From Kordia periserrulae (lineage in GTDB: Bacteria > Bacteroidota > Bacteroidia > Flavobacteriales > Flavobacteriaceae), in assembly GCF_003054265.1 (NCBI RefSeq), contig NZ_QBKT01000005.1:124001-188000 (forward strand): a stretch of DNA of 64,000 nucleotides. The letters are read 5' to 3'. The position numbers and the translations under genes are program-made. The notes beneath the pieces are model-generated. The model was not told where the DNA came from, searched no databases, and was given only the letters and a program-made list of their open reading frames with translations. Of the stretch, positions 1 to 64,000 are shown piece by piece; position 1 is the stretch's first letter, and each line of letters begins with the position of its first letter.

Positions 1-533
1 TGGAATGCTGGCGTATGTTTCGAGAAGAGAAAATTTCCAAAAAAGAACTGCGTTATCAACGCTTGTTTCAAACTTTTGCAGCTATTAATTTTAAAGCTTC
101 GGATGAATTAATCAACTTGCTTTCCGAACAATACATTCAATATTTATCTAGCTTTAATCACTTGTTTGAATACACGGAAGAACTGTTGCAAAATCTTCAA
201 GAAAAATACAAACTTCATATCATTACCAATGGTTTTCGTGACGTGCAACAACGGAAAATAGAAGCTTCTGGCATTGCTTCGTATTTTGAACACATCATCG
301 ATTCGGAAAGTGTGCATGTAAAAAAGCCAAATCCGAAGATTTTTGAACATGCATTAGCACTTGCAAACGTAAACCCTGAAAATGCATTGATGATTGGCGA
401 TAGTTTGGAAGCTGATATTTTGGGCGCGTTGAAAGTGCAAATGAACGTCATTCATGTCGATTTTGACAAAAAATATACCCATTTGCTATGTCCAATCGTG
501 CATCATTTGACTGAGATTGAGGAACTACTGTAA
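1..533 (+). CDS. YjjG-family HAD phosphatase/nucleotidase, 5' truncated by window edge
   Basis: This is the C-terminal part of a haloacid-dehalogenase-superfamily phosphatase resembling YjjG (house-cleaning 5'-nucleotidase acting on non-canonical pyrimidine nucleotides). The reading frame is open to base 1: residues E-C-W-R precede the first ATG at 15, so that ATG is internal. HAD motif II (IITNGF), the motif III lysine (VKKPNPKIF) and acidic motif IV (MIGDSLEADILGA) are visible, together with the cap-helix region (FREEKISKKELRYQRL). The N-terminal DxD nucleophile motif, roughly 60 residues in the family, must lie upstream of the window. The family is clear; the exact substrate is inferred from homology. 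Confidence 0.85.
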   Translation, partial: ECWRMFREEKISKKELRYQRLFQTFAAINFKASDELINLLSEQYIQYLSSFNHLFEYTEELLQNLQEKYKLHIITNGFRDVQQRKIEASGIASYFEHIIDSESVHVKKPNPKIFEHALALANVNPENALMIGDSLEADILGALKVQMNVIHVDFDKKYTHLLCPIVHHLTEIEELL

Positions 534-625
534 TAAAAGCCTAAAAGTGTCGTTTTTTTAAAAGAAAGTTGTTATACAAAAGAGAAGTACTCTTCTCGTG
601 TATGTATAACAAAAAATGTCGCTTT

Positions 626-1180
626 ATGTTCAAAAAAATTGTTTGCTATTTTCTAGTATTTGCGATGTTTTCCTGTGTGAAAGATGTCGATTTTGAGCAA
701 GCGGAAGATATCGTGCTTTCGCCTGTGGTGGAATCGAGTTTGGTATTTTTTGACTTTGAAGCTTCTGAATTTTCAGAACCTACAGGAACCGCAATTGTCA
801 TTGTGGGAGACGATTTGGAATTGGATGTTTTTAACGATGAATTTCTGCGTGATAACCTTACACGATGCGAATTCTTTTTTGAAATCACCAACTCAATCGA
901 CCGAAACTTTAGAGCAGATATTATTTTATATGATGAAAACGACCAAGTCACATACGCATTTGCCATTGATGTAACTCCTGATGGAAATAATGAAGTCGTA
1001 ACCACACATACCGAAGTGTTTGAAGAGGCGCTGTTAGAACAACTAAAAAGTACCGTACGACTCGAATTGATACTAAGTATGTTTCCAAGCTCAACAGGCA
1101 TTCCGCTTGATGAAAACAGTGTCGGAAACATTAAAATGCGCTCAAAAGCAACACTATTCTTTGTAATCGATAACGAATAA
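626..1180 (+). CDS. Predicted lipoprotein of unknown function
   Basis: I do not recognise this 184-residue protein. An in-frame ATG lies at 569, but the start at 626 gives a clean lipoprotein signal, MFKKIVCYFLVFAMFSC, with the lipobox cysteine at residue 17, followed by an acidic stretch (VKDVDFEQAED). The mature part looks beta-rich and acidic and carries no catalytic motif I can name. It probably sits in the periplasm or outer membrane. The stop is 14 bp before the next gene, which encodes an envelope beta-barrel protein, so the two are likely co-transcribed and may work together at the outer membrane (inference). Confidence 0.7.
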   Translation: MFKKIVCYFLVFAMFSCVKDVDFEQAEDIVLSPVVESSLVFFDFEASEFSEPTGTAIVIVGDDLELDVFNDEFLRDNLTRCEFFFEITNSIDRNFRADIILYDENDQVTYAFAIDVTPDGNNEVVTTHTEVFEEALLEQLKSTVRLELILSMFPSSTGIPLDENSVGNIKMRSKATLFFVIDNE

Positions 1181-1194
1181 AAATTGGTTGGCTA

Positions 1195-2622
1195 TTGAAA
1201 AAACTCAGTTACATATTCCTATTTATCACCAGTTTTGCATTCGCACAAAACAAACCATTGCTGTACAATTTTACAAGCATTCCACAATCGTTATTGCTCA
1301 ATCCTGGTGCTGAGGTCAACTACAAATGGCATGCAGGTTTTCCGTTGCTATCACACATTCACGCTAGCGCTGGTGCTTCTGGCGTTACGGTATATGATGT
1401 GTTTGCTGATAATGGCGTAAATTTTAATGACAAGTTGCGTCGTGTGGTGTATAATTTAGATCGAAACGACTATTTTACGGTCAATCAGCAATTGGAAATT
1501 TTTAGTGGCGGATTTGCCTATGGAAACTCGTATGAACCTGATAAATACCTGTCTTTCGGTTTGTATCAAGAACTAGATATACATTTTTATTATTCAAGAG
1601 ATTATGCAATTTTGGCGTACGAAGGCAATCAAAATAATATTGGACGTAGTTTTGACTTGGGCGATTTGAATGGAAAAGGAGAGTTGTTGTCGGTGTTGCA
1701 TGTTGGAATCACGAAAAAAGTCAATAAAAAATGGACGTATGGCGTTCGTGGAAAAATCTATTCGAGTCTGCTCAATTTTAAATCGACCAATAACAGCGGA
1801 AGTTTTATCACCACAGAAGGCACCAACAATTTTTACAATCACAACTTTGATTTGAATTTGCAATTGCAAACTTCGGGGTATGCTTCTTTGATTGATTTGG
1901 ACAACGACGGACAAAACGATTGGAATCGAAAAGCCATCAAAGAATTGCGAAAAAGAGTACTTTTTGGTGGAAATTTAGGCTTGGGATTGGATGCAGGATT
2001 TACCTATCATCCCAAAGAACAATGGACAATTACAGGAAGTATTCAAGATATTGGATTTATTTATCACACCAAAGACGTAGAAACCTATACGTTGAAAGGT
2101 CAGTACACGTTTGAAGGCGTGAATCCGCTATTTCCCAACAATGGTTCAGGGCAAACTGCCGATGAATATTGGCAAGAAATTACCGAAAACTTTGAAGATT
2201 TGTTCGAGTTGGATACGATTACCACAAACTATATGTCGTGGCGTTCGCCTAAAATCAATGGCTCTGCATCTTATAAATATGGAAAAAAAGTACTCAAAGA
2301 ATGCAATTGCACCGCAGATGACGGCGATTATTTAAACGAAGTCGGGTTGCAATTTTTTGCAATTGGACGTTCGCGCAGACCGCAATTAGCACTTTCTGCC
2401 TTTTATTACCGACGTTTATTTAATTTTTTAAGTGGAAAAGTCACGTACACGGTTGATGGCTTTTCAAAAACAAATATTGGTGTTGGACTGTCTTCGCATA
2501 TTGGAAATATCAACTTTTATATTATGGCAGATAATTTACTGGAATATCAAAATCTTGCCAAATCCAACTATGCGTCTGTGCAATTGGGCTTCAATTATAT
2601 TTTTCCGATGGAGAAAAAGTAG
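1195..2622 (+). CDS. DUF5723 family envelope protein
   Basis: This 475-residue exported protein begins with a TTG codon and a typical signal peptide (MKKLSYIFLFITSFAFAQ). The opening of the mature part (LYNFTSIPQSLLLNPGAE) and the alternating aromatic/glycine strands to the end (FYIMADNLLEYQ, YASVQLGFNYIF) fit the Bacteroidota DUF5723 family, thought to form outer-membrane beta-barrels. A short DxDxDG-like segment (LIDLDNDGQNDWN) near residue 240 may bind calcium. It follows the lipoprotein at 626 by 14 bp and is probably in its operon. No function is established for the family. An ATG start was not found in a better position. Confidence 0.7.
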   Translation: MKKLSYIFLFITSFAFAQNKPLLYNFTSIPQSLLLNPGAEVNYKWHAGFPLLSHIHASAGASGVTVYDVFADNGVNFNDKLRRVVYNLDRNDYFTVNQQLEIFSGGFAYGNSYEPDKYLSFGLYQELDIHFYYSRDYAILAYEGNQNNIGRSFDLGDLNGKGELLSVLHVGITKKVNKKWTYGVRGKIYSSLLNFKSTNNSGSFITTEGTNNFYNHNFDLNLQLQTSGYASLIDLDNDGQNDWNRKAIKELRKRVLFGGNLGLGLDAGFTYHPKEQWTITGSIQDIGFIYHTKDVETYTLKGQYTFEGVNPLFPNNGSGQTADEYWQEITENFEDLFELDTITTNYMSWRSPKINGSASYKYGKKVLKECNCTADDGDYLNEVGLQFFAIGRSRRPQLALSAFYYRRLFNFLSGKVTYTVDGFSKTNIGVGLSSHIGNINFYIMADNLLEYQNLAKSNYASVQLGFNYIFPMEKK

Positions 2623-2704
2623 CGGATTCCAATAAAATGCTTAATTTGGAGCAAAAATATCGCGTCTTTATATCAATAGACATATAACTTAATAATTTAA
2701 ACAG

Positions 2705-3502
2705 ATGAAACGTTTTATAGCGAGTGTACTTTTTGTATTCATAACCTTTTCTTGTTTTTCACAAAAGTTGAATTCATATAAATATGTAGTGATTCCGTAC
2801 GAATTTAGTTTTTTAAAGAAACATAACAAATATCGTGTCAACACGCTTGTACGTTACTTATTTAAAAACGAAGGATTTGAAGTATTATACGATTCTGAAG
2901 ATTTTCCAGAAGAATTGAGCAGCAATCGATGTTTAGGGTTGTATGCAGATATCAATAGTGATTCTAATATTTTTACGACAAAATTAGCATTCGTATTACG
3001 TGATTGCTCCAATAAAATTGTGTTGGAAACGCCTTTTGGTCGCTCCAAAGTTAAGGCGTACGAAAAAGCATATAGTCAAGCGTTGCGGGAAGCTTTTGAA
3101 ACGATTAAAGCGGAAAATTATACCTATCAGCCCAAGAAAAAAGAAGTGGAAATTCCGCCACCACCACCGCCAGTACAAGTCGTTGAAGAAATGCCAGATA
3201 GCGTTGAAGTGAAAGTAACAGAAGAGAAAAAGCCAATCCAGAAAACTGTTGAGCAAACTAAAACGACGACGACTGTTACAGAAACGAAAAAAGTAGTTTT
3301 ATATGCCCAACCGATTGAAAATGGTTATCAATTGGTAGATACTTCGCCAAAAGTGATTATGATTTTATTAAAAACAGGCGTTCCGAATGTGTATTTGGTA
3401 AAAGGGCAAGATGCTACCGTATACAAAGAAAACGGACAATGGATTCTGTCAAAAGCTACAGCTAACGGAAACGCAAAGTCTACGTTGGAGATTAAGTTTT
3501 AG
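2705..3502 (+). CDS. Secreted protein of unknown function with proline-rich linker
   Basis: The 265-residue product has a signal peptide (MKRFIASVLFVFITFSCFSQ). Its N-terminal domain (about residues 20-145) is a conserved flavobacterial type that I know only as hypothetical. A low-complexity linker follows, containing a run of prolines (EIPPPPPPVQVVEEM) and then a Glu/Lys/Thr-rich stretch (about 150-200). A small C-terminal domain (about 200-265) starts at VVLYAQPIENGYQLVDTSPK. Linkers of this sort often span the periplasm or peptidoglycan. The cysteine in FSCFSQ could be a lipobox, but signal peptidase I cleavage after FSQ looks as likely. An 82-bp gap separates it from the DUF5723 gene, so it may have its own promoter. 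Confidence 0.6.
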   Translation: MKRFIASVLFVFITFSCFSQKLNSYKYVVIPYEFSFLKKHNKYRVNTLVRYLFKNEGFEVLYDSEDFPEELSSNRCLGLYADINSDSNIFTTKLAFVLRDCSNKIVLETPFGRSKVKAYEKAYSQALREAFETIKAENYTYQPKKKEVEIPPPPPPVQVVEEMPDSVEVKVTEEKKPIQKTVEQTKTTTTVTETKKVVLYAQPIENGYQLVDTSPKVIMILLKTGVPNVYLVKGQDATVYKENGQWILSKATANGNAKSTLEIKF

Positions 3503-3516
3503 TTTTTGGTTGAAGT

Positions 3517-3580
3517 GTTTATACGTTTAGATGTTTAGGGTTTGAAGTAATTCAAAATCCAACATTCAACATTTAAAATT
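3517..3580 (+). repeat. Intergenic direct repeat, copy 1
   Basis: This 64-bp block begins GTTTATACGTTTAGATG and ends ATTCAACATTTAAAATT. It recurs at 3846-3910 with one substitution and a one-base insertion. The spacing is 329 bp, start to start. Confidence 0.8.
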
Positions 3581-3845
3581 TCAAGTTTCCAAGTACTTCT
3601 CGATACATTTTTCTTTCAGAAAAACACTCGAAGTGACGGTTTTTTTAATGTATCAATTTGAGAATTTGAAAATGTACCAATGGTTTATTGCTTACTTTTC
3701 TTATAAAGCTTAAGTGACGGTTTTAATTAACGATTAACGATTGTTGATTGCTGATTTTTGATTGAAAAATCTCAATGCTACCCAATGTTTCACAAAATGT
3801 AAGTTCGTTGTGTCGAGAACAGCTGTGAATTTCTACGGTTTAAGA

Positions 3846-3910
3846 GTTTATACGTTTAAATGTTTAGGGTTTGGAAGTAATTCAAAATCCAACATTCAAC
3901 ATTTAAAATT
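3846..3910 (+). repeat. Intergenic direct repeat, copy 2
   Basis: This is the second copy of the block at 3517-3580. It ends 33 bp before the stop codon of rarA, which runs on the opposite strand. Confidence 0.8.
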
Positions 3911-3943
3911 CAAAAAAGTCTAACAGCGAAGCGGTCTAAATGT

Positions 3944-5221
3944 CTAATAATTATATTTATCCTTCCAGCGATTCTTTAAAAAATCGCGGAGACTTTTCTC
4001 TCTTGGAGTACTTCCAGGATCATAGATTTTTGTATTGGAGATTTCATCTGGTAAATATTCTTGCGCTACAAAATTGTGATTGTAATCGTGTGAATATTTA
4101 TAATCTTCGCCATAACCTAAATCTTTCATGAGTTTGGTTGGCGCATTTCGCAAATGTAATGGAATCGGCAAATCGCCAGTTTCTCTTACAATCGCTTGTG
4201 CCTTTTTGATCGCCATATATGAAGCATTGCTTTTTGGGGAAGTCGCCAAGTACACCGCACATTGACTCAAAATGATACGCGCTTCCGGATAACCAATAAT
4301 AGAAACTGCTTGAAACGTATTAGTAGCAATCACCAAGGCTGTCGGATTGGCAATTCCTATATCTTCACTGGCAGAAATGAGCATTCTTCGCGCAATGAAT
4401 TTCACATCTTCACCGCCTTCAATCATACGCGCAAGCCAATACACAGCGGCATTTGGATCACTTCCACGAATCGATTTGATAAACGCCGAAATGATATCGT
4501 AATGTTGCTCGCCTGTTTTGTCGTACAACACTGTGTTTTTTTGCACGCGACTCAACACCAAATCGTTGGTAATGGTTATGTTTTCTGTTCCTTCAGAATT
4601 GATAAGAAGCTCAAAAATATTCAACAGTTTTCGTGCATCGCCGCCCGAAAGTTTCAACAACGCTTCCGTTTCTTTGAGGGTGATTTGTTTCTTAGAAAGT
4701 TCAACATCTTCTTTGATAGCACGTTGCAGTAACTTTTCCAAATCATCTTTCCCGAAAGGATTCAATACATATACTTGACAGCGTGACAAGAGTGCAGGAA
4801 TGACTTCAAAACTTGGGTTTTCTGTCGTAGCACCAATGAGTGTTACCCAACCTTTTTCTACAGCTCCTAACAACGAATCTTGTTGCGATTTGCTGAATCG
4901 GTGAATTTCATCAATAAAAAGAATTGGATTTTTTGTGGTGAATAATCCATTGTCTTGTTTGGCGCGTTGAATGACTTCTCGAACTTCTTTCACACCAGAA
5001 CTTATCGCGCTAAGCGTATAAAAAGGACGGTCAGAAGTGGTTGCAATAATATTTGCCAGCGTCGTTTTTCCAGTTCCTGGTGGTCCCCAAAGTAGGAGTG
5101 AAGGGATGATTCCCTGCTGTATTTGTCGGGTTAAAACCCCCGTTTCTCCTACCAAATGCTCTTGACTTATGTAGTCTTGAAGCGTTTTGGGACGTATGCG
5201 TTCGGCTAATGGTTCACTCAT
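3944..5221 (-). CDS. rarA: Replication-associated recombination protein A (RarA/MgsA AAA+ ATPase)
   Basis: This 425-residue AAA+ ATPase is of the clamp-loader clade and acts at stalled replication forks (RarA/MgsA; WRNIP1 in eukaryotes). Visible motifs are Walker A GPPGTGKT (residues 46-53), Walker B ILFIDEIH (100-107), the sensor region GATTENPSF (130-138) with an arginine finger in LLSRC, and the family C-terminal signature [20 protein letters not shown]. The length is normal for full-length RarA. It is transcribed away from the rhomboid gene, with an 83-bp divergent intergenic region. The family assignment is secure. Confidence 0.95.
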
Positions 5222-5304
5222 GGTGTAAAAATAATATATTGTGAATTAAGTGACAATTTTTCATGCGAATACATCTTGGCTGATTTTTTGACGAATTGTT
5301 TTGT

Positions 5305-6060
5305 ATGAATCCAAAAAAGCATCCTTTTATTTTCACGCCAGCAGTGTTGCTGATTCCTTTTCTTTTTATTTTTTCCATTTGGTTGGTGTATTGGAGTGAA
5401 GTGCGTTTTGGGTTCCGTTTGAATGACTATGGTGTGTATCCAAGAACGTTGAAAGGATTGCGAGGTGTTATTTTTAGTCCGTTTATTCACGGAAGTATGC
5501 GACATCTTTGGAATAATACCATTCCGTTGTTTTTGTTGAGTGCTGCTATTATTTATTTTTATCGTTCACAACGTTGGACAATTTTTCTTGTTGGATTGTT
5601 AGGCTCAGGAATCATTACGTGGTTGATAGGACGTGAAGCCAATCATATTGGTGCTAGCGGATTTATTTACGTATTGATGAGTTTTATCTTTTTCAAGGGA
5701 ATTATTACAGGATATTATCGTTTTGTGGCGGTTTCGCTCATTATTATGTTTTTGTATGGTGGAATGTTGTGGTATTTATTTCCGATAGACAATCACATTT
5801 CTTGGGAAGGTCACTTGGGAGGATTTATTACGGGATTTTTATTGGCTGTTTTTCTTCCTGTAGTATATACAAAAGAAAAGTTTGAGTGGGAAAAAGAAGA
5901 ATTCATTCCTGATGACGACCCATTTATGCGTCATTTTGATGAAGATGGAAACTTTATAGAAAACCTACCAGAAGAAACTTTTGAGGAAACCAAAACAGAA
6001 GCTACCGTACGAATTAAGTACATTTATGTCGATTCTTCTAAAAATACTGAAGAAGAGTAA
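5305..6060 (+). CDS. Rhomboid family intramembrane serine protease
   Basis: This integral-membrane protease cleaves transmembrane segments of substrates within the bilayer. The catalytic serine sits in NHIGASGF and the partner histidine in SWEGHLGGF on a later helix. The HLWNN motif upstream matches the rhomboid oxyanion/HxxxN region. About six hydrophobic helices span residues 10-200, followed by an acidic cytoplasmic tail. I chose the ATG at 5305 (MNPKKHPFIF) over a TTG at 5296. Its stop directly abuts the stop of the convergent rRNA methyltransferase gene with no base between them. Substrates are unknown. Confidence 0.9.
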   Translation: MNPKKHPFIFTPAVLLIPFLFIFSIWLVYWSEVRFGFRLNDYGVYPRTLKGLRGVIFSPFIHGSMRHLWNNTIPLFLLSAAIIYFYRSQRWTIFLVGLLGSGIITWLIGREANHIGASGFIYVLMSFIFFKGIITGYYRFVAVSLIIMFLYGGMLWYLFPIDNHISWEGHLGGFITGFLLAVFLPVVYTKEKFEWEKEEFIPDDDPFMRHFDEDGNFIENLPEETFEETKTEATVRIKYIYVDSSKNTEEE

Positions 6061-6801
6061 TTAGTTGAGTCGTTGACGGACAATTTCATACAAAAACGCA
6101 CCACAAGCCACTGATACATTCAGCGAAGCAATTTCGCCTAACATTGGTAGTTTTGCTTTGCTATCTACAATTTTTAAGATGGAAGGAGAAACACCTTTTC
6201 CTTCAGAACCCATCACAATTGCAACAGGAACAGTGAAATCTATGTCATATACATTATGCGTAGTTTTTTCTGTGGCAGCTACAACTTGTATTCCTGAGCT
6301 TTGCAAATGGTAAATAGCATCTTTGATGTGGTCTACTTTACAAATAGGAATTTTGAAAATGGCTCCAGCAGATGTTTTTACGGCATCTGCATTCACAGGT
6401 GCGCCACCTTTCTTTTGAATGATGATTCCATCTACACCAGTACATTCAGCCGTTCTGATGATGGCTCCAAAATTGCGTACGTCACTCAGTTGATCAAGAA
6501 TTAAAAAAGTAGGTACTTTTCCAGATTCAATTACATTCAAAACTAAAGTATCAAGATTGTGGAATGCAATAGGAGAAATCAAGGCAATCACGCCTTGGTG
6601 ATTTTTTTTAGTCAGTCTGTTCAATTTTTCAGGAGGAACAAACGAAGTGCTGATAGCGTTTGCACGCAACAGCTGGTCTAATTCGTTAAATAAATCCCCT
6701 CTAAGGCCTTTTTGAATAAAAACCTTATCAATAGTGCTTCCTGAATTAATGGCTTCAATAATAGCTCTTATGCCAAAAATTTGTGTAGTGTTCTCATGCA
6801 T
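6061..6801 (-). CDS. rlmB: TrmH/RlmB-family 23S rRNA 2'-O-ribose methyltransferase
   Basis: This SPOUT-class methyltransferase is predicted to methylate the 2'-OH of G2251 in 23S rRNA using S-adenosylmethionine. An N-terminal substrate-binding domain (IFGIRAIIEAINSG) is followed by the three SPOUT motifs: LDQLSDVRNFGAIIRTAE, IVMGSEGKGVS, and LPMLGEIASLNVSVACG. These form the trefoil knot that binds SAM. The start at MHENTTQIFG (6801) is preferred; an upstream in-frame start would run through the terminator hairpin at 6818-6845. The resulting 246 residues match family length. The specific RlmB assignment, as opposed to another TrmH paralogue, rests on domain content only. Confidence 0.88.
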   Translation of the reverse strand: MHENTTQIFGIRAIIEAINSGSTIDKVFIQKGLRGDLFNELDQLLRANAISTSFVPPEKLNRLTKKNHQGVIALISPIAFHNLDTLVLNVIESGKVPTFLILDQLSDVRNFGAIIRTAECTGVDGIIIQKKGGAPVNADAVKTSAGAIFKIPICKVDHIKDAIYHLQSSGIQVVAATEKTTHNVYDIDFTVPVAIVMGSEGKGVSPSILKIVDSKAKLPMLGEIASLNVSVACGAFLYEIVRQRLN

Positions 6802-6817
6802 GGCGCAAATATAAAAC

Positions 6818-6845
6818 AAAAAACCACCCAATTGGGTGGTTTTTA
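6818..6845 (-). terminator. Rho-independent terminator of first SusCD operon
   Basis: A perfect palindrome (AACCACCCAATTGGGTGGTT) is flanked by A's on the plus-left side and T's on the right, so it could terminate in both directions. It lies directly after the last gene of the minus-strand operon (stop at 6876) and just before the rlmB start. Confidence 0.85.
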
Positions 6846-6875
6846 TGATGTATTATATTAATGTGATATTAATTC

Positions 6876-7721
6876 TTACATTGGTGTATACACAGATACT
6901 CCATTTTCTCCATATCCTTCACAGAACCAAGAGATAGTAATAACTCCAGTATCAATGTCAACTTCGTTCACACCTCCATTTAAAGGAATGATAGATCCCC
7001 AAGGGTCACTTTGGTTTTCCCACTGGATTTTGTTACAAGAGTTAAAGAACGTTACATCCATACTAGTTGGACCAGTTCCGTACGCAGAGCTGTAAGGACC
7101 TCCGTTGTAAAGACCTCCTGAGAAATCTTGTACGAAGAATGTTCCATCACCGTTGTCGATGATTTCAGCAGTTTGCGTGTGAGGATTGAAACTTGGTAAG
7201 AAATCATGGTATCCGTAGTTCGTAGTAACGCTGTACATTCCACCTAAGTCTAATGTAAGGTCACATACTAAGTTTACAGTATGTACTGTAGTAGCAGAAC
7301 CATCAGATAATCCGATTCCAACTCCTCTTGATGCACTTTGTAATACAATGTTGAAAGTGATGTCTCCAGCTACTAAAGCAACATCAGCTCCAGGTACTAC
7401 ATTTAAGTCAATTGTAGCAGTATTTGTATTTGGTTCAAAGTTTACTGTTCCAGAACCAGAAACTGCATCTGCAGAGTTTCCTAAAACATTTTCAATAGTA
7501 TAGTTAACGCTTAAGCTACTTGTATTGATAGGAGCTGTATAGCTAACAGGAATTGAAATTGTTTCTAATGAACTATTTACTGACGTAGTTGTTTCGCCAG
7601 AAGGGAATTCTATCCATCCAGATTCAGGATCAGATTGAAACCTACTATCATCGTCACTCACACAGCTAAATGTAAGTACCAATACTAATGGTAAGACGAA
7701 TAATTTTACGATTTTTTTCAT
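6876..7721 (-). CDS. SusE/SusF-like surface lipoprotein of unknown ligand
   Basis: This 281-residue lipoprotein has a signal MKKIVKLFVLPLVLVLTFSC with the lipobox cysteine at residue 20, followed by an acidic VSDDDS stretch. Acidic residues after the cysteine are typical of the Bacteroidota surface-export signal. The first half resembles Calx-beta/Ig-like sandwich repeats (VSYTAPINTSSLSVNYTIEN, then VNFEPNTNTATIDLNVVPG). The C-terminal domain (about 150-281) is rich in Gly, Tyr and Trp. It is the last gene of a susC-susD-lipoprotein-lipoprotein operon, where such partners usually bind the imported ligand at the cell surface (known of Sus systems; inferred here). Confidence 0.7.
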   Translation of the reverse strand: MKKIVKLFVLPLVLVLTFSCVSDDDSRFQSDPESGWIEFPSGETTTSVNSSLETISIPVSYTAPINTSSLSVNYTIENVLGNSADAVSGSGTVNFEPNTNTATIDLNVVPGADVALVAGDITFNIVLQSASRGVGIGLSDGSATTVHTVNLVCDLTLDLGGMYSVTTNYGYHDFLPSFNPHTQTAEIIDNGDGTFFVQDFSGGLYNGGPYSSAYGTGPTSMDVTFFNSCNKIQWENQSDPWGSIIPLNGGVNEVDIDTGVITISWFCEGYGENGVSVYTPM

Positions 7722-7732
7722 AACAAGATTAA

Positions 7733-8575
7733 TTATAATTTAGTTAATGTGTACGTAGTTACAGCAGCAGCGCCACAAATTTCATTAGTGTCTTCAGTGA
7801 AAACAAGAGTAATACTTGTATCGTCACCTACTGTGTAAGAACCTGGTGATGGAGATGGTCCAAATGCGATAGAACCTCCACATCCAACTCCTGAAGCTTG
7901 TCCAGGAACAATTCCGTTAGCTACAATATCTCCACATACTAAGTTGAAAGAGAAATCTGCTGGTGGATTTGCGAAGTTAAAGCTTGGGTAACACTTTACG
8001 TTAAAAATTCTTTCAGTAGAAGCACCTCCTACAGCAAGACTAACAGTGTTTCCTGTTCCTAAAGCAGGAGCAAAACCTGCAGCTCCGATTCCTCCAGAAA
8101 CAAAAGTCAACATGTAATCACCAGTTGCAAATGTTGATGCAATTGGGCAGATTTCTACGATAGATAAAGAGAAAGGAATTGCACTTCCAACTCCACCATC
8201 ATCAATAGAATCAATTTTTAAAGACAATGTTTCTGTTTGCGTAGTTAATCCGATATCTGTTGCAGTTACTGTTAATGTAGCAAAGTACTCATTTGCAGGA
8301 ATTGTAACAGAAGAAGGGAAACTATATACTTCACTTCCTACAGTTGTATTAGCTTCATCTACAGAAACAGTTACAGTTCTTGGAGATGAAGAAAGTGTAC
8401 TAACACCGATTTCAATATCAAATGTATTGCTATCGTTGATTTCAACTTCTAACGAACCTGTAGTTCCGTTAAAGTACGCCAATGTTTGGCTTTGATCATA
8501 AATAGGCGCTTCTGTCTCTTCACAAGATGTGAACATGAATAATGCTCCTATTAATAATATTGCTATTTTTTTCAT
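7733..8575 (-). CDS. Surface lipoprotein with Ig-like/Calx-beta domain, SusCD partner
   Basis: The 280-residue product has a lipoprotein signal (MKKIAILLIGALFMFTSC, cysteine at 18) and the acidic EETEAP after it. Residues about 25-140 form an Ig/Calx-beta-type sandwich (FDIEIGVSTLSSSPRTVTVS; SVTIPANEYFATLTVTATD), as in DUF1735/DUF4843-like proteins of Sus operons. A second domain with conserved cysteines follows (VEICPIAS, FNVKCYP, NLVCGD, GVGCGG). It is 11 bp from the next lipoprotein gene and 20 bp from susD, so it is clearly in the same operon. Its role is presumably ligand capture on the outer surface. The ligand cannot be read from sequence. Confidence 0.7.
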   Translation of the reverse strand: MKKIAILLIGALFMFTSCEETEAPIYDQSQTLAYFNGTTGSLEVEINDSNTFDIEIGVSTLSSSPRTVTVSVDEANTTVGSEVYSFPSSVTIPANEYFATLTVTATDIGLTTQTETLSLKIDSIDDGGVGSAIPFSLSIVEICPIASTFATGDYMLTFVSGGIGAAGFAPALGTGNTVSLAVGGASTERIFNVKCYPSFNFANPPADFSFNLVCGDIVANGIVPGQASGVGCGGSIAFGPSPSPGSYTVGDDTSITLVFTEDTNEICGAAAVTTYTLTKL

Positions 8576-8595
8576 TACTTTCTTTGTTTTATTGA

Positions 8596-10017
8596 TTAGT
8601 ATCCAGGGTTTTGAACCATGTTAGGATTTGCATTAATCTCAGCCTGAGGAATTGGGAAAGTAAATTTCTCAGATGAAACAGGAAGTGAACATGGAACAGT
8701 TTCACAATCTACTGCAATTCTATCGATTCCTTGATTTAAGATATTTCTATATCTCTTGATATCAACATATCGGAAACCTTCGTAACATAATTCAACTCTT
8801 CTTTCAGCTTTGATACTAGTAATAGCTTCGTTTAAAGAAGTATATGTAGCAACTGTTTGAGGAGATCCAAATCTTGCACTTCTTAGAGCAGCAATGTCAG
8901 CAGCAGCAGCAGCAAAGTCTGGAGCAGCTTTTCTAGCATTCGCTTCAGCTCTGATTAAGTACATTTCAGAAAGTCTCATAGCTTTGTAGTCATTGATATA
9001 GTTCGTATCCGCATTTGGTGGATATTTACCAATGATTAATAAAGGAGTACTTGCTCCTGGGTCACTTGTTGGATCAACGTTTACTGTACGACGGATGTCA
9101 CCAGCAGCAAATTCGTTAAATAATCCATTAGACATTTCCATGAATGCTCCACCTGTTCCTGTAAAGATCCAGTTAAAAGCGATAGAAGCGTTGTTTCCTT
9201 GAACGTTATCAAACTTGAAGATTACTTCAGTAGTATCTCCGTCACCAGCAAACATAGCAGCGTATTGTGCTTGGTTTGCTAAGTTGTAGTTAGCAATGAT
9301 AGTGTTTGCATTAGAAATAGCAGTGTTGAAATCACCAGTATATAATGCAATTCTAGCTCTTAAGAAAGTGATGAAATCTGGAGTAACATAGTTGATATCC
9401 GTTGCACTTGCAGGAATTAAACTTGAAGCTAACGTTAAGTCATTTTCAATTTCAATTAGGTTTTCACCAACAGTTTGTCTTGCAGGTAAACCAGAAGTAG
9501 CTACAACATTTTGGTAATATACACCTAATGAAGAAGGATCCATCATATCTGGTGCGTAGTACGTTAATAAGTCAAAGTGTAAGTACGCTCTAAACGCATA
9601 GCTTTGCGCTAAAATGTTATCATACGCATCTTCTTCTCCTGCTTGAGGAGCGATAGTGCTAGCTGCTGCTAACAAACGGTTAAAGTTGTTAATAGCGTTG
9701 TATCTATCAGCCCAAGTTCCTTGGTCTCCACCAGCTTCGTTTAATACTTGATTGATTAAAGCGATTTGCTGTCCACCATTATCAGCTCCAACTTTACAGT
9801 TATCTGTAAAAATTGAGTTAAATGCTAACAAACTTGCTTGTCCACCACCACGATTAATACTATTGATGGCTCCACGAAGTCCATTTTCTAAGTCAGATAC
9901 ACTTTGAAAGGCAGTTTCCTCTACTAAGTTATCAACTGGAAAACGTTCTAATTGATCATCACAACTTACTGCAAATAGTAAGGTAACAATAATTGGTATT
10001 AGAAAATATTTTTTCAT
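8596..10017 (-). CDS. SusD/RagB family nutrient-binding lipoprotein
   Basis: SusD-type lipoproteins lie on the outer face of the outer membrane and act as a hinged lid on the SusC channel. This one has signal MKKYFLIPIIVTLLFAVSC with cysteine at 19 and the usual DDQLERFP start of the mature protein. TPR-like helical segments follow (YAFRAYLHFDLLTYYAPD; DFITFLRARIALYTGDF). The C-terminal RagB signature is also present (YLIRAEANARK; SIKAERRVELCYEGFRYVDI), ending in the typical NPNMVQNPGY. It lies 14 bp downstream of its SusC partner. The length of 473 residues is normal. Confidence 0.92.
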   Translation of the reverse strand: MKKYFLIPIIVTLLFAVSCDDQLERFPVDNLVEETAFQSVSDLENGLRGAINSINRGGGQASLLAFNSIFTDNCKVGADNGGQQIALINQVLNEAGGDQGTWADRYNAINNFNRLLAAASTIAPQAGEEDAYDNILAQSYAFRAYLHFDLLTYYAPDMMDPSSLGVYYQNVVATSGLPARQTVGENLIEIENDLTLASSLIPASATDINYVTPDFITFLRARIALYTGDFNTAISNANTIIANYNLANQAQYAAMFAGDGDTTEVIFKFDNVQGNNASIAFNWIFTGTGGAFMEMSNGLFNEFAAGDIRRTVNVDPTSDPGASTPLLIIGKYPPNADTNYINDYKAMRLSEMYLIRAEANARKAAPDFAAAAADIAALRSARFGSPQTVATYTSLNEAITSIKAERRVELCYEGFRYVDIKRYRNILNQGIDRIAVDCETVPCSLPVSSEKFTFPIPQAEINANPNMVQNPGY

Positions 10018-10031
10018 TTTTATTTTTTTAT

Positions 10032-13000
10032 TTAAAAGTTTAAGTCAAATCCTAAAGAGAATGTTCTAGGAATCGGATAGTCAAAGAATCCACCAGATTG
10101 GTTACCTTCTGGATCAAATCCTCTCCATTTCGTCCAAGTAACTAAGTTAGTACCTTGAACATAAATTCTCATTCCAGAAAAGACATTTGTTTTCTCTAAA
10201 ATTTTTGAATCAACAGTGTATGAAAGTGTAATATTTCTTAAACGTAAGAAAGACGCATCTTCAATGTAACGATCTCCAATTTCTGCACGACCTTGGAATG
10301 TTAATCTTGGAATATCTGTTACTTGACCTGGAGTAGTCCAAGCATTTAACATAGTAACAGATTGGTTAGCGAAACCTGCTAAAGAAGCATCCTCGATAAT
10401 CGCTAATGAACCATTACGTCTCCATCTGTCAGCAGCAAAAGAGAATAATGCGTTTAATGCAAATCCTTTATAAGAGATATCAGCTCCAAAACCTCCAGTA
10501 TATGTAGGGTCAAAGTTTTTATCTAAATAAACTCTGTTGTTTGGAGTAAATTGGTTTGTAATGTTACCATCAACGTCATAGTAAAGTGGTTGTCCATTAG
10601 AAGGATCTACACCAGCCCAACGTACATCAAACCATGTAGCAGCTTGACGACCTTCAGCATTACGTAATGTAACTCCTGTAAATTCTACTGGTAACTCTTC
10701 AATTCTGTTTTTGTTGTAGTTAGCATTACCACGTACTGTGATAGACCATGGGTTTGTTTGAGATTTTCTCAATACGTCATATGCAAATTGGAAATCAACC
10801 CCTGAGTTTCTCATACTACCAATGTTAGTAGTAACAGTACCATAACCTGTTTGAGCAAGAGATAATGGTGCGTTGTTAGAGAATAAGTCTTCTGTTAAGA
10901 AGTTATAGTAATCTAACTCCCCAGAAAGTCTGTTATTCCATAATCCAAAGCTTAAACCAACGTTTAACTGATTTGTAGTTTCCCACTTGATATCTTCATC
11001 AACTAACCCGTTAAGTCCGTAACCTGTTCCTAACTGGTAACTTGTAGGATCTGCAAATACAGTTTGTAATCCTTGATAACGAGAACCAACACCTTGGTTA
11101 CCTACAACTCCATAACTAGCTCTTAATTTCAAAGTGCTGATGAAGTCAACATCGCTCATGAAATCTTCATTGTCAATATTCCAACGACCAGCAACAGACC
11201 AGAATACACCTGTTGAGTTTTTAGGGAAACGAGAAGTTTGGTCACGTCTGATTGTACCAGAGAAACCGTACTTTCCATCATAGTCTAAATCTAATGTTGC
11301 GAATAAAGAAGCTAATGCTAGTTCAGTTTCAGTAGAGAATACACCTGGAACGTAGTTTAATGCTAATTCAGTTGCAGCATCTAAAATTCCGTCACCATTT
11401 GTATCGTCACCTTCTTGTGTGTTACCACTAGTGAAACCAGCAGAAGAACCTGGTAATGCAGGGTTCAAACCGAAAGCAGTATATCCAGCTTGTTGTGTAT
11501 TAGAGTAGTTGTACTCACCATATACAGAAGCAGATAAATTTAACTTATCAGTAATGTCATTTTGATATCTCACGAAAGCATTTAAGATGAAGTTAGCATC
11601 TCTAAAGAAAGTTTCTCCTTGAGAACCTTTTACTTCAGCACCTTGGTTAGGAGTAATCAAACCTCTAATACTTCCTGGAGTAGTAATTTGTAATAATTCA
11701 ATGTTTGTGTAGTCAATACCAATAGAACCTCCAACTGTTAAGTTTTTAGCGAAGTTGTAATCAGCATTAATACCTCCAACCGCTTTGAATTCAGTTTCTT
11801 GGTCTGTATTGAATCTTGCAGTGTTCAATGCTAAGAATGGAGTGTTTAAGAATCCATTCGCATTCACTTGGTTTCCGTTAGCATCAATAGCTCCACTTCG
11901 AACAGTACCAAACGTATTTAAACTACCGTCTGGGTTAAATCTGTTTAAGTAAGGAAGACCAATGTATGGTACAATAAACGGGTTGTCTAACTGACCACCT
12001 GTGTTGTTACCTCTGACAGCATCTACAATAAAGTTACTCACAGAGCGGTTCAACGTTAATGTAGTTCCGTAGTTAAATTTCTTATCTGCAGAACTTCCAG
12101 TGAAGTTATTTCTGAAAGAGAAACGAGTCAAGTCACTACCTAAAGTAATACCTTCCTGCTTGAAATACTGCATAGAAGTATAAGAGCTTGTTGTTTCATT
12201 TCCTGTAGAAATACTCAATTCGTGAGAAACTGTTGTTCCTTGCTGGAAGAATACATCTGACCAGTTGGTATTTGTTTGTCCAGCAATAGCAGCAATTTGT
12301 GTGTCTGATAAACCGTCACCAAATTGTGTTCCTGGTAATAAATCTCTTTGCCAAGTTAAGAATTGAGTTGCATTCATCACCTCAAATCTAGTTTTAGGCT
12401 TCACAGCAACACCATAAAGTGTTCTATACTGTAAATTAACTCCAGATCCTTTTTTACCTTTCTTTGTAGTTACAATTACAACACCACCAGCACCTCTGTT
12501 ACCATAAATCGCTGTTGCAGCTGCATCTTTCAATACAGATAATGTCTCGATGTCGTTTTGGTTTAAACTTCTAAAGTTGTCTTGATCTACTGGTACACCA
12601 TCAATAACGAATAATGGCTCAATATCACCTTGTAAAGATCCACGACCTCTAATGATGATTGTTGCAGATTGACCTGGCTGTCCTGAACCTGTGTTCACGT
12701 TAACCCCTGCCGCAGCACCTTGAAGTACCTGGTCTAACGAGTTAATCGGAACTTGCTCAATTGTTGCACCATCAACCGTAGCAATAGAAGATGCTACTTT
12801 TGCACTGTTTACAGCTCCACCATAAGCGACAACTGTTACAGCTTCTAAAGCTTCACCTTGTTTTAACACCACGTTGATAGTAGCAGACGTAACCTTGATT
12901 TCTTGCGGAGTATATCCTACATAGCTGAATACAAGCGTTTGCCCGTTGCTAGCTTGGATAGAATAATTTCCATCAAAATCAGTAGTCTTACCTGTAGTAG

Positions 13001-13145
13001 TACCTTTAATCGAAACAGTTGCTCCTGGTAATGGTAAACCTTCTTCATCGGTCACCGTACCTGAGACAGTCTGTTGTTGTGCAAACAGAATTTGCACAAA
13101 TAACGCTAGGAATAGCGTTAGAATTCCACTAAACTTTGTTCTCAT
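10032..13145 (-). CDS. SusC/RagA TonB-linked outer membrane transporter
   Basis: This 1037-residue TonB-dependent transporter imports large nutrients such as oligosaccharides or peptides using proton-motive force via TonB. After the signal peptide (MRTKFSGILTLFLALF...FAQ) comes a carboxypeptidase-regulatory-like domain (about 25-100; GTVTDEEGLPLPGATV, TDFDGNYSI). A plug follows with the SusC signature (IIIRGRGSL, PLFVIDGVPVD, VLKDAAATAIYGNRGAGGVV), then a 22-strand barrel ending in RTFSLGFDLNF. It is the first gene of a four-gene operon. The upstream block at 13157-13201 is shared with the other SusC gene. There is no adjacent glycosidase, protease or sigma/anti-sigma pair, so the substrate is open. 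Confidence 0.95.
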   Translation of the reverse strand: MRTKFSGILTLFLALFVQILFAQQQTVSGTVTDEEGLPLPGATVSIKGTTTGKTTDFDGNYSIQASNGQTLVFSYVGYTPQEIKVTSATINVVLKQGEALEAVTVVAYGGAVNSAKVASSIATVDGATIEQVPINSLDQVLQGAAAGVNVNTGSGQPGQSATIIIRGRGSLQGDIEPLFVIDGVPVDQDNFRSLNQNDIETLSVLKDAAATAIYGNRGAGGVVIVTTKKGKKGSGVNLQYRTLYGVAVKPKTRFEVMNATQFLTWQRDLLPGTQFGDGLSDTQIAAIAGQTNTNWSDVFFQQGTTVSHELSISTGNETTSSYTSMQYFKQEGITLGSDLTRFSFRNNFTGSSADKKFNYGTTLTLNRSVSNFIVDAVRGNNTGGQLDNPFIVPYIGLPYLNRFNPDGSLNTFGTVRSGAIDANGNQVNANGFLNTPFLALNTARFNTDQETEFKAVGGINADYNFAKNLTVGGSIGIDYTNIELLQITTPGSIRGLITPNQGAEVKGSQGETFFRDANFILNAFVRYQNDITDKLNLSASVYGEYNYSNTQQAGYTAFGLNPALPGSSAGFTSGNTQEGDDTNGDGILDAATELALNYVPGVFSTETELALASLFATLDLDYDGKYGFSGTIRRDQTSRFPKNSTGVFWSVAGRWNIDNEDFMSDVDFISTLKLRASYGVVGNQGVGSRYQGLQTVFADPTSYQLGTGYGLNGLVDEDIKWETTNQLNVGLSFGLWNNRLSGELDYYNFLTEDLFSNNAPLSLAQTGYGTVTTNIGSMRNSGVDFQFAYDVLRKSQTNPWSITVRGNANYNKNRIEELPVEFTGVTLRNAEGRQAATWFDVRWAGVDPSNGQPLYYDVDGNITNQFTPNNRVYLDKNFDPTYTGGFGADISYKGFALNALFSFAADRWRRNGSLAIIEDASLAGFANQSVTMLNAWTTPGQVTDIPRLTFQGRAEIGDRYIEDASFLRLRNITLSYTVDSKILEKTNVFSGMRIYVQGTNLVTWTKWRGFDPEGNQSGGFFDYPIPRTFSLGFDLNF

Positions 13146-13156
13146 TTTTTTAATTT

Positions 13157-13201
13157 ATTTGAATTAGCTATCGCCAAAAATCCTAATTATATGTTAATAA
13201 T
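13157..13201 (-). promoter_or_regulatory. Conserved SusC upstream block, copy 1 (promoter/leader)
   Basis: On the minus strand the block reads ATTAACATATAATTAG, then GATTTTTGG, then CGATAGCTAATTCAAA. It ends about 15 bp before the susC start codon. Nearly the same sequence precedes the other SusC gene at 21129-21174. GATTTTTGG resembles a degenerate Bacteroidota -7 box (TAnnTTTG). Whether it acts as promoter, leader or operator is not decided by sequence alone. Confidence 0.55.
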
Positions 13202-13422
13202 CCAATTTTTTTTTCTTAAAAATGCTTAGAAAGCCTAAGTTTTTTTGAAAAACACGGTTTATTGAACCTTAATTGGGTTAAGTATGGTCATAGAAATGAG
13301 GACAATGCGGAGTTGTAATTTATAAAATTATCAAAATGAGATAGTTTTGTTAAATTTTTTAACGGCCTTGCAGAATTTTTTATTTTTTGTGAGAAGTGTT
13401 TTAAAGTATGTATGTAAACTAT

Positions 13423-13464
13423 AAAAACTCAATAATTCATTGACTTTCGAATTATTGAGTTTTG
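13423..13464 (-). terminator. Terminator of arylsulfotransferase-like gene
   Basis: A 15-bp perfect stem (AAAACTCAATAATTC pairing with GAATTATTGAGTTTT) with a 10-base loop and a T run on the minus strand lies 34 bp after the stop at 13498. The stem is AT-rich but long. Confidence 0.75.
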
Positions 13465-13497
13465 TGAAATTGTGTGCTTTCTACTTAAAAGATGTAT

Positions 13498-15141
13498 TTA
13501 TTGCTTGATAATTTTTGTAGTTGTTATTTTGCTATCAGCGTAAATTTTGACAACATAAAAACCGCTATTTTGAAATGTAAGGTCTATGCTTTTTTCTCGC
13601 GAAGAAAGAATTAATTCACCAAGTGCAGAATATACTTCTATTTTATCTATTGTGCCAATTCCTTTAACTTGAAAGCGGTTTTTGACAGGATTCGGAACGA
13701 TAACAAATTCTTCAGTGTCCAATTCGTTTACACTTAAAATAGTGCAATTCGATAAGTCTGGATTTTGTTCTACTGGTGCAGAAGGGGTAAGGGTTCTTCC
13801 CGTAAAAGCAGGATAATCAGCAGCATATCGCAAAACTCTGAATGTTAGGTTAGGAGAAGCGGTTGGGTCATCTCCTTGCGATAAAATTCCTGTAGGAGTT
13901 ACTGGATTTACATATTCCCAAACAATTTCTTCGGTAGGTGTTATTTCAAAAAAATATCCATCGTCACCGTCGCAAATTAAGGTGTTTCCGTTAGGTAAAC
14001 GTTGTGCGCTTGATAATATTCTGGAGTAGAAATCCGTTGGAACTAAAGAAGTGTATGTGTAATCTGTGTTTTGTGGTCCATACGCAGTTCCAGGTGTGTA
14101 GCTGTAGACGCCTTCTGAATCTTCAGGAGGTGTAATGATGTCTATTTGCGAAACACTTGGAGTTCTAGTGAAACCATTATTGAAAATAATCATTTTGCGA
14201 GCATCTGTGAGTCCGTCAGCGATAAAATGAGGGTAATGTTGCCCAAATAACTTTTGGTCGGATGCTGAGCCTCTTTTGTACGCTTGCGGATTTCCCCATC
14301 GGTATAGAAAATCGCCGCCTTTTCCTCGAAGTCCACCAGAACTTGTAGCTGCTTCTGCGGTTGTAGTGCTATGGTCGATGATGTAAATTTCGCTCAATAA
14401 TCGTGAACTGATAACAATTTGATCCAATCGTTCATCATATTGAATAGAATTGTAATGCAACCAATTGGCATTTCCGGCAGAGTTTCCTAAAAAGTTGATG
14501 TCGAGCAATTGCGGGTTGTCTTCAACAACACCAAAATTATCTTTAGTAGCATCAAAATCTTGAATTAAATGGTCTTTAACATTCCATTCCCAAACGATAT
14601 TAGCGCTATTTGTGCCTACAGGTTCTAACTCTAAAATTTGTTCATTGAATAATTTTCCTTGTGTCAGATTGTTAGGGTCTCTTCCAGCTTGTATGGCTTC
14701 TGCCTGTGTCATTGTTGTTACTGCTAATACCAAAACATTGCCATTAGGCATCGGAAAAACATCATGATGTTGTGAAACAGTAGGAGAGGAATAGGTGTAT
14801 TCCCAAAGTAAATTTCCATCCCAATCAAAAAGTTCGACTTTTCCGCCAACGCCTCCAAAATTGATGTCTGCATTAGCAATTCTACCTGCGCGAAGTAGGT
14901 TTCCATTTTCTAAAAGATAAACTGCGTTTCCTGGAGCAACTGTGCTTGTCCATTGATTGATGACTTCTCCACAGTTATTGATAAGATACGTTTCTGTGTG
15001 TCCGGCAGGTGCATATAGCGTATAGCCATTAAAAGTGCCTTGATTATTGGTAATAGTGCCTATCGTGTTTTGCGCTTTTATAACAATACTCCATAAAAAG
15101 ATACAGCAAAAAAGAATATTGCTTTTCGTTTGATTTTTCAT
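13498..15141 (-). CDS. Arylsulfotransferase-like secreted protein with T9SS sorting domain
   Basis: This 547-residue exported protein has a signal peptide (MKNQTKSNILFCCIFLWSIVIKAQ) and a beta-propeller of the bacterial arylsulfotransferase (ASST/Arylsulfotran_2) kind. The family motif is near residue 120 (SQHHDVFPMPNGNVLVL), and further blades start with HYPHFIADG and LPNGNTLICDGDDG. The last 75 or so residues (VPNPVKNRFQVKGIGTIDKI ... YVVKIYADSKITTTKIIKQ) are a type A T9SS C-terminal domain, so the protein is exported across the outer membrane by PorSS. The family moves sulfate between phenols, but activity here is unproven because many propellers of this shape are not enzymes. It is monocistronic, bounded by terminators on both sides. 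Confidence 0.82.
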   Translation of the reverse strand: MKNQTKSNILFCCIFLWSIVIKAQNTIGTITNNQGTFNGYTLYAPAGHTETYLINNCGEVINQWTSTVAPGNAVYLLENGNLLRAGRIANADINFGGVGGKVELFDWDGNLLWEYTYSSPTVSQHHDVFPMPNGNVLVLAVTTMTQAEAIQAGRDPNNLTQGKLFNEQILELEPVGTNSANIVWEWNVKDHLIQDFDATKDNFGVVEDNPQLLDINFLGNSAGNANWLHYNSIQYDERLDQIVISSRLLSEIYIIDHSTTTAEAATSSGGLRGKGGDFLYRWGNPQAYKRGSASDQKLFGQHYPHFIADGLTDARKMIIFNNGFTRTPSVSQIDIITPPEDSEGVYSYTPGTAYGPQNTDYTYTSLVPTDFYSRILSSAQRLPNGNTLICDGDDGYFFEITPTEEIVWEYVNPVTPTGILSQGDDPTASPNLTFRVLRYAADYPAFTGRTLTPSAPVEQNPDLSNCTILSVNELDTEEFVIVPNPVKNRFQVKGIGTIDKIEVYSALGELILSSREKSIDLTFQNSGFYVVKIYADSKITTTKIIKQ

Positions 15142-15200
15142 AGCTTTTCATCATTTTGAAAGTATATGAACTTTCAGTCGCGAAAAGTAACGAATATTAA

Positions 15201-15241
15201 CTAAAAAAAAAATTGCCTTTGAAGTTTATTCAAAGGCAATT
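15201..15241 (-). terminator. Rho-independent terminator of second SusCD operon
   Basis: The stem AATTGCCTTTGAA pairs with TTCAAAGGCAATT around a 5-base loop. On the minus strand it is followed by about ten T's. It lies 26 bp past the stop of the lipoprotein gene at 15267. Confidence 0.88.
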
Positions 15242-15266
15242 AGTATAAAGTTAAAATCGTGAGATT

Positions 15267-16169
15267 TTATTCATTACATAAGTTCAATGCAATTGGTCCA
15301 GCTGCTGTTCCAGGTGTTCCAGTCGCAACTGTACTACCACTAGGTCCTGTAATTTGGAAAGACATTTCTCCCCAGAAATCACCGTTGAAAACCCAGTCAC
15401 CACTTACTCCATCAGGAATTGTAATAGTTCTAGTTCCTGCACTATTTCCAGAAGTACAAGCGTATCCTGGTGCTTCGTAAGGCGTACAAAGTCCTATTTC
15501 GAATACAGTTCCGTTACTAAGTGTTACGGTAATTCCAGGGCCACCACCATTACTTGTAGTAGGTTGCCATCCGTCACCATACGAATCTTGCATGTCAATT
15601 ACCCAGTCACCTGCTGGTAACGTTGGAGAATCACACACAACTGTAGATGCGAAAGTATGATCTGCTGATTGATTGTCAAAGTTCGCACTTACGTCAGAAA
15701 ATGTTCCTTGCGGATTTGTAAGTGCTAATCTGTAGTTAAATCTGTCACCACCTTCTAATGCAGCAGGATCAACTCCTAATGCAGAAATAATAGAAGCTCC
15801 GTCAAAAGAAATAGCTACCTCAGGATATCCTCCGTCTGTATTAGTAAAGCTTGATGATTCAGCAGTAACTAATAGTGCTTCGTCCGTTGTAAGGTTTTGT
15901 CCTGCAAGAGAAACAAATACTTCAACTTTGGTAACATCCGTTCCGCCTGCAGGAGAAATGATTTGATACTCCTTTGAGAAACTTGAGCTACTTGGGTCTA
16001 ATTTATTTACGTTGGTAGAACCATTTGTAGTGATTTCAGCTGCAAAAGGTACACCTGTGTTGATTAAGTCATCAAAATCAACAGGCAACGTATCGTCGTC
16101 TTTACAGCTATAAAATGCTATGCATATAGCACTTACAGCCAAGATTGTTTTTAAAAATTTATTTTTCAT
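15267..16169 (-). CDS. SusCD-associated surface lipoprotein of unknown ligand
   Basis: This 300-residue lipoprotein has signal MKNKFLKTILAVSAICIAFYSC (cysteine at 22) and the acidic KDDDTLPVDFDD after it. The middle is beta-rich (VTKVEVFVSLAGQNL; NYRLALTNPQG). The C-terminal third holds a Gly/Trp-rich segment (GDWVIDMQDSYGDGWQP) that resembles domains found in other Bacteroidota surface proteins. It is 12 bp downstream of susD 2 and closes the operon before the terminator at 15201-15241. By position it should be a ligand-binding partner of this SusCD complex. The ligand is unknown. Confidence 0.7.
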   Translation of the reverse strand: MKNKFLKTILAVSAICIAFYSCKDDDTLPVDFDDLINTGVPFAAEITTNGSTNVNKLDPSSSSFSKEYQIISPAGGTDVTKVEVFVSLAGQNLTTDEALLVTAESSSFTNTDGGYPEVAISFDGASIISALGVDPAALEGGDRFNYRLALTNPQGTFSDVSANFDNQSADHTFASTVVCDSPTLPAGDWVIDMQDSYGDGWQPTTSNGGGPGITVTLSNGTVFEIGLCTPYEAPGYACTSGNSAGTRTITIPDGVSGDWVFNGDFWGEMSFQITGPSGSTVATGTPGTAAGPIALNLCNE

Positions 16170-16181
16170 AATTCTCTTTTT

Positions 16182-17867
16182 TTATTGAATAAACTCTGCA
16201 GGATTGTTATCCCAAAATACTTGTACAGCAAGTCCAGGCTTCTGAGAGATGTTTATGTTTCTATCAACTGTAATGTTAGGATACAAGAATGATCTTGGGA
16301 ACGTACCTGTTCCTAATAATGTCGGTTGTAAGTTTCCTGGTGCTCCTGTTCTTCTGTAAAGGTTGTAACCTTCCACACCATTACCATACATAGCAATCCA
16401 GTATTCTTTACCAATGATGTCCATTCTTTCCGCATCAGTTGATGCAGCCATATACGATGTCATAACATTTGCTACGTAATCGTCAATATCAGTAGCGGAA
16501 GCTGTATTTGTAAAATCTCCTGGGTTTGGCAAGAATGAGGTTACTGTGTTTAATGATGATCTAACGCCTTGTTCTAGCATTGCAGCGGCATCATCAGAAG
16601 TACCTAAGTATAAAGCAGCTTCTGCTCTCATGAAGTACACAAATGAATCCATCATAATTGGCCAAATTCCAGCACCTTGCAATCCGTCATTGTCATTAAT
16701 AGTGTCTGCATCGTTGTCATCAAAACGACCACCAACAGGATATACTCCAAAAGTACTTCTTTTGTTGTTATCTGGCGGAATACCTTCACGGTTTGCATGA
16801 TCTCTTCCCCAATATCCATCACCTCTTCCAAATAATGAACAGAAAGGAAGTGGTACTGCTTGCATTGCGTCAATTGGATCATACGTTGTAGGTCTTGGAT
16901 CGTTCCAACAGCTAATTTCATTATCTAATGTAGCTGGGTCTGTTGGGAAACTGTTTACCTGTCTGTACACATAATAACGCAATCTTGGGTCTTCAAAACC
17001 TTTTTCTTCAGCCAATGCCCACATTAAATAGTTTGGAATGTATTCTCCAGTGTTCGCTGCTAAATACTCCTCTACGAAATACGGGTGTCTACTTTGTGGA
17101 TTGATAGAAGTTCCTGATGCCCATTTAAAGTCTTCTGAACTTGTAGTGATGATGTCTCCAGTAGCTAATAATGCATTTATTCCTGCAGCAGAACCAGTTG
17201 GGTCAATTAATCTTCTGTTTAAGTAATATTTAAACTTTAATGTGTTTGCAAGTTTTGTCCAATTTGCCATTGAGTTACTACTGTCTTCTCCGTAGTATAA
17301 ATCATTGAACGTTGGCGTATTTCCATCAATATTTGCAAAATCAGCTAATGCTAAATCCAATTCAGCTAAAGCAGCGTCATATACATCAGCACCATTATCT
17401 ACAGCAGGAAAAATAATACCGCCATTCCCTTGTAGTGCTTCTGAGTAAGGAACATCTCCAAAATAATCGACCATTGTCATCATCGTATATGCTCTAATAA
17501 TTCTAGCTACCCCAAGATGTCTGGAACGTCCAGAAGTAGTTGCAACAGGAATTAATGCTTCTACTTCATTTAAGATATTAGTATATGCCGTACTCCACAT
17601 ACCGCTATTACTAGCATTCGTATTGTTGAAGTTGATTTCATATGTATTGAACATATATTCTAAACGTACTGCTTCTGCTCCAGATTCCGTTGCATCTTCA
17701 AAGAATTCTGCCAACTGAAATTGGATGAAGTTTAAGTTCGTATCCGGGTCAAGTGCCTCCGGAGTCGGAACATTAGGGTCTACTAGTAAATCTAATTCCG
17801 TTGTTTCACAAGAAAAAACGAGTATTAGTCCTAGTAACCAATATAATTTATTGTTTTTTATTTTCAT
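16182..17867 (-). CDS. SusD-like nutrient-binding lipoprotein (SusD-like_2 type)
   Basis: This 561-residue lipoprotein is the lid partner of the SusC directly upstream. An in-frame ATG at 17924 lies inside susC, so the ATG at 17867 (MKIKNNKLYWLLGLILVFSC, cysteine at 20) is the better start. It leaves an 11-bp gap to susC. Features are the typical mature start TTELDLLVDPNVPTPEALD, TPR-like helices with VDYFGDVPYSEALQG, and a C-terminal region with GKEYWIAMYGNGVEGYNLYR. These fit the SusD-like_2 subfamily, often tied to peptide or mixed-nutrient uptake as well as glycans. The substrate is unknown. Confidence 0.9.
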   Translation of the reverse strand: MKIKNNKLYWLLGLILVFSCETTELDLLVDPNVPTPEALDPDTNLNFIQFQLAEFFEDATESGAEAVRLEYMFNTYEINFNNTNASNSGMWSTAYTNILNEVEALIPVATTSGRSRHLGVARIIRAYTMMTMVDYFGDVPYSEALQGNGGIIFPAVDNGADVYDAALAELDLALADFANIDGNTPTFNDLYYGEDSSNSMANWTKLANTLKFKYYLNRRLIDPTGSAAGINALLATGDIITTSSEDFKWASGTSINPQSRHPYFVEEYLAANTGEYIPNYLMWALAEEKGFEDPRLRYYVYRQVNSFPTDPATLDNEISCWNDPRPTTYDPIDAMQAVPLPFCSLFGRGDGYWGRDHANREGIPPDNNKRSTFGVYPVGGRFDDNDADTINDNDGLQGAGIWPIMMDSFVYFMRAEAALYLGTSDDAAAMLEQGVRSSLNTVTSFLPNPGDFTNTASATDIDDYVANVMTSYMAASTDAERMDIIGKEYWIAMYGNGVEGYNLYRRTGAPGNLQPTLLGTGTFPRSFLYPNITVDRNINISQKPGLAVQVFWDNNPAEFIQ

Positions 17868-17878
17868 TGTTATTTTTT

Positions 17879-20800
17879 TTAGAAAGTTACTTTTACGCTC
17901 ATTCCGTATCTTCTTGAATTCCAAGATGTTAAGAAGTCAAATCCTTGAGAGTTACCAACACCTAAACTGTTCAATTCAGGATCGTAATTTACACTGTCAG
18001 GTGTGTTAAACGCCTTTACAAATAAGTTTTGTCCAGAAAGTGTAAGTGAAACATTTCCAAAAGGAGTTTTGTCTAGCCACTTCTTAGGAAGTCTATAGCT
18101 AATAGATGCTTCTCTTAAACGCACATGTGTAGCGTCGTAAACCAATAATTCATCAATTCCAAATCCGATATTATCGAAGTACGCTTCCGTAGCTGTTAAT
18201 TGAATGTCGTTTGGTTGTCCTGTAGCCTGACGAATACCTGGTAAAACGATACTTTGTGTTCTATCAAAGTCAGTATCTCCAACTAGACCTCTACCTACTA
18301 AGGCACCAATCGTTGTTGCGTAGATATCACCACCTTGTTGGTATTCCCACTGCATGTTAAGTGTCCAGTTTTTCCAAGAAATTCCGGTGTTTACAGTAGC
18401 AAACCAGTCTGGGTTTGGATCTCCAATAATTCCGTTATTCGGATCTTGAAGCCAGTATCCATCTTCTCCTACAAGTCTATTTCCGTTTGCATCTCTTAAA
18501 ACTTGTCCACCAACAATTACCCCTAAAGGTTGGTCGTTGATTGCGGCATTTTGTGTTGTGCTAAAAAGACCTCCATATTGAATTTGCTCTCCGTCATCCA
18601 ATCCTTTAACAGAACTTTCGTTTTGCGTATAGTTACCTGTAAATTTTAATTCAAAATCTTCAGTTTTGATTGGAGTTACATCAAATCCAATTTCAAAACC
18701 TTCGTTGATTACATTACCAATGTTTGTAAAAGTACTTGTGTATCCTGTTTCAGGAGCCAAAGGTCTTTGGATAATTTGGTTTTCAGTATCTCTGTTGTAG
18801 TATGTAAAGTCAATTCCAACTCTATTATCTAAGAATCTTGCTTCCAAACCAACTTCAAATTCTTTAGAAAGCTCAGGCTTTAAATCTGGGTTTGGCAAGA
18901 AGTTGTCAATACTTGTAGTTGTAGTTCCATTTCCGTTAGGTGCTTGGAAAATGTTAGGAACTAAGGAAATTACACTTCTTGTAGTATATGGACCAGGGAA
19001 ACCAGGAGAAGTTCCGTAACCAGCTCTAAGTTTTAAGAAGTTTAATCCGTTTGTAGAACGTAAATTTTCAAATGCTGATGTTGGAATGAATGATAAACTC
19101 ACACCTGGAGAAAATTGCGATCTGTTTTGTTGCTCAAGCGTTGAATTCCACTCATTTCTCAGAGAAGTATTAAAGTATAAATAGTTCTTGTATGAAAGTG
19201 TTCCAGAAACATACGCAGCAACGTTATTTTGCTCGTTGTAAGTTTGGTATGTTGTGTTGTTATCAGCAAACACAGTTCCCTCAATAATAGTACTAGAGTT
19301 TTGGAAGTTTAGGTGATTCCAAAGACCAAAAATGATTTGGTCTCTACTTTCTGAACCATCACGCTCAAAAATTTGACGCTTAGTAGTAGCACCTACTGTA
19401 GCTTGCAATGCAAAATCTTCAGAAAGTTCTTTGTCAATACCAATTAATAAAGACTGATCCCAAATCGTAAATCTTTGAGAAGTAGTTTGTAAATAACCAT
19501 TAGGATGTAAACCATCGTTCGATCCTTTGTTAATTACACGTCTTCCTCTTGTGTTTTGACTATCAATACCTAAACGGTAGCTGATGTTTAACCAGTCTGC
19601 AGCTTCGTACGATGCTACAAAATTGGTAAAGAAACGATCAGTACTTTGCTTGTCTTGCGTGTTGTTTAATGCCCAAACAGGATTGGTACGGTCGTTACCA
19701 CCACGATACCAAATACTTTCTCCAGTAATAGGATGTTGACTTGGTAATGTAATATCAACACTTCGTGGTAAGTATAAAATGTTCCAAATGGAAGCAACAC
19801 CACCAGTACCAGCAGTAGAAGATGTTACGTCACTACCTGTAGAAGCATCTGTAAATGGACTTCTAATATCTGTCTTAGCTAAACTAATTTTACCAGATAA
19901 TGTAAACTTGTTAGACATTTTATAAGTTCCGCCTACAGAGAAGTTATCTCTACGTAAGTCGTTATTTGGAATAAATGATTGATCGTCAACATGTGCATAA
20001 GAAGCATTGAAACTTCCTTTGTCACCAAAAGCACCCGCAACGTTTACAGAAGTACTAGCTATAGTTCCTGTTCTAAAGAATGCTTCTTGGCTATCGTACG
20101 GTCTGTACGCTACTGTTGGACTGTCAAGGTCTGGTCTATTTGGGAATAGTACAGATGGCTCAACACCAAAGTTGTTTAAAATAGAAGTTCTAAACGCATT
20201 GTCAATAGTAGCTTGACTGTCAAAACGCGCTCCCCAGTTACTGAAGAAAGCTCCATATACGTTTTGGAATCCATTACCCCACGTGTCTTGGTATTCAGGA
20301 AGAATAATGTCGTTAAAGAAAATAGATTGGTTTACTGTTACTTCCATTTTCTTGTTTGCGTCTGATCCTGTTTTAGTAGTAATTAAGATTACACCATTAC
20401 GACCTTCACCTCCATATAAAGCTGTTGCACTTAAACCTTTTAAGATACTTACACTTTCAATGTTGTTAGGATCGATATCGGCAAATCTACTTGCTACGTT
20501 ACCAGATTGGAAAGCTCCTGAGCTTGCAGATTGGTTCGCACTACCAGAAGATCCATCAAATGGTACACCATCAACAATAAATAATGGTTGGTTACCACCT
20601 GTAATAGACGATTGTCCTCTAATAATGATGTTAGAACCACTACCAGAAACACCACCAGAACCTGTAATACGTACACCAGATGCTTTACCACGTAATATCT
20701 TACCGATATCCGTGTCTGCTTTCTGCTCTAAGTCTTCACTTTCAACAGTTGTTACAGCGTAACCTAAGGCTTTCTTTTCCTTTTTAATACCTTGTGCAGT

Positions 20801-21118
20801 AATGATTACTTCTTCTAATTGGTTGTCAGGCGCTAAAGAAGCATCGATAGTATTGCTGCTACCTACAATTACTTCTTTTTTCTTGTAACCTACATAGCTG
20901 AATACAAGTGTTTGCCCTACATTTGCTTTGATAGAGTAGTTTCCATCAAAATCAGTAGATGTTCCCGCGTTAGTTTCTTTAACGACTACGCTGGCCGCGG
21001 GAAGCGGAATTCCAGATTCGTCGGAAACAGTACCTTTGACTGTTTTCTCTTGTGCAAGTGCAAGTTGCACCATTAACGCCAGCAACAGCGTCAACATTCC
21101 ATTAAACTTTGTTCTCAT
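17879..21118 (-). CDS. SusC/RagA TonB-linked outer membrane transporter
   Basis: This second SusC protein has 1079 residues. The signal peptide and regulatory-like domain are strikingly similar to the first one (MRTKF, then PLPAASVVVKE, TDFDGNYSIKANVGQTLVFS). The plug follows (NIIIRGQSSI, PLFIVDGVPFDG, SVSILKGLSATALYGGEGRN) and then a long barrel ending in GMSVKVTF. It starts the susC-susD-lipoprotein operon. Outside the N-terminal domain the two SusC proteins diverge, so they likely take different substrates. No degradative enzymes are in the operon, so the cargo cannot be predicted. Confidence 0.95.
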   Translation of the reverse strand: MRTKFNGMLTLLLALMVQLALAQEKTVKGTVSDESGIPLPAASVVVKETNAGTSTDFDGNYSIKANVGQTLVFSYVGYKKKEVIVGSSNTIDASLAPDNQLEEVIITAQGIKKEKKALGYAVTTVESEDLEQKADTDIGKILRGKASGVRITGSGGVSGSGSNIIIRGQSSITGGNQPLFIVDGVPFDGSSGSANQSASSGAFQSGNVASRFADIDPNNIESVSILKGLSATALYGGEGRNGVILITTKTGSDANKKMEVTVNQSIFFNDIILPEYQDTWGNGFQNVYGAFFSNWGARFDSQATIDNAFRTSILNNFGVEPSVLFPNRPDLDSPTVAYRPYDSQEAFFRTGTIASTSVNVAGAFGDKGSFNASYAHVDDQSFIPNNDLRRDNFSVGGTYKMSNKFTLSGKISLAKTDIRSPFTDASTGSDVTSSTAGTGGVASIWNILYLPRSVDITLPSQHPITGESIWYRGGNDRTNPVWALNNTQDKQSTDRFFTNFVASYEAADWLNISYRLGIDSQNTRGRRVINKGSNDGLHPNGYLQTTSQRFTIWDQSLLIGIDKELSEDFALQATVGATTKRQIFERDGSESRDQIIFGLWNHLNFQNSSTIIEGTVFADNNTTYQTYNEQNNVAAYVSGTLSYKNYLYFNTSLRNEWNSTLEQQNRSQFSPGVSLSFIPTSAFENLRSTNGLNFLKLRAGYGTSPGFPGPYTTRSVISLVPNIFQAPNGNGTTTTSIDNFLPNPDLKPELSKEFEVGLEARFLDNRVGIDFTYYNRDTENQIIQRPLAPETGYTSTFTNIGNVINEGFEIGFDVTPIKTEDFELKFTGNYTQNESSVKGLDDGEQIQYGGLFSTTQNAAINDQPLGVIVGGQVLRDANGNRLVGEDGYWLQDPNNGIIGDPNPDWFATVNTGISWKNWTLNMQWEYQQGGDIYATTIGALVGRGLVGDTDFDRTQSIVLPGIRQATGQPNDIQLTATEAYFDNIGFGIDELLVYDATHVRLREASISYRLPKKWLDKTPFGNVSLTLSGQNLFVKAFNTPDSVNYDPELNSLGVGNSQGFDFLTSWNSRRYGMSVKVTF

Positions 21119-21450
21119 TGTGTTAATTATTTGAATTAGCTATCCCAAAAATCATAATAATATGTTAATATTCCTATTTTTTTGAGGAAAAAAGTAGTTG
21201 AAATTCAGTGTAAGCAATAGAAAACCTATAGGGAAATAGACTTTTGAAAAAACGTATTTAGCTTAATTTTAGAGGGTTTCAATAAATTTTTAGAGCGAAA
21301 TGCGTGGATGCTTTTAGAGAAAATATTTGTTCAATTATGTAAAATCAACGGTTGAATAATGGTTAATTTCTTACTTTTTATTCGTTTTTGGCTTGTTTTT
21401 AAGTGATTCCTAGTGAATGAAATTGGAAAATTGTTTCGGTGAAGGATTCT
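21119..21450. other. Intergenic 332-bp region upstream of susC 2
   Basis: Apart from the conserved SusC upstream block (21129-21174), this region is AT-rich with no gene or clear terminator. A small inverted repeat, TCAACGGTTGA, lies near 21348; its meaning is unclear. Confidence 0.5.
21129..21174 (-). promoter_or_regulatory. Conserved SusC upstream block, copy 2 (promoter/leader)
   Basis: On the minus strand the block reads ATTAACATATTATTAT, then GATTTTTGGGATAGC, then TAATTCAAATAA. It matches the block before susC 1 at almost every position and at the same distance (about 15 bp) from the start codon. Confidence 0.55.
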
Positions 21451-23166
21451 CTAAAATGATGTAGATAAACTGATATGTACTTTTGATTCTGATAGTTTAA
21501 TGGCGGAATTGTCCGTTTTTCCAACCGCATAGTTTATTTTTAAAAGACCAGATTTGGAGCGAATACCCAATCCGAAGCCAAAACCATATAATTTAACGTC
21601 AGTTTTAGTCAAATCATCTTGAAGATACGTAAAGTCTATAATAGAATGTACATACGAGTTACGCGAAAGAATATAACGGTATTCCGTATTAATGGTGCTA
21701 TACAGCGTTGCTTCCAAGCTATTTTCATTAAAACCTCTAATAGATTGTATACCGCCCAAGCGAAACTTTTCATTGGTTAGGTACTGATTGGAAATCAACG
21801 CTTCAGAAGTGTTGTTGATGTAAATAAAATTCCGATTGTTCAGTTCCCATAAATAATTTCCTGTAAAGGAAAATTTTGACTGCTCGTTTTTCTCACCAGT
21901 ATTGGTGCGTGTTCCCAATTGCGCTTCCAATCCTGCAAACATTTTAACGGGAAAAATACTCAAAGCATCATTTCTTTTGGTAAATGTGTATCCTGCGGTG
22001 GTGAAAAAACTTTTGTAATCGTCAATCGTGGTGTTGGCTTCGTCTTCGGACAGATTGTTTGATTCTGTTTGTAAAATTCCAACATGCAATTGATTGTTTG
22101 GATTTATCTGATAAAACGCGTTTAATTTCACATTGACAATATTAAATAAAGAGTCGCGTCTAAAAATATCCAAACCTGCATTGATGCCGACAGGAGAATT
22201 AAAAATATATGGCACGCGCAAATCGGCTAAAAACTTCGTTTGTCCGTTGCCATCATTCTTCCATAAAAGATTAAACTGCTCGCCGGCATTCAAGTTGTTC
22301 ATCAATTTCAAATCGAGATAACCGTTCAGTTTCAAATTTCCGGTATCTTCATCCGAATTGAATCCGATAAAACCGTCAAAAAAATTACTTTTTACCTTTT
22401 CTATATATACATATAATATGGTAGAGTCTTTTGCGAATAAAATTTCAGGGTCTTTTATCTGTCTGGCAAACGGAAGTTGGTCAATGCGTTTGGTTTGTTT
22501 GGTAATTTCATCTTTGTTAAAAACTTTAGAAGTCAAACGTAGATAGTTTTTGGTGTATGCTTTTGGGAATTTTTCATATCCTTTAATAATAACTTTATCC
22601 AAACGGCGCTTTTCAATAATTTTAATATCCAAATCGGCAATGATTGTTTGTCCTTTCTTTCTGATGTTTTCAAGTTGTACTTCTGCAAACGGATTTCCTG
22701 TGTTTTGAAAATTGGTAACAATAGCTTCTAAAAAAGGAGTGATATTTTCAGGCGTAACAGTAAAAGTGCTGTCAGTGTATTTTAAATTAAAAGCATTGAG
22801 TAGACTTTCGTCTAATTTTTCTCTGTCGTAGTGGATGTCTAAAGAGGTATATTTTGTATTCAGGGTGAAGGTGCTCTGATACACAGAATCGCTTACTTTT
22901 TCAAGTTTGCTGTAAGTTGCGTCAAAATAACCAATGGTAAAAAAAGCTTTTTGCAGAGAAGCCAACTCATCTACGATAGATTTTATATTTTCGTGCGCTC
23001 TTTTATAATTTGTTGCGTCAATTACTTTTTGGTCGTTTTCGGTAGCGCCATTAATCTGTAAAGTTTGACTATTTGCATATTGAATGCAAAAAAGCGCAAA
23101 AAACAAATAAAAAATATGTAAGGTTGATTTTTTCAAGTCTAAAAAGTGAATACAATGTTGCTTCAA
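21451..23166 (-). CDS. BamA/TamA-superfamily outer membrane protein with POTRA-like domains
   Basis: This 571-residue Omp85-superfamily protein has a signal peptide ending near YANSQ, two POTRA-like segments and a C-terminal beta-barrel. The POTRA-like segments are about 50-130 (KAFFTIGYFDATYSKLE) and 195-270 (RRLDKVIIKGYEKFPKAYTK, then FNKDEITKQTKRIDQLPFA). The barrel signature FRLGGIQSIRGFNENSLE matches the conserved L6-type RGF motif, and the end (GLLKINYAVGKT ... HISLSTSF) is a typical last strand. It probably inserts or secretes outer-membrane or surface proteins. It is shorter than BamA (about 800-900 residues), so it is not the essential BamA. The start is TTG at 23166; TTG at 23136 gives an equally good signal peptide. 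Confidence 0.8.
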   Translation of the reverse strand: MKQHCIHFLDLKKSTLHIFYLFFALFCIQYANSQTLQINGATENDQKVIDATNYKRAHENIKSIVDELASLQKAFFTIGYFDATYSKLEKVSDSVYQSTFTLNTKYTSLDIHYDREKLDESLLNAFNLKYTDSTFTVTPENITPFLEAIVTNFQNTGNPFAEVQLENIRKKGQTIIADLDIKIIEKRRLDKVIIKGYEKFPKAYTKNYLRLTSKVFNKDEITKQTKRIDQLPFARQIKDPEILFAKDSTILYVYIEKVKSNFFDGFIGFNSDEDTGNLKLNGYLDLKLMNNLNAGEQFNLLWKNDGNGQTKFLADLRVPYIFNSPVGINAGLDIFRRDSLFNIVNVKLNAFYQINPNNQLHVGILQTESNNLSEDEANTTIDDYKSFFTTAGYTFTKRNDALSIFPVKMFAGLEAQLGTRTNTGEKNEQSKFSFTGNYLWELNNRNFIYINNTSEALISNQYLTNEKFRLGGIQSIRGFNENSLEATLYSTINTEYRYILSRNSYVHSIIDFTYLQDDLTKTDVKLYGFGFGLGIRSKSGLLKINYAVGKTDNSAIKLSESKVHISLSTSF

Positions 23167-23243
23167 AATAACGTAAAAAAAGAAGAAATCATGCGTGTTA
23201 AATTGCTAAAAAATTAATCTTATTGAAAATTAAGTCATTAAGA

Positions 23244-23274
23244 TTTGAATCTTAAAAAATAATACTTACCTTTG
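23244..23274 (+). promoter_or_regulatory. Promoter of the ribosomal protein supercluster
   Basis: TTTG (23244-23247) and TACCTTTG (23267-23274), spaced by 19 bp, match the Bacteroidota primary-sigma consensus (-33 TTG, -7 TAnnTTTG). Transcription would begin near 23280, about 40 bp before the rpsL start. Confidence 0.75.
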
Positions 23275-23277
23275 CCG

Positions 23278-23296
23278 CCCTCAAAAGAGGGTTTTT
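23278..23296 (+). promoter_or_regulatory. Leader hairpin with T tract upstream of rpsL
   Basis: CCCTC-AAAA-GAGGG followed directly by TTTTT begins at, or within a few bases of, the predicted transcript start. It has terminator shape but is very close to the 5' end. It may be an attenuator or a 5'-end stabiliser. Confidence 0.45.
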
Positions 23297-23319
23297 AAAC
23301 AAAATTATATTTAATATAA

Positions 23320-23694
23320 ATGCCAACAATTTCACAATTAGTAAGAAAAGGAAGAGCCAAAATAACTAAGAAGAGTAAATCGGCTGCTTTAGATTCTTGT
23401 CCTCAGAGACGTGGAGTTTGTACGCGTGTGTACACTACTACACCAAAAAAACCGAATTCAGCAATGCGTAAAGTTGCAAGGGTTCGTTTGACAAATGGTA
23501 ATGAAGTGAATGCTTACATTCCAGGAGAAGGACACAATCTACAAGAGCACTCGATAGTATTAGTTAGAGGTGGAAGGGTAAAAGATTTACCAGGAGTTAG
23601 ATATCACATTGTACGTGGAGCTTTAGATACCGCAGGTGTTGAAGGTCGTACACAACGTAGATCTAAGTATGGTGCTAAACGCCCAAAGAAGTAA
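23320..23694 (+). CDS. rpsL: 30S ribosomal protein S12
   Basis: S12 (uS12) sits at the decoding centre and controls codon-anticodon accuracy. The 124-residue product carries the conserved loops [13 protein letters not shown] (site of streptomycin-resistance substitutions) and [13 protein letters not shown] (the methylthiolated-Asp loop), both of wild-type sequence. It is the first gene of the fused str-S10-spc-alpha cluster, with its own promoter at 23244-23274. The first residues ([12 protein letters not shown]) fit the family start exactly. rpsG follows after 23 bp. Confidence 0.98.
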
Positions 23695-23717
23695 TTAAAA
23701 ACTTTTAATGTAAAGAC

Positions 23718-24194
23718 ATGAGAAAAAGAAAGGCGAAAAAAAGACCTCTTTTACCAGACCCAAGATTTAACGATCAATTAGTAACGCGTTTTGTGAATAA
23801 CTTAATGTGGGATGGTAAAAAGTCAGTAGCATTCAAGATTTTCTATGATGCAATGGATATTGTAGAGCAAAAGAAAACAGACGAAGAAAAAACTGCTTTA
23901 GAAATTTGGAAAGAAGCATTGTCAAACGTTATGCCGCACGTAGAAGTACGTTCGCGTAGAGTTGGTGGGGCTACATTTCAAATTCCAATGCAAATTAGAC
24001 CAGACAGAAAAGTGTCTATGGCGATGAAATGGTTAATTAGCTATTCTCGTAAAAGAAATGAGAAATCAATGGCTTTAAGATTAGCTTCAGAAGTATTGGC
24101 GGCTGCAAAAGAAGAAGGTGCGGCAGTTAAGAAAAGAGTAGATACGCACAAGATGGCGGAAGCAAACAAGGCATTCTCACATTTTAGATTTTAA
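23718..24194 (+). CDS. rpsG: 30S ribosomal protein S7
   Basis: S7 (uS7) nucleates assembly of the 30S head and contacts E-site tRNA. The 158-residue product begins [15 protein letters not shown] and contains the conserved region [17 protein letters not shown]. The end, [14 protein letters not shown], is the usual bacterial C-terminus. It lies 18 bp ahead of fusA in the str part of the cluster. In many bacteria S7 represses its own operon by binding a leader RNA; no such site can be identified here by eye. Confidence 0.98.
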
Positions 24195-24212
24195 TAAGAC
24201 ACAACTATAAAA

Positions 24213-26345
24213 ATGGCTAGAGATTTAAAATATACTAGAAATATCGGTATCGCTGCTCACATTGATGCTGGTAAAACAACAACTACAGAGCGTATCCTAT
24301 ACTATACAGGTGTAAGTCATAAAATTGGAGAGGTGCACGATGGTGCTGCTACAATGGACTGGATGGAGCAAGAGCAAGAGCGTGGTATTACAATTACGTC
24401 TGCGGCTACAACTTGTACGTGGCAATTCCCATTAGAAAATGCAAAACCAACTCCTGAAACAAAAGGATATCACTTTAACATTATTGATACTCCAGGTCAC
24501 GTTGACTTTACAGTAGAGGTAAACCGTTCATTACGTGTATTAGACGGATTGGTATTCTTGTTTAGTGCGGTTGATGGTGTTGAGCCACAATCTGAAACTA
24601 ACTGGAGACTTGCAGATAACTACAAAGTTCCAAGAATCGGATTTGTAAACAAAATGGACCGTCAAGGGTCTAACTTTGCGAACGTATGTACGCAAGTAAA
24701 AGAAATGCTTGGTTCTAACGCAGTACAAATTGTATTGCCAATTGGAGATGAAGCTGACTTTAAAGGTATTGTTGACTTGGTGAAAAACCGTGCTATTGTT
24801 TGGCATGATGAAACACAAGGTGCTACTTTTGATGTTATTGACATTCCAGAAGATTTAAAAGCAGAAGCGGCTGAAGCACGTGCGCACTTGATTGAAGAAG
24901 TAGCAACGTATGATGAGGAGTTGTTAGAGAAATTCATGGAAGATGAAAACTCTATCACTGAAGAGGAAATTCACGCTGCATTAAGAGCTGCGGTAATGGA
25001 CATGGCAATCATTCCTATGATTTGTGGTTCTGCATTTAAAAACAAAGGAGTTCAATTCTTGTTAGATGCAGTATGCCGTTACTTGCCTTCACCAGTAGAT
25101 AAAGACGATATCAAAGGAACGCATCCTGATACGGATGAAGAGATTTCTCGTAAACCATCTGTAAAAGATCCGTTTGCTGCTTTAGCATTTAAAATTGCAA
25201 CAGATCCTTTCGTAGGTCGTTTGGCATTCTTCCGTGCATACTCTGGAAGATTAGATGCAGGTTCGTATGTATTGAACAATCGTTCTGGTAAAAAAGAACG
25301 TATCTCACGTATCTACCAAATGCACTCAAACAAGCAAAATGCAATTGAATATATTGAAGCAGGAGATATTGGAGCTGCTGTAGGATTTAAAGATATCAAA
25401 ACAGGAGATACATTATCTGACGAAAAGAATCCTATTGTATTAGAATCAATGAACTTCCCAGACCCTGTAATTGGTATCGCAGTAGAGCCAAAAACAAAGG
25501 CTGATGTTGATAAATTAGGAATGGCTTTGGCAAAATTAGCTGAAGAAGATCCAACATTTACAGTAAAAACTGACGAAGCTTCTGGGCAAACTGTAATCTC
25601 AGGAATGGGTGAGTTGCACTTAGATATTATTGTTGACCGTTTACGACGTGAGTTTAAGGTTGAAGTAAATCAAGGTGAACCTCAAGTAGAGTACAAAGAA
25701 GCACTTACAAGAAAAGCTGAGCACAGAGAAGTTTATAAAAAGCAATCTGGTGGACGTGGTAAATTCGGTGATATCGTATTTGAAATGAGTCCAGTAGATG
25801 AAGATTTCGTTGGAGATGGATTGCAGTTTGTTGACGAAATCAAAGGTGGTCGTATTCCAAAAGAATTCATTCCAGCGGTAGAAAAAGGATTCAAAACAGC
25901 AATGTTAAACGGACCTTTAGCAGGATTCGAAATGGATACTATGAAAATTGTCTTAAAAGACGGTTCTTTCCACCCTGTAGATTCTGATGCATTATCATTT
26001 GAATTGGCAGCAAAATTAGGATACAAAGCAGCAGCGAAAGCAGCAGGAGCGGTAATCCTTGAGCCAATCATGAAATTAGAAGTATTAACTCCAGAAGAAA
26101 ACATGGGAGATATCGTAGGTGACTTAAACCGTCGTCGCGGACAAGTATCTGACATGTCTGACAGAGCTGGTTCTAAAGTAGTGAAAGCTACAGTGCCATT
26201 ATCTGAAATGTTTGGATATGTAACTTCATTACGTACATTATCATCTGGTAGAGCAACTTCAACAATGGAATTCTCTCATTACGCAGAAACTCCTTCTAAC
26301 ATTTCAGAAGAAGTAATCGCGAAGTCTAAAGGTGTAACTGCTTAA
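24213..26345 (+). CDS. fusA: Translation elongation factor G
   Basis: EF-G is the GTPase that drives translocation of tRNA and mRNA on the ribosome and helps recycle it. The 710-residue length is normal. G-domain motifs are [13 protein letters not shown] (G1), the switch I region [20 protein letters not shown] (G3) and NKMD (G4). Domain III has [10 protein letters not shown] and the domain IV loop region is seen near [15 protein letters not shown]. tuf does not follow, unlike in E. coli; rpsJ comes 10 bp later, joining the str and S10 operons. All key residues inspected look intact. Confidence 0.98.
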
Positions 26346-26355
26346 AACTAAGAAA

Positions 26356-26661
26356 ATGAGTCAAAAAATTAGAATAAAATTAAAATCATACGATCATAAC
26401 TTAGTTGATAAGTCAGCTGAAAAAATCGTAAAAACAGTAAAAACAACTGGTGCTGTAGTAACTGGTCCAATTCCATTACCAACACACAAAAAAATCTTTA
26501 CTGTATTGCGTTCTCCGCACGTAAACAAGAAATCAAGAGAGCAATTTCAATTAAGCTCTTACAAAAGATTGCTTGATATCTACAGTTCATCTTCAAAAAC
26601 GATTGATGCGTTAATGAAGCTTGAATTGCCAAGTGGAGTTGAGGTGGAAATCAAAGTTTAA
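26356..26661 (+). CDS. rpsJ: 30S ribosomal protein S10
   Basis: S10 (uS10, also NusE) is part of the 30S head and also joins transcription antitermination complexes. The 101-residue product has the family core ([58 protein letters not shown]). It is followed by an unusual 246-bp gap with a strong terminator hairpin before rplC, so it may be read more with the str genes than with the rest of the S10 operon. Confidence 0.98.
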
Positions 26662-26666
26662 TTTCC

Positions 26667-26686
26667 ATTCTCGTGAAAACGGGAAT
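26667..26686 (+). repeat. REP-like hairpin with GAAA tetraloop
   Basis: ATTCTCGT-GAAA-ACGGGAAT forms an 8-bp stem (one G-T pair) and is followed by CTCACA. A related hairpin with the same right-hand flank (GGAATCTCACA) occurs at 58519-58538, so this is probably a dispersed intergenic repeat. Confidence 0.5.
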
Positions 26687-26778
26687 CTCACAGAAGCTAA
26701 AAGAAAGTATGAGCTTGCCACTTGTGTGGAAAGTAAACATGTCCCGAGCTGCGTGCAAAGGAAAAACGGTAAAAATAC

Positions 26779-26817
26779 AATTCAGAGCGAAGCGTATTTT
26801 TCGCTCTGAATTTTTTT
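26779..26817 (+). terminator. Strong terminator/attenuator between rpsJ and rplC
   Basis: A 13-bp perfect stem (AATTCAGAGCGAA pairing with TTCGCTCTGAATT) with an 8-base loop is followed by a T run. It lies inside the ribosomal cluster and should stop, or conditionally stop, transcription entering rplC from rpsJ. Confidence 0.8.
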
Positions 26818-26907
26818 AAATAAGTAAATTAATAATCACGGATTGAAAGTTTTGTTTTAGACTTGGTCTAAAATCTAAAATCTAAAATCCACAATCTAAA
26901 AATCAAA

Positions 26908-27525
26908 ATGTCTGGGTTAATCGGAAAAAAAATCGGCATGACAAGCATCTTTGACGAGAATGGAAAAAACATTCCATGTACTGTTATCGAAGCTGGACCA
27001 TGCGTTGTTACCCAAGTCAGAACCAATGAGGTTGACGGGTATGAGGCTCTTCAACTTGGTTTCGATGACAAGGCAGAAAAACGTGCTTCAAAAGCGGCTA
27101 ATGGTCACTTTAAAAAAGCAGGTACTTCGCCTAAATACAAAGTTGTTGAATTCCAAGGATTTGAAGAAGAGTATAAATTAGGAGACAGTATCACGGTTGA
27201 GCACTTTAGAGAAGGTGAATTCGTTGATATTTCTGGAACATCAAAAGGTAAAGGTTTCCAAGGAGTTGTTAAGCGTCACGGATTTGGTGGTGTTGGACAA
27301 GCAACTCACGGTCAGCACAACCGTTTGAGAGCGCCAGGTTCTATTGGAGCTGCATCTTATCCTGCGCGTGTATTCAAAGGAATGCGCATGGCAGGAAGAA
27401 TGGGTGGAGATAAAGTGAAAGTTCAAAATTTAAGAGTCTTAAAAGTAGTTCCTGAAAAGAACTTGCTAGTGGTAAAAGGATGTGTTCCTGGTCATAAAAA
27501 CTCTTATGTAATCGTTCAGAAGTAA
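26908..27525 (+). CDS. rplC: 50S ribosomal protein L3
   Basis: L3 (uL3) is an early-assembly 50S protein whose loop reaches the peptidyl-transferase centre. The 205-residue product begins [20 protein letters not shown]. It has the conserved centre-proximal segment ([20 protein letters not shown] and [17 protein letters not shown]). It starts a second section of the cluster behind a 246-bp gap with a terminator and A/T-rich AAAATCT repeats (about 26869-26905), which may house a second promoter. Its stop codon overlaps the rplD start by one base, suggesting translational coupling. Confidence 0.98.
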
Positions 27526-28154
27526 TGGAAGTAGCAGTTTTAGATATAAACGGAAAAGAAACAGGGAGAAAGGCAAACCTTTCTGATGCTGTTTTTGCTA
27601 TTGAGCCTAACGATCATGCGGTATACTTGGATGTGAAGCAATATTTGGCTAATCAACGTCAAGGAACGCACAAGGCGAAAGAAAGAGCTGAAATCGCGGG
27701 AAGTACTCGTAAGATTAAAAAGCAAAAAGGTACAGGTACTGCACGTGCAGGAAGTATCAAAAACCCTTTATTCAAAGGTGGAGGTAGAGTTTTCGGTCCA
27801 AGACCAAGAAGCTACTCTCAAAAATTAAACAAAAATGTGAAGCGTTTGGCTAGAAAATCAGCGCTAACATTAAAGGCAAAAAGCGAGTCAATTATTGTTG
27901 TTGAAGACTTTAATTTTGACGCTCCTAAGACTAAAAATTTCATCAATGTATTGAAAGCTTTAGGGTTAGATAGTAAAAAATCGCTATTTGTGTTGGGTGA
28001 TTCAAATAATAATGTATATTTGTCGTCACGTAATTTGAAAACCTCTGAGGTTGTAACTAGTTCAGAATTAAGCACTTACAAAATTGTTAATGCAAATAGT
28101 GTAGTTATTTTTGAAGGTTCGCTAGAGGGAATTGAGTCGAATTTAAGTAAATAA
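27525..28154 (+). CDS. rplD: 50S ribosomal protein L4
   Basis: L4 (uL4) lines the peptide exit tunnel with L22 and, in gamma-proteobacteria, represses the S10 operon. The 209-residue product shows the conserved tunnel-loop region (TRKIKKQKGTGTARAGSIKN, then GGGRVFGPRPRSY) and the C-terminal fold (NFDAPKTKNFINVLKALGL). The start codon overlaps the rplC stop (TAATG). The loop sequence looks normal, so no macrolide-resistance change is apparent. Autogenous control cannot be judged from this sequence. Confidence 0.98.
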   Translation: MEVAVLDINGKETGRKANLSDAVFAIEPNDHAVYLDVKQYLANQRQGTHKAKERAEIAGSTRKIKKQKGTGTARAGSIKNPLFKGGGRVFGPRPRSYSQKLNKNVKRLARKSALTLKAKSESIIVVEDFNFDAPKTKNFINVLKALGLDSKKSLFVLGDSNNNVYLSSRNLKTSEVVTSSELSTYKIVNANSVVIFEGSLEGIESNLSK

Positions 28155-28162
28155 GGAACCAA

Positions 28163-28453
28163 ATGAGCATCTTAATTAAGCCAGTTGTAACTGAAAAAGC
28201 TACCGCTGATAGTGAATTAAATAATCGTTACACTTTCTTAGTAAATGTAAAAGCTAATAAAGTTGAGATTAAGAAAGCAATAGAAGCTACATATGGAGTT
28301 TCTGTGGAGAAAGTTCGTACTATGAATTACGGACCTGATAGAAAAGTACGTTACACCAAAACTGGAATCCAGCATGGAAAAACGAATGCTACTAAAAAAG
28401 CAGTCGTTGATGTAGCGGAAGGAGATATTATTGATTTCTATAGCAATATATAA
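28163..28453 (+). CDS. rplW: 50S ribosomal protein L23
   Basis: L23 (uL23) lies at the tunnel exit and docks trigger factor and SRP. The 96-residue product begins MSILIKPVVTEKATADSE and has the conserved core YTFLVNVKANKVEIKKAIEA and VRTMNYGPDRK. Spacing is 8 bp from rplD and 17 bp to rplB. The length and fold elements are normal. Confidence 0.97.
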   Translation: MSILIKPVVTEKATADSELNNRYTFLVNVKANKVEIKKAIEATYGVSVEKVRTMNYGPDRKVRYTKTGIQHGKTNATKKAVVDVAEGDIIDFYSNI

Positions 28454-28470
28454 ATAAGTAAAGACAAAAA

Positions 28471-29295
28471 ATGTCAGTAAGAAAATTAAAACCAATTACA
28501 CCAGCTCAGCGTTTTAGAGTAGTTAATGGATTCGATGCCATCACTACTGATAAGCCGGAGAAGAGCTTGCTCGCACCGAAGAAGAAGTCTGGTGGTAGAA
28601 ACAATCAAGGTAAAATGACCATGCGTTACATCGGAGGTGGTCATAAGAAAAGATACCGTATTATCGATTTCAAAAGAGATCGTAAAGATGTTTCTGCGGA
28701 AGTGAAAACTATTGAGTATGATCCAAACAGAACTGCTTTTATCGCATTAGTTCAATACACTGATGGAGAAAAGCGCTACATCATTGCTCAAAACGGATTG
28801 AAAGTAGGTCAAACTGTAGTTTCAGGAGAACAAGTGGCTCCAGAAATCGGAAATGCAATGCCATTAAGTAATATTCCTTTAGGAACTATTATTTCTTGTG
28901 TTGAATTGCGTCCAGGTCAAGGAGCTGTGATGGCTCGTAGTGCTGGTGCATTCGCTCAATTGATGGCGCGTGACGGAAAATATGCTACTATCAAATTGCC
29001 TTCTGGGGAAACTAGAATGGTAATGGCGAACTGCTTGGCAACTATCGGAGCTATCTCTAACTCTGACCACCAGTTATTAGTATCTGGTAAAGCAGGTAGA
29101 GGAAGATGGTTAGGTAGAAGACCAAGAACGAGACCAGTAGTGATGAACCCTGTTGATCACCCAATGGGTGGTGGTGAAGGGAAATCTTCAGGAGGACACC
29201 CAAGATCGAGAAAAGGAATTCCAGCTAAAGGATACCGTACACGATCTAAAACGAAAGCGAGTAATAGATATATCATAGAACGTAGAAAGAAATAA
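28471..29295 (+). CDS. rplB: 50S ribosomal protein L2
   Basis: L2 (uL2) is needed for subunit joining and peptidyl-transferase activity. The 274-residue protein has the RNA-binding domain ([38 protein letters not shown]). Its C-terminal loop has the conserved histidine region ([18 protein letters not shown]), whose His is implicated near the peptidyl-transferase centre. It lies within the S10 section, 3 bp before rpsS. All conserved features are intact. Confidence 0.98.
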
Positions 29296-29298
29296 GAC

Positions 29299-29577
29299 AT
29301 GGCAAGATCATTAAAAAAAGGACCTTACGTTCACTATAGTTTGGATAAAAAAGTTCAACAAAATATTGAGTCAGGAAAGAAAGCCGTGATCAAAACTTGG
29401 TCTAGAGCGTCTATGATTACTCCAGATTTCGTTGGTCAGACTATCGCTGTTCATAACGGTCGTCAGTTTGTTCCTGTATATGTTACTGAAAACATGGTAG
29501 GACATAAATTAGGAGAATTTTCACCAACACGATCATTTAGAGGTCACGCTGGTGCGAAAAATAAAGGAAAAAAATAA
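29299..29577 (+). CDS. rpsS: 30S ribosomal protein S19
   Basis: S19 (uS19) forms a head complex with S13 and contacts A-site tRNA and bridge B1. The 92-residue protein begins [18 protein letters not shown] and has the conserved segment [20 protein letters not shown] plus [16 protein letters not shown]. Spacing is 3 bp after rplB and 9 bp before rplV. Confidence 0.98.
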
Positions 29578-29586
29578 TAAGAAGCT

Positions 29587-29994
29587 ATGGGAGTTCGTAA
29601 AAAAGAAAGAGCAGAGCAAATCAAAGAAGCTAAGAAGAGTATAGCATTTGCAAAGTTGAATAACTGCCCTACTTCTCCAAGAAAAATGCGCTTAGTTGCG
29701 GATTTAGTAAGAGGTGAGAAAGTAGAAAAAGCGCTTCATATATTAAGATTCAGTCAAAAAGAAGCTTCTCGTCGTTTAGAGAAATTGCTATTATCTGCTA
29801 TTGCAAATTGGCAAGCTAAAAACGAAGATGCAAGCATTGAAGATGCTGAATTGTTTGTAAAGGAGATCAGAGTTGATGGTGGAAGCATGTTAAAAAGACT
29901 GCGTCCAGCACCACAAGGTCGTGCACACAGAATTAGAAAACGCTCTAACCATGTTACATTGGTTTTAGGAGACAACAATAACACACAAAGCTAA
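29587..29994 (+). CDS. rplV: 50S ribosomal protein L22
   Basis: L22 (uL22) shapes the exit tunnel with L4; its beta-hairpin is the site of some macrolide-resistance changes. The 135-residue protein shows the core [20 protein letters not shown], and the hairpin tip region around [19 protein letters not shown] is normal. The N-terminus ([18 protein letters not shown]) is somewhat longer than in E. coli, as in other Bacteroidota. rpsC follows after 9 bp. Confidence 0.97.
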
Positions 29995-30003
29995 GAGAAG
30001 AGT

Positions 30004-30729
30004 ATGGGACAAAAAACAAATCCAATCGGAAATCGCCTTGGTATCATCAGAGGATGGGAATCTAACTGGTACGGAGGTAATGACTATGGAGATAAACTTG
30101 CTGAGGACGATAAAATCAGAAAGTATATCCATGCTCGTTTATCGAAAGCTAGTGTTTCTAGAGTAATTATTGAGCGCACACTTAAACTTGTAACCGTTAC
30201 TATCACTACGGCGCGTCCTGGTATCATTATTGGTAAAGGAGGTCAAGAGGTAGACAAGTTAAAAGAAGAGCTTAAGAAAATTACAGGTAAAGAAGTACAG
30301 ATCAATATCTTTGAGATTAAAAGACCTGAACTTGATGCAAATTTGATTGCGGCTAGTATCGCGCGTCAAATTGAAAACAGAATTTCATACAGAAGAGCTA
30401 TTAAAATGGCTATTGCGGCTGCAATGCGTATGAATGCTGAGGGAATCAAAGTTCAAATTTCTGGTCGTTTAAACGGAGCGGAAATGGCACGTTCTGAATC
30501 GTATAAAGACGGTCGTATTCCTTTATCAACTTTCAGAGCAGATATCGATTATGCATTACATGAAGCTCACACTACTTATGGTAGATTAGGAGTGAAAGTA
30601 TGGGTAATGAAAGGTGAGGTGTATGGAAAGAGAGAATTATCTCCACTTGTAGGAATGGCTAAAAAGCAATCTGGAAAAGGTGGAAACAATAATTCAGGTG
30701 GAAAAGGAAAATCTCGTCGTAGAAAGTAA
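30004..30729 (+). CDS. rpsC: 30S ribosomal protein S3
   Basis: S3 (uS3) lines the mRNA entry channel and contributes to ribosomal helicase activity. The 241-residue product has the KH domain ([20 protein letters not shown]) and the C-terminal domain ([40 protein letters not shown]). A Gly/Asn/Lys-rich tail ([18 protein letters not shown]) extends beyond the core. Placement after rplV and before rplP is canonical. Confidence 0.98.
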
Positions 30730-30748
30730 TTTTTTAAAGTAAAAGAAA

Positions 30749-31168
30749 ATGTTACAGCCAAAAAGAACAAAATATCGTAAAGTACAGAAAGGGCGAATGA
30801 AAGGAAACTCTGGTAGAGGTCACTTGCTTTCTAACGGTATGTTTGGTATCAAATCATTAGATTCAAATTTCTTGACATCTCGTCAGATAGAAGCTGCCCG
30901 TATTGCGGCAACTCGTTACATGAAAAGAGAAGGTCAATTATGGATTAAGATATTTCCAGACAAGCCAATTACAAAAAAGCCACTTGAAGTACGTATGGGT
31001 AAAGGTAAAGGTGCTCCAGAATACTGGGCAGCTGTTGTAAAACCTGGTAGAATTATTTTTGAAATTGGTGGCGTGCCAATGCACGTTGCTAAAGAAGCTT
31101 TGCGTTTAGCAGCTCAAAAATTACCAGTTAAAACGAAGTTTATTGTAGCTCGCGATTACGAAGCTTAA
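30749..31168 (+). CDS. rplP: 50S ribosomal protein L16
   Basis: L16 (uL16) is a late-assembly protein that positions A-site tRNA. The 139-residue protein begins [19 protein letters not shown] and carries the conserved [20 protein letters not shown] and the arginine of the hydroxylated-Arg loop. rpmC starts 12 bp downstream. The length is normal. Confidence 0.98.
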
Positions 31169-31180
31169 TTTTTAGGAAGT

Positions 31181-31372
31181 ATGAAACAATCAGAAATTAA
31201 AGAATTATCTGTAGCTGAGTTACAAGAAAAACTAAAGGAGTTAAAAAAGAATTACTCAGATTTGAAAGTAGCACACGCTATCTCTCCTTTAGATAATCCA
31301 ATTCAGTTGCGTTCAGTAAGAAGAACAGTTGCGAGAGTAGCTACTGAACTAACTAAAAGAGAATTGCAATAA
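31181..31372 (+). CDS. rpmC: 50S ribosomal protein L29
   Basis: L29 (uL29) is a small helical-hairpin protein next to L23 at the tunnel exit. The 63-residue product (MKQSEIKELSVAELQEKL ... ARVATELTKREL) fits the family in length and pattern, with LKVAHAISPLDNPIQLRSVR as the conserved centre. It lies between rplP and rpsQ as usual. Confidence 0.96.
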   Translation: MKQSEIKELSVAELQEKLKELKKNYSDLKVAHAISPLDNPIQLRSVRRTVARVATELTKRELQ

Positions 31373-31390
31373 ATTGAATTCTACTGACAG

Positions 31391-31648
31391 ATGGAAAAAA
31401 GAAATTTAAGAAAAGAGAGAATAGGTGTTGTTACTAGTAACAAAATGACGAAATCAATCGTGGTTTCTGAAGTGAAAAGAGTAAAGCACCCTATGTACGG
31501 TAAGTTCGTGTTAAAAACAAAGAAATATGTTGCGCACGACGAAAAGAACGATTGTAACATTGGTGATACAGTAAAAATAATGGAAACACGTCCATTGAGT
31601 AAAACCAAATGTTGGAGATTAGTTGAAATCATTGAAAGAGCTAAATAA
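31391..31648 (+). CDS. rpsQ: 30S ribosomal protein S17
   Basis: S17 (uS17) is an early 30S assembly protein with an OB fold. The 85-residue product has the typical [20 protein letters not shown] and [19 protein letters not shown], then [20 protein letters not shown]. rplN follows after 2 bp, a spacing that suggests coupled translation. Confidence 0.97.
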
Positions 31649-31650
31649 TT

Positions 31651-32019
31651 ATGGTACAACAAGAATCAAGATTAAAAGTAGCAGACAATACAGGAGCTAA
31701 AGAAGTGTTGACAATCCGCGTTTTAGGTGGAACGAAAAGACGTTATGCTTCTGTTGGAGACAAAATTGTTGTCACTGTAAAAGATGCAACTCCTAACGGA
31801 AGTGTGAAAAAAGGACAAGTTTCTACGGCAGTTGTTGTTCGTACTAAGAAAGAAGTAAGAAGACCAGATGGCTCTTACATCAGATTCGACGACAATGCGT
31901 GTGTATTATTGAACCCAGCAGGGGAAATGAGAGGAACACGTGTTTTTGGACCAGTTGCTAGAGAACTTCGTGACAAGCAATTCATGAAAATTGTATCATT
32001 GGCGCCAGAGGTGCTATAA
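31651..32019 (+). CDS. rplN: 50S ribosomal protein L14
   Basis: L14 (uL14) forms intersubunit bridges and is the docking site of the silencing factor RsfS. The 122-residue protein begins [19 protein letters not shown]. It has the conserved [18 protein letters not shown] and [20 protein letters not shown]. The length is exactly that of the family. Confidence 0.98.
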
Positions 32020-32031
32020 ACGTAGTTTAAA

Positions 32032-32358
32032 ATGACAAAACTAAAGATAAAAACAGGAGATACAGTGAAGGTAATCGCTGGTGCTAACAAAAGTACTGCC
32101 GACAATCCTGTAACTGGTAAAGTATTAAAAGTTCTCCGTGAGGAAAATAAAGCCATCGTAGAAGGTGTGAATATTGTAAAAAAACACACAAAACCTACAG
32201 CGCAAAATCCTCAAGGTGGAATTGTAGAAAAAGAAGCTCCAATCCATATTTCAAATCTTGCATTGATGACCTCTAAAGGTGAAGCAACAAGAGTTGGATA
32301 TAGAATGGAAGGAGATAAGAAAGTAAGATTTTCTAAAAAATCTAATGAAGTATTATAG
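32032..32358 (+). CDS. rplX: 50S ribosomal protein L24
   Basis: L24 (uL24) is an assembly initiator with a KOW domain. The 108-residue product begins [17 protein letters not shown], has the KOW segment [20 protein letters not shown] and the [20 protein letters not shown] motif. It is 2 bp from rplE. The family assignment is secure. Confidence 0.97.
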
Positions 32359-32360
32359 TT

Positions 32361-32912
32361 ATGGCTTACATTCCAAGATTAAAGAAAGAGTATAAGGAAA
32401 GAGTAATCCAAGCTCTTACAGATGAATTCGGTTACACAAACGTAATGCAAGTTCCAAAGCTTGAAAAAATTGTTTTAAGTAGAGGAGTTGGTGGTGCAGT
32501 AGCGGATAAGAAGTTAATTGACCACGCTATTGAAGAGTTTGGTAAAATTACAGGACAAAAAGCAGTAGCTACAATCTCAAAGAAAGACGTTGCATCTTTC
32601 AAATTACGTAAAGGAATGCCAATCGGGGCAAAAGTTACTTTACGTGGAGAAAAAATGTATGAGTTTTTAGACAGATTGACTACTTCAGCCTTGCCACGAG
32701 TAAGAGATTTTAATGGAATCAAAGCAAATGGTTTTGACGGAAGAGGTAACTACAACTTAGGAATTACTGAGCAAATTATCTTTCCAGAAATAAATATCGA
32801 TAAAGTAAACAGAATTGCTGGAATGGATATTACATTTGTAACTTCTGCGTCAACAGACAAAGAAGCGAAATCATTATTAACAGAATTAGGATTACCTTTT
32901 AAAAAGAACTAA
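32361..32912 (+). CDS. rplE: 50S ribosomal protein L5
   Basis: L5 (uL5) is part of the central protuberance and binds 5S rRNA and P-site tRNA. The 183-residue product has the conserved [40 protein letters not shown] and [20 protein letters not shown]. It is 2 bp from both rplX and rpsN. The length is normal. Confidence 0.98.
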
Positions 32913-32914
32913 TT

Positions 32915-33184
32915 ATGGCTAAAGAATCAATGAAAGCCCGTGAGGTGAAAAGAGCAGAAATGGTTGCTAAATATGCTGAGAAAAGAAAAGCTTTGAAAGA
33001 AGCTGGCGATTACGAAGCATTGCAAAAGTTGCCAAAAAATGCTTCTCCAGTACGTATGCACAATCGTTGCAAACTTACAGGAAGACCAAAAGGGTATATG
33101 CGTCAGTTCGGGATTTCTCGTGTAATGTTCAGAGAAATGGCTAACAAAGGATTAATTCCTGGCGTTAAAAAAGCAAGTTGGTAA
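32915..33184 (+). CDS. rpsN: 30S ribosomal protein S14, zinc-free type
   Basis: S14 (uS14) is in the 30S head. The 89-residue protein shows the long, C-minus form: only one cysteine ([20 protein letters not shown]) and no CxxC pairs, so it needs no zinc. The C-terminus [18 protein letters not shown] is the family signature. A 60-bp gap follows before rpsH, longer than other gaps in this section. Confidence 0.98.
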
Positions 33185-33244
33185 AATTATAAATTGGTTT
33201 CAGGTTCGACTTCTGTCGAAAACCAAAACCGCAAATTCACTAAT

Positions 33245-33643
33245 ATGTATACAGATCCAATAGCGGATTACTTAACAAGAATCAGAAACGCTAGTAGAGC
33301 GGGACACAGAGTTGTCGAGATTCCAGCTTCAAAGCTTAAAAAAGAGATTACAAAAATCTTATTCGATCAAGGATATATTTTAAGCTACAAGTTTGAAGAT
33401 AACACTGTACAGGGAAGCATCAAAATCGCATTAAAATACGATAAGATGACAAAAGAACCTGTAATCAAGAAAATTCAAAGAATCAGTACACCAGGTTTAC
33501 GAAAGTATGCTGGAGCTAACGAACTTCCAAGAGTATTAAACGGATTGGGTATTGCAATTGTATCTACTTCTCACGGAGTAATGACAGGAAAGCAAGCGCA
33601 GCGTGAAAATGTTGGTGGTGAAGTTTTATGTTACGTTTACTAA
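33245..33643 (+). CDS. rpsH: 30S ribosomal protein S8
   Basis: S8 (uS8) is a central-domain assembly protein and the spc-operon repressor in E. coli. The start was set at 33245 ([16 protein letters not shown]), which gives the standard 132 residues. An in-frame ATG at 33194 would add 17 unrelated residues over a small inverted repeat (GTTCGACTTCTGTCGAA). The conserved C-terminal [17 protein letters not shown] and [10 protein letters not shown] are present. Confidence 0.97.
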
Positions 33644-33661
33644 TTAAAAAGACTAACAGAA

Positions 33662-34204
33662 ATGTCAAGAATAGGTAAAAACCCAGTAAGTATTCCAGAA
33701 GGAGTTACTGTAGATATAAAAGATGGTCAGGTAACCGTAAAAGGTAAATTAGGCGAATTGACACAACAAGTGGAAGGTATTACCGTATCACAAGAAGAAG
33801 GTCAAATCGTTCTTGAGCGTCCATCTGACAGCAAAGATCATAGAGCAAAACACGGTCTATATAGAGCATTAATCAACAATATGGTTGAAGGTGTATCTAA
33901 AGGATTTACAAAAGAGCTACAATTAGTAGGAGTTGGTTACAGAGCAAGTAACCAAGGACAAAGACTAGAGTTAGCTTTAGGTTTCTCACACAACATTGTT
34001 ATGGACTTAGCTCCTGAAGTTAAAGTTGAAACAATCTCTGAGAAAGGTAAAGATCCAATCATAAAATTAACTTCCCATGACAAACAATTAGTAGGTCAAG
34101 TAGCTGCTAAAATCCGTGCGTTCCGTAAGCCAGAGCCTTACAAAGGAAAAGGAGTTAAGTTTGTTGGAGAAGTATTAAGAAGAAAAGCAGGTAAATCAGC
34201 TTAA
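33662..34204 (+). CDS. rplF: 50S ribosomal protein L6
   Basis: L6 (uL6) lies near the GTPase centre. The 180-residue protein begins MSRIGKNPVSIPEGVTVDI and includes LVGVGYRASNQGQRLELALG and the C-terminal signature KPEPYKGKGVKFVGEVLRRK. The spacing of 9 bp to rplR and the normal length support a standard gene. Confidence 0.98.
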   Translation: MSRIGKNPVSIPEGVTVDIKDGQVTVKGKLGELTQQVEGITVSQEEGQIVLERPSDSKDHRAKHGLYRALINNMVEGVSKGFTKELQLVGVGYRASNQGQRLELALGFSHNIVMDLAPEVKVETISEKGKDPIIKLTSHDKQLVGQVAAKIRAFRKPEPYKGKGVKFVGEVLRRKAGKSA

Positions 34205-34213
34205 TAATTAATT

Positions 34214-34567
34214 ATGGGATTATCAAAGACTGAAAGAAGACAGAGAATTAAAAACAGAATCAGAAAAATCGTTGAAGGTACTGAAGCTAGACCACGATTG
34301 TCTGTTTTTAGAAGTAATAAAGAAATTTATGCTCAAATTATCAATGATGTAGACGGAAAAACAATTGTTGCCGCTTCATCTAGAGATAAAGATATCAAAG
34401 CAGAAGGAACAAAAACAGAAGTGGCTGCCCTAGTAGGAAAGTCAATCGCTGAAAAAGCGTTAAAAGCTGGAATTGAAACCATCGCATTTGATAGAGGTGG
34501 ATACTTATACCACGGAAGAGTAAAATCATTAGCAGAAGGTGCTAGAGAAGGAGGACTTAAATTCTAA
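34214..34567 (+). CDS. rplR: 50S ribosomal protein L18
   Basis: L18 (uL18) binds 5S rRNA in the central protuberance. The 117-residue product has [20 protein letters not shown] and the C-terminal [20 protein letters not shown] typical of the family. It lies 6 bp upstream of rpsE in the spc section. Confidence 0.98.
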
Positions 34568-34573
34568 GAAACT

Positions 34574-35098
34574 ATGTATCAGAAATACAAAAACGCAGAA
34601 TTAGTAAAGCCAGGTGGACTAGAATTAAAGGATCGTTTGGTAGGAGTACAACGTGTAACGAAAGTAACAAAAGGTGGTAGAGCCTTTGGATTCTCGGCAA
34701 TTGTTGTTGTTGGAGACGAAAACGGTGTTGTAGGACACGGTTTAGGAAAATCTAAAGACGTTGCTACTGCGATTGCAAAAGCAATCGAAGATGCGAAGAA
34801 AAATCTAGTTCGTATTCCTTTGCAAAATGGTACATTACCACACGAGCAAAAAGGAAAATACGGTGGCGCTAGAGTATATATTCAACCAGCATCTTCGGGT
34901 ACGGGAGTTATCGCAGGTGGAGCTGTACGTGCAGTATTAGAAGCTGTAGGAGTTCACAATGTATTATCAAAGTCTCAAGGATCATCTAACCCGCACAACG
35001 TAGTAAAAGCAACTTTCGATGCTTTATTACAATTACGCGATGCAGGCATGGTAGCTAGACAAAGAGGAATTTCTTTAGAAAAAGTATTTAAAGGATAA
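34574..35098 (+). CDS. rpsE: 30S ribosomal protein S5
   Basis: S5 (uS5) guards mRNA entry and translational accuracy. The 174-residue protein has the double-stranded-RNA-binding-like domain ([40 protein letters not shown]) and the C-terminal domain ([20 protein letters not shown]). The spectinomycin-related loop (VTKGGRAF) looks wild type. rpmD follows after 12 bp. Confidence 0.98.
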
Positions 35099-35110
35099 AT
35101 CAAGGATAAA

Positions 35111-35290
35111 ATGGCAAAAATTAAAGTAACACAAGTAAGAAGCAAAATTAGTCGTCCTCAAGATCAAAAGAGAACACTAGAAGCGCTTGGTCTTAAAAAG
35201 ATCGGACAGGTTGTTGAGCATGATGATACACCGAACATCCTTGGAATGATAAATAAAGTTAAACACTTAGTTTCTGTAGAAGAAGCTTAA
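35111..35290 (+). CDS. rpmD: 50S ribosomal protein L30
   Basis: This gene of only 59 codons encodes L30 (uL30), a small 50S protein. The product begins [20 protein letters not shown], with the conserved [20 protein letters not shown] and the end [13 protein letters not shown]. It fits exactly in the 12-bp and 15-bp gaps between rpsE and rplO, the canonical position. Start and stop are unambiguous. Confidence 0.97.
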
Positions 35291-35305
35291 AAATAACAAC
35301 TGGTT

Positions 35306-35758
35306 ATGGATTTAAGTAACTTAAAACCAGCTGACGGTTCAGTTCAGAGTAATAACAAAAGAGTTGGTAGAGGACAAGGTTCTGGAAAAGGTGGTACTGC
35401 TACACGTGGTCACAAAGGAGCTAAATCTCGCTCAGGTTATTCAAAGAAAATTGGATTTGAAGGTGGACAAATGCCACTTCAAAGACGTGTTCCTAAGTTC
35501 GGTTTCAAGAATATCAACCGTAAAGAATATCAAGGTGTAAATCTTGATAAACTTCAGGAATTAGTTGATGAAGGAAGAATCACAGATACTGTTGATTTAG
35601 ACATATTAGTAGCTAACAGAGTAGCTAGAAAAACTGATTTAGTAAAAATCCTTGGAAGAGGTGAGCTTAAATCAAAATTAAAAGTTACCGCACATAAATT
35701 CACAGCTTCCGCAAAAGCAGCTATTGAAGCAGCGGGAGGAGAAGCAGTAACTTTATAA
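35306..35758 (+). CDS. rplO: 50S ribosomal protein L15
   Basis: L15 (uL15) is a late-assembly 50S protein. The 150-residue product begins MDLSNLKPADGSVQSNNKRV. It has the glycine/arginine-rich extension (GRGQGSGKGGTATRGHKGAK) and GFEGGQMPLQRRVPKFGFKN. secY follows 15 bp later, the conserved spc arrangement. Confidence 0.98.
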   Translation: MDLSNLKPADGSVQSNNKRVGRGQGSGKGGTATRGHKGAKSRSGYSKKIGFEGGQMPLQRRVPKFGFKNINRKEYQGVNLDKLQELVDEGRITDTVDLDILVANRVARKTDLVKILGRGELKSKLKVTAHKFTASAKAAIEAAGGEAVTL

Positions 35759-35773
35759 TTTCTACATAGAAGC

Positions 35774-37114
35774 ATGAAAAAATTTATTGACACAATAAAA
35801 AGTATTTGGAGTATTGAGGAACTAAAAAATAAAATTTTAGTAACTCTTGGACTATTACTTGTATACCGTTTTGGAGCGCAAGTGAGTCTTCCAGGTATGG
35901 ACTATACACAACTTGGAGAATCCTTTGCTGGTAAGTTTGATGATGGTATTGGAGGCCTATTAAATATGTTTACTGGTGGAGCTTTCGCTAAGGCTTCAGT
36001 ATTTGCACTAGGAATTATGCCTTATATATCTGCTTCTATTGTAGTTCAGTTAATGGGAATCGCAATTCCTTACTTACAAAAACTTCAAAAAGAAGGAGAA
36101 AGTGGTCGTAAAAAAATCACGCAAATCACAAGATGGCTTACCATCGTTATCTGTTTGGTGCAAGCACCATTCTATTTATGGGGATTAGGTCAATTAGGAG
36201 TTCCAGATGCTGCATTTACAATTGGAAAAGGATTAGATTTCGTTGTTCCTTCTGTAATCATCTTAGTTACAGGAACTATCTTTGCAATGTGGTTAGGTGA
36301 AAAAATTACGGATAAAGGAATTGGTAACGGTATCTCGTTATTAATTATGGTTGGAATCATCGCGCAAATGCCTGTAGCGTTTGTTCAAGAAGTTGCTTCC
36401 AATTCATCAAAACCAATGTTAATTCTTATCGAAATTGTAATTTGGTTGGTAATCATTCTTTTAAGTGTAATGTTGGTCATGGCAGTACGTCAAGTACCAG
36501 TACAATACGCAAGAAGAACCGCAACTGGTGGATACGAGAAGAACATGTTTGGAGCAAGACAATTTATTCCATTAAAATTAAATGCATCTGGTGTAATGCC
36601 AATCATCTTTGCGCAAGCATTGATGTTTGTTCCTTCTGCAATAGGTCAAGGTTTAGGAGCCGAATCTACAGTAGGACAGTGGATGCAAGCTAATTTTTCC
36701 AATGTGTTTGGATTGTGGTATAATGTCTTATTCGCATTTTTAATCATCATATTTACATACTTCTACACAGCTATCACCGTGCCAACTAATAAAATGGCAG
36801 ATGACTTAAAAAGAAGTGGAGGTTTTATTCCTGGAATTCGCCCTGGTAGCGAAACAGGAGAATACCTAGACAAAATAATGTCACAAATAACCTTACCTGG
36901 ATCAATCTTTTTAGCATTGATTGCAATTTTTCCTGCTATCGTAGGTACAATCATGGGAATTCAGCAAGGTTGGGCATTATTCTTTGGAGGAACATCGTTG
37001 CTAATTATGGTAGGAGTTGCCATAGATACCATGCAACAAATAAACTCATACTTGTTGAATAGACATTATGATGGTTTAATGAAAACAGGTAAAAACCGTA
37101 AAGTAGTTGCATAA
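35774..37114 (+). CDS. secY: Sec translocon channel subunit SecY
   Basis: SecY is the membrane channel for export and insertion of proteins through SecYEG. The 446-residue product has ten predicted membrane helices. Conserved segments include GALIPGMD-equivalent [30 protein letters not shown] (helix 2), [14 protein letters not shown] and [16 protein letters not shown], and a short cytoplasmic tail ([16 protein letters not shown]). It is co-transcribed with the ribosomal genes; adk and map, often next in other bacteria, are absent and infA follows after 2 bp. Confidence 0.98.
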
Positions 37115-37116
37115 TT

Positions 37117-37332
37117 ATGGCTAAACAAGCTGCAATAGAACAAGACGGAACAATCATAGAAGCATTATCAAATGCGATGTTCCGTGTAGAATTAGAAAAT
37201 GGTCACATCGTAACGGCTCATATCTCAGGAAAAATGCGTATGCATTACATTAAATTATTACCTGGTGATAAAGTAAAATTAGAAATGAGTCCATACGATT
37301 TAACAAAAGCAAGAATTACCTACAGATACTAA
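37117..37332 (+). CDS. infA: Translation initiation factor IF-1
   Basis: IF-1 occupies the ribosomal A site during initiation and aids IF-2 and IF-3. The 71-residue OB-fold protein ([58 protein letters not shown]) is of normal length. It is 2 bp after secY and 30 bp before rpmJ, as expected. Confidence 0.98.
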
Positions 37333-37362
37333 TCTGTACACGATTCAAAAATTGATAAACTC

Positions 37363-37479
37363 ATGAAAGTAAGAGCATCATTAAAAAAGAGAAGTCCCGA
37401 GTGCAAAATTGTGCGTCGTAAGGGCAGATTATACGTAATCAATAAAAAGAATCCTAGATTTAAACAAAGACAAGGATAG
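37363..37479 (+). CDS. rpmJ: 50S ribosomal protein L36, zinc-free type
   Basis: This 38-codon gene encodes L36 (bL36), the smallest 50S protein. It begins [20 protein letters not shown] and ends NPRFKQRQG. In the zinc-binding form the sites are CxxC, C and H. Here they read SPEC, N and F, so only one cysteine remains and zinc cannot be held. This is a C-minus L36, in line with the zinc-free S14. It lies 2 bp upstream of rpsM. Confidence 0.97.
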
Positions 37480-37481
37480 TT

Positions 37482-37856
37482 ATGGCAAGAATCGCAGGAG
37501 TAGACATTCCAAAACACAAAAGAGGTGTTATCTCATTAACATACATCTTTGGAATAGGTAAAAGCAGAGCTAAACAAATTTTAGAAACTGCAAACGTAAG
37601 TGAAGATACAAAAGTATCAGAATGGACCGATGAAGAAATCGGTAAAATTCGTGAAGCAGTTGGTGCTTTCACTATTGAAGGTGAATTACGTACTGAAGTT
37701 CAGTTAAACATCAAACGTTTAATGGATATCGGTTGTTACAGAGGAATTCGTCACAGATCTGGACTTCCATTAAGAGGTCAAAGAACAAAGAACAACTCTA
37801 GAACAAGAAAAGGTAGAAGAAAAACTGTTGCTAACAAGAAAAAAGCAACTAAATAA
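37482..37856 (+). CDS. rpsM: 30S ribosomal protein S13
   Basis: S13 (uS13) is in the 30S head and contacts tRNAs and the B1 bridges. The 124-residue protein begins [20 protein letters not shown], with the helix-two-turn-helix region ([14 protein letters not shown]) and the C-terminal [20 protein letters not shown] followed by a basic tail. A 73-bp gap follows before rpsK. Confidence 0.98.
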
Positions 37857-37929
37857 TCAATAGACGTCAGTTTTAGGAGTTAGCGGTTAGTACAAACACT
37901 AACAACTAACAACAAAACACAAAAGAAAT

Positions 37930-38319
37930 ATGGCAAAGTCTAGCAAGAGTACAAAAAAACGTAAAGTAATAGTGGAGTCTGTAGGAGAAGCTCACGTAAC
38001 TGCATCTTTTAACAACATCATTATTTCACTTACAAACAAAAAAGGAGATGTGATTTCTTGGTCATCTGCTGGTAAAATGGGCTTTAGAGGTTCTAAAAAG
38101 AATACACCTTATGCTGCACAAACTGCGGCAGAAGATGCTTCTAAAGTAGCACATGAAGCTGGTTTACGTAAAGTAAAAGTATACGTAAAAGGTCCAGGAA
38201 ACGGTAGAGAATCTGCTATCAGAACCATTCACAACGCAGGAATTGAAGTAACAGAAATCATTGACGTTACTCCATTACCACACAATGGATGTAGACCTCC
38301 AAAAAGAAGAAGAGTATAA
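37930..38319 (+). CDS. rpsK: 30S ribosomal protein S11
   Basis: S11 (uS11) lies on the 30S platform near the E site. The 129-residue product has [40 protein letters not shown] and the C-terminal [17 protein letters not shown] signature. Gaps of 73 bp before and 82 bp after are longer than in the spc section. Confidence 0.98.
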
Positions 38320-38401
38320 TTAATTTATTTTCACTTGAGAGATTAACGATTATCGAAGGACAAGCCTTAATTCATAATCACTCTCATAATAACTATTAGA
38401 A

Positions 38402-39007
38402 ATGGCAAGATATACTGGTCCAAAGACTAAAATTGCTCGTAAATTTGGTGAAGCAATTTTCGGAGACGATAAATCTTTTGAAAAAAGAAATTATCCTCCA
38501 GGGCAACACGGAAACAACAGACGTAGAGGAAAAAAATCTGAATACGCTATCCAGTTGCAAGAAAAACAAAAAGCAAAATACACCTACGGAATTCTTGAGC
38601 GTCAGTTCAGAAACTTGTTCAAAAAAGCGAACAGTAGCAAAGGAATTACTGGTGAAGTATTATTACAATTGTGTGAATCTCGTTTAGATAACGTTGTTTA
38701 CAGAATGGGGATTTCTCCAACAAGAAGTGGTGCAAGACAATTAGTATCGCACCGTCATATTACAGTAAACGGAGAAATCGTAAACATTCCTTCATACACA
38801 CTTAAAGCAGGTGATGTAGTAGGAGTAAGAGAAAAATCAAAATCTCTTGAAGTAATTGAAAGAGCTCTAGCGAACGCTAGCCACGTATATGAGTGGATTA
38901 CATGGAACGGAGACAAGAAAGAAGGTACGTATGTATCTATTCCAGAAAGACTCCAAATTCCTGAAAATATTAAAGAGCAATTAATCGTAGAATTATATTC
39001 TAAATAA
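38402..39007 (+). CDS. rpsD: 30S ribosomal protein S4
   Basis: S4 (uS4) is a primary 30S assembly protein and the alpha-operon repressor in E. coli. The 201-residue product has the N-terminal domain without zinc cysteines ([40 protein letters not shown]) and the S4 RNA-binding domain ([39 protein letters not shown]). It precedes rpoA by 25 bp, a typical alpha-operon order. Confidence 0.98.
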
Positions 39008-39032
39008 TAATAAATCAGAAAGTATTCTTAAT

Positions 39033-40025
39033 ATGGCATTATTAAACTTCCAAAAGCCCGATAAAGTTATCATGATTGACTCATCTGAGTTCGATGGCAA
39101 ATTTGAATTTCGTCCTTTAGAACCTGGTTATGGGCTAACTATCGGGAACGCATTAAGAAGAGTACTTCTATCATCATTGGAAGGTTTTGCGATTACTTCT
39201 GTACGAATAGACAAAGTAGATCACGAATTTTCAACGATTTCTGGTGTTGTAGAAGATGTAACAGAAATTATTTTGAACTTAAAGCAAGTACGCTTTAAAA
39301 GACAAATAGAAGATATTGACAACGAATCAGTATCAATTTCTGTTTCAGGTAAAGAACAACTTACTGCTGGTGATTTCCAAAAATTCATCTCTGGTTTCCA
39401 AGTGTTAAATCCAGATTTAGTTATCTGTAACATGGATGCTAGCGTGAATATCAACATGGAAATTACAATAGAAAAAGGTAGAGGTTATGTTCCTGCTGAA
39501 GAAAACAAAAAATCAAATGCTCCTCTAGGAACTATCTTTACAGATTCTATTTACACACCTGTAAAGAATGTAAAATACAGCATAGAAAACTATCGTGTTG
39601 AACAAAAAACTGACTACGAAAAGCTAGTTTTTGAAATCATTACAGATGGTTCTATTCATCCTAAAGAAGCATTGACGGAAGCTGCTAAAACGTTAATTCA
39701 CCACTTTATGTTATTCTCTGACGAGCGTATCACTTTAGAAGCGGATGAAATTGCACAAACAGAAACCTATGACGAAGAGTCATTACACATGCGCCAATTA
39801 CTAAAAACAAAATTGGTAGACATGGATCTTTCTGTAAGAGCATTAAACTGTTTAAAAGCTGCAGAAGTAGATACCTTAGGAGACTTAGTATCTTACAACA
39901 AAAATGATTTAATGAAATTTAGAAACTTTGGTAAAAAATCGTTGACGGAACTAGAAGAACTAGTAAACGTAAAAGGGTTAAGTTTCGGAATGGACTTGTC
40001 AAAATACAAATTAGATAAAGATTAA
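39033..40025 (+). CDS. rpoA: DNA-directed RNA polymerase subunit alpha
   Basis: The alpha subunit is the scaffold for RNA polymerase assembly and contacts promoter UP elements and activators. The 330-residue product has the N-terminal domain ([40 protein letters not shown]) and the C-terminal helix-hairpin-helix domain ([39 protein letters not shown]). It is embedded in the alpha section between rpsD and rplQ. Confidence 0.98.
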
Positions 40026-40085
40026 TTCCTTTATAATTTGCTCCTCAAACGAGTTGTAGCAAGATAAAGGTTAAAAACAAATGTC

Positions 40086-40568
40086 ATGAGACACGGAAAA
40101 AAAGTAAACCACTTAGGTAGAAAAACGGCTCACAGAAAGTCAATGTTAGCAAACATGGCTTGTTCTTTAATTGAGCACAAGCGTATCAATACAACAGTTG
40201 CAAAAGCAAAAGCATTAAAGCAATTTGTTGAGCCATTGGTAACAAAGTGTAAAGAAGACACAACACACAATCGTCGTTTAGTGTTCAGTAAACTTAGAAA
40301 CAAGCACGCTGTTACTGAATTGTTCAGAGATGTTGCTGTAAAAGTAGCTGACAGACCAGGTGGATACACTAGAATTATCAAATTAGGAAATCGTTTAGGA
40401 GATAATGCACAAATGGCATTAATCGAATTAGTGGACTACAACGAAACGTACAACACTGAGAAGAAATCGAAATCAACAAGACGAAGCAGAAGAAGTAGAG
40501 GTGGAAACAAAGCCAATACTCCTGCGCCAGCTCCAGTTGAAACACAAGCTTCTAACGAAGAAGAATAA
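40086..40568 (+). CDS. rplQ: 50S ribosomal protein L17 with C-terminal extension
   Basis: L17 (bL17) is in the 50S body near the tunnel exit. Residues 1-115 are canonical ([40 protein letters not shown]). A tail of about 40 residues, first basic ([15 protein letters not shown]) then Pro/Ala/Glu-rich, extends the 160-residue protein beyond the usual 115-130; such tails are common in Bacteroidota. It closes the supercluster, with a strong terminator 22 bp downstream. Confidence 0.97.
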
Positions 40569-40590
40569 TGAAATTCAATTCATTACATAT

Positions 40591-40626
40591 AAAAGGATAA
40601 ACTTAAAAAAGTTTATCCTTTTTTTT
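40591..40626 (+). terminator. Rho-independent terminator of the ribosomal supercluster
   Basis: AAAAGGATAAACTT pairs with AAGTTTATCCTTTT around a short A-rich loop, followed by a T run. It lies 22 bp after the rplQ stop. Confidence 0.9.
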
Positions 40627-40803
40627 ATGCTAGTGAAGTTCAGCTTAAAGGAGCCTGATAAGGCGAACTTTAAGCTGAAAACAGAACTAGTTCACCTGAA
40701 AAAGGGAACCTTAAAAGAAATAAAAAAGTTTTTAGATTTGTTACATAATCTAAAAAAGAATTACCAATTCAATGATTCAATTTGTAAAATCATTAGTTCC
40801 TAA
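40627..40803 (+). CDS. Possible small basic protein overlapping the FkbM gene
   Basis: This 58-codon frame (MLVKFSLKEPDKANFKLKTE ... ICKIISS) begins inside the T tract of the terminator and overlaps the next gene by 32 bp in another frame. It is lysine-rich with no recognisable domain. The direct overlap with a terminator makes expression doubtful, and codon bias cannot decide the matter by eye. It is listed because the gap would otherwise be empty. Confidence 0.25.
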   Translation: MLVKFSLKEPDKANFKLKTELVHLKKGTLKEIKKFLDLLHNLKKNYQFNDSICKIISS

Positions 40804-41587
40804 AAAACTAAAGAAATACCTCAAAAAGAATGTGCTTAAAAAAGGTGTTGTCAATGCGCCAAAACATGTTTCTTCTTTAGTAGAGGACGAATTTACATTA
40901 AACGCTACAATTGCTTATAACAAATACGGTGGTTACTGTACGCCATTTGCTGCGCAAAAAGAATCGGTGGTGCAAGCAATTCTAAAAGGTGAAGTCTACG
41001 AGCCAGAAACCATTCAATACATTATTGACAATTGTCAAAATGGCGATGTAGTACAAGCAGGTGCGTTTTTTGGCGACTTCTTACCGGGAATTGCTAAAAA
41101 CATTTCAAAAAATGCCAAAGTCTGGAGTTTTGAGCCAAGCTCAGAATTTTTTCGATGTGCCGATATCACAATTCGCATCAACAATCTTACAAACGTTGAA
41201 CTGCTTCAAGTAGGCTTAGGTGCTGAGAAATCTGAACAAAAACTACAAGTTGCAACAGCAGATGGAAGACAATTAGGTGGCGCGAGTAGAATAATTGACG
41301 GAGAAAATGGTAAATTTGTACCCATTGTTATTGAAACGTTAGATAGTATCATCCCGAAAGACAGAAATATCTCAATCATTCAATTCGATTTGGAAGGTTT
41401 TGAAATTCCTGCACTCAAAGGCGCTATCGAAACCATCAAACGATGCAAACCCATACTAATATTGGAAATATTATCACATAACGATATCGTGTCAAACGAT
41501 TGGTTCAAAGAAAATATTCTTTCATTAGGCTATCAAATCACAGGGAAAGTACACAACAATACTATAATTACAATACAACACAACTAA
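40772..41587 (+). CDS. FkbM family SAM-dependent methyltransferase
   Basis: This 271-residue class I methyltransferase is of the FkbM type, which O-methylates sugars, polyketides or other secondary products. The SAM-binding loop is QAGAFFGDFLPGIAKNI, followed by VWSFEPSSEFF (acidic residue after strand 2). The family C-terminal motif is IIQFDLEGFEIPALKGAIE, with KPILILEILSHN. It follows the ribosomal terminator and ends 14 bp before carA, so it may be co-transcribed with it. No glycan-biosynthesis genes are nearby, so its substrate is unknown. Confidence 0.85.
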   Translation: MIQFVKSLVPKKLKKYLKKNVLKKGVVNAPKHVSSLVEDEFTLNATIAYNKYGGYCTPFAAQKESVVQAILKGEVYEPETIQYIIDNCQNGDVVQAGAFFGDFLPGIAKNISKNAKVWSFEPSSEFFRCADITIRINNLTNVELLQVGLGAEKSEQKLQVATADGRQLGGASRIIDGENGKFVPIVIETLDSIIPKDRNISIIQFDLEGFEIPALKGAIETIKRCKPILILEILSHNDIVSNDWFKENILSLGYQITGKVHNNTIITIQHN

Positions 41588-41601
41588 ATTATCAAAGCGA
41601 T

Positions 41602-42714
41602 ATGAAATACCAAAATCGACAAAAAGCACTATTACTTTTGGAAGATGGAACTATCTTTTACGGAAAAGCGATTGGACAACCAGGAACGGCTTTCGGAGAA
41701 GTGTGTTTCAACACAGGAATGACTGGATATCAAGAAATTTTTACCGATCCTTCGTACTACGGACAATTAATGGTAACAGCCAATGTTCACATTGGAAACT
41801 ATGGAACGGCAGAAGACGAAATGGAATCGGATAGTGTGAAAATTGCAGGGTTGATATGTAAAAACTTTAGCTATGAGTTTTCTCGTGATGCTGCCGATAG
41901 TTCACTGAAAGATTTCTTAAACAAATACAACCTGTTCGCTATTTCTGATGTAGACACACGAGCTTTGGTAAGTTACATTCGCGACAACGGAGCCATGAAC
42001 GCGGTAATCTCTACAGATGTGGACGATATTGAAGGACTAAAAGCAAAATTAGCGGAAGTACCAAGCATGGCAGGATTGGAATTGGCGTCAAAAGTATCTA
42101 CAAAAGAACCATACATTTTTGGAGATGAAAATGCAGCTATCAAAATTGCTGCTTTAGACATTGGTTGTAAAAAGAACATTTTAAGAAACTTGGCAAAACG
42201 CGGAGCGTGCATCAAAGTGTTTCCATACAACACAAGCTTTGAAGAAATGAACGCATGGAATCCTGATGGGTATTTCCTATCCAACGGACCTGGCGATCCA
42301 GAACCTTTGGAAGATGCTATCAACTTGGCAAAAGAAGTCATCAAACGCGATTTACCATTGTTTGGAATCTGTTTGGGACATCAAGTAATTGCGTTGGCAA
42401 ACGGGATTTCAACGTATAAAATGCACAACGGACACCGTGGCATCAATCATCCTGTGAAAAATGTGTTGACAGGAAAAGGGGAAATCACCTCTCAAAATCA
42501 CGGTTTTGCGATTAACAGAGAAGAAACAGAAGCAAATCCAGTAGTAGAAATCACGCATGTGCATTTGAATGACAATACCGTTGCGGGAATTCGCATCAAA
42601 GACAAAAACTGTTTCTCTGTACAATACCATCCAGAAGCAAGTCCAGGACCACACGACGGCGAATATCTATTCGATCAATTCATTGAAAACATTCAAAAAG
42701 TAAAAACGGTCTAA
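41602..42714 (+). CDS. carA: Carbamoyl-phosphate synthase small (glutaminase) subunit
   Basis: CarA hydrolyses glutamine and passes ammonia to CarB for carbamoyl phosphate, used for pyrimidines and arginine. The start at 41602 (MKYQNRQKALLLLEDGTIFY) is preferred; an in-frame ATG at 41500 lies inside the FkbM gene. The 370-residue product has the N-terminal domain (GYQEIFTDPSYYGQLMV) and a class I glutaminase domain with nucleophile Cys in LFGICLGHQV and the His/Glu pair in QYHPEASPGP. carB is not adjacent in this window, a separation often seen in flavobacteria. Confidence 0.96.
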   Translation: MKYQNRQKALLLLEDGTIFYGKAIGQPGTAFGEVCFNTGMTGYQEIFTDPSYYGQLMVTANVHIGNYGTAEDEMESDSVKIAGLICKNFSYEFSRDAADSSLKDFLNKYNLFAISDVDTRALVSYIRDNGAMNAVISTDVDDIEGLKAKLAEVPSMAGLELASKVSTKEPYIFGDENAAIKIAALDIGCKKNILRNLAKRGACIKVFPYNTSFEEMNAWNPDGYFLSNGPGDPEPLEDAINLAKEVIKRDLPLFGICLGHQVIALANGISTYKMHNGHRGINHPVKNVLTGKGEITSQNHGFAINREETEANPVVEITHVHLNDNTVAGIRIKDKNCFSVQYHPEASPGPHDGEYLFDQFIENIQKVKTV

Positions 42715-42730
42715 TCGCAATCTGAAAAAC

Positions 42731-43345
42731 ATGCAAAAAACAATTACGCTTATTGCCGCCGTACTATTGTTAGTCGCTTGCAAAAACGATAAGAAAACTG
42801 AAAAAAGCACTTCTCAAAAAGACACTTCAACGAAAGTTGAAACAAAAAAAGAAGTAGCCTTATCAACACAGCAAGAGCAATTCTTAGCAACAACCATCGC
42901 TTATTTTAAACAATGCAAAGCTGAGTCGACAAACAGAAACGATTGTAGAAACAGCATCAGCAAAATGATTACCGAATTCTATAATATTGGTGATTTCCGG
43001 GCAAAAGATGGCGGTTTTGTTATCTACGATAGCATTCAACCTATTGTGAAAAAATCAAACGATTGGGTGAAATTAGGAGCGGCAAGCAATCAAGAAGTAT
43101 TAGAAAAAGCACAACAAGCAGCAAACGAAGGAAAAGCGACGCTAGCTATTGATGTTTCGGAAACGTACGGACAAGTCGCAATGATTATTCCAGGGAAACT
43201 GACCAAATCAGCTTCGTGGGAATTACAAGTGCCGAATGCGGCTGCGTTGGTCAATTACGATGCAAAAAAATCCTTTATGGAAAAATCACTTTCGTATGCG
43301 TTTAAATCGGCAGAGAATATTGTAATATATAGTAAAAGTCAATAA
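42731..43345 (+). CDS. Lipoprotein of unknown function
   Basis: This 204-residue lipoprotein has signal MQKTITLIAAVLLLVAC (cysteine at 17), a Lys/Thr/Ser-rich linker (KNDKKTEKSTSQKDTS) and a compact C-terminal domain from about residue 45. The domain has two cysteines (FKQCKAESTNRNDCRNSISK) that could form a disulfide. It starts 16 bp after carA and lies before eno. I do not recognise the family; the conserved position next to eno may reflect only neighbourhood, not function. Confidence 0.65.
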   Translation: MQKTITLIAAVLLLVACKNDKKTEKSTSQKDTSTKVETKKEVALSTQQEQFLATTIAYFKQCKAESTNRNDCRNSISKMITEFYNIGDFRAKDGGFVIYDSIQPIVKKSNDWVKLGAASNQEVLEKAQQAANEGKATLAIDVSETYGQVAMIIPGKLTKSASWELQVPNAAALVNYDAKKSFMEKSLSYAFKSAENIVIYSKSQ

Positions 43346-43490
43346 TTTATAAAGAAAGCATTGCATTATTTTTAACGGGAAAACGTTTTCGCATTTTATA
43401 AAAACCGACAAAAAACAAACATTGTTCATATATCCGTAAAAGTAACGGTAAAGCCTGTAAAACTTGAAAAGGTTTCGTAAATTAGCTTAG

Positions 43491-44807
<1,317 letters not shown>

Positions 44808-44834
44808 TCACTAAAAGACATATTACAACACATA

Positions 44835-44876
44835 AAAAATCGGTTGGATGTTTAGCATTCAACCGATTTCTTTTTT
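44835..44876. terminator. Bidirectional terminator between eno and the RiPP precursor gene
   Basis: AAATCGGTTG pairs with CAACCGATTT, extended by four more pairs, around a 7-base loop. It has T runs on both strands, so it can serve both eno (plus) and the convergent gene at 44875 (minus). Confidence 0.85.
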
Positions 44877-45141
44877 ACGCGCAAGTTACACACGTTAATT
44901 CCTCACAAGCAGTTGCTCTACAGGTTAAAATACCTTCAGTCAACGGCGGTATAGTTGGGTCGGGACAACCGCAAGTTACATGTGGGCAATACGAAAATAC
45001 ACGTGTATAATTTATCGTATAATCGATAATAGTATCAATGACGGTTCCTACATCGATAGAGTCATTGCCTCCGCGCATTTTGTTTAGATTGCTCACAGGC
45101 TGTTTACGGAGCGTTAAGCTCTTCAAATTCTTTTTTTTCAT
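44875..45141 (-). CDS. Orphan GG-leader RiPP precursor with cysteine-rich core (class I lanthipeptide-like)
   Basis: This 88-residue peptide starts MKKKNLKSLTLRKQPVSNLN and has a double-glycine cleavage site (KMRGG) at about residues 24-25, the leader style of Bacteroidota natural-product precursors. The core of about 63 residues holds seven cysteines (SYCPHVTCGC, LTCRATACEELTCVTC) and many Thr/Ser, which could form thioether rings or disulfides. The ATG at 45141 was chosen; in-frame codons upstream to 45270 give unrelated sequence. No dehydratase, cyclase, radical SAM enzyme or PCAT transporter lies within the window, so modifying enzymes must act from elsewhere. It could instead be an unmodified bacteriocin-like peptide. 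Confidence 0.75.
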   Translation of the reverse strand: MKKKNLKSLTLRKQPVSNLNKMRGGNDSIDVGTVIDTIIDYTINYTRVFSYCPHVTCGCPDPTIPPLTEGILTCRATACEELTCVTCA

Positions 45142-45253
45142 AATATTAAAAAGTGTTGGTTTACAGAAAGTTATAAAAAAATAAAATCTCTCCAGTACGG
45201 TTTTCCCGTAATTAAGTAGTTGCAAATCAGTTTCATAAGTTAATATTGTATTC

Positions 45254-45283
45254 AAAGATTTTACCAGCATACGAAAAACAAAT
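45254..45283 (-). promoter_or_regulatory. Possible promoter of the RiPP precursor gene
   Basis: On the minus strand TTTG (45283-45280) and AATCTTTG (45261-45254) are spaced 18 bp. The -7 box differs from TAnnTTTG at one base. A leader of about 105 bases would precede the start at 45141. Confidence 0.4.
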
Positions 45284-45339
45284 TGACAAATCCATGAATT
45301 AACAAATCAACAAATCAAAAAAAATAATATCTTTAAACC

Positions 45340-46386
45340 ATGACCGACAATAAGAAACCAAACGGCTGTCTTGTAAGCTTTCAGCGACTCTTTTCAGGAG
45401 CGATGGCAGTTTTAGCTACTATTTTTATTGTTAGTACATTGTTTTTTTTAACGTATCGAGTTAAAATAAAAGGTACTGCGTTGCTCATCTTTACAGCGTG
45501 TGCTTTTTTTGTAATTCGATTTCTCTGGAAAAAAATAAAACGCAAACCCTCTTCCAACAAAGAAGTTTTTCAAGGCATTGTTTCCGATTTTTTCCGAACG
45601 GTTTTTGCGATGATATTTTTCGCTGTTGTGCTAAATATTTTATATGATAAATCAGGGTATAAACTCACATCAGAGACAAAAGACACTGAAAAAACCACAA
45701 GGGAAATTGTTACAACTACCGAAAACGGTAAGCAAGTTCGCTATATCGTCAACAAACAAAATTGGCGAGATTTTAACGGCAATCGACATCAAATGGACTT
45801 TAAAATTGCCGAAAATAGTGTGGTAAAGTCTAAAAAAAATCGCAACAGTTTTCGATATACGAGAAGCTTTACTTGGGGAAATTTTTACAAGCACATGGCA
45901 GACCACGATCGCCCGTTGCTCGAACATTTGTATGTGGAATTCAGTAAAATTCAACAGCAAAAAAAGTTAAATCGCAAGCAATTTGCCGAATTAATCATTA
46001 CCAGTATTCAAGACATTCAATACAATTACATAAAATCGACTCCATGTGATGGCACCGAAGAGTATCCATGTGTGGGAAATGTGCGACTCGGAATTTTTGC
46101 ACCTGCAGAATTTAGCGCTAATTTGCAAGGCGATTGCGATTCGCGTACCGTGTTGCTCTTTGTGCTTTTGGCAAAATTTGATTATGATGTTGCCATCTTA
46201 AACAGCAATGAATATGGACATTCCGTACTTGGAATCAACATACCATCTCGCGGAAAATATAAAATGTACAACAGAAAAAAATATTATTTTGTAGAAACGA
46301 CTGCCGAAAATTGCGTAATTGGATATTTACCTGCAAAAGTGTCAAATATCAACTTTTGGAATTTTGTACTAGTCAATAAAAAGTAA
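45340..46386 (+). CDS. Membrane protein with transglutaminase-like cysteine-protease fold
   Basis: The 348-residue protein has three hydrophobic helices in residues 15-110 (LFSGAMAVLATIFIVSTLFF; TALLIFTACAFFVIRFLW; RTVFAMIFFAVVLNILY), then a soluble domain. The soluble part carries a plausible transglutaminase-like triad: Cys in LQGDCDSRTVLLFVLL, His in NEYGHSVLGI and Glu in KYYFVETTA. A Cys pair (TPCDGTEEYPCVG) may form a disulfide. The orientation suggests the enzyme faces the periplasm. The downstream DUF350 gene is 5 bp away and likely functions with it. No substrate can be named, and the family call is from motif order only. Confidence 0.6.
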   Translation: MTDNKKPNGCLVSFQRLFSGAMAVLATIFIVSTLFFLTYRVKIKGTALLIFTACAFFVIRFLWKKIKRKPSSNKEVFQGIVSDFFRTVFAMIFFAVVLNILYDKSGYKLTSETKDTEKTTREIVTTTENGKQVRYIVNKQNWRDFNGNRHQMDFKIAENSVVKSKKNRNSFRYTRSFTWGNFYKHMADHDRPLLEHLYVEFSKIQQQKKLNRKQFAELIITSIQDIQYNYIKSTPCDGTEEYPCVGNVRLGIFAPAEFSANLQGDCDSRTVLLFVLLAKFDYDVAILNSNEYGHSVLGINIPSRGKYKMYNRKKYYFVETTAENCVIGYLPAKVSNINFWNFVLVNKK

Positions 46387-46391
46387 ATCGT

Positions 46392-46913
46392 ATGAACACA
46401 GATGTATTCTATTTAGCACTCAGTCAACTTATATTGTCAATCGTATTGTCAATCGTTATCTTCTTTATTTCGTATAAAATTTTAATTCGTATCTTCAGGC
46501 TGAAAGAAGCGGACATCAACGATTCCAATTTGGCGTTTAGTATTCTCTTTTCAGGAATTATTTTCAGTACAGGTTATTTGCTAAGCGGAATCATTCCTTC
46601 CATCATTGGCGCCATTGAAATGCTACAAGCACATGCTAAAGAAAATCTGTTTGTAGAAATCTTAAAATACTCTTCCTTGTCACTATTTGTAGGATTCTTA
46701 TTGGCAGGTATAATTCACTTTAGCGGATTTATGCTGACAAAATCGTTGACCAAACACGTTAATGAAGTTGGAGAATTGCGAAAAAACAATCTCGCCGTTG
46801 CTATTTTGCTGGCTACCATTTTAATTTCCATCACCATCATAGCGAGAGATAGTTTGGTGTTTTTAATCGAACTTTTCTTGCCGCAACCTACTGTAATAGA
46901 ATACACTTCTTAA
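46392..46913 (+). CDS. DUF350 family membrane protein
   Basis: This 173-residue protein has four or five hydrophobic helices (LALSQLILSIVLSIVIFFIS; LAFSILFSGIIFSTGYLLSG; FVGFLLAGIIHFSGFMLT; NLAVAILLATILISITII). The pairing of NDSNLAFSILFSGI and KNNLAVAILLATIL indicates an internal duplication, typical of DUF350. The family has no settled function and is often found beside membrane-bound or surface enzymes. It follows the transglutaminase-like gene by 5 bp, so the pair form an operon (seen), perhaps a membrane complex (inference). Confidence 0.7.
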   Translation: MNTDVFYLALSQLILSIVLSIVIFFISYKILIRIFRLKEADINDSNLAFSILFSGIIFSTGYLLSGIIPSIIGAIEMLQAHAKENLFVEILKYSSLSLFVGFLLAGIIHFSGFMLTKSLTKHVNEVGELRKNNLAVAILLATILISITIIARDSLVFLIELFLPQPTVIEYTS

Positions 46914-47161
46914 AACATACATGTCACAGATTTTGATTATAAAGTCATTCTTTGTCAATCAAGAAATATTAACAAAAAATGACTTCAAAAAAAGGAAACT
47001 TTAAGTATATTCGTGTCGGCAAATACCACTTTTTTTAGCAAATTTGCTCCCCAACCCCATTCATGCAAGACAAGATTATGAAGATGATGTAACAACTACA
47101 TCCTGAGATTCGTTGCCTACACTTTAAATTTATACTAAACAAACTAATCAAATCAAATTGC

Positions 47162-50100
47162 ATGAGGTTAAAGTTACTCTCTACAACAGTATTACTTTTA
47201 AATATTTTTTTTACCACTACAGCAATAGCACAACCTTCAAATGACGATTTTGCGAACGCCATTCCAGTAAGTTGCGGTGGAAACTACACATCATCAACAG
47301 CACAAGCAACTCTTGACGAAAACAATGCGCCAGATTCTGTAAATCCTCAAGTGGATTTAAATGCGCCAAATATTTGGTATTCTTACACAGGTTCAGGAAC
47401 TCCAGAAATTGTGACTGTGGATTTATGTGCTTCCGGATACGATACTTCCTATTTGGTGTATACAGGAACTTCTGGAAATTTAACTTTAGTTGCGGCAAAT
47501 GACGATAATGAGGATCAATGCGGGCCAGGATATCGTTCGTATGGAACCTTTGAATCTGATGGAACGACCACGTATTACATTACAGTTACAGGATACGATT
47601 CATCAAGTTTTGGAGATGTTGACCTAACAATTTCCTGTGAAGAATATACACCAATACCAGACACTATTGAACTTGCTGTGCCAATCGTACCATCGCCAGA
47701 AGGGACAGGCTGTCCTACGGGGTATTCATTCGTGCTTGATTTTGCTACAGATACAACCGATAGCGGTATGGGAGGTTGTTATGACAACGAAGTGGAAGGA
47801 TTGGATCAATTCTTTACGTGGACAGCAACTACAAATGGGTTACTATTTAGCAGTACACTACCTTCGGAAGGACTCGGAGGAATAATTGTGAGAAATGCAA
47901 GTGCACCGTATGACATCATTGATTGTAGTGGGGTAGATCAATTTATTACACCTATTCTCAGGGGATGGGATATTGGAGACGATGTAATCATTCAAATATA
48001 TAGAGGTGAAGGGCAAACAGGAACTTTAGATGTAAGCTTCTGTTTAGAAGAAAAAACAATCATTGCGCCACCTAATGATACAGCTGCAGGTGCAATTCCA
48101 ATAACAGTAGGCTTAGCGGGAAGTGACTGTTCAACTACAAATAGCAATCAAACAGTTTACTTCAATACAAGTACCTATACTACGACAGCCAGCGGAACAG
48201 TAGCTTCTTGCAGACCTGATAGTACAGGTGTCGATCAATTTTTTACGTGGACAGCAACTTCTACAGGACTCCTTTTAGGAGAAAATGATGACGCTATTGG
48301 AATTGCCATACGCAGTACTTCAGGACAGGAATACGCGTGTGCAGTCAGAGGCTCGGGTGATCCTATAAAATTGAGTGGTTGGCAAGTTGGCGAAGAACTA
48401 ATCATCCAAATATATAATTTTGAAAACAGTCACAAAGACGCATTCTCCTTTTGTTTACGAGAATATAATACGTCCGAAAATGATTTAATTACAGGAGCAA
48501 TTCCAATTACTCCAGATGCGCTTGGAAACGATTGTACCGAAAGAACATTATTTTTTAGTTCAGATGGAACCACTGATAGCGGACTTGATGGAAGCTGTAA
48601 TACAACAAATACAGGATATGATCAATTCTTTACATGGACAGCAACGACAAATGCTTTACTTTGGAGTGGACTCACTGGTAGTCCGGGAATTATCATAAGA
48701 GATGTAGCAGGAAATGAAATTACATGCGCAAATACGATTACTCCAGATGATACCGTACTAACTGGTTGGCAAGTTGGAGACGAATTAATCATTCAAATTT
48801 ATGATTGGGTATTTCAAGATTCGAAAGGAACCTATGCAAATAATGTTGAAACATCGTATGTTGATGTTTCATTTTGTCTAAAAGAACATACACTAGAAAT
48901 TCCTGGGTTAACCTATGTGCCAGATGATAACTTTGAGCAAGCCTTAATTGATTATGGCTATGATACTACATTAGATAATTACGTCACAACAGCAAATATT
49001 AGCACGGTAAACGACTTAAACATCCGCGATCTTGGTATTTTTGACCTTACAGGAATAGAAGACTTTGCTAGTTTAGAAATCTTAAACTGCGGATTGAACT
49101 TCTTAGGCGAATTAGACCTAAGTAACAATACAAACCTAAACTATCTCATAGCAGATAATGCAGCATTAACGGCTTTAAATGTAAAAAACGGCAACAATAC
49201 CAACGTGACCACATTTAACACACTTGGGAACATAGACTTATTCTGTATAGAAGTAGATGATGCAGCGTATAGTACTGCCAATTGGACAAATATTGAATCC
49301 ACAACAAGCTTCAGTACAAACTGTGGCTCGACTGTAAATGACGAATGTGTAAATGCTATTTCAGTACCTATTAGTGATGCTACGTGCAACAATACGGTTG
49401 CAGGAACGCTATTTCAAGCAACAAATTCAAACTCATTGCAATGCTTTGGAGACTTGCCAAACTTTACAGATGTTTGGTTTAGTTTTGTTGCCACAGAAAC
49501 GACACACAACATTGCATTGCAAAACACCACAGGACCATCCAACACTGTATTCCATGCTGTGATAGATGCACAAACGTACAATTGCGAAAACATTACAAAT
49601 GCTATCTACTGTTCGGATGAATTGGAAAGTCAGGCAACTGGATTAACCATCGGAAACACCTATTACATTCAAGTATACTCTTATGTAGCAAACTCCACAG
49701 AAACCTTTGATCTATGTGTATCAACAAACGCAACTGCTGGGTTAACCTATGTGCCAGATGACAACTTTGAGCAAGCCTTAATTGATTATGGTTATGATAC
49801 TACATTAGATAATTACGTAACAACGGCAAACATTAGCACGGTAAACGACTTAAACATCCGCGATCTCGGTATTTTTGATCTCACAGGAATAGAAGACTTT
49901 GCAGGCTTAGAAATCTTAAACTGCGGATTGAACTTCTTAGGCGAATTAGACCTAAGTAACAACACAAACCTGAACTATCTCATAGCAGATAATGCAGCAT
50001 TAACTGTATTAAATGTAAAAAACGGCAACAATACCAACGTGACCACATTCAACACACTTGGTAACATAGACTTATTCTGTATAGAAGTAGATGATGCCAC

Positions 50101-51787
50101 GTATAGTACTGCCAATTGGACAAATATTGAACCCACAACAAGCTTTAGTACAAACTGTGGCTCGACTGTAAATGACGAATGTGTAAATGCTATTTCAGTA
50201 CCTATTAGTGATGCTACGTGCAACAATACGGTTGCAGGAACGCTATTTCAAGCAACAAATTCAAACTCATTGCAATGCTTTGGAGACTTGCCAAACTTTA
50301 CAGATGTTTGGTTTAGTTTTGTTGCCACAGAAACGACACACAACATTGCATTACAAAACACCACAGGTCCATCCAACACTGTTTTTCATGCAATCATAGA
50401 CGCACAAACGTACAATTGCGGAAACATTACGAATGCTATCTACTGTTCGGATGAATTGGAAAGTCAAGCAACAGGATTAACCATCGGAAACACGTATTAC
50501 ATTCAAGTGTATTCTTATGTCGAAAACTCAAACGAAACCTTTGATCTATGTGTATCTACAAACACAACTGCTGGATTAACCTATGTTCCAGATGATAACT
50601 TTGAGCAAGCCTTAATTGATTATGGTTATGATACTACATTAGATAATTACGTCACAACAGCAAATATTAGCACGGTAAACGACTTAAACATCCGCGATCT
50701 CGGTATTTTTGACCTTACAGGAATAGAAGACTTTGCTGGTTTAGAAATCTTAAACTGCGGATTGAACTTCTTAGGCGAATTAGACCTAAGTAACAACACA
50801 AACCTAAACTATCTCATAGCAGATAATGCAGCATTAACTGTATTAAATGTAAAAAACGGCAACAATACGAACGTGACCACATTCAACACACTTGGTAATA
50901 TAGATTTATTCTGTATAGAAGTAGATGATGCTGCGTATAGTACTGCCAATTGGACAAATATTGAACCTACAACAAGTTTCAATGAATTCTGCGGCAGTCC
51001 TATTCAAGTAGCAGCAAAAGTATACTTGCAAGGTGCAATGTTGGAAAACACAGGAGGTTTGATGCGAACCGATCTCAAAGACAATAATTATATTCCAACA
51101 GTAAGTCCGTACGCAGATGGAACTACCATTCTTGCTACCGATCCTGTATTTATGGCTACAGGACAAGACAAAATTGTCGATTGGATTTGGATAGAACTCA
51201 GAGATGCCAACAATCCTACAAGTATCATTGATGGAAAATCGGCATTATTACAACAAGATGGAGACGTTGTAGAGGCAGTTTCTGATAACACCTCAACTCC
51301 TGTAAGTTTTAATCAAGTGTCTGGCGATTACTACATAGTCATAAAACACAGAAATCACTTAGGAATCATGTCTGGTAGTCAAATTGGGTTAACGAATACT
51401 GCTGTCACTACTGTAGATTTTACCGATAGTAACAACCAAATCACCTACGGTACAAATGCGCAAACAACCTTTGGAATGCCCGCAAACACAGTAGCAATGT
51501 GGTGTGGAAACGCAAACGGAGATAACGTTGTGCAATACTCTGGAACCAATCCAGATGTCCCAGCAATACTCGCAACAGTACTAAATGATGCTGGAAACTT
51601 CTTGAATTTTCCAACCTTTACAATCACAGGCTATAATTCAAACGATATCAACTTGGACGGAAACACGCAATACACAGGGATAAATCCAGATACACCAATC
51701 ATCCTACAAAATGTATTCGTACATCCAGGAAACTTCTTAAACTTTAGTACGTTTCAAATCGTAGAACAATTGCCTAATAACGAATAA
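47162..51787 (+). CDS. Giant secreted surface protein with internal tandem repeats
   Basis: This 1541-residue exported protein (signal MRLKLLSTTVLLLNIFFTTT...AIAQ) contains an opening beta-sandwich module (about 25-165; SNDDFANAIPVSC) and three related modules of about 130 residues (175-580; each with GxDQFFTWTAT and GDELIIQIY). It then has two full copies plus one partial copy of a 278-residue unit (from residue 582). Each unit joins a short LRR-like segment (LNIRDLGIFDLTGIEDF, LEILNCGLNFLGELDLSNNT) to a second sandwich. The C-terminus (about 1280-1541) has DWIWIELRDANNP and dockerin-like calcium loops (NANGDNVVQYSG, DINLDGNTQYTG), a module common at the ends of large Bacteroidota surface proteins. 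It is likely an adhesin or binding protein; no enzyme motif is seen. Confidence 0.75.
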   Translation: MRLKLLSTTVLLLNIFFTTTAIAQPSNDDFANAIPVSCGGNYTSSTAQATLDENNAPDSVNPQVDLNAPNIWYSYTGSGTPEIVTVDLCASGYDTSYLVYTGTSGNLTLVAANDDNEDQCGPGYRSYGTFESDGTTTYYITVTGYDSSSFGDVDLTISCEEYTPIPDTIELAVPIVPSPEGTGCPTGYSFVLDFATDTTDSGMGGCYDNEVEGLDQFFTWTATTNGLLFSSTLPSEGLGGIIVRNASAPYDIIDCSGVDQFITPILRGWDIGDDVIIQIYRGEGQTGTLDVSFCLEEKTIIAPPNDTAAGAIPITVGLAGSDCSTTNSNQTVYFNTSTYTTTASGTVASCRPDSTGVDQFFTWTATSTGLLLGENDDAIGIAIRSTSGQEYACAVRGSGDPIKLSGWQVGEELIIQIYNFENSHKDAFSFCLREYNTSENDLITGAIPITPDALGNDCTERTLFFSSDGTTDSGLDGSCNTTNTGYDQFFTWTATTNALLWSGLTGSPGIIIRDVAGNEITCANTITPDDTVLTGWQVGDELIIQIYDWVFQDSKGTYANNVETSYVDVSFCLKEHTLEIPGLTYVPDDNFEQALIDYGYDTTLDNYVTTANISTVNDLNIRDLGIFDLTGIEDFASLEILNCGLNFLGELDLSNNTNLNYLIADNAALTALNVKNGNNTNVTTFNTLGNIDLFCIEVDDAAYSTANWTNIESTTSFSTNCGSTVNDECVNAISVPISDATCNNTVAGTLFQATNSNSLQCFGDLPNFTDVWFSFVATETTHNIALQNTTGPSNTVFHAVIDAQTYNCENITNAIYCSDELESQATGLTIGNTYYIQVYSYVANSTETFDLCVSTNATAGLTYVPDDNFEQALIDYGYDTTLDNYVTTANISTVNDLNIRDLGIFDLTGIEDFAGLEILNCGLNFLGELDLSNNTNLNYLIADNAALTVLNVKNGNNTNVTTFNTLGNIDLFCIEVDDATYSTANWTNIEPTTSFSTNCGSTVNDECVNAISVPISDATCNNTVAGTLFQATNSNSLQCFGDLPNFTDVWFSFVATETTHNIALQNTTGPSNTVFHAIIDAQTYNCGNITNAIYCSDELESQATGLTIGNTYYIQVYSYVENSNETFDLCVSTNTTAGLTYVPDDNFEQALIDYGYDTTLDNYVTTANISTVNDLNIRDLGIFDLTGIEDFAGLEILNCGLNFLGELDLSNNTNLNYLIADNAALTVLNVKNGNNTNVTTFNTLGNIDLFCIEVDDAAYSTANWTNIEPTTSFNEFCGSPIQVAAKVYLQGAMLENTGGLMRTDLKDNNYIPTVSPYADGTTILATDPVFMATGQDKIVDWIWIELRDANNPTSIIDGKSALLQQDGDVVEAVSDNTSTPVSFNQVSGDYYIVIKHRNHLGIMSGSQIGLTNTAVTTVDFTDSNNQITYGTNAQTTFGMPANTVAMWCGNANGDNVVQYSGTNPDVPAILATVLNDAGNFLNFPTFTITGYNSNDINLDGNTQYTGINPDTPIILQNVFVHPGNFLNFSTFQIVEQLPNNE
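48905..49738 (+). repeat. 834-bp intragenic repeat, copy 1
   Basis: This is the first of the tandem units inside the giant gene (residues 582-859). It starts GGGTTAACCTATGTGCCAG and is nearly identical to the next unit at nucleotide level. Confidence 0.9.
49739..50572 (+). repeat. 834-bp intragenic repeat, copy 2
   Basis: This second unit has exactly the same length as copy 1, with scattered, mostly silent or conservative differences. It encodes residues 860-1137. Confidence 0.9.
50573..50983 (+). repeat. 834-bp intragenic repeat, partial copy 3
   Basis: Only the LRR-like half of the unit is present, to about the TTSF segment; after that the sequence diverges into the C-terminal module. The exact right border is approximate. 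Confidence 0.85.
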
Positions 51788-51963
51788 AAACAAGAACATG
51801 TAAAAATAGCATCATTGTTTTTTTAGGATTAATATAATTTATTTTTAGTATAAACTTTAATGATATCTCAATTGTTAAATCCTTTGTAAAGTATTTTCAT
51901 AAATCGCTACATATTTCGTAATTTAGCAAACCGAGTAAAAACAAAAAAATTTATAAAGAAAAT

Positions 51964-53253
51964 ATGTCAGATACCACAGCTACGTTAGAAATTAATGGCG
52001 AAAAATATGAGTTTCCAATCATTGAAGGAACAGAAAACGAACTTGCCATTGACATTAAAAGTTTAAGAGGCTCCACAGGAGGAATTATCACCATCGATCC
52101 AGGATATAAAAACACAGGTTCTTGCGAAAGTGCCATCACTTTTTTAGATGGAGAAAAAGGAATTCTACGTTACAGAGGATATGCCATTGAAGACTTAGCT
52201 GAAAAAGCAGACTTTCTAGAAGTCGCGTATCTGTTAATTTTTGGCGAATTGCCAAATACAGAACAACTGGCAAAATTTCACAAAGACATCAAAGCACAAT
52301 CTGTTGTTGACGATGATATCAAAAAAATCTTAGATGCTTTTCCAAAAAGCGCGCATCCAATGGGCGTGTTGGCATCATTGACAAACGCGTTGACAGCGTT
52401 CAATCCTTCGTCTGTAAATGTTGATTCGGAGGAAGACATGTACAAAGCGATTGTGAAAATACTAGGAAAATTTCCTGTATTGGTAGCGTGGACAATGCGT
52501 AAAAAACAAGGAATGCCATTAGATTATGGCGATTCTTCACTAGGATACGTTGAAAACGTACTAAAAATGATGTTCAAACAGCCAAACGAAGAATACAAAC
52601 TAAATCCGATTGTTGTGAATGCGTTGGATAAGTTACTAATCCTTCACGCTGACCACGAGCAAAACTGTTCAACATCAACCGTACGTATCGTAGGTTCGTC
52701 ACACGCAGGGTTATTTGCTTCTTTAGCTTCTGGAATCTCTGCACTTTGGGGACCATTACACGGAGGAGCGAACCAAGCTGTACTAGAAATGTTGGAGGCC
52801 ATTCAAGAAGACGGAGGCGATACGAAAAAATACATGGCAAAAGCGAAAGATAAAAGCGATCCGTTCCGTTTGATGGGATTCGGTCACCGTGTATATAAAA
52901 ACTTTGACCCAAGAGCAACGATTATCAAAAAAGCAGCTGATGAAGTGTTGAGCGATTTAGGAGTGGAAGATCCAATCTTAGATGTTGCGAAAGGACTTGA
53001 AAAAGAAGCGTTGGAAGACTCGTATTTCGTAGATAGAAAATTATATCCAAATGTTGACTTCTATTCAGGAATCATCTACAGAGCAATGGGAATTCCAGTA
53101 GAAATGTTTACGGTAATGTTTGCCTTAGGACGTTTGCCAGGATGGATTGCACAATGGAGAGAAATGCGCTTGCGCAAAGAGCCAATTGGTCGTCCACGTC
53201 AAGTATATATTGGAGAAAATCACAGAGCATTCAAAGACATCTCTGAAAGATAA
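51964..53253 (+). CDS. gltA: Citrate synthase
   Basis: Citrate synthase joins acetyl-CoA and oxaloacetate, the first step of the TCA cycle. The 429-residue type II form has the N-terminal extension (MSDTTATLEINGEKYEFPII) and RGYAIEDLAEKADFLEVAYL. The catalytic His is in LHADHEQNCSTSTVRIVGSS and GPLHGGANQAVLEML. GFGHRVYKNFDPRA and the catalytic Asp in VDFYSGIIYRAMGIP complete the active site. A terminator hairpin lies 20 bp after the stop. All essential residues look intact. Confidence 0.98.
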   Translation: MSDTTATLEINGEKYEFPIIEGTENELAIDIKSLRGSTGGIITIDPGYKNTGSCESAITFLDGEKGILRYRGYAIEDLAEKADFLEVAYLLIFGELPNTEQLAKFHKDIKAQSVVDDDIKKILDAFPKSAHPMGVLASLTNALTAFNPSSVNVDSEEDMYKAIVKILGKFPVLVAWTMRKKQGMPLDYGDSSLGYVENVLKMMFKQPNEEYKLNPIVVNALDKLLILHADHEQNCSTSTVRIVGSSHAGLFASLASGISALWGPLHGGANQAVLEMLEAIQEDGGDTKKYMAKAKDKSDPFRLMGFGHRVYKNFDPRATIIKKAADEVLSDLGVEDPILDVAKGLEKEALEDSYFVDRKLYPNVDFYSGIIYRAMGIPVEMFTVMFALGRLPGWIAQWREMRLRKEPIGRPRQVYIGENHRAFKDISER

Positions 53254-53272
53254 TTAACAACAAAACACACAC

Positions 53273-53308
53273 AAGCTTCATAGATTTTATATCTGTGAAG
53301 CTTTTTTA
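53273..53308 (+). terminator. Rho-independent terminator of gltA
   Basis: AAGCTTCATAGAT pairs with ATCTGTGAAGCTT (13 pairs, one G-T) around a 5-base loop and is followed by T's. Confidence 0.88.
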
Positions 53309-53332
53309 CTAGTACACCTTACCCAAAATCAC

Positions 53333-54250
53333 ATGCTAAAATTACATGTAAATGACGAAACAGCAACACTCAAAGCAGTTGTCTTAGGAACTGCCGAAAG
53401 CTGTGGTCCAACTCCAAAAGCAGAAGATTGCTACGATCCTAAATCTAAACAACATGTATTGGCAGGAACCTATCCGCTAGAAAAAGATATGATTCCAGAA
53501 ATGGAAGCGGTGGCAGCCGTGTTGAAAAAGTACGATGTGCAGGTATTCCGCCCAAAAGTCATTCAAGATTACAATCAAATATTTTCAAGAGATATTGCTT
53601 TTGTGATTGAAGATAAATTTATCAAATCGAATATTTTACCCGATCGCGAGCGTGAAATAGAAGCTATCAAACATGTAATTGAGCAAATCAATCCTGAAAA
53701 TGTCATCAAATTACCCGAAGAAGTACATGTGGAAGGCGGCGATGTAATGCCTTGGGGCGATTATATTTTTGTGGGAACGTATTCGGGAGACGATTATTCC
53801 GATTACATCACAGCGCGTACCAATATTGACGCTGTAATTGCGTTGCAAGAATTATTTCCGCACAAAACAGTAAAATCATTCGAGCTTCGAAAATCAAACA
53901 CAGACCCAAAAGAAAATGCATTACATTTAGACTGTTGCTTTCAACCGATTGGAACGGACAAAGCCATTCTGCATAAAAACGGCTTTTTAGTAGAAAAAGA
54001 ATACGAATGGTTGGTTGACTTTTTTGGGAAGGAAAACATCTTCGAAATTTCAAAAGAAGAAATGTACAATATGAATAGCAATATTTTTTCTATTTCTCCT
54101 AATGTGGTCATTTCTGAGCAAAACTTTACACGCCTTAATACATGGCTTGAAGAAAAAGGATTTACGGTTGAAAAAGTTCCGTATGCGGAAATTGCCAAGC
54201 AAGAAGGATTATTGCGTTGCAGTACCATGCCATTAATCCGAGAAAAGTAA
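53333..54250 (+). CDS. DDAH/amidinotransferase-family guanidino-group hydrolase
   Basis: This 305-residue enzyme of the pentein superfamily acts on a guanidino or ureido group of an arginine-like substrate. The family core is visible: SRDIAFVIEDKFI, the acidic motif HVEGGDVMPWGDYIFVGT, the catalytic His in ALHLDCCFQPIG and the nucleophile Cys in GLLRCSTMPLIRE at the end. This fits dimethylarginine dimethylaminohydrolase/arginine deiminase relatives. In many flavobacteria a gene of this type lies next to ctlX; here ctlX is at 57583, 3.3 kb away. The substrate is not determined. There is a hairpin terminator between it and gltA, so it has its own promoter. Confidence 0.85.
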   Translation: MLKLHVNDETATLKAVVLGTAESCGPTPKAEDCYDPKSKQHVLAGTYPLEKDMIPEMEAVAAVLKKYDVQVFRPKVIQDYNQIFSRDIAFVIEDKFIKSNILPDREREIEAIKHVIEQINPENVIKLPEEVHVEGGDVMPWGDYIFVGTYSGDDYSDYITARTNIDAVIALQELFPHKTVKSFELRKSNTDPKENALHLDCCFQPIGTDKAILHKNGFLVEKEYEWLVDFFGKENIFEISKEEMYNMNSNIFSISPNVVISEQNFTRLNTWLEEKGFTVEKVPYAEIAKQEGLLRCSTMPLIREK

Positions 54251-54294
54251 GGATTTCAGCTTTTTGCAGACTAACTTTCTTATAGATATAAAAC

Positions 54295-55107
54295 ATGAGA
54301 AAGAAAACAGCACAATTTTTAGTATGCGCATTGCTTTTATGCGTTTCTATTAGCGGAATGGCGCAAGGAGCCATCAGCGGATTTTACAATGTAAAAGGAA
54401 CAGCAACTTTGGTCTTAGGTGCTGGATTTGAAGATTCAAAAAACTATTTTATCGGTCGCGTACGAAGCGATTTAAGTCGAAATCTATACAGTGTTTCTCT
54501 CTTTGGAATTTACGGAATTAGTAATCGCCTTAACGTACAAGCGTCTTTGCCATACTTATCAAGCGGAGAGCAAAACGGATTGCAAGATGCACAAATCTTT
54601 CTCAAATACAGAGCCTTTCAAGCACAACGAGAAACTTCCAAACTAGAAGTATCATTCGCAACAGGATTTTCTACAAATGTGAGCGATTACCGAATTGGTG
54701 GACTCAACGATTTGGGACAACAAGCTAAAATTTTAGAAACGCGCGCAATGTTGCATTATCAAAAAAACTCAGGCTGGTTTGCTACAGTGCAAAGTGGTTT
54801 TTCGTTCAAATTTGAAGAAGTTCCGAACAGTTTTCCATTTACACTCAAACTAGGAAAGGCAAGCGCCAAAGGATATTTTGATGTTTGGTACGACTTTCAA
54901 TACGCTTTTGGCGGAATTGACTATCGTGGCACACCACGACCACAAAACTTCAGAGAATTAGGCGTGAATTTCCACAAAATCGGCGGAACCTACCATTTTC
55001 CGTTATCCAAAACTTCAGGAATTTACATTTCACCTTCCTACGTTATTGACGGGCGAAATGTTTTTCAAGGATTCGCATATCACGCAGGTTTTACTTATCA
55101 GTTGTAA
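54295..55107 (+). CDS. Outer-membrane beta-barrel protein of unknown function
   Basis: This 270-residue exported protein has a signal peptide (MRKKTAQFLVCALLLCVSIS...MAQ) and strands of alternating polar and aromatic residues that look like a small barrel (NYFIGRVRSDLSRNLYSVSL; LNVQASLPYLSSGEQ; IFLKYRAFQAQRETSKLEVS). It ends YHAGFTYQL with a terminal hydrophobic residue, the barrel-insertion pattern. The SLPYLSSGEQNGLQDAQIFL segment resembles proteins annotated as transporters of the meta-pathway phenol-degradation type. The 44-bp gap after the DDAH-like gene could mean co-transcription. Function is unknown. Confidence 0.6.
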   Translation: MRKKTAQFLVCALLLCVSISGMAQGAISGFYNVKGTATLVLGAGFEDSKNYFIGRVRSDLSRNLYSVSLFGIYGISNRLNVQASLPYLSSGEQNGLQDAQIFLKYRAFQAQRETSKLEVSFATGFSTNVSDYRIGGLNDLGQQAKILETRAMLHYQKNSGWFATVQSGFSFKFEEVPNSFPFTLKLGKASAKGYFDVWYDFQYAFGGIDYRGTPRPQNFRELGVNFHKIGGTYHFPLSKTSGIYISPSYVIDGRNVFQGFAYHAGFTYQL

Positions 55108-55173
55108 AAGCTTTACGCTTTCCTATAAAGCTCTATTAGCTTTACTTTTATTTTCTACATAAATAAAGTTACT

Positions 55174-55179
55174 TAATTA
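55174..55179 (+). repeat. Target-site duplication left of MITE 1
   Basis: TAATTA precedes the element at 55180 and recurs at 55394-55399. The sequence is palindromic, so it is weaker evidence alone than the duplication around the second element. Confidence 0.6.
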
Positions 55180-55393
55180 ACGTGAGTTCAACTTAAGAAA
55201 TCACTATGCAATTCATAATTCACTGAGAAATAACTAATTGTCCGTTCGAGCGCAGACGAGAACAGCTAAGAATTGATAATTTCAAAGGAATCTCGGTAGC
55301 TTCGCTCGGTATCTACGATAATGCTCGATTTGACATTGAGCATAATTTATTAGTAATCAACTACATAATAAAATAGTTATATCGAACTCACGT
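55180..55393. mobile_element. MITE-like element, copy 1 (214 bp)
   Basis: This element has no coding capacity. The left end is ACGTGAGTTCAACTTAAG and the right end, reverse-complemented, is ACGTGAGTTCGATATAAC, so the terminal inverted repeats are about 12 bp. It differs from copy 2 (58642-58855) at five positions by eye, with no gaps. It is bounded by TAATTA on both sides. A transposase would have to come from elsewhere; none is in the window. Confidence 0.85.
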
Positions 55394-57072
55394 TAATTAG
55401 ATGAATACACATAAACAGCACCTGCATTTAGCAATGAATTATTAGTTTGATTTCCATTAATTCCTGTGGCGTTGCTTCTTTCAGAATAAGCACCAACGGC
55501 TAATAGCTCACCAGTTCCAGAAATTGATACTCCGGTGCCAAACCGATCAGAGCCATCTGTATTGGACGCTTTTAAATAAGCATGTTGTGTCCAAACACTA
55601 CCATCATTAATAAAAATATATGCAGCACCTGAATTGGAGGCAGAAGTATTATTTTGATTTCCATTAACACCAGTAGCATTGCTAGCTTCTCTGTTAGATC
55701 CAACCAATAATGCATTGCCGTTATTCGATAAACTTATAGAAGTTCCAAAATTATAATTAGCTCCAGAATTTGAGGCTTTAAAATAAACAGTTTGTGTCCA
55801 GATTGTTCCTGATCTAGAAAATAAATAAACAGCTCCAGCTCCATAAGCTGAACTATCTGTTTGATCTCCATCAATCCCACTTGTAGCACTTCCTTCTCTC
55901 ATTGCTCCAACAGCCATTATATTACCATCGCTAGAAAAACTAATCGAATCTCCAAAGGTGTAACCATTTCCTGGATTAGAAGCTTTTAAAAAAGCCTCTT
56001 GTGACCAAGTTGTTCCTGATCGTGTAAAAACATAAACTGCGCCACTTTGTGATACAGTAGTGCTTTCAAAATTAGCACCAACGGCTAATGTATTTCCATC
56101 ATCTGATAATGCTACTGAATGACCAAAAAAAATGAAAAGACTTGTGTTAGAAGCTTTTAAATACGCTTCTTGTGACCAAGTAGTGCCAACTCTAGTAAAT
56201 ATATATGAAGCTCCACTACTAAGCGAGGAATTATTAGTTTGATCTCCGTTAACACCATTAGCATTACTAGCTTCAGATCTAGCACCAACCGCTAATGTGT
56301 TACCATCATAAGAAAGCGCAACCGACCATCCAAAATCATCATCACCTTCAGCATTTGATGCTTTAATATATGCCTCTTGTGACCAAGTTGTTCCTGTTCT
56401 TGTAAAAACATAAACAGCTCCGCTGTCAGACGCGGAATTATCAGCTTCATTACCGTTAATCCCAGTAGCACTGCTGTCTTCTCCAAATGCGCCAACAGCA
56501 AGTGTGTTTCCATCTCCAGATAAACTTAGACTATTGCTAAAAAAATCAGACGCATTGGTATTGGATGCTGTTATAAATGCTTGTTGTGACCAAGTTGTTC
56601 CTGTTCTTATAAATATATAAACAGCTCCTGCATTGCTTGATCTTTGGCGGGCACCAACCGCCATTGTATTGCCATCATCAGAAAGAGAAACTCTCCATCC
56701 AAGATAATCATCCGTTGCTGTATTTGATGCCTTTATATAATCGATATTGCTTGAGCTATCATAATTAATACTAATAATTTCATTTAATGTAAGTTGCCCA
56801 CTACCATCTTCTTCAATACATACCCATTTAGAATTTTGATAAAAACAAGTACTGTTTCTAGACATATCAAAAACGATAGTTCCATCCACAGGAGGATTGC
56901 CATTACCATCTGTAACAGATTCCACATTGGTTACACGTGGAAGTACTAAACCAGTATTATTTACAGATGTGACATCTAGTGTCCCTTTAGGATCTGTTGT
57001 ATTTATACCTACTTGAGCCTGAATAAGTAAAGAAAAAAAAAGGAAAGAGAGTAGTGTAATTATATTTTTCAT
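55393..57072 (-). CDS. FG-GAP-type seven-repeat beta-propeller secreted protein
   Basis: This 559-residue exported protein (MKNIITLLSFLFFSLLIQAQ) starts with a Bacteroidota head (VGINTTDPKGTLDVTSVNN; TIVFDMSRNSTCFYQNSKWV) also seen on phage-tail-fibre-like and surface proteins. It is followed by exactly seven repeats of about 60 residues, each with SxDGNTxAVGA, GAVYVFTRTGTTWSQ and LKASN. Seven blades fit a closed beta-propeller of the FG-GAP/integrin kind. The stop codon is made at the junction with MITE 1: two bases belong to the target duplication and one to the element. The end YVYSSN therefore may not be the original one. The function is probably binding or adhesion. Confidence 0.8.
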   Translation of the reverse strand: MKNIITLLSFLFFSLLIQAQVGINTTDPKGTLDVTSVNNTGLVLPRVTNVESVTDGNGNPPVDGTIVFDMSRNSTCFYQNSKWVCIEEDGSGQLTLNEIISINYDSSSNIDYIKASNTATDDYLGWRVSLSDDGNTMAVGARQRSSNAGAVYIFIRTGTTWSQQAFITASNTNASDFFSNSLSLSGDGNTLAVGAFGEDSSATGINGNEADNSASDSGAVYVFTRTGTTWSQEAYIKASNAEGDDDFGWSVALSYDGNTLAVGARSEASNANGVNGDQTNNSSLSSGASYIFTRVGTTWSQEAYLKASNTSLFIFFGHSVALSDDGNTLAVGANFESTTVSQSGAVYVFTRSGTTWSQEAFLKASNPGNGYTFGDSISFSSDGNIMAVGAMREGSATSGIDGDQTDSSAYGAGAVYLFSRSGTIWTQTVYFKASNSGANYNFGTSISLSNNGNALLVGSNREASNATGVNGNQNNTSASNSGAAYIFINDGSVWTQHAYLKASNTDGSDRFGTGVSISGTGELLAVGAYSERSNATGINGNQTNNSLLNAGAVYVYSSN

Positions 57073-57582
57073 GTAGTGTTAGTTTTGGTCGACGGTAATC
57101 TATAAAGTTATTAAAATAATTAGCAATAAAAAACAATTTTATTTTTAGCTTATTGGTGCTTAAAATTTAAAATATTCACCTTCTTTATATTGTAGAAAAT
57201 AAGCCTAAAGATCAAATTATTAATTTACTATTGTTAAGTGTTTAGAATAGGAATATACCAAGTTATTACTCATGGAACAGCTACTTAGCTGGTATTGATT
57301 GTGCAGATTTTGGAGAAAAAATATGCTTCATGTATGTTTTACCTACCAATTGTAATATCCCGAAAGGATAAAAATAAAAAAACTGAATGTCAATTAATTA
57401 CGAATAAGAACGTGCATTAGCATTTTTTTTTCGTGAAGGAAAATACTACTAAATTCACAAGATGTTTGAAAGGTTCATAATAGTATCAATATATCATTGA
57501 AAAAAGCCAAATTAAATTAGCATAATTTTAGTTTTTATGTAATTTTACCATCTCAAAAATAATTCTAAAATAGGTACGCAAA
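57073..57582. other. Gene-free 510-bp region upstream of ctlX
   Basis: This AT-rich region lies between divergent genes, so it should hold both promoters. I see no RNA gene, terminator or repeat. Short open stretches (for example around 57290-57372) end quickly and do not resemble any family. It could be the scar of an older insertion, but nothing proves this. Confidence 0.5.
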
Positions 57583-58518
57583 ATGCAGCAAATTACCAAT
57601 ACAATTTTGATGGTACGTCCCGTTGCGTTTCGGATGAACGAACAAACGGCTGTAAACAATTATTACCAAGAAACTATTGACGATTTACAACCCAAAACCA
57701 TTCAACAAAAAGCACAAGAAGAATTTGATGCCTATGTAGAAAAATTACGTGGAATTGGTGTCAACGTGGTGGTAATTCAAGATGAACAAGAGCCTGACAC
57801 GCCCGATTCTATCTTTCCAAATAACTGGATTTCTTTTCACCAAAGTGGCAATGTGGGTATTTATCCAATGTTTGCTGAAAACCGTCGTTTGGAACGTAGG
57901 GAAGATGCGCTAGAAGTATTGGAAGCGCAAGGTTTTCATATTGAGAATGTGGTTGATTATACGTCGGCGGAAGAAGAAGGTGTTTTCTTAGAAGGAACAG
58001 GAAGTATGGTGCTTGATAGAGTCAACAGAAAAGCCTATTGCGCTTTATCACCAAGAGCGGATGAAGATTTGTTCATTGAGTTTTGTGAAGATTTTGAGTA
58101 TTCGCCAGTCATTTTTACAGCGTATCAAACGGTAGAAGGAGAGCGTTTGCCAATTTATCATACGAATGTAATGATGTGTTTGGCAGAAACGTTTGCAGTG
58201 ATATGTTTGGATTGTATCGATGACAAAAAAGAGCGTAAAATCGTGGAAAAGCATCTGAAAGAAGATGGCAAAGAAATCATTCGCATCACAGAAAAGCAAG
58301 TCGAAAACTTTGCAGGAAACATGTTACAGGTGTTAGGCGCAAATGACGAGCCGTATTTAGTGATGAGTCAATCTGCGTATGATTCGTTAACCAAAGAGCA
58401 AATATCACGTATTGAAAAACACTGTAAAATACTATCAAGTTCTATAGAAACTATTGAAACTTGCGGTGGAGGAAGCGCACGGTGCATGATGGCTGAGGTT
58501 TTCTTACCGAAAAAATGA
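57583..58518 (+). CDS. ctlX: Citrulline-utilisation hydrolase CtlX (pentein superfamily)
   Basis: This 311-residue amidinotransferase-fold enzyme matches the CtlX type: TNTILMVRPVAFRMNEQTAV at the N-terminus, TPDSIFPNNWISFHQSGNVG, the acidic motif VFLEGTGSMVLDRVN, the catalytic His region LPIYHTNVMMCLAETFAVI, and the nucleophile Cys in GGGSARCMMAEVFLP at the end. CtlX proteins are named for citrulline utilisation, a ureido/guanidino hydrolysis step of arginine or citrulline breakdown. A hairpin begins directly after the stop, with a strong terminator at 58599-58635. Its usual partner, a DDAH-like gene, lies at 53333. Confidence 0.88.
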   Translation: MQQITNTILMVRPVAFRMNEQTAVNNYYQETIDDLQPKTIQQKAQEEFDAYVEKLRGIGVNVVVIQDEQEPDTPDSIFPNNWISFHQSGNVGIYPMFAENRRLERREDALEVLEAQGFHIENVVDYTSAEEEGVFLEGTGSMVLDRVNRKAYCALSPRADEDLFIEFCEDFEYSPVIFTAYQTVEGERLPIYHTNVMMCLAETFAVICLDCIDDKKERKIVEKHLKEDGKEIIRITEKQVENFAGNMLQVLGANDEPYLVMSQSAYDSLTKEQISRIEKHCKILSSSIETIETCGGGSARCMMAEVFLPKK

Positions 58519-58538
58519 ATTCCTGCGTAGGCCGGAAT
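58519..58538 (+). repeat. REP-like hairpin after ctlX
   Basis: ATTCCTGC-GTAG-GCCGGAAT forms a stem with one mismatch and is followed by CTCACA, as at 26667-26686. A separate hairpin (AATGTCACA pairing with TGTGACATT) follows at 58551-58576, without a T tract. Confidence 0.5.
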
Positions 58539-58598
58539 CTCACAAAATTCAATGTCACATAAAGTTTTGTGACATTAATCTATAAACTGTGTAAGTTT

Positions 58599-58635
58599 TA
58601 AAAACTCAGGATAAAATTCAATCCTGAGTTTTTTT
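58599..58635 (+). terminator. Rho-independent terminator of ctlX
   Basis: AAAACTCAGGAT pairs with ATCCTGAGTTTT around an 8-base loop and is followed by T's. The target duplication of MITE 2 starts at the next base (58636). Confidence 0.88.
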
Positions 58636-58641
58636 ATTTTA
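58636..58641 (+). repeat. Target-site duplication left of MITE 2
   Basis: ATTTTA here is matched by ATTTTA at 58856-58861, directly after the element. Confidence 0.8.
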
Positions 58642-58855
58642 ACGTGAGTTCGACTTAAGAAATCACTATGCAATTCATAATTCACTGATAAATAACTAAT
58701 TGTACGTTCGAGCGCAGTCGAGAACAGCTAAGAATTGATAATTTCAAAGGAATCTCGGTAGCTTCGCTCGGTATCTACGATAATGCTCGATTTGACATTG
58801 ATCATAATTTATTAGTAATCAACTACATAATAAAATAGTTATATCGAACTCACGT
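58642..58855. mobile_element. MITE-like element, copy 2 (214 bp)
   Basis: This element has the same length and orientation as copy 1, with 12-bp terminal inverted repeats (ACGTGAGTTCGA and its complement). It is flanked by a 6-bp direct repeat, ATTTTA, that differs from the one around copy 1, which is the hallmark of independent transposition. It includes an internal segment, GTTCGAGCGCAGTCGAGAAC, but no open frame of note. Confidence 0.9.
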
Positions 58856-58868
58856 ATTTTATTAATGC

Positions 58869-60302
58869 TTACCTAAGTACTCCTAAATTAATCATTTCAA
58901 AAGTCCATGAAACTCCAGCTCCAAGACTTATAGGTAAAATAGAAACACCTGCTGTTAAAGACAACCCAGGACCACAGTTACTCCAATTAGTAGTGTCCAT
59001 TGGGTAATTACCAGATATATTTACCCCGACCCCAGCACCTGCGATTGGTGTATCAAAGGAAACTCTTGTATACACTCCAAACCCTTTAAGACTTTCAGGT
59101 GTAGATTTTGGGAAAATTCCAAGAGCAACTCCAATATCAGCACTTACATTTGTTTCGAACCCTGCAGAAGTTATTAGAACTAGCATAGAACGGTTGGTAC
59201 CATCTAAACTGAACAGAAAACCTATACTATAACCGATTGAAAGAAAAAATGAAGCATCAGCTTCTATTCCTATAAAAAGTGCAGGCCCACCTTTTCCATT
59301 AGGAGATTGTGTATTTGGAGCGATAATATTTTTAAACCCAGTCATGGCTGGGCTTTTTTGGAAGTTCTCCACCTTATTTGTTAATGCTCTATCGAGATTA
59401 ATTCCCCAAAATAATGAGCTTGGGCCAACAGGTATTTTATTTAGATCATCTCTAATACTGCTTGCTTTTCCGTGTAAATCATTATTTTTGGCATATTCAG
59501 CCAATTCTTTCATTTTAGCTTTTTGTGAATCAGATGGAGGTGTGGGTATTGCTCTTGCTCTTGAAACATATGGTTGTGTTAGTCCTACTAACGCTTGGAA
59601 ATTAATCATATTTAATACTCCATGTCCACTTGCATTTTCTCCATAATACTGCAGACCAAAACGTGCCTTAACATTATCATAAGCTGTTATTTTTTGTTCG
59701 AAAATTAATTTTTCATTTTCCCAAAGTTTCAAATTATCCTCTTGAAAAACCATAACTACCTTGTGTAAATTAAAATTCGCTCCAATCGAAAGTTCTGAAT
59801 CACCCATGAATACCCAGTTAGATTCATCACCTTTAGGATCTATATAATAATATTTTCCGAATGGTTCATATTCTCCGTTTTTATCTTTAGCATAGTGAAG
59901 CATTAGTCCACCTGGTAGTATTGCAGAAACACTACCCGTATCATCCTTATTTATATTATGAACAGTTATTGCAAAAGAAAAAGTAACGCTTAGAGGGATA
60001 TTCTTTTCTTTATCATTTAATGTAAATGATTTGTTGAGAGTTGCAATAACGCCTCCACCTTCATTATTTAAAAATCCAAACTCTATACCGTTTTGGAGAA
60101 ATACACAACTCTTTTTTACAGGAATTTTTTGTGAATTATTATTTTCACGTATAACACTCCATTCAGAGGATCGTTGATTAAAAGGATTAAAATTGACTTT
60201 GTCTCCATAGCCTATGCCTACCTTGTCCTCATCTCTTTTTCGTGTTGGATGTAGCTCTATTAATTCAAAAATTTCGGGACTAAAACCATATTGTTCTTCC
60301 AT
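58869..60302 (-). CDS. Large protein with LamG/ConA-like domain and Gly-rich C-terminal domain, no signal peptide
   Basis: I do not recognise this 477-residue protein as a whole. Residues about 75-240 look like a concanavalin/laminin-G jelly roll (SVTFSFAITVHNIN; LHKVVMVFQEDNLKLWENEK; ARFGLQYYGENASGHGVLNM). A helical linker follows (about 255-310; DSQKAKMKELAEYAKNNDLH). The last 140 residues are a glycine-rich beta domain (FFLSIGYSIGFLFSLDG; GAGVGVNISGNYPMDTTNW; LSLTAGVSILPISLGAGVSW). The start (MEEQYGFSPEIFELIEL) has no signal peptide, lipobox or T9SS tail. The gene is alone, bounded by MITE 2 on one side and a 424-bp gap on the other. It may be accessory DNA, an effector or a contractile-system cargo; that is conjecture. 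Confidence 0.6.
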   Translation of the reverse strand: MEEQYGFSPEIFELIELHPTRKRDEDKVGIGYGDKVNFNPFNQRSSEWSVIRENNNSQKIPVKKSCVFLQNGIEFGFLNNEGGGVIATLNKSFTLNDKEKNIPLSVTFSFAITVHNINKDDTGSVSAILPGGLMLHYAKDKNGEYEPFGKYYYIDPKGDESNWVFMGDSELSIGANFNLHKVVMVFQEDNLKLWENEKLIFEQKITAYDNVKARFGLQYYGENASGHGVLNMINFQALVGLTQPYVSRARAIPTPPSDSQKAKMKELAEYAKNNDLHGKASSIRDDLNKIPVGPSSLFWGINLDRALTNKVENFQKSPAMTGFKNIIAPNTQSPNGKGGPALFIGIEADASFFLSIGYSIGFLFSLDGTNRSMLVLITSAGFETNVSADIGVALGIFPKSTPESLKGFGVYTRVSFDTPIAGAGVGVNISGNYPMDTTNWSNCGPGLSLTAGVSILPISLGAGVSWTFEMINLGVLR

Positions 60303-60726
60303 TGGTGTTTATTTTAAATGTTTATTGTTAGTACTCATTAAGAATTATAAATGGATTTCTAGAAAACTTACTGGAAATACTATTTCTTTAAATTTTAATA
60401 CAAAGGATGTTAATCAAGCTTCATTATTGAGAAATAATATAAGCTAAATCTAATGTATTGTTTAGGTAGAATTTCAGGCATAAATACCCAATTTACAATA
60501 AGAGTAATTACGCGCTAGTTCTTTTTTTTAGCGAGCTATATATTTCTTTTAAGATACTATCATGAATTTTCCTTAGGTTCGTTTTCTTTTAGTAACTCTA
60601 CTCAACCCAAAAAGAAAATGACTGTTGCGTGTTTGTAACGCTTGCAAAATAAAAACATAAAAAAGCCTGAGAAGTCAAATTTCTCAGGCTTTTTCTATAA
60701 GTTCTAACAATATAACAATCTTGAAA
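60303..60726. other. Gene-free 424-bp region
   Basis: This AT-rich region is upstream of the LamG-like gene (minus) and downstream of the gene at 60727. It holds one clear terminator (60657-60697). No further gene, RNA or repeat was recognised. Confidence 0.5.
60657..60697 (-). terminator. Rho-independent terminator of the gene at 60727
   Basis: AAAAAGCCTGAGAA pairs with TTCTCAGGCTTTTT around a 7-base loop. T runs lie on both strands, so it may act in both directions. Confidence 0.88.
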
Positions 60727-62175
60727 TTACTTTCCGCAATCGTTGTATTCTTGAATAATTTGCTTGAGATTTTCCTCGTTTGTTACATCAAACTCACCTG
60801 CTTTCAAGTCATTCGCAAGTTGCTTGCAATTCTTTAAGTATTTTGCCATTGCCTTAGAAAGTTTTTCATTCGAACGATTGTCTATCATAAAGCCAACATC
60901 TTCATCAGCAACTTTAATAACATAAGTGCCTTCTTCTCCAGGTTTGATTAAAACCATACTTCCGTTTTCTTCATAAATTTCTTCATAAAAGTAGGAGTTG
61001 TTAAATCCAAAATTAGAGGCATTTGCGAATTTCTTTAGCGCATTTCCTTTGGTTTTCATACCGTGAAAAGTCTTCGTTACACCTTCATCTACAGCTGTGA
61101 AAGAGATGCCATCTTTTGCAGAAAATTTCTTAATGCGTGTTCTTCCTTTCTCATTTTCATAGCGAATACTGATAAATTTCCCATAATTGTCAATCGAATT
61201 CATATCGTGTAATCCCGGAACTTCTTGTCCTGGTTCTAGCACGAGTCGCTCAAAAATCACATACACAGTTCCCTTATATTGCGTCCCTTTATTATCCGTA
61301 ATGCTTCCTGGAACACCGTACAGATTAACACTATTTTCTTTAGCGATTTTTACTTTTTCTTTATGAAATTCACTTTTGTATTTTTTTGCTTGACGACCAA
61401 ATACATAACCACGACCGACCATTTCTTCGACAAAAAGCTGACCGAATGTTCTTGAAAAATAACTGGTAAACATGGTTTTTGAGCCTTCATCAAATTCAAA
61501 AGTCTCATCGGTATAGGTTTTTACAACTGCGGCTGTCGATCCTATTTTGTTCGATTCTTGCGCCGTTGCCACACGAATACCATCTAAGTCTGTAATAACG
61601 TATGCTTTTTCGGAAGCGGTATAATATACTTTACCAACAATATTTGTTCCGCGTGTGCCGCCAAAAGTGATGGTTCCGTTAGGTTTTACATAGGGTTTGT
61701 AACGACCTACAGTTTGCTTGCGTTTGTCGGCTTCAAGTTTTGCTTCTGCTGCTATCTTCATATACTTTTCACTGATAGATTCGCGCTCTTGCGCAAAAAA
61801 GTCTGCTACTGCTTGCTTGTCAATTCCATCCGCATCAATCAAACCATACTTTTCACTCAACAGGCGAATGATAATTTTCTTTGTATTAAAAGAAGTTTGT
61901 AAAATTTCATATAAAATCTCAGTCTTAGTGCCATCTACAGCAGTCATTTCCAAATACTGATGATCTTGAATAGACGAAATAGAGAGTGCTTTATACGCAA
62001 CATCAAAGGCTTTTTCACCCGATAAATACTTAAACGTATACTTATTTCGGGCGTCACCATCCTCTATAATAGCAACTTCCTTATTGTCAAAAAGAATCTT
62101 ATTCTTCTTAATTTTAATTTTTTGACTAATTGCCAAAGCAGGCAACAACAACAATACCACTAAAATGTTTTTCAT
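60727..62175 (-). CDS. Secreted protein of unknown function
   Basis: This 482-residue exported protein has a signal peptide (MKNILVVLLLLPALAISQ). An ATG two codons upstream (62181) is possible, but the start at 62175 looks more natural. The body alternates charged helices (AKLEADKRKQTVGRYKPYVK, with GTITFGGTRGTNIVGKVYYT) and beta segments. Two similar stretches (GTRGTNIVGKVYYTASEKAY and GSITDNKGTQYKGTVYVIFE) suggest a duplicated small beta domain. The C-terminus has an isolated cysteine pair region (LKNCKQLAND ... EYNDCGK). I know it only as a conserved flavobacterial hypothetical protein. Monocistronic, with its own terminator. Confidence 0.65.
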   Translation of the reverse strand: MKNILVVLLLLPALAISQKIKIKKNKILFDNKEVAIIEDGDARNKYTFKYLSGEKAFDVAYKALSISSIQDHQYLEMTAVDGTKTEILYEILQTSFNTKKIIIRLLSEKYGLIDADGIDKQAVADFFAQERESISEKYMKIAAEAKLEADKRKQTVGRYKPYVKPNGTITFGGTRGTNIVGKVYYTASEKAYVITDLDGIRVATAQESNKIGSTAAVVKTYTDETFEFDEGSKTMFTSYFSRTFGQLFVEEMVGRGYVFGRQAKKYKSEFHKEKVKIAKENSVNLYGVPGSITDNKGTQYKGTVYVIFERLVLEPGQEVPGLHDMNSIDNYGKFISIRYENEKGRTRIKKFSAKDGISFTAVDEGVTKTFHGMKTKGNALKKFANASNFGFNNSYFYEEIYEENGSMVLIKPGEEGTYVIKVADEDVGFMIDNRSNEKLSKAMAKYLKNCKQLANDLKAGEFDVTNEENLKQIIQEYNDCGK

Positions 62176-62181
62176 TATCAA

Positions 62182-62509
62182 TATTTAATTTAAAATCAAT
62201 TGGCGACTAAATTACTAAAAATAAAAGTGCACAGAATGAGAATGTTAGAGTATTTACTTCATAATCGAGGTTTAAAATGCTCCGGCGCTTGTCCAAAGTA
62301 GTAGACTAAGTGAAGGGAAGATGTGTGAGTTTTTGATGAAAAACCAGCATTAATGATTTTATAGTACAAAAAATTAAAAAAATGAATACGATTGTGGTTA
62401 ATCTGTCAGATAATTAACATTTTCTTTGTTTTTGTGAAACATCCCGTTATTTTTGTGCCTAAGATTGTAACGCCTCGAAAATGTTCCCACATATCAGAAA
62501 ACTAGTCAC
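62182..62509. other. Divergent 328-bp intergenic region
   Basis: This lies between the start of the gene at 62175 (minus) and the Rrf2 gene (plus). It contains the Rrf2 promoter (62425-62455) listed separately. The rest is AT-rich and holds nothing I can recognise. Confidence 0.55.
62425..62455 (+). promoter_or_regulatory. Promoter of the Rrf2 regulator gene
   Basis: TTTG (62425-62428) and TATTTTTG (62448-62455) are separated by 19 bp, matching the Bacteroidota consensus and the spacing of the rpsL promoter. The leader would be about 45 bp. Confidence 0.7.
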
Positions 62510-62923
62510 ATGTTGTCTAAAAAAACAAAATATGGGCTTAAAGCATTAAGTTATATTGCTAATAAAGGCGATGATGCTCCAGTACTAATCTCAGAAATTG
62601 CTACAGAAGAAAATATCTCAAAAAAATTCTTGGAAGCCATTCTGCTTCAACTCAAAAACAACGGTTTATTGGGCTCAAAAAAAGGAAAAGGAGGCGGTTA
62701 CTATTTGATAAAAACTCCCAAAGAAATCAAAGTCGCTTCACTCATCCGAATTTTAGAAGGTCCTATTGCGATGTTGCCCTGCGTGAGTTTAAATTTCTAC
62801 GAAAAATGTGACGATTGTAAAGATGAAACGCAATGTGGATTGCATCACATTATGATTGAAGTCCGCGATAATATGTTGGCAGTTTTAGAAAACAAAACTT
62901 TAGAAGATTTGACGAGTTTATAA
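62510..62923 (+). CDS. Rrf2 family transcriptional regulator
   Basis: This 137-residue winged-helix regulator is of the Rrf2 family (IscR/CymR/NsrR relatives). The N-terminal helix-turn-helix (MLSKKTKYGLKALSYIANKG; ISEIATEENISKKFLEAILL) and the wing (KGKGGGYYLIKTP) are standard. The C-terminal half has cysteines at PCVSLNFYEKCDDCKDETQC, a spacing compatible with an iron-sulfur cluster or redox sensing. The distribution differs from classic IscR, so the signal is uncertain. It lies 79 bp upstream of argS; a direct regulatory link to argS is not implied. The targets are not visible in the window. Confidence 0.9.
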   Translation: MLSKKTKYGLKALSYIANKGDDAPVLISEIATEENISKKFLEAILLQLKNNGLLGSKKGKGGGYYLIKTPKEIKVASLIRILEGPIAMLPCVSLNFYEKCDDCKDETQCGLHHIMIEVRDNMLAVLENKTLEDLTSL

Positions 62924-62971
62924 ATCTGAATTATCTCTCACAACTTTTCGTCAATCCTTATCAATAATTGA

Positions 62972-62979
62972 TATCTTTG
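62972..62979 (+). promoter_or_regulatory. Possible -7 box of argS
   Basis: TATCTTTG matches TAnnTTTG and lies 24 bp before the argS start. No good -33 TTG is seen at the expected distance, so support is moderate. Confidence 0.4.
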
Positions 62980-63002
62980 CATCTTAAATTTTTTTGAGAA
63001 TC

Positions 63003-64000
63003 ATGAATATTCAAGAAGTATTAACAGCAAAAGTCAAAGAAGCATTTGAAAACTTATACAGTGCCACATTAGATACTGTAGAGTTTCAAGCAACCCGAAA
63101 AGATTTTGAAGGAGATATTACCGTAGTTGTATTTCCGATGTTACGCGTTAAAAAAATGAATCCTGCACAACTCGGCGAAGAGTTAGGGAACTTTTTAGTG
63201 GAACATGTTGCTGAGGTACGTCGCTTCAACGTGGTCAAAGGATTTTTAAATCTCGTGATTGACGATGCGTATTACTTAAATTTCTTCGCGAAGAGTACTG
63301 AAAATGAAACGTTCGGACATGCAACTCAAAAAGCTGGAGAAGCTGCTGTAATGGTAGAATATTCATCACCAAATACCAACAAACCCTTGCACTTAGGACA
63401 CATTCGAAACAACTTGTTAGGATATAGTGTTGCCGAAATCATCAAAGCTTCTGGAAAAAAAGTATACAAAACCCAAATCATCAACGATCGAGGAATTCAC
63501 ATCTGTAAATCCATGTTGGCTTGGAAACGCTATGGAAATGGCGAAACACCTGAATCCACAGGTATCAAAGGTGATAAGTTAGTTGGAAATTACTATGTGA
63601 AATTTGATAGTGTTTACAAGCAAGAAATTGTAGAATTGGTAGCCAACGGAATGCCAGAAGAAGAAGCAAAAAAGCAAGCGCCGATTTTGTTGGAAGCACA
63701 AGAAATGTTACGTAAATGGGAAGCAGGCGATGCTGAAACGGTGGCGTTGTGGAAGCAAATGAATCAATGGGTATATGATGGTTTTGCGGTGACGTATAAA
63801 AACCTAGGTGTTGATTTTGATGCCTTATACTATGAAAGTGACACCTATTTATTAGGAAAAGATTTTGTCGCGGAAGGTTTGGAAAGCGGTGTTTTTTATA
63901 AAAAAGAAGACGGTTCTGTGTGGTGCGATTTGACTGATGAAGGTTTGGACGAAAAAATCGTATTGCGTGCCGATGGAACTGCGGTATACATGACACAAGA
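63003..64000 (+). CDS. argS: Arginyl-tRNA synthetase, 3' end beyond the window
   Basis: ArgRS charges tRNA-Arg with arginine. The frame is open from the ATG at 63003 to the window end (332 full codons); the family has about 570-600 residues, so the gene is cut by the window edge. The N-terminal tRNA-contacting domain (MNIQEVLTAKVKEAFENLYS; TRKDFEGDITVVVFPML) is followed by the class I HIGH-type motif in SPNTNKPLHLGHIRNNLLGY, and by YKTQIINDRGIHICKSMLAW, typical of ArgRS. The KMSKS-type region would lie outside. The assignment is secure. Confidence 0.95.
   Translation, partial: MNIQEVLTAKVKEAFENLYSATLDTVEFQATRKDFEGDITVVVFPMLRVKKMNPAQLGEELGNFLVEHVAEVRRFNVVKGFLNLVIDDAYYLNFFAKSTENETFGHATQKAGEAAVMVEYSSPNTNKPLHLGHIRNNLLGYSVAEIIKASGKKVYKTQIINDRGIHICKSMLAWKRYGNGETPESTGIKGDKLVGNYYVKFDSVYKQEIVELVANGMPEEEAKKQAPILLEAQEMLRKWEAGDAETVALWKQMNQWVYDGFAVTYKNLGVDFDALYYESDTYLLGKDFVAEGLESGVFYKKEDGSVWCDLTDEGLDEKIVLRADGTAVYMTQ

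What the first reader, a model, noticed from the sequence alone, without database searches (positions are those of the whole stretch)
55180..58855. Two 214-bp MITE-like elements with separate 6-bp target duplications
The segments 55180-55393 and 58642-58855 have equal length and differ at five positions by eye. They share 12-bp terminal inverted repeats (ACGTGAGTTCGA). Each is flanked by its own direct repeat: TAATTA for copy 1, ATTTTA for copy 2. Different duplications around the same element imply two transposition events, not a block duplication. Neither copy codes for protein, so a transposase in trans is required. I cannot match the ends to a named IS family.
Basis: seen in the sequence. 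Interest (0 to 1): 0.78.

Follow-up and report, generated by a model that had tools for sequence, protein, structure and literature searches.

The report
IS982-type MITE family in Kordia
Two near-identical 214-base stretches are copies of a small gene-less jumping DNA element, scattered through a marine bacterium's genome, whose ends and target footprint match a known transposon family (IS982); it is real, but of an already known kind.

Summary
Window 55180-55393 and 58642-58855 are 214-bp copies differing at 5 positions, with 12-bp terminal inverted repeats (one mismatch in copy 1) and separate 6-bp duplications. They belong to a dispersed family: 46 matching pieces in this genome. Of 27 copies with two settable ends, 17 have an exact 6-7 bp duplication (shuffled flank pairing: mean 1.6); 15 of those 17 fit TA-N2/3-TA. 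One copy has a clean empty site in two relatives. Both MITE ends match both ends of one such IS over about 22 bp; the interior does not. This assembly holds only an eroded IS982 transposase fragment, so the copies look stranded. The interior is mosaic, and at two insertion sites shared with a sister species one inner block differs, best read as gene conversion. IS982-derived MITEs are published for Cardinium (PMC9769881): a new member of a known kind.

The parts
55174..55179 (.). target site duplication of copy 1, left (TAATTA)
55180..55393 (+). MITE copy 1, 214 bp; left tip corresponds to the end upstream of the IS982 transposase, right tip to the downstream end
55394..55399 (.). target site duplication of copy 1, right (TAATTA)
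58636..58641 (.). target site duplication of copy 2, left (ATTTTA), directly after the T-run of a terminator-like hairpin
58642..58855 (+). MITE copy 2, 214 bp
58856..58861 (.). target site duplication of copy 2, right (ATTTTA)
58600..58633 (+). terminator-like hairpin after the DDAH-like gene; copy 2 sits directly downstream
   Evidence: by eye, similar hairpins follow this gene in several relatives
55244..55263 (+). inner module A of copy 1 (GTTCGAGCGCAGACGAGAAC); most other copies read GTTCGAGCGCAGTCGAGAAC, the place where an IS110-type element interrupts at least three family copies
55291..55328 (+). inner module B of copy 1, 'medium' form; 'short' or 'long' forms occupy the same slot in other copies
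55393..57072 (-). 559-aa FG-GAP-repeat gene beside copy 1; no DNA match at this place in 10 of 10 relatives (9 have the neighbouring blocks nearly joined, G007 has 1.3 kb of other DNA). Its stop codon is made of duplication bases plus the last MITE base
58869..60302 (-). 477-aa gene beside copy 2, no Pfam match; absent in 6 of 10 relatives in which the next conserved gene follows closely; 1 has 1.5 kb of other DNA, 3 could not be judged in the fetched stretch

Best explanation
The two segments are copies of a non-autonomous transposable element (MITE) that was moved by an IS982-family DDE transposase of the subgroup with ACGTGAGTTCGA tips. The enzyme recognises about 20 bp at each end (two distinct subterminal sequences, one per end), cuts the element out or copies it, and joins it to an AT-rich, mostly TA-N2/3-TA target with a 6-7 bp stagger, which repair turns into the flanking duplication. 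The two window copies are separate insertions next to gene 3' ends. Shown: copy number, ends, duplications, one empty site, match of both ends to an IS982 element. Inferred: the enzyme steps, and that the source IS has been lost from this lineage, since the assembly holds only an eroded transposase fragment.
For: Ends: MITE 1-22 matches the transposase-upstream end of IS982 element L138 at 21 of 22, and 194-214 its downstream end at 21 of 21, in the same arrangement. Intact ACG-tipped relatives L111 and L196 score 258.9 and 259.5 bits on NF033520, cut-off 130. Footprint: of elements with two equal tips and an exact duplication, ACG tips have 6 (7 of 9), 7 (1) or 8 bp (1), ACC tips 5 bp in 25 of 27. 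In Confluentibacter flavum 16 of 16 contig-end copies show a TA-N2/3-TA half site. MITE: 17 of 27 exact 6-7 bp, 15 of these 17 TA-N2/3-TA; in relatives 10 of 16 printed elements have an exact 6-7 bp duplication, not counting L054 (several overlapping end pairs, none with one) and L063 (same as L056). Empty site: TTTAGTATTTA[MITE]TATTTAATACC here against TTTAGTTTTTAATAC in G006 (one base different in the target) and TTTAGTTATTTAATA in G002. Recent movement in a sister: four fetched G005 copies, identical outside the module columns, sit at four sites with their own duplications.
Against: No intact IS982 transposase in this assembly: one fragment of 88.3 bits, below cut-off, with a stop; no match at E <= 1e-40 to the G005 transposase. 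Similarity to the IS stops after about 22 bp, so the interior was not shown to come from the parent. L138, the best end match, has a broken transposase gene. 10 of 27 copies lack an exact duplication (one, L004, because I set its ends wrongly), and copy 2's own duplication is one of two that do not fit TA-N2/3-TA. In one search, 46 of 82 IS982 rows had no exact duplication. The tip base / duplication length link rests on about two changes on the transposase tree. The two window copies have no clean empty site. Mobility was not tested.
Confidence: 0.93

Rival explanations
1. A REP/REPIN-type element moved by a RAYT (Y1 transposase): the inner palindromes TCGAGCGCAGTCGA are the mobile unit and the outer ends are incidental.
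For: The 14-mer TCGAGCGCAGTCGA occurs 79 times exactly against 0 for the control, partly outside the MITE copies listed; short-form copies carry it twice in inverted order.
Against: Duplications sit at the outer tips, not at the palindromes, and the tips match IS982 ends. REPINs are not expected to leave 6-7 bp duplications (recalled). RAYT genes were not searched for.
Confidence: 0.03
2. A structured RNA or regulatory (terminator-like) unit kept by selection and copied with neighbouring DNA.
For: Either strand of copy 2 folds more stably than shuffles (z -3.8 and -4.9); of 29 copies 13 lie between convergent and 1 between divergent genes.
Against: No Rfam match over the unit; fold stability follows from the inverted ends; copies have their own duplications and, but for orthologous pairs, unrelated flanks. 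The orientation bias is weak when intergenic length is allowed for (p 0.024; 0.0026 by gene-pair counts).
Confidence: 0.03
3. The two window copies arose by one block duplication, or bound a composite element that carried the genes between them.
For: They are the same way round and 3.2 kb apart, 98% identical, and each lies beside a gene absent at this place in the relatives that could be judged.
Against: Flanks are unrelated; the duplications differ and are complete at each copy, and the outermost flanks do not match each other; the DDAH-like gene between them follows the gene left of copy 1 in all 10 relatives, G007 with 1.3 kb between.
Confidence: 0.01

Closest known systems
[quoted passage not shown] read parts 1 and 2 of 3)
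   Same: About 240 bp, no gene, ends match an IS982-family element (ISCca4), dispersed and mostly intergenic, in Bacteroidota.
   Different: There 169 copies and 7 intact ISCca4 in the same genome; here 27 copies with two ends set, plus fragments, and no intact parent in the assembly. Here the interior is a mosaic of exchangeable modules; the parts I read describe nothing like it.
IS982 family of insertion sequences (PMC7335449; read abstract, sections 4 and 5, and passages)
   Same: About 1 kb, 'AC' tips in most members, one DDE transposase, variable direct repeats; ACC- and ACG-tipped elements tested here score far above the NCBIfam IS982 cut-off.
   Different: The paper gives direct repeats of 2-10 bp over the family; the parts I read tie no third tip base to repeat length. 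The MITE has no transposase.
BrickBuilt MITE of Porphyromonas gingivalis (PMC4596501; seen in a search listing and in passages of the review PMC10969869 only)
   Same: Bacteroidota MITE, strictly intergenic according to the review.
   Different: Contains a minisatellite according to its title; I saw no link to IS982.

Membership tests
MITE | Short, no coding capacity | tested here: met
   214 bp; longest stop-to-stop stretches 49 and 48 codons
MITE | Terminal inverted repeats | tested here: met
   12 bp, perfect in copy 2, one mismatch in copy 1
MITE | Target site duplications at many sites | tested here: met
   17 of 27 exact, 24 of 27 with up to one mismatch; shuffled pairing of exact ones mean 1.6
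MITE | Multiple dispersed copies | tested here: met
   46 matching pieces in the own genome; matches in 9 of 11 genomes of the genus, own included
MITE | Empty sites in relatives | tested here: met
   one copy (L012) in G006 and G002; the window copies and L014 gave no clean site; the other copies were not tried
IS982-derived MITE | Ends match an IS982 element at both tips | tested here: met
   21 of 22 and 21 of 21 bp against L138
IS982-derived MITE | Same duplication length as the parent type | tested here: met
   6-7 bp in the MITE; 6-8 bp in 9 of 9 ACG-tipped IS982 with an exact duplication
IS982-derived MITE | Interior derived from the parent by deletion | tested here: not met
   no convincing match beyond the ends among 11 elements compared; not required of a MITE moved in trans
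IS982-derived MITE | Intact parent transposase in the same genome | tested here: not met
   one fragment of 88.3 bits, below cut-off 130, with a stop; a collapsed repeat missing from the assembly cannot be excluded
IS982-derived MITE | Mobilised by an IS982 transposase | not testable with these tools
   needs an experiment
REP/REPIN | Palindromic unit itself is the mobile element, with a RAYT gene | tested here: inconclusive
   palindrome is abundant but duplications sit at the outer tips; RAYT not searched

The most novel reading that the evidence does not exclude
The family behaves as a chimeric cassette: the same inner core is carried by two end types that answer to two different IS982 subgroups (ACG tips with 6-7 bp, ACC tips with 5 bp duplications), and inner modules are exchanged in place after insertion, so that a stranded MITE can change its transposase partner and its content by recombination among copies.
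Probability: 0.4. Interest if true: 0.5.

Novelty: new member of a known kind. Interest (0 to 1): 0.32.

Why it matters
It names the transposase family of a repeat found in 9 of 11 genomes of a Kordia-like genus that has no intact parent in this strain's assembly. The two footprint classes seen in IS982 (tips ACG with 6-8 bp, tips ACC with 5 bp) offer a simple way to assign orphan MITEs. Orthologous copies that differ in an inner module are a small natural record of exchange among dispersed repeats.

Tried and rejected
Plasmid collection search with copy 2: no match. Rfam over 54800-59300: 4 weak matches at E <= 1, none over the unit. G002's five identical 1013-bp IS982 copies were first taken as the possible parent; rejected because their tips are ACC and their duplications 5 bp, though they led to the family. 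An exact unpaired tip at C4:451348 proved to be a 44-bp deletion remnant, not a transposon end. Composite-element and block-duplication ideas were rejected on duplications and unrelated flanks. That tip base and duplication length evolve together was tested on a tree and cannot be upheld as independent evidence: 1 supported contrast, 2 on the best tree. IS110 transposase domain PF02371 in the own genome: 0 matches, so the IS110 interior seems missing from the assembly. L014 gave no clean empty site: the DNA next to the element differs in the relatives. A promoter scan of the region found 14 sites against 16.4 in shuffles, none of them inside a MITE copy.

Literature searches: 'IS982 + MITE' (11 papers, all listed), 'IS982 family / target site duplication / miniature inverted-repeat' (15 of 275 listed), 'IS982 + direct repeats + terminal inverted repeats + target site', 'Kordia + insertion sequence', 'miniature inverted-repeat + Flavobacteri + non-autonomous', 'bridge RNA + IS110 + target + REP' (8 of 33 listed), 'Kordia + MITE' (unrelated by title). 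No title or abstract start listed told of a MITE in Kordia. I read only the parts named in Closest known systems and passages of PMC13305171 and PMC10969869.
Full report
What is there. Neither encodes a plausible protein, and no Rfam family matches the unit.

A dispersed family. In the window's own assembly (4.73 Mb, 38 contigs) copy 1 has 46 matching pieces at E <= 0.001, and the 12-base tip with up to one mismatch occurs 83 times against 9 for the pattern read backwards. I set both ends for 27 copies with ACG-type tips; the other pieces are partial, lie at contig ends, or have ACC tips. Of the 27, 17 have an exact 6-7 bp duplication and 24 have one with up to one mismatch; when left and right flanks are re-paired at random, the mean number of exact ones is 1.6 and the maximum of 2000 draws is 7. 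One miss, L004, is due to my setting its ends wrongly. Of the 17 exact duplications, 15 fit TA-N2/3-TA; copy 2 (ATTTTA) is one of the two that do not. Lengths vary: mostly 214 or 192 bp, two of 130-131 bp and a 44-bp remnant. Nine of 11 genomes of the genus, own included, match the element. One of these, G002, has the length and transposase coordinates of Kordia algicida OT-1, so the window is from a Kordia-like species.

Empty site. For copy L012, relatives G006 and G002 hold the joined flanks without the element and with one copy of the target, with a base difference in G006. For the two window copies this test fails for a telling reason. In 9 of 10 relatives the DNA blocks that match the gene left of copy 1 and the DDAH-like gene lie within about 100 bp of each other (G007 has 1.3 kb of other DNA there). 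In 6 of 10 the next conserved gene follows the DDAH-like gene within about 200 bp; one has 1.5 kb there, and three showed no match in the fetched stretch. So each window copy sits at the 3' end of a gene that these relatives lack at this place (559-aa FG-GAP-repeat protein; 477-aa protein without Pfam match). Because each copy has its own complete duplication, I read the genes and the MITEs as separate arrivals.

The parent. Searching the tips in relatives led to five 1013-bp elements in G002 with ACCTGAGTTCGA tips, 5-bp duplications and an IS982 transposase (278 bits on NF033520, cut-off 130). Wider searches with a transposase from G005 (best 80 of 193 relatives kept; 18 of 299 genomes) gave elements of two kinds. 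Of 82 rows with two equal tips (one element, L147, counted twice), those with ACC tips and an exact duplication show 5 bp in 25 of 27; those with ACG tips and an exact duplication show 6 (7 of 9), 7 (1) or 8 (1). In 46 of the 82 no exact duplication was found: 18 of these end at a contig end inside the target, and 13 are copies of one element in Bacteroidetes bacterium UKL13-3. Five further rows with unequal tips were left out. The 16 contig-end copies in Confluentibacter flavum all show a TA-N2/3-TA half site. The window MITE has ACG tips and 6-7 bp duplications; two ACC-tipped relatives in the same genome (L027, L029) have 5-bp duplications and share part of the interior (77-81% over 120-156 bp). 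Fisher's test gives p 6e-7, but on the transposase tree the tip changed only about twice, so this marks subgroups and does not prove that tip and stagger are linked. Both MITE ends match both ends of IS982 element L138 in the right arrangement; the match stops after about 22 bp.

Status of the transposase. The own assembly has a single IS982 fragment (88.3 bits, below cut-off, one stop), with no tip of 2 or fewer mismatches within 1.5 kb. The Kordia copies with ACG tips are damaged: L090 (2 stops), L091 (fused, one end lost), L092 (partial). So the family looks stranded here. In G005 four fetched copies are identical outside the module columns, at different sites with their own duplications, so it moved recently there although the only IS982 transposase found there is fused and lacks one end. 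A transposase hidden in collapsed repeats cannot be excluded: this assembly seems also to have lost the interior of an IS110 element.

Mosaic interior. Aligning 42 copies (27 from this genome, 15 from relatives) shows two inner slots with exchangeable modules of short, medium or long form between constant borders. On a tree of the rest of the element the module state of slot B needs 11 changes among 40 copies (least possible 2; shuffled labels 16.3), but the tree is weak (4 of 34 inner branches well supported), and supported branches force only 2-3 per state. The firmest evidence is two insertions shared with G006 at the same base (L017/L051, L018/L059): in both, slot B is medium here and short there. 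In L017 the difference runs on to the right end; in L018 the sequence right of the module is nearly the same, but the left half differs by a 30-bp deletion that is also seen in another G006 copy, L075. Conversion by other copies explains both; it is inferred, not shown.

Setting. Of 29 copies (27 ACG, 2 ACC), 13 lie between convergent, 15 between tandem and 1 between divergent gene pairs by a crude gene caller; against the window's own intergenic lengths 13 of 14 gives p 0.024. Copy 2 directly follows a terminator-like hairpin. Avoidance of promoters by selection is the simplest reading.

Comparison. IS982-derived MITEs are published for Cardinium (PMC9769881, parts 1-2 read). The IS982 review (PMC7335449, sections 4-5 and passages read) gives direct repeats of 2-10 bp without tying them to the third tip base in the parts I read. 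I therefore file this as a new member of a known kind. The mosaic core shared by ACG- and ACC-tipped MITEs is the part that might be new.

Noticed in passing
Own genome contig ends C10:1-78, C14:1-78, C3:538289-538366 and C13:1-110 (L031, L033, L034, L032): An IS110-type element sits at the same GA core of inner module A in at least three MITE-family copies, of both tip types. C13 and C10 look like the two halves of one copy (both flanked by TAATATC). The noncoding end holds GAGCGCA, equal to the target half site beside the junction; a relative in G003 (L236, 339-aa transposase, PF01548 and PF02371) has GAGTGAT at that place and GAGTGAT as its flank, so guide and target change together, as expected for a bridge RNA (PMC11208160, seen in a listing with abstract start only). 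One pair of elements only; no fold or loop was modelled..
   Followed up: partly
window 55108-57338 and about 58640-60700: Two genes (559 aa with FG-GAP repeats; 477 aa without Pfam match) lie on either side of a conserved DDAH-like gene here but not in the relatives that could be judged (9-10 and 6 of 10); each has a MITE at its 3' end.
   Followed up: partly
L014:1694-1751 and L012:3121-3169: Two further short dispersed repeats, about 57 and 45 bp, with many copies in several genomes of the genus.
   Followed up: no
G002 C1, e.g. L083, L086-L088: About 290-400 bp MITE-like elements with ACGTGAGTTCGA-like tip at one end and ACGTCAGTTCGA at the other and a different interior, many copies.
   Followed up: no
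G005 C1:5343736-5344416 (L091): An IS982 transposase frame runs on into an unrelated frame (679 aa in all) that looks like a replication protein by eye, apparently through a rearrangement.
   Followed up: no
L010 (C2:547899-548260): Beside a full copy lies a tandem repeat of its end plus flank: a local duplication after insertion.
   Followed up: no
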